From Planctomycetales bacterium (GTDB lineage: Bacteria; Planctomycetota; Planctomycetia; Pirellulales; Thermoguttaceae): DNA of 6,553 nt. The translations under genes were made by a program, and so were the position numbers. Under the pieces are notes generated by a model. The model was given only the letters and a program-made list of their open reading frames with translations, made no database searches and was not told the origin of the DNA. The DNA lies in NCBI GenBank assembly GCA_007127495.1, contig SKZG01000102.1, positions 1 to 6,553 of the forward strand, read 5' to 3'. Position 1 is the stretch's first letter, and every line of letters begins with the position of its first letter. Positions 1 through 6,553 of the stretch are shown here, in pieces.

Positions 1-10
1 CCCAAAAAGC

Positions 11-56
11 GAATGTCGAATGTCGAAAACCAAATGACGAAGGAAATCCGAAATCC
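11..56. repeat. Degenerate heptameric tandem repeat downstream of hydG
   Basis: The stretch reads as consecutive 7-bp units: GAATGTC (11-17), GAATGTC (18-24), GAAAACC (25-31), AAATGAC (32-38), GAAGGAA (39-45), then ATCC and GAAATCC (50-56). Only the first two units are identical; the rest share the GAA/AAT flavour. It lies beyond the hydG stop codon, with no gene visible between it and the window edge. Function is unknown. From memory, GAATGTC/AATGAC-like strings are common between genes in some Planctomycetota, but that is not verified here. The array continues to or beyond the left edge, so its full extent cannot be seen. Confidence 0.55.
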
Positions 57-65
57 CTTCCTCCA

Positions 66-86
66 CTAGCAACTAGCAACCAGCTT
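66..86. repeat. Second heptamer repeat, CTAGCAA type, abutting the hydG stop
   Basis: CTAGCAA occurs at 66-72 and again at 73-79, followed by the diverged unit CCAGCTT (80-86), whose last base is the first base of the hydG stop codon on the plus-strand coordinate (86-88). The period is again 7 bp, but the unit differs from the one at 11-56. No spacers, so this is not CRISPR-like. No stem with a T-run that would mark a conventional terminator for hydG is visible here. Confidence 0.55.
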
Positions 87-1513
87 CAAACAAACAAATC
101 CCGGTCGCCGCGCTCGCGTATTCGCGTGAGCTTTTCCAGCAGGGCCTGCTTGCGTTTTCCTTCCGGTAGTTGGAGGAGTTCGCGCTCGATGGCGGCCTCG
201 CCGGCGGCTCGAGTGGCCGGGCCGGCGTAGTCGATCAGGTACTCCAGGAGCGTCGACAAAGCGTTGGGCGTGCAGAATCGCTCGATAAACCCTGGGATGG
301 CGAACTCCATAAACTGCTCGCCTGTCCGGCCAAGCCGGTAACATGCCGTACAGAAGCTCGGCACGTAGCCGTCCACCAGCAGTTCGCGCATCACGGTATC
401 GAGCGGGCGGACGTCGGCAAGCTGGAATTGCTCCCGGTCGAGTACTTGGGCGTCGCCCGCCTCGGTATACCCGCCCAGTTCGATGCGGCTTCCCGCGTCG
501 ATTTGCGAAACGCCCAATGCCAGCACCTCGCGGCGCAGCTCCGGCCCTTCCCGCGCGGTGAGGATCAGGCCGGTGTAGGGTACGGCCAGTCGCAAAATGG
601 CGACCAGGCGTTTGAAGTCGTAGTCGGCCACCAGCCATCGCTCGGGCAGCCGCACGCCACTGGCCGGTTGCAACCGTGGAAAACTGATCGTGTGCGGCCC
701 TACACCGTAGTGCCGTGCCAGGTGCCTCGCGTGTGCCACGAGGGCCAACACCTCGAACCGCCAGTCATACAAACCGAACAGCGCGCCGATACCGACGTCG
801 TCGCACCCGGCTTCCATGGCGCGCGCCACGCCATCGAGCCGCCAAAGGTAGTCGGCCTTGGGGGTATTGCCCGGATGGACCAGCCCATAGGTCGCGTGGT
901 GGTATGTCTCTTGGAATATCTGATAGGTTCCGATTCCGGCGGCTTTGATGGTGCCGTAGCCCTCGTGGTCGAGCGGTGCCGCGTTGATATTGACCCGGCG
1001 AATTTCACCCGAACCCGCTCGCACCGAATACACTTCCCGCACACAGTCCGAAATGAATTCGGCCGAGTACCGGGGATGCTCCCCGAACACGAGGATGATG
1101 CGTTTGTGGCCTTTGTTCTCCAATGCCTCGACTTGCTCGCGCAGTTCGTCCGGAGCCAGGGTGCGGCGTACGGCGGCTTCGTTCGATCGGCGGAAGGCGC
1201 AATACCGGCAATCGTTGGTACATTGATTCCCGACGTACAGTGGAGCGAACAGCACAATGCGGTTGCCGTATACATCGCGTTTGATCCGGCGGGCGGCGTC
1301 GAACACCTCATCGTCCATTTCGGGCGCATCGGCCACCAGCAGCGAGGCCGTCTCCTCCAGGTCGAGCGCCTCCTTGCGCATTGCTTTCGCCACGGCCTCG
1401 CGCACCCGGCCCGGATCCGCCGGCCGAGCCAACAAGGCGTGCAGCCGCTCTTCGTCGACGAAGTCGAGCGCACTTTCACTGAGTTTCCGTTTGTCGATCA
1501 TTGAAGTCATCAT
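86..1513 (-). CDS. hydG: [FeFe]-hydrogenase H-cluster radical SAM maturase HydG
   Basis: The 475-residue product is HydG, a cytoplasmic radical-SAM enzyme that cleaves tyrosine to p-cresol and dehydroglycine and converts the latter to the CO and CN- ligands of the [FeFe]-hydrogenase H-cluster. The radical-SAM cluster motif CX3CX2C is C98, C102, C105 (CTNDCRYC). The diagnostic C-terminal auxiliary-cluster motif CX2CX22C is C388, C391, C414; this separates HydG from ThiH, the related tyrosine lyase that lacks it. The GPHTISFPRLQPA stretch (272-284) is typical of the family, and length is normal. Start: ATG 1511-1513 is the first in frame, followed by Met2 and Met5 (codon 1499-1501). No strong Shine-Dalgarno decides among them, so Met5 is possible. 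It is transcribed divergently from the siroheme fusion gene. No hydA, hydE or hydF lies in the window, so its client hydrogenase must be elsewhere. All key cysteines are present and the reading frame is unbroken. Confidence 0.95.
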   Translation of the reverse strand: MMTSMIDKRKLSESALDFVDEERLHALLARPADPGRVREAVAKAMRKEALDLEETASLLVADAPEMDDEVFDAARRIKRDVYGNRIVLFAPLYVGNQCTNDCRYCAFRRSNEAAVRRTLAPDELREQVEALENKGHKRIILVFGEHPRYSAEFISDCVREVYSVRAGSGEIRRVNINAAPLDHEGYGTIKAAGIGTYQIFQETYHHATYGLVHPGNTPKADYLWRLDGVARAMEAGCDDVGIGALFGLYDWRFEVLALVAHARHLARHYGVGPHTISFPRLQPASGVRLPERWLVADYDFKRLVAILRLAVPYTGLILTAREGPELRREVLALGVSQIDAGSRIELGGYTEAGDAQVLDREQFQLADVRPLDTVMRELLVDGYVPSFCTACYRLGRTGEQFMEFAIPGFIERFCTPNALSTLLEYLIDYAGPATRAAGEAAIERELLQLPEGKRKQALLEKLTRIRERGDRDLFV

Positions 1514-1556
1514 GGTATTCTACCGCGTTGGGCCGAGTTCGGCGAGGGAGTGTCCG

Positions 1557-1569
1557 GGAAGGGCCTTCC
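1557..1569. promoter_or_regulatory. Small palindrome in the divergent spacer (candidate operator)
   Basis: GGAAGGGCCTTCC has perfect 6-bp arms around one central base. It sits about 44 bp upstream of the hydG start and about 120 bp upstream of the siroheme fusion gene. A site between divergent genes could bind a regulator of either or both. A palindrome this short can arise by chance in GC-rich DNA, and it matches no regulator site I can name. Confidence 0.2.
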
Positions 1570-1653
1570 GATGAAGTCGCCTGCGCAGGGCCCCGTGTTT
1601 CATGGGCTGTGTGGGCCTATTCAAGGGAAACGTTGCTTCATTGTGCTTGCCCC

Positions 1654-1682
1654 TTTTCGATCCCTGAGAATCGCTGTAAGAT
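1654..1682 (+). promoter_or_regulatory. Weak promoter candidate upstream of the siroheme fusion gene
   Basis: TAAGAT at 1677-1682 matches the sigma-70 -10 consensus at 4 of 6 bases and is preceded by TG. The hexamer 17 bp upstream, TTTTCG at 1654-1659, is a poor -35. The same 8-mer, TGTAAGAT, recurs upstream of btaA, which is the main reason to list it. Transcription from here would begin near 1689, so translation would be either almost leaderless from ATG 1689 or would use ATG 1743 with a leader of roughly 55 nt, similar to that of btaA. Confidence 0.28.
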
Positions 1683-1688
1683 CATTGT

Positions 1689-4600
1689 ATGCAAAGAACC
1701 CTCTGCAAAATTCGGCGACACGAAGAAGAGGCCGTCAAGGAAATGGGCCTGGTGCTCGACTTCGACGAAATCGCCCGAAAAGGCGCGATGACCCGCGAGG
1801 AAGCCTCCGTGGCCAAGTGGTACGGAATCTACAGTTCGCGGCAGCCGGGCAACCACATGGCGAGAGTAGTCATTCCGGGTGGGTGCCTGACGTCGGTGCA
1901 GGCGCGCGAGTTGGCGCGGCTTTCGATGAAGTACTCGCCGGACCGCATTTCGTTCACGACCCGGCAGAGCGCGCAACTGCACTGCTTGCAGCTTCCCGCT
2001 TTGGCAGGTTTTCTGCGCGAAATCCGGCAGGCTGGGCTCACCACGTTCCACGGCTGCGGCGACGTGACGCGCAACGTGGCGGCCTGCCCCTGGGCGTCGG
2101 TATGCCCCCACCGCCGCCTCGACGTGCTCCCCTATGCGCGGGCGGCGGCCCGTGAGCTTGCCGCGTGTCGCGAGTTGGACAATTTGCCGCGCAAGTTCAA
2201 GATCACGTTTTCGGGCTGCTCCGGCGATTGTGGGCAGCCGCATATCAACTGCGTGGGCGCCGTAGCCGTTACCCGGCAGATGCCCGACGGCTCCGAGCAA
2301 CCGGGGTTCGAGGTGCGCATTGGTGGCGGCATGGGCTGGCAACCGTTCATCGGTCAGTTGCTTTACGAGTTCGTGCCGCCGCAAACGATCGTTTCCCTGT
2401 GCCGCGCGGTCGGCCTGTTCTTTCGCGAGCACGGGGATCGCTACATCCGCATGGTCGCCCGCCTGAAGTTCGTGGTCCACCGTCGCGGCATCGACTTCTG
2501 CCGTCAGGAGATCGGCCGCATTCTCGACGCCGAGGGGGTCGATCGAAGCGGCATGGTGGAGCCCGGAAAAGCGGCCACCTCCGACGGCGCAATCGCCGAC
2601 ATCGGACCGCCTGTACCCGACCGTCCACTTCGCGAGCCGAATCCGGTGGGCACTGACGGGCTGGCGATTGTACGCATTAAGATTCCCAAGGGCGAAATGC
2701 GTTCCGACCACCTCGCCCGCATTGCCGACCTGGCTGAAATGTACGCTGACAAGCACGTGTACAGCACCAATCGGCAGAACCTCGAGCTGCATGGAATCGA
2801 GCCGTGCCGCGCCGAGACAGTGCGGGGCGAAATTGCCGCCCTCGGGCTCGATGCGAACGACTTTTTCGGCCTCAGCGACGTGGTCAGTTGCGTGGGCACC
2901 ACCTACTGCCCGCTGGCGGTGACAGAAACGCACGCCATGTTCGACGCGTTGCACGAAACCGTGTACGATCGGCGTTACGATCCGATTCGCGACAAGGTCA
3001 TCGTCAACATCACCGGGTGCCCGAATTCCTGCTCACCCTACCGCATTGCCGACATTGGGCTGCGCGGCATGCGCATTCGCGAGATGACCGGCTCTACGGA
3101 GGCGTACCAGGTTACGGTGGGCGGCGCCGAGAATCGGTTCGGCGACGTGTTGGGCGAGTACAAGTTCGATGATTGCGTGCCGGTCATCCGCACCGTGCTC
3201 GACACGTTCATGGCGGAGCGTACCGGCGAGGAGACGCTGGCCGACCACGTCGTCCGTGCCGGCATCGAGCCGTATCGGGCGACGGTGGGCGCGCTGGGCA
3301 TACGCTACGAGAAAGCACCGAACCCCGATGAGTACACCACGTTCACCGGCCGGGGGTCGGCCGCGCGCGACCGGAAGGCCGTCGCCCGCGACGTCCCTTG
3401 CCAGGAAGCGTGCCCCGCGAAGACGAACATCCCAGAGTATATACGCCATATTGCGCGCGGCAACCCGGAAGCGGCGCACCTGATCAATCAGGAAGACAAC
3501 GTGTTGCCGGGGGTGTTGGGACGCATTTGCTCGCGGCCGTGCGAGGCGCGCTGCCGCCACGAATGGACCAACATCGAGGGCCCGGTGCGCATCTGCCACC
3601 TGAAACGATCGGCCGCTGACGGCAAGCCGGCGAAGAGCCGCCCGCTGCCCGCCTGGTACGAGGCAAGCGGCAAGCGAGTGGCGATTGTCGGCGGCGGTCC
3701 GGCGGGCCTGGCTGCGGCCCGCGAACTGAAACGATATGGCCACAGCGTGACCCTGTTTGAGCGCGAGGCGTACCTGGGCGGCCAAATCCGCATCGGCGTG
3801 CCCCAGTTCCGGCTGCCGCGAGAGATCCTCGCCGAAGACATCGCGGCCGTCATCGACAGCGGCATCGAGGTGAAACGGAACGAGTCGTTCGACCATGAGC
3901 GGATTCTCCAGGCATTGGATCAGTTCGACGCCGTCGTACTGGCCGCCGGGGCGAACGTGCCCCGGGCGCTGGAACTCGACGGCCTGCCCGCCGGGGTAGC
4001 CATCGAGGGGCTCCGCTTCATGAAGCAGTATAACGACGGAAGCCCACGGAAGATCGAGGGCGACGTGGTCGTCATCGGCGGGGGTTTCACGGCCGTCGAC
4101 TGTTCCCGCAGCGCGCGCCGGTTGCTTGGCCCGGAAGCGAACGTATCGATCGTGTACCGCCGCGGCGAAGCGCAGATGGCGGCCAACCAGGAAGAACTCG
4201 AAGAAATGCGCCGCGAGAATATCCGGGTTGAAACCCTCGCGTCGCCCATCAGCGCCCGGACGGAAAACGGGCGGCTCCGCTCCGTGACCTTTCGCCGGAA
4301 CATCTTGGGCGAGCCCGACGGGGGCAAGCCCCGCTTCATTCCCGTCGCCGGCAGCGAGTTCAGCATCCCCTGCGATACGCTCATCTTCGCGATTGGCCAA
4401 ACTCAGGAGACGGGCCTGCTGCCCGAGGGCGCCGCGTTTACCGAGAACCACCACACTACGCTTTCCGGCCTGTTCGTTGCGGGCGATTACTGGTCCGGCA
4501 ATGCCGACGTCATCAATGCCTTGGCCGACGGCAAAGCGGCCTCCCATGCGATCGACGAGTTCCTCACGGGCGAGCGGCGGCGCCGCTCGTACTTGCACAT

Positions 4601-5045
4601 CGAGGAGGCGCCGCTGACCGGCCGGCTGCGCGACCACGACCTCCTCGAATCGCCCCCGATGCCTGTCTTGCCGCTGACCGAACGCGGCCTTTCTGATGAG
4701 GTCGAACAGGGCTTTACACCCGAGCAAACTGACACGCACGCTTGGCGCTGCTACCTGTGCAACCACAAATTCGAGATTGACCAGGACAAGTGCATCCATT
4801 GCGACTGGTGTATCCGCGTTTCGCCGAGGCAATGTATCCTCCGCCTGAGCAAGCTCGACTTGGACGCCGACGGCAGCCCGGTGCAATGGGTCGAGGAGCC
4901 CAAGTCGGCTCCGGAGCGCGCCACGTTCATCTGGATCGACAGCGACCAGTGCATCCGCTGCGGCAACTGCATTAACATTTGCCCGACCGGCGCCATTTCG
5001 CTACGGAAGGCCGATATCGCCTGGGAGAATTGCGCAGGGAAGTAG
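1689..5045 (+). CDS. Siroheme sulfite/nitrite reductase fused to GltD/DsrL-like NAD(P)-FAD oxidoreductase and ferredoxin domain
   Basis: One unbroken 1118-residue frame joins three modules. Residues 20-540 form a tandem-repeat siroheme reductase. The second repeat has the siroheme-[4Fe-4S] cysteines C401, C407, C444, C448 (CX5CX36CX3C). R92, R128, K169 and K171 align by motif with E. coli CysI active-site R83, R153, K215 and K217. Residues 565-960 are like the glutamate synthase small subunit: cysteines 571, 575, 614, 618, 622 and 636 for iron-sulfur clusters, an FAD-binding GGGPAG at 668-673, an NAD(P)-binding GGGFTA at 797-802 and the FAD-contacting GD at 932-933. Residues 1018-1118 are ferredoxin-like, with C1088, C1091, C1094, C1098 and an irregular first motif in which Ser1045 replaces the usual fourth Cys. 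Inferred role: cytoplasmic six-electron reduction of sulfite to sulfide or nitrite to ammonia with NAD(P)H, without separate partner subunits; no signal peptide or membrane segment is seen. Substrate cannot be decided. Start: ATG 1689 lacks a good Shine-Dalgarno; ATG 1743 (Met19), just before the conserved region, has AGAGG 11 nt upstream and is a serious alternative. Confidence 0.88.
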   Translation: MQRTLCKIRRHEEEAVKEMGLVLDFDEIARKGAMTREEASVAKWYGIYSSRQPGNHMARVVIPGGCLTSVQARELARLSMKYSPDRISFTTRQSAQLHCLQLPALAGFLREIRQAGLTTFHGCGDVTRNVAACPWASVCPHRRLDVLPYARAAARELAACRELDNLPRKFKITFSGCSGDCGQPHINCVGAVAVTRQMPDGSEQPGFEVRIGGGMGWQPFIGQLLYEFVPPQTIVSLCRAVGLFFREHGDRYIRMVARLKFVVHRRGIDFCRQEIGRILDAEGVDRSGMVEPGKAATSDGAIADIGPPVPDRPLREPNPVGTDGLAIVRIKIPKGEMRSDHLARIADLAEMYADKHVYSTNRQNLELHGIEPCRAETVRGEIAALGLDANDFFGLSDVVSCVGTTYCPLAVTETHAMFDALHETVYDRRYDPIRDKVIVNITGCPNSCSPYRIADIGLRGMRIREMTGSTEAYQVTVGGAENRFGDVLGEYKFDDCVPVIRTVLDTFMAERTGEETLADHVVRAGIEPYRATVGALGIRYEKAPNPDEYTTFTGRGSAARDRKAVARDVPCQEACPAKTNIPEYIRHIARGNPEAAHLINQEDNVLPGVLGRICSRPCEARCRHEWTNIEGPVRICHLKRSAADGKPAKSRPLPAWYEASGKRVAIVGGGPAGLAAARELKRYGHSVTLFEREAYLGGQIRIGVPQFRLPREILAEDIAAVIDSGIEVKRNESFDHERILQALDQFDAVVLAAGANVPRALELDGLPAGVAIEGLRFMKQYNDGSPRKIEGDVVVIGGGFTAVDCSRSARRLLGPEANVSIVYRRGEAQMAANQEELEEMRRENIRVETLASPISARTENGRLRSVTFRRNILGEPDGGKPRFIPVAGSEFSIPCDTLIFAIGQTQETGLLPEGAAFTENHHTTLSGLFVAGDYWSGNADVINALADGKAASHAIDEFLTGERRRRSYLHIEEAPLTGRLRDHDLLESPPMPVLPLTERGLSDEVEQGFTPEQTDTHAWRCYLCNHKFEIDQDKCIHCDWCIRVSPRQCILRLSKLDLDADGSPVQWVEEPKSAPERATFIWIDSDQCIRCGNCINICPTGAISLRKADIAWENCAGK

Positions 5046-5047
5046 GG

Positions 5048-5075
5048 TTGCCGATTGCCCTCCGGCGTGTAAGAT
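5048..5075 (+). promoter_or_regulatory. Candidate promoter for btaA
   Basis: TTGCCG (5048-5053) and TAAGAT (5070-5075) are separated by 16 bp, giving 4 of 6 matches to each sigma-70 hexamer. The -10 is preceded directly by TG. Transcription would start near 5082 and give a leader of about 50 nt to the btaA start at 5132. It begins just after the stop codon of the preceding gene (5043-5045), so btaA may be transcribed independently of the fusion gene, by read-through, or both. No PHO-box-like repeat was seen, although betaine-lipid genes are often phosphate-controlled in other bacteria. Confidence 0.38.
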
Positions 5076-5085
5076 AGGGGAGCAA

Positions 5086-5099
5086 TGGCCGACCGGCCA
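5086..5099. promoter_or_regulatory. Near-perfect palindrome in the btaA leader (candidate operator)
   Basis: TGGCCGACCGGCCA has 6-bp perfect arms with a 2-bp centre. It lies roughly 5 to 18 bp after the expected transcription start of btaA, a place where a repressor would block transcription. The spacer is too small for an easy RNA hairpin without opening a pair, so double-stranded binding is the more natural reading. It could be chance in GC-rich DNA. Confidence 0.22.
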
Positions 5100-5118
5100 C
5101 AACAGAGACCCGTCTCAT

Positions 5119-5124
5119 GGAGGG
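5119..5124 (+). promoter_or_regulatory. Ribosome binding site that sets the btaA start at 5132
   Basis: GGAGGG ends 7 nt before ATG 5132. The earlier in-frame ATG at 5117 overlaps this element and has no comparable site in front of it, and ATG 5085 is out of frame. This is the clearest Shine-Dalgarno in the window. Confidence 0.7.
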
Positions 5125-5131
5125 ATATTCG

Positions 5132-6322
5132 ATGGCGGTTGTCGATTGGTTCAGTTCCCGAGTGTTTAATCTCGTCCACCGGCACAACCTCGTGTACAAC
5201 ACCTGCTGGGAGGACCCCCGGCTGGACCGCGAAGCGCTGGACCTGGGCTCCGATGACACCGTGTTGGTCATCACGTCGGCCGGGTGCAACGCGCTGGACT
5301 ATGCCCTGGTGGAGCCGAAACACATCTACGCGGTCGATATGAACCCTCGGCAGAACGCCCTCTTGGAGCTGAAGCTGGCCGGTATTCGACAGCTCGATTA
5401 CCGCACCTTCTTCGATTTGTTCGGCCGGGGATACCTCCCCGCGGCCGGGGGGGTGTATCGTGACAAGCTGCGGGCGGACCTTTCACCGTTTGCCCAACGT
5501 TACTGGGACCGCCGGATCCGGTTCTTCACCAACCCGCGGCGGACATTCTTCTTTCGCGGCACGTCGGGTACGTTCGCCCGGCTGATGAACGTCTATATCA
5601 ACCGGGTTCTGCGTTTGCGGCCCTGGGTCGATGCGATCCTTCAAGCAGGCAGCATTGAAGAGCAGCGAGACATCTATGAGCAGCGCATTCGCGACCGGCT
5701 TTGGACCCGATCCATGCGGTTTGCCATGAACCGCGATACCACCTTGTCGCTCGTCGGGGTCCCCAAGGCACAGCGACGGCAGGTCGAACAGCAGTATGAC
5801 GGCAAGATTGCCAACTTCGTACGAGAGTGTCTGGAGGCCGTGCTCACAAAACTCCCGCTCGCCGACAACTACTTCTGGCGCGTGTACATCAACGGCGAAT
5901 ACTCGACCCATTGTTGCCCGGAATACCTTAAAGAGGAGAACTTCGAGCGGCTCAAGGGCGGGTTGGCCGAACGAGTGACCGCGCACACCGAATCGGTCCA
6001 GGGCTTCCTGGAAAAGCATGATGTGGCCATTTCGCGGTTTGTCCTGCTGGATCACATGGACTGGCTTTCCGATCAGTTCTTCCCGCTGCTCGAAGCGGAG
6101 TGGCAGGCGATCGTCGATCGGGCCACACCCGACGCTCGCATCATTTGGCGCAGCGGCGGTACGCAAACCGCGTTCGTCGACCGGGTGTGCGTTCAGGTGA
6201 ACGGCCAAACCCAATCCGTTGGCGAGCTACTGCGTTACCACCGCGATTTGGCTGAACGGCTTCATCGGCAGTGCCGGGTGCATACGTACGGTAGCTTCTA
6301 TATTGCCGACCTGGCAGCATGA
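5132..6322 (+). CDS. btaA: BtaA-like S-adenosylmethionine:diacylglycerol 3-amino-3-carboxypropyltransferase (DUF3419)
   Basis: The 396-residue product belongs to the DUF3419/BtaA family. BtaA transfers the 3-amino-3-carboxypropyl group of S-adenosylmethionine to diacylglycerol, giving diacylglyceryl-homoserine, the precursor of the phosphorus-free betaine lipid DGTS; it acts at the inner face of the membrane. Family signatures seen are YNTCWEDPRLD at 22-32, a Rossmann-type AdoMet site with ITSAGCNALDYAL (47-59) followed by the acidic strand end IYAVDMNPRQNALLELKLA (65-83), and LLDHMDWL at 305-312. Length is close to that of characterised bacterial BtaA (around 400). The start at 5132 is preferred over 5117 because of the GGAGGG seven bases upstream. 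The N-methyltransferase BtaB, which completes DGTS, is not next to it: the following gene is convergent and unrelated. Not all DUF3419 proteins have been tested, so activity is a family-based inference. The stop codon lies in the left arm of a large inverted repeat. Confidence 0.85.
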   Translation: MAVVDWFSSRVFNLVHRHNLVYNTCWEDPRLDREALDLGSDDTVLVITSAGCNALDYALVEPKHIYAVDMNPRQNALLELKLAGIRQLDYRTFFDLFGRGYLPAAGGVYRDKLRADLSPFAQRYWDRRIRFFTNPRRTFFFRGTSGTFARLMNVYINRVLRLRPWVDAILQAGSIEEQRDIYEQRIRDRLWTRSMRFAMNRDTTLSLVGVPKAQRRQVEQQYDGKIANFVRECLEAVLTKLPLADNYFWRVYINGEYSTHCCPEYLKEENFERLKGGLAERVTAHTESVQGFLEKHDVAISRFVLLDHMDWLSDQFFPLLEAEWQAIVDRATPDARIIWRSGGTQTAFVDRVCVQVNGQTQSVGELLRYHRDLAERLHRQCRVHTYGSFYIADLAA

Positions 6323-6383
6323 TGCCCGCCTGGGCTAGGCCCGGCGCGGGCCGTTTGGGGCTTTGGGAGCACGGGCATCATGC
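6317..6383. terminator. Bidirectional stem-loop between convergent genes, containing both stop codons
   Basis: GCATGATGCCCG (6317-6328) and its exact complement CGGGCATCATGC (6372-6383) form a perfect 12-bp stem. Inside the 43-nt loop is a second hairpin, GGCCCG-GCG-CGGGCC (6338-6352), with 6 perfect pairs. The btaA stop (6320-6322) lies in the left arm and the TatD-gene stop (6378-6380, minus strand) in the right arm. Neither side has a T-run after the stem, so classical intrinsic termination is not assured; a two-way terminator or transcript-end stabiliser is the best reading. Confidence 0.55.
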
Positions 6384-6553
6384 CCCCTGATTCGGGAGCG
6401 AGAAGAGGCGCCGAGCATTGGCGCTTGTGACCGCAATCAGTTCAGCAACACCTATACCACGTAGTTCAGCTAACGAATCGACGATGAATCGAAGATACGC
6501 CGGCTCATTGCGTTTCCGACGGCCCCGGAGCGGGTGAGGCACCAGGTAGGGGC
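6378..6553 (-). CDS. TatD-family metal-dependent hydrolase, C-terminal 57 residues (cut by window edge)
   Basis: Reading the minus strand from 6551 down gives 57 codons and then TGA at 6378-6380. The peptide begins PYLVPHPLRG and contains RNEPAYL, followed by an amphipathic helix, VAELIAVTSANARRLF and a short tail. This is the standard end of TatD-type deoxyribonucleases/hydrolases, where ETD(S/A)P-(Y/W)L precedes the RGxxNxP motif and TxxNxxxLF closes the fold. The partial codon at the edge ends in GC, compatible with the Ser of an ETDSP motif; the metal-binding Asp would be just outside the window. RGRRKRNEP appears two residues longer than the common RGKRNEP form. The family has metal-dependent nuclease or related hydrolase activity in the cytoplasm; the exact member cannot be told from the C-terminus. 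It converges on btaA with 55 bp between the stops. Confidence 0.8.
   Translation of the reverse strand, partial: PYLVPHPLRGRRKRNEPAYLRFIVDSLAELRGIGVAELIAVTSANARRLFSLPNQGA

Follow-up and report, generated by a model that had tools for sequence, protein, structure and literature searches.

The window analysed here, a 6,553-nucleotide stretch of DNA that makes up an entire contig of an uncultured, probably planctomycete bacterium, encodes in a single chain a siroheme reductase joined to a flavoprotein and a ferredoxin tail, with a siroheme-[4Fe-4S] cluster motif in each half of the reductase. From its sequence we predict, with a probability of roughly 0.7, that this protein reduces sulfite using NADPH and likely supplies sulfide for cysteine.

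Architecture and distribution of the fused gene

The gene spans positions 1689..5045 of the + strand, on which all features described below also lie, as an intact open reading frame of 1118 amino acids whose translation contains no internal stops. Along the chain Pfam places a two-half siroheme reductase (two stretches each of NIR_SIR and NIR_SIR_ferr), a GltD/DsrL-like FAD/NAD(P) module (Fer4_20 at residues 567-646, Pyr_redox_2 at 663-947) and the ferredoxin tail (Fer4/Fer4_7 at 1034-1104), which upholds the single-frame arrangement put forward in a preliminary description of this DNA. The reductase body is of the full two-half NirA/CysI type. Its N-terminal half (N-half, approximately residues 40-300, 1806..2588) is the equivalent of aSir-a or DsrA, as judged from the NIR_SIR match at 124-276 and homology to its own C-terminal half (C-half), while the latter (approximately residues 310-530, 2616..3278), the aSir-b or DsrB equivalent, is predicted from Pfam and fold to hold the catalytic siroheme. 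Comparison with split loci places a fusion linker (residues 530-566, 3276..3386) at the stop/start junction of the split homologues. It is followed by the Fer4_20 domain (3387..3626; C571, C575, C614, C618, C622 and C636), the FAD and NAD(P) Rossmann domains (3675..4529; GGGPAG at 668-673 and GGGFTA at 797-802) and the ferredoxin-like tail (4749..5000; C1035/1038/1041/1049 and C1088/1091/1094/1098, with C1021/C1024 ahead of the tail). The fold predicted by AlphaFold2 from a 128-row alignment has a mean pLDDT of 93.1, with a lower value of 78 for block 121-130, adjoining the first N-half cysteine pair.

As the window is an entire contig from a MAG that is 84% complete and divided into 592 contigs, the fusion could in principle stem from a misassembly or frameshift near residues 530-570; we regard this as extremely improbable. 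Among the 120 homologues listed, including the window's own protein, 115 cover at least 95% of the query at 55-100% identity, which speaks against a chance arrangement. Clusters P0003 and P0004 (83-85% identical) are full length, 11 complete fused frames occur among the genome-contig loci, and all eight matches in the Hydrogenedentes sample lie in frames of at least 1106 amino acids. These independent fused homologues, together with pLDDT values of 91-97 for the ten-residue blocks across 521-580, exclude an assembly join near residue 540.

The family is not limited to fused genes, as split pairs and lone reductases are also found. In the split form reductase and flavoprotein are neighbouring genes, overlapping by 4 bases in 6 loci; homologues are thus both fused and split, and the possibility raised in the preliminary description that they are solely separate genes does not hold. 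In one nested subclade of stand-alone reductases (G443, 99% complete) an orthologous flavoprotein is lacking, the best match reaching 39%, so the pairing of reductase and flavoprotein is not universal. Source names for the homologues include 'sulfite reductase beta subunit-like hemoprotein/NADPH-dependent glutamate synthase beta subunit-', 'FAD-dependent oxidoreductase' and 'formate dehydrogenase major subunit', a variability that makes the fused protein easily overlooked.

Two cluster motifs and the substrate site

The siroheme-[4Fe-4S] motif CX5C...CX3C is present in both half-domains. In the C-half, C401-x5-C407 (2889..2909) and C444-x3-C448 (3018..3032) form the predicted catalytic site, and Cys occupies all four positions in each of the 121 aligned fused rows. 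The preliminary description was right about this quartet but overlooked the one in the N-half, C133-x5-C139 (2085..2105) and C177-x3-C181 (2217..2231), which is complete in 119 of the 121 fused rows and in all 109 shorter relatives, the latter being those of 120 listed sequences picked for a length of 420-560 aa, some of them possibly fragments of fused proteins. Among the comparison sequences, tobacco NiR and those of the NirA and CysI types lack the full N-half quartet. The two-motif state is not exclusive to the fused family: relatives of 651-921 aa (L046, L055, L065, L082, L087 and others) have both motifs, as do L123-L125 and L127-L129, which come from the phylum to which a Kiritimatiellia member belongs.

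The two halves of the protein are detectably homologous (BLASTP E = 9e-12, hhalign probability 99.1), and by median the fused family shows the lowest half-to-half divergence among the sets compared; NirA-type halves likewise match each other, at up to 38.5 bits. With cysteines masked the similarity gap to the CysI types stays and that to the NirA types shrinks from 20 to ∼11 bits (medians), so that shared cysteines are not the only source of this similarity.

The substrate-site residues R92 (1962..1964), R128 (2070..2072) and K169-x-K171 (2193..2201) are found where the preliminary description had them and, like its cluster cysteines, are conserved in the aligned rows. The set reads RRKK in 118 of 121 fused rows, the remaining three having gaps within the set. 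Position 92 is Thr in the two DsrA rows compared. These catalytic residues are of the sulfite-reductase type, and among them the K169/K171 pair indicates sulfite rather than nitrite as the substrate.

Two alternatives bear directly on these sites. The conserved N-half quartet could bind a plain [4Fe-4S] cluster and no siroheme, acting as an electron relay that links the flavoprotein and ferredoxin with the catalytic siroheme in the C-half. Such a relay would fit the several other cluster motifs of the enzyme and would not require a reactive siroheme at a site where the substrate residues are only partly retained (at the partner positions in the C-half, R362 is kept, S396 is variable and I438 is mostly hydrophobic). 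We nevertheless consider it somewhat unlikely, since the N-half motif is an exact siroheme-cluster motif, sits in a duplicated half-domain and aligns with that of DsrA, which holds a cofactor at this position according to the excerpted text of PMC10229431. Most likely, by analogy to DsrA in DsrAB, the quartet holds a second siroheme-[4Fe-4S], which is probably non-catalytic because its partner positions retain only part of the substrate set. That the protein is instead an NAD(P)H nitrite reductase is very unlikely. NirA-type and plant nitrite reductases are among its nearest solved folds, and siroheme enzymes may use both substrates, as Fsr does (PMC10229431, excerpted text); however, Lys occupies position 171 in all 121 fused rows but one, which has a gap there, and in 109 of 109 shorter rows, in contrast to Asn in five NirA-type rows and in L062/L063, and those recurrent neighbours that could be identified are sulfur genes.

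Electron donor and gene context

The flavoprotein module consists of a Fer4 domain, an FAD/NAD(P) body, a linker and a C-terminal two-cluster ferredoxin, the order that defines DsrL in the excerpted text of PMC7596348, and shares 35% identity across 314 aa with a DsrL-like fragment next to dsrAB of Pirellulaceae. Both the GltD/DsrL-like assignment and the presence of an NAD(P)H-type module in the same chain as a siroheme reductase, as claimed previously, are supported. A YRR motif (residues 823-825, 4155..4163), described for NfnB and DsrL-2 as being of the NADP(H) type (PMC7596348, excerpted text), is present in 121 of 121 fused rows and predicts NADPH as the electron donor.

In the mechanism we propose, NADPH would reduce the FAD of the Rossmann module by way of the YRR motif, and electrons would then pass to the iron-sulfur clusters of the module and the ferredoxin tail and on to the siroheme-[4Fe-4S] of the C-half. 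Sulfite would be bound by the N-half residues R92, R128, K169 and K171 and undergo six-electron reduction at the C-half siroheme, with the cofactor of the N-half quartet as a second, non-catalytic siroheme-[4Fe-4S]. The protein would then be a one-chain analogue of DsrAB-DsrL whose active site is of the assimilatory type.

If the fused enzyme serves sulfur assimilation, it would supply sulfide for cysteine synthesis. This role is likely given that the neighbours of its relatives include cysK, cysH and sulfate-activation genes, with cysK as the immediate upstream neighbour of the fused gene in two genomes of the same family (L037 and L038; cysK identity checked in L038), and that in 12 of 23 genomes examined, the 12 being of unstated completeness, no other siroheme reductase was found; CysH was not seen in two of these 12. 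The same evidence argues against an Fsr-like sulfite-detoxifying or multi-substrate reductase with assimilation as a secondary function, which we judge unlikely, although the window copy is flanked by HydG and DUF3419 and no sulfur genes, and its genome also encodes CysI and CysJ on another contig. The latter rule out the fused enzyme as the only assimilatory candidate in this organism. In G000 (MAG, 84% complete), neither of the two listed PF01077 matches (of three), on C147 and C456, is DsrAB.

Relation to known reductases and evolutionary origin

CysI, NirA and plant SiR/NiR types use separate electron partners. NirB and fungal nitrite reductase are single-chain NAD(P)H siroheme reductases with nitrite as substrate, and the novelty that the preliminary description saw in such an enzyme therefore falls away; their flavin module is N-terminal, whereas here it lies C-terminal to the reductase. 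The protein scores below the cut-offs of both the NirB model TIGR02374 (79.7 versus 578.35 bits) and the CysI model TIGR02041 (125.2 versus 756.55 bits). With canonical aSir it shares two half-domains in a single chain, the C-half CX5CXnCX3C and the R/R/K/K residues, but canonical enzymes no longer have a cluster motif in the N-half and are left with one siroheme site (PMC10229431, excerpted text), while the fused protein keeps the motif. A motif in each half-unit is a likeness to DsrAB, which keeps two siroheme-[4Fe-4S] sites on two chains (same excerpts), and the DsrL domain order with the YRR of DsrL-2 (PMC7596348, excerpted text) extends it to DsrABL. In contrast to DsrABL, the fused protein combines three genes in one chain and its family has a sulfur-assimilation gene context; R92 replaces the Thr of DsrA, and the C-half has the assimilatory-type CX5C...CX3C rather than the CXnCCX3C of DsrB. 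Like Fsr, it joins an electron-input flavoprotein to a siroheme reductase, but in the opposite order, as already noted in the preliminary description: the F420H2-oxidase domain of Fsr is N-terminal, and an F420 module was not found in the Pfam architecture of the fused protein, which excludes one as in Fsr. The description of the protein as an NAD(P)H counterpart of Fsr holds as an analogy only, as the reductase of Fsr is half-size and Dsr-like and works as a dimer (PMC10229431, excerpted text) and the body here is full two-half NirA/CysI type. The NfnB, NfnABC and StnABC flavoproteins are parts of electron-bifurcating transhydrogenases without a siroheme reductase. In titles, abstract openings and excerpts of papers outside subscription journals, we recognised no description of this fusion or of a reductase that carries both motifs in a single chain.

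In the published account, single-chain assimilatory reductases derive from a one-site enzyme that was duplicated and fused and then retained one siroheme-[4Fe-4S] (PMC10229431, excerpted text). We built a tree from 66 hand-picked rows, omitting fragments (L052, L054) and near copies and removing the eight cluster-cysteine columns beforehand, and rooted it on DsrAB, with one outgroup pair (L091) checked as dsrA/dsrB and the other (L083) assigned from gene order and cysteine pattern only; an AU test was run after the tree had been seen. The two-motif state is ancestral in the DsrAB-rooted tree, whose root position depends on weakly supported branches (86/58 and 85/58). The long rows L053, L005 and L077 have an uncertain position. 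Single-chain reductases most likely began with two cofactor sites, of which this family kept both and the NirA/CysI types lost one, whereas rooting within the single-motif clade would be compatible with a single gain of the motif instead. We judge as evenly poised the broader proposal that the two-siroheme ancestor from which every single-chain sulfite and nitrite reductase descends survives as a relic in this family, with one catalytic and one structural siroheme-[4Fe-4S], one per half, and NADPH supplied through the fused DsrL-like module.

A single chain with both motifs and the least diverged halves (by median) makes the inferred duplication-fusion intermediate testable in the laboratory, and the family provides a predicted NADPH-dependent assimilatory sulfite reductase for the 12 of 23 genomes where the search gave no other siroheme reductase. 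If the family is indeed such a relic, the path of 'duplicate, fuse, then lose one site' would have passed through a stable two-cofactor enzyme, one that would still feed cysteine synthesis in several bacterial phyla.

One intact frame and its split counterparts

The preliminary description of a siroheme reductase, an FAD/NAD(P) module and a ferredoxin tail in a single polypeptide is correct, as window positions 1689–5045 (+) form one stop-free frame of 1118 aa with the Pfam order NIR_SIR and NIR_SIR_ferr (two stretches each), Fer4_20, Pyr_redox_2 and Fer4/Fer4_7. The intactness of the fusion was borne out and an artefact ruled out by the protein search, in which 115 of the 120 listed homologues (the window's own protein included) reach at least 95% query coverage at 55–100% identity. 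The window is the entire contig C456 of a 592-contig MAG of 3.17 Mb (completeness 84%, contamination 1.1%), and its GC content of 0.63 is similar to the 0.61–0.68 of eight other loci of the same genome. Immediately N-terminal of the tail ferredoxin are two extra cysteines, C1021 and C1024 (window 4749–4760), which are invariant in all 121 aligned fused proteins. Divergent from the fused gene lies a gene for the [FeFe]-hydrogenase maturase HydG (window 86–1513, –; 467 bits, over its cut-off), and a search of the 84%-complete genome found no HydF above cut-off (best 90 of 326 bits), leaving HydG without this partner in view. The downstream gene (window 5117–6322, +; 399 bits) encodes a DUF3419 protein, possibly BtaA-like and concerned with betaine lipids, for which no sulfur link was seen.

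Among 27 loci taken from the genome contigs to compare fused and split forms, the fused frame is complete in 11, while 10 have two separate frames; the fused frame of L016 is truncated at a contig end, the partner gene adjoins in L025 and L027, and contig ends cut into L018, L031 and L033. Six split pairs (L020, L021, L022, L023, L026 and L030) have frames that share 4 bases, given the start codons chosen by our script. The fusion thus joins two genes that are tightly paired elsewhere. Matches are infrequent across the sampled genomes: they were found in 2 of 392 Planctomycetota genomes at E 1e-80, in 6 of 60 close relatives (counting the window's own genome and one tail fragment), in 8 of 68 genomes from the phylum of a Hydrogenedentes member (each in a frame of at least 1106 aa) and in 13 of 240 from the phylum of a Kiritimatiellia member (six at ≥51% identity and seven distant, at 33–37%).

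A second cysteine motif in the N-terminal half

The C-half quartet C401/C407/C444/C448 of the preliminary description stands, but a cysteine-spacing scan finds two copies of the siroheme-cluster motif (CX5C...CX3C), and the N-half quartet C133/C139/C177/C181 had been overlooked. It is complete in 119/121 fused rows (the others being one gap and one CCCR), and each of its cysteines is present in all 109 shorter relatives of 420–560 aa used from 120 listed, a few of which are possibly fragments of fused proteins. In contrast, all four are missing from the aligned tobacco nitrite reductase and the full quartet is absent from 5 NirA-type and 10 CysI-type rows, whereas two DsrA rows carry all four cysteines in the same columns as the fused family. 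The Fsr structure paper (PMC10229431) describes DsrAB as having one functional and one structural site spread over two chains, and aSirs as having kept one active siroheme-[4Fe-4S] with the other motif lost. Both motifs also occur in other NirA-like proteins in frames of 651–921 aa (L046, L055, L065, L067, L069, L072, L073, L076, L082, L084, L087, L088, L089 and L094), some of which show Cx4C as the second N-half pair.

The substrate residues R92, R128, K169 and K171 read RRKK in 118/121 fused rows, with gaps in the other three. Position 171, Lys in the family, is Asn in L062, L063 and the five NirA-type rows; position 92 is Thr in the DsrA rows but Arg here, and the C-half cysteine spacing is the assimilatory one. 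According to PMC10229431, Arg at position 92 and this spacing are associated with a six-electron reduction that yields sulfide. At the N-half site, the equivalent residues from the C-half are R362, retained in 119/121 fused rows, a variable S396, and Ile, Leu or Val at position 438 in 116/121. That these partner residues keep R362 but not the rest suggests, at the level of sequence, that the putative second site in the N-half is non-catalytic.

Evolution of the two-motif state

In a maximum-likelihood tree of 66 rows, with the cluster-cysteine columns removed and joined DsrA+DsrB as root (the L091 outgroup pair scores above the curated dsrA and dsrB cut-offs), both deep branches hold two-motif rows and the motif label requires four changes. 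The single-motif groups are a NirA and CysI clade with L062, L063 and L077; L126; L074/L079; and L071/L078. Constraining all single-motif rows together was rejected (p-AU 2.8e-7, in a test run after the tree was seen). Remnants of the quartet persist in single-motif rows, with three of four cysteines in L062/L063 and L077, and two of four in L074/L079; in the alignment, 9/10 CysI rows also show Cys in two of the quartet columns. BLASTP of one half against the other gives E 2e-19 to 1e-8 within the family, at most 38.5 bits for NirA-type rows and at most 25 bits for CysI, and with cysteines masked the half-to-half medians are 42.7 bits (fused) and 48.1 bits (stand-alone) versus 31.6 (NirA) and 18.1 (CysI). 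The direction of motif change depends on the DsrAB outgroup, the two root branches being supported only at 86/58 and 85/58, and placing the root within the single-motif clade would make one gain of the second motif sufficient.

Several individual loci are of note. L123–L125 and L127–L129, from the phylum of a Kiritimatiellia member, are two-motif reductases at 33–37% identity, and their sister L126 has lost the entire N-half quartet, a natural loss. The reductases L074 (886–3438, +) and L079 have lost two of the four N-half cysteines, and L074 has a TusA sulfurtransferase domain fused C-terminally. L140 (G443:C176, 4016–5611, –) is a stand-alone reductase nested in the tree among fused members; its genome, 99% complete, yielded no orthologous flavoprotein (best match 39%), and L140 represents either a partner change or a re-splitting. 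The Pirellulaceae genome G455 (L016, L091, L110) carries dsrA and dsrB over cut-off, an adjoining DsrL-like gene and a fused copy of the family.

Gene neighbourhoods and standing of the family

Across 29 loci, a cysteine synthase cluster gene lies nearby in 11 (the name cysK resting on two members above the curated cut-off, L020 and L038), a cystathionine gamma-synthase-type gene in 5 and CysH in 4; L030 has CysD and CysN as well. In L037 and L038, from genomes of the window's own family, the cysK-cluster gene is directly upstream of the fused gene. CysH is also near the family gene in G453 (L014) and G464 (L027), and a Sat/APS-kinase gene is near a partial copy in L142. All PF01077 matches fall within the family protein in 12 of 23 genomes, and 10 of these single-reductase genomes have CysH above its cut-off; a CysH search of the other two, G447 and G466, found none. 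A different contig of the window's genome encodes CysI together with CysJ, which counts against a simple role for the fused gene, and contig C323 of that genome carries CysH and a siroheme-synthase-type methylase.

The fused two-motif proteins are a real, conserved enzyme family, of which we found no characterised member in the openly accessible literature. NirB and fungal nitrite reductase already achieve a single-chain NAD(P)H link with other parts, and this link, taken alone, is a novel combination of known parts. The surprising element is the reductase body with two motifs, which occurs in further relatives too.
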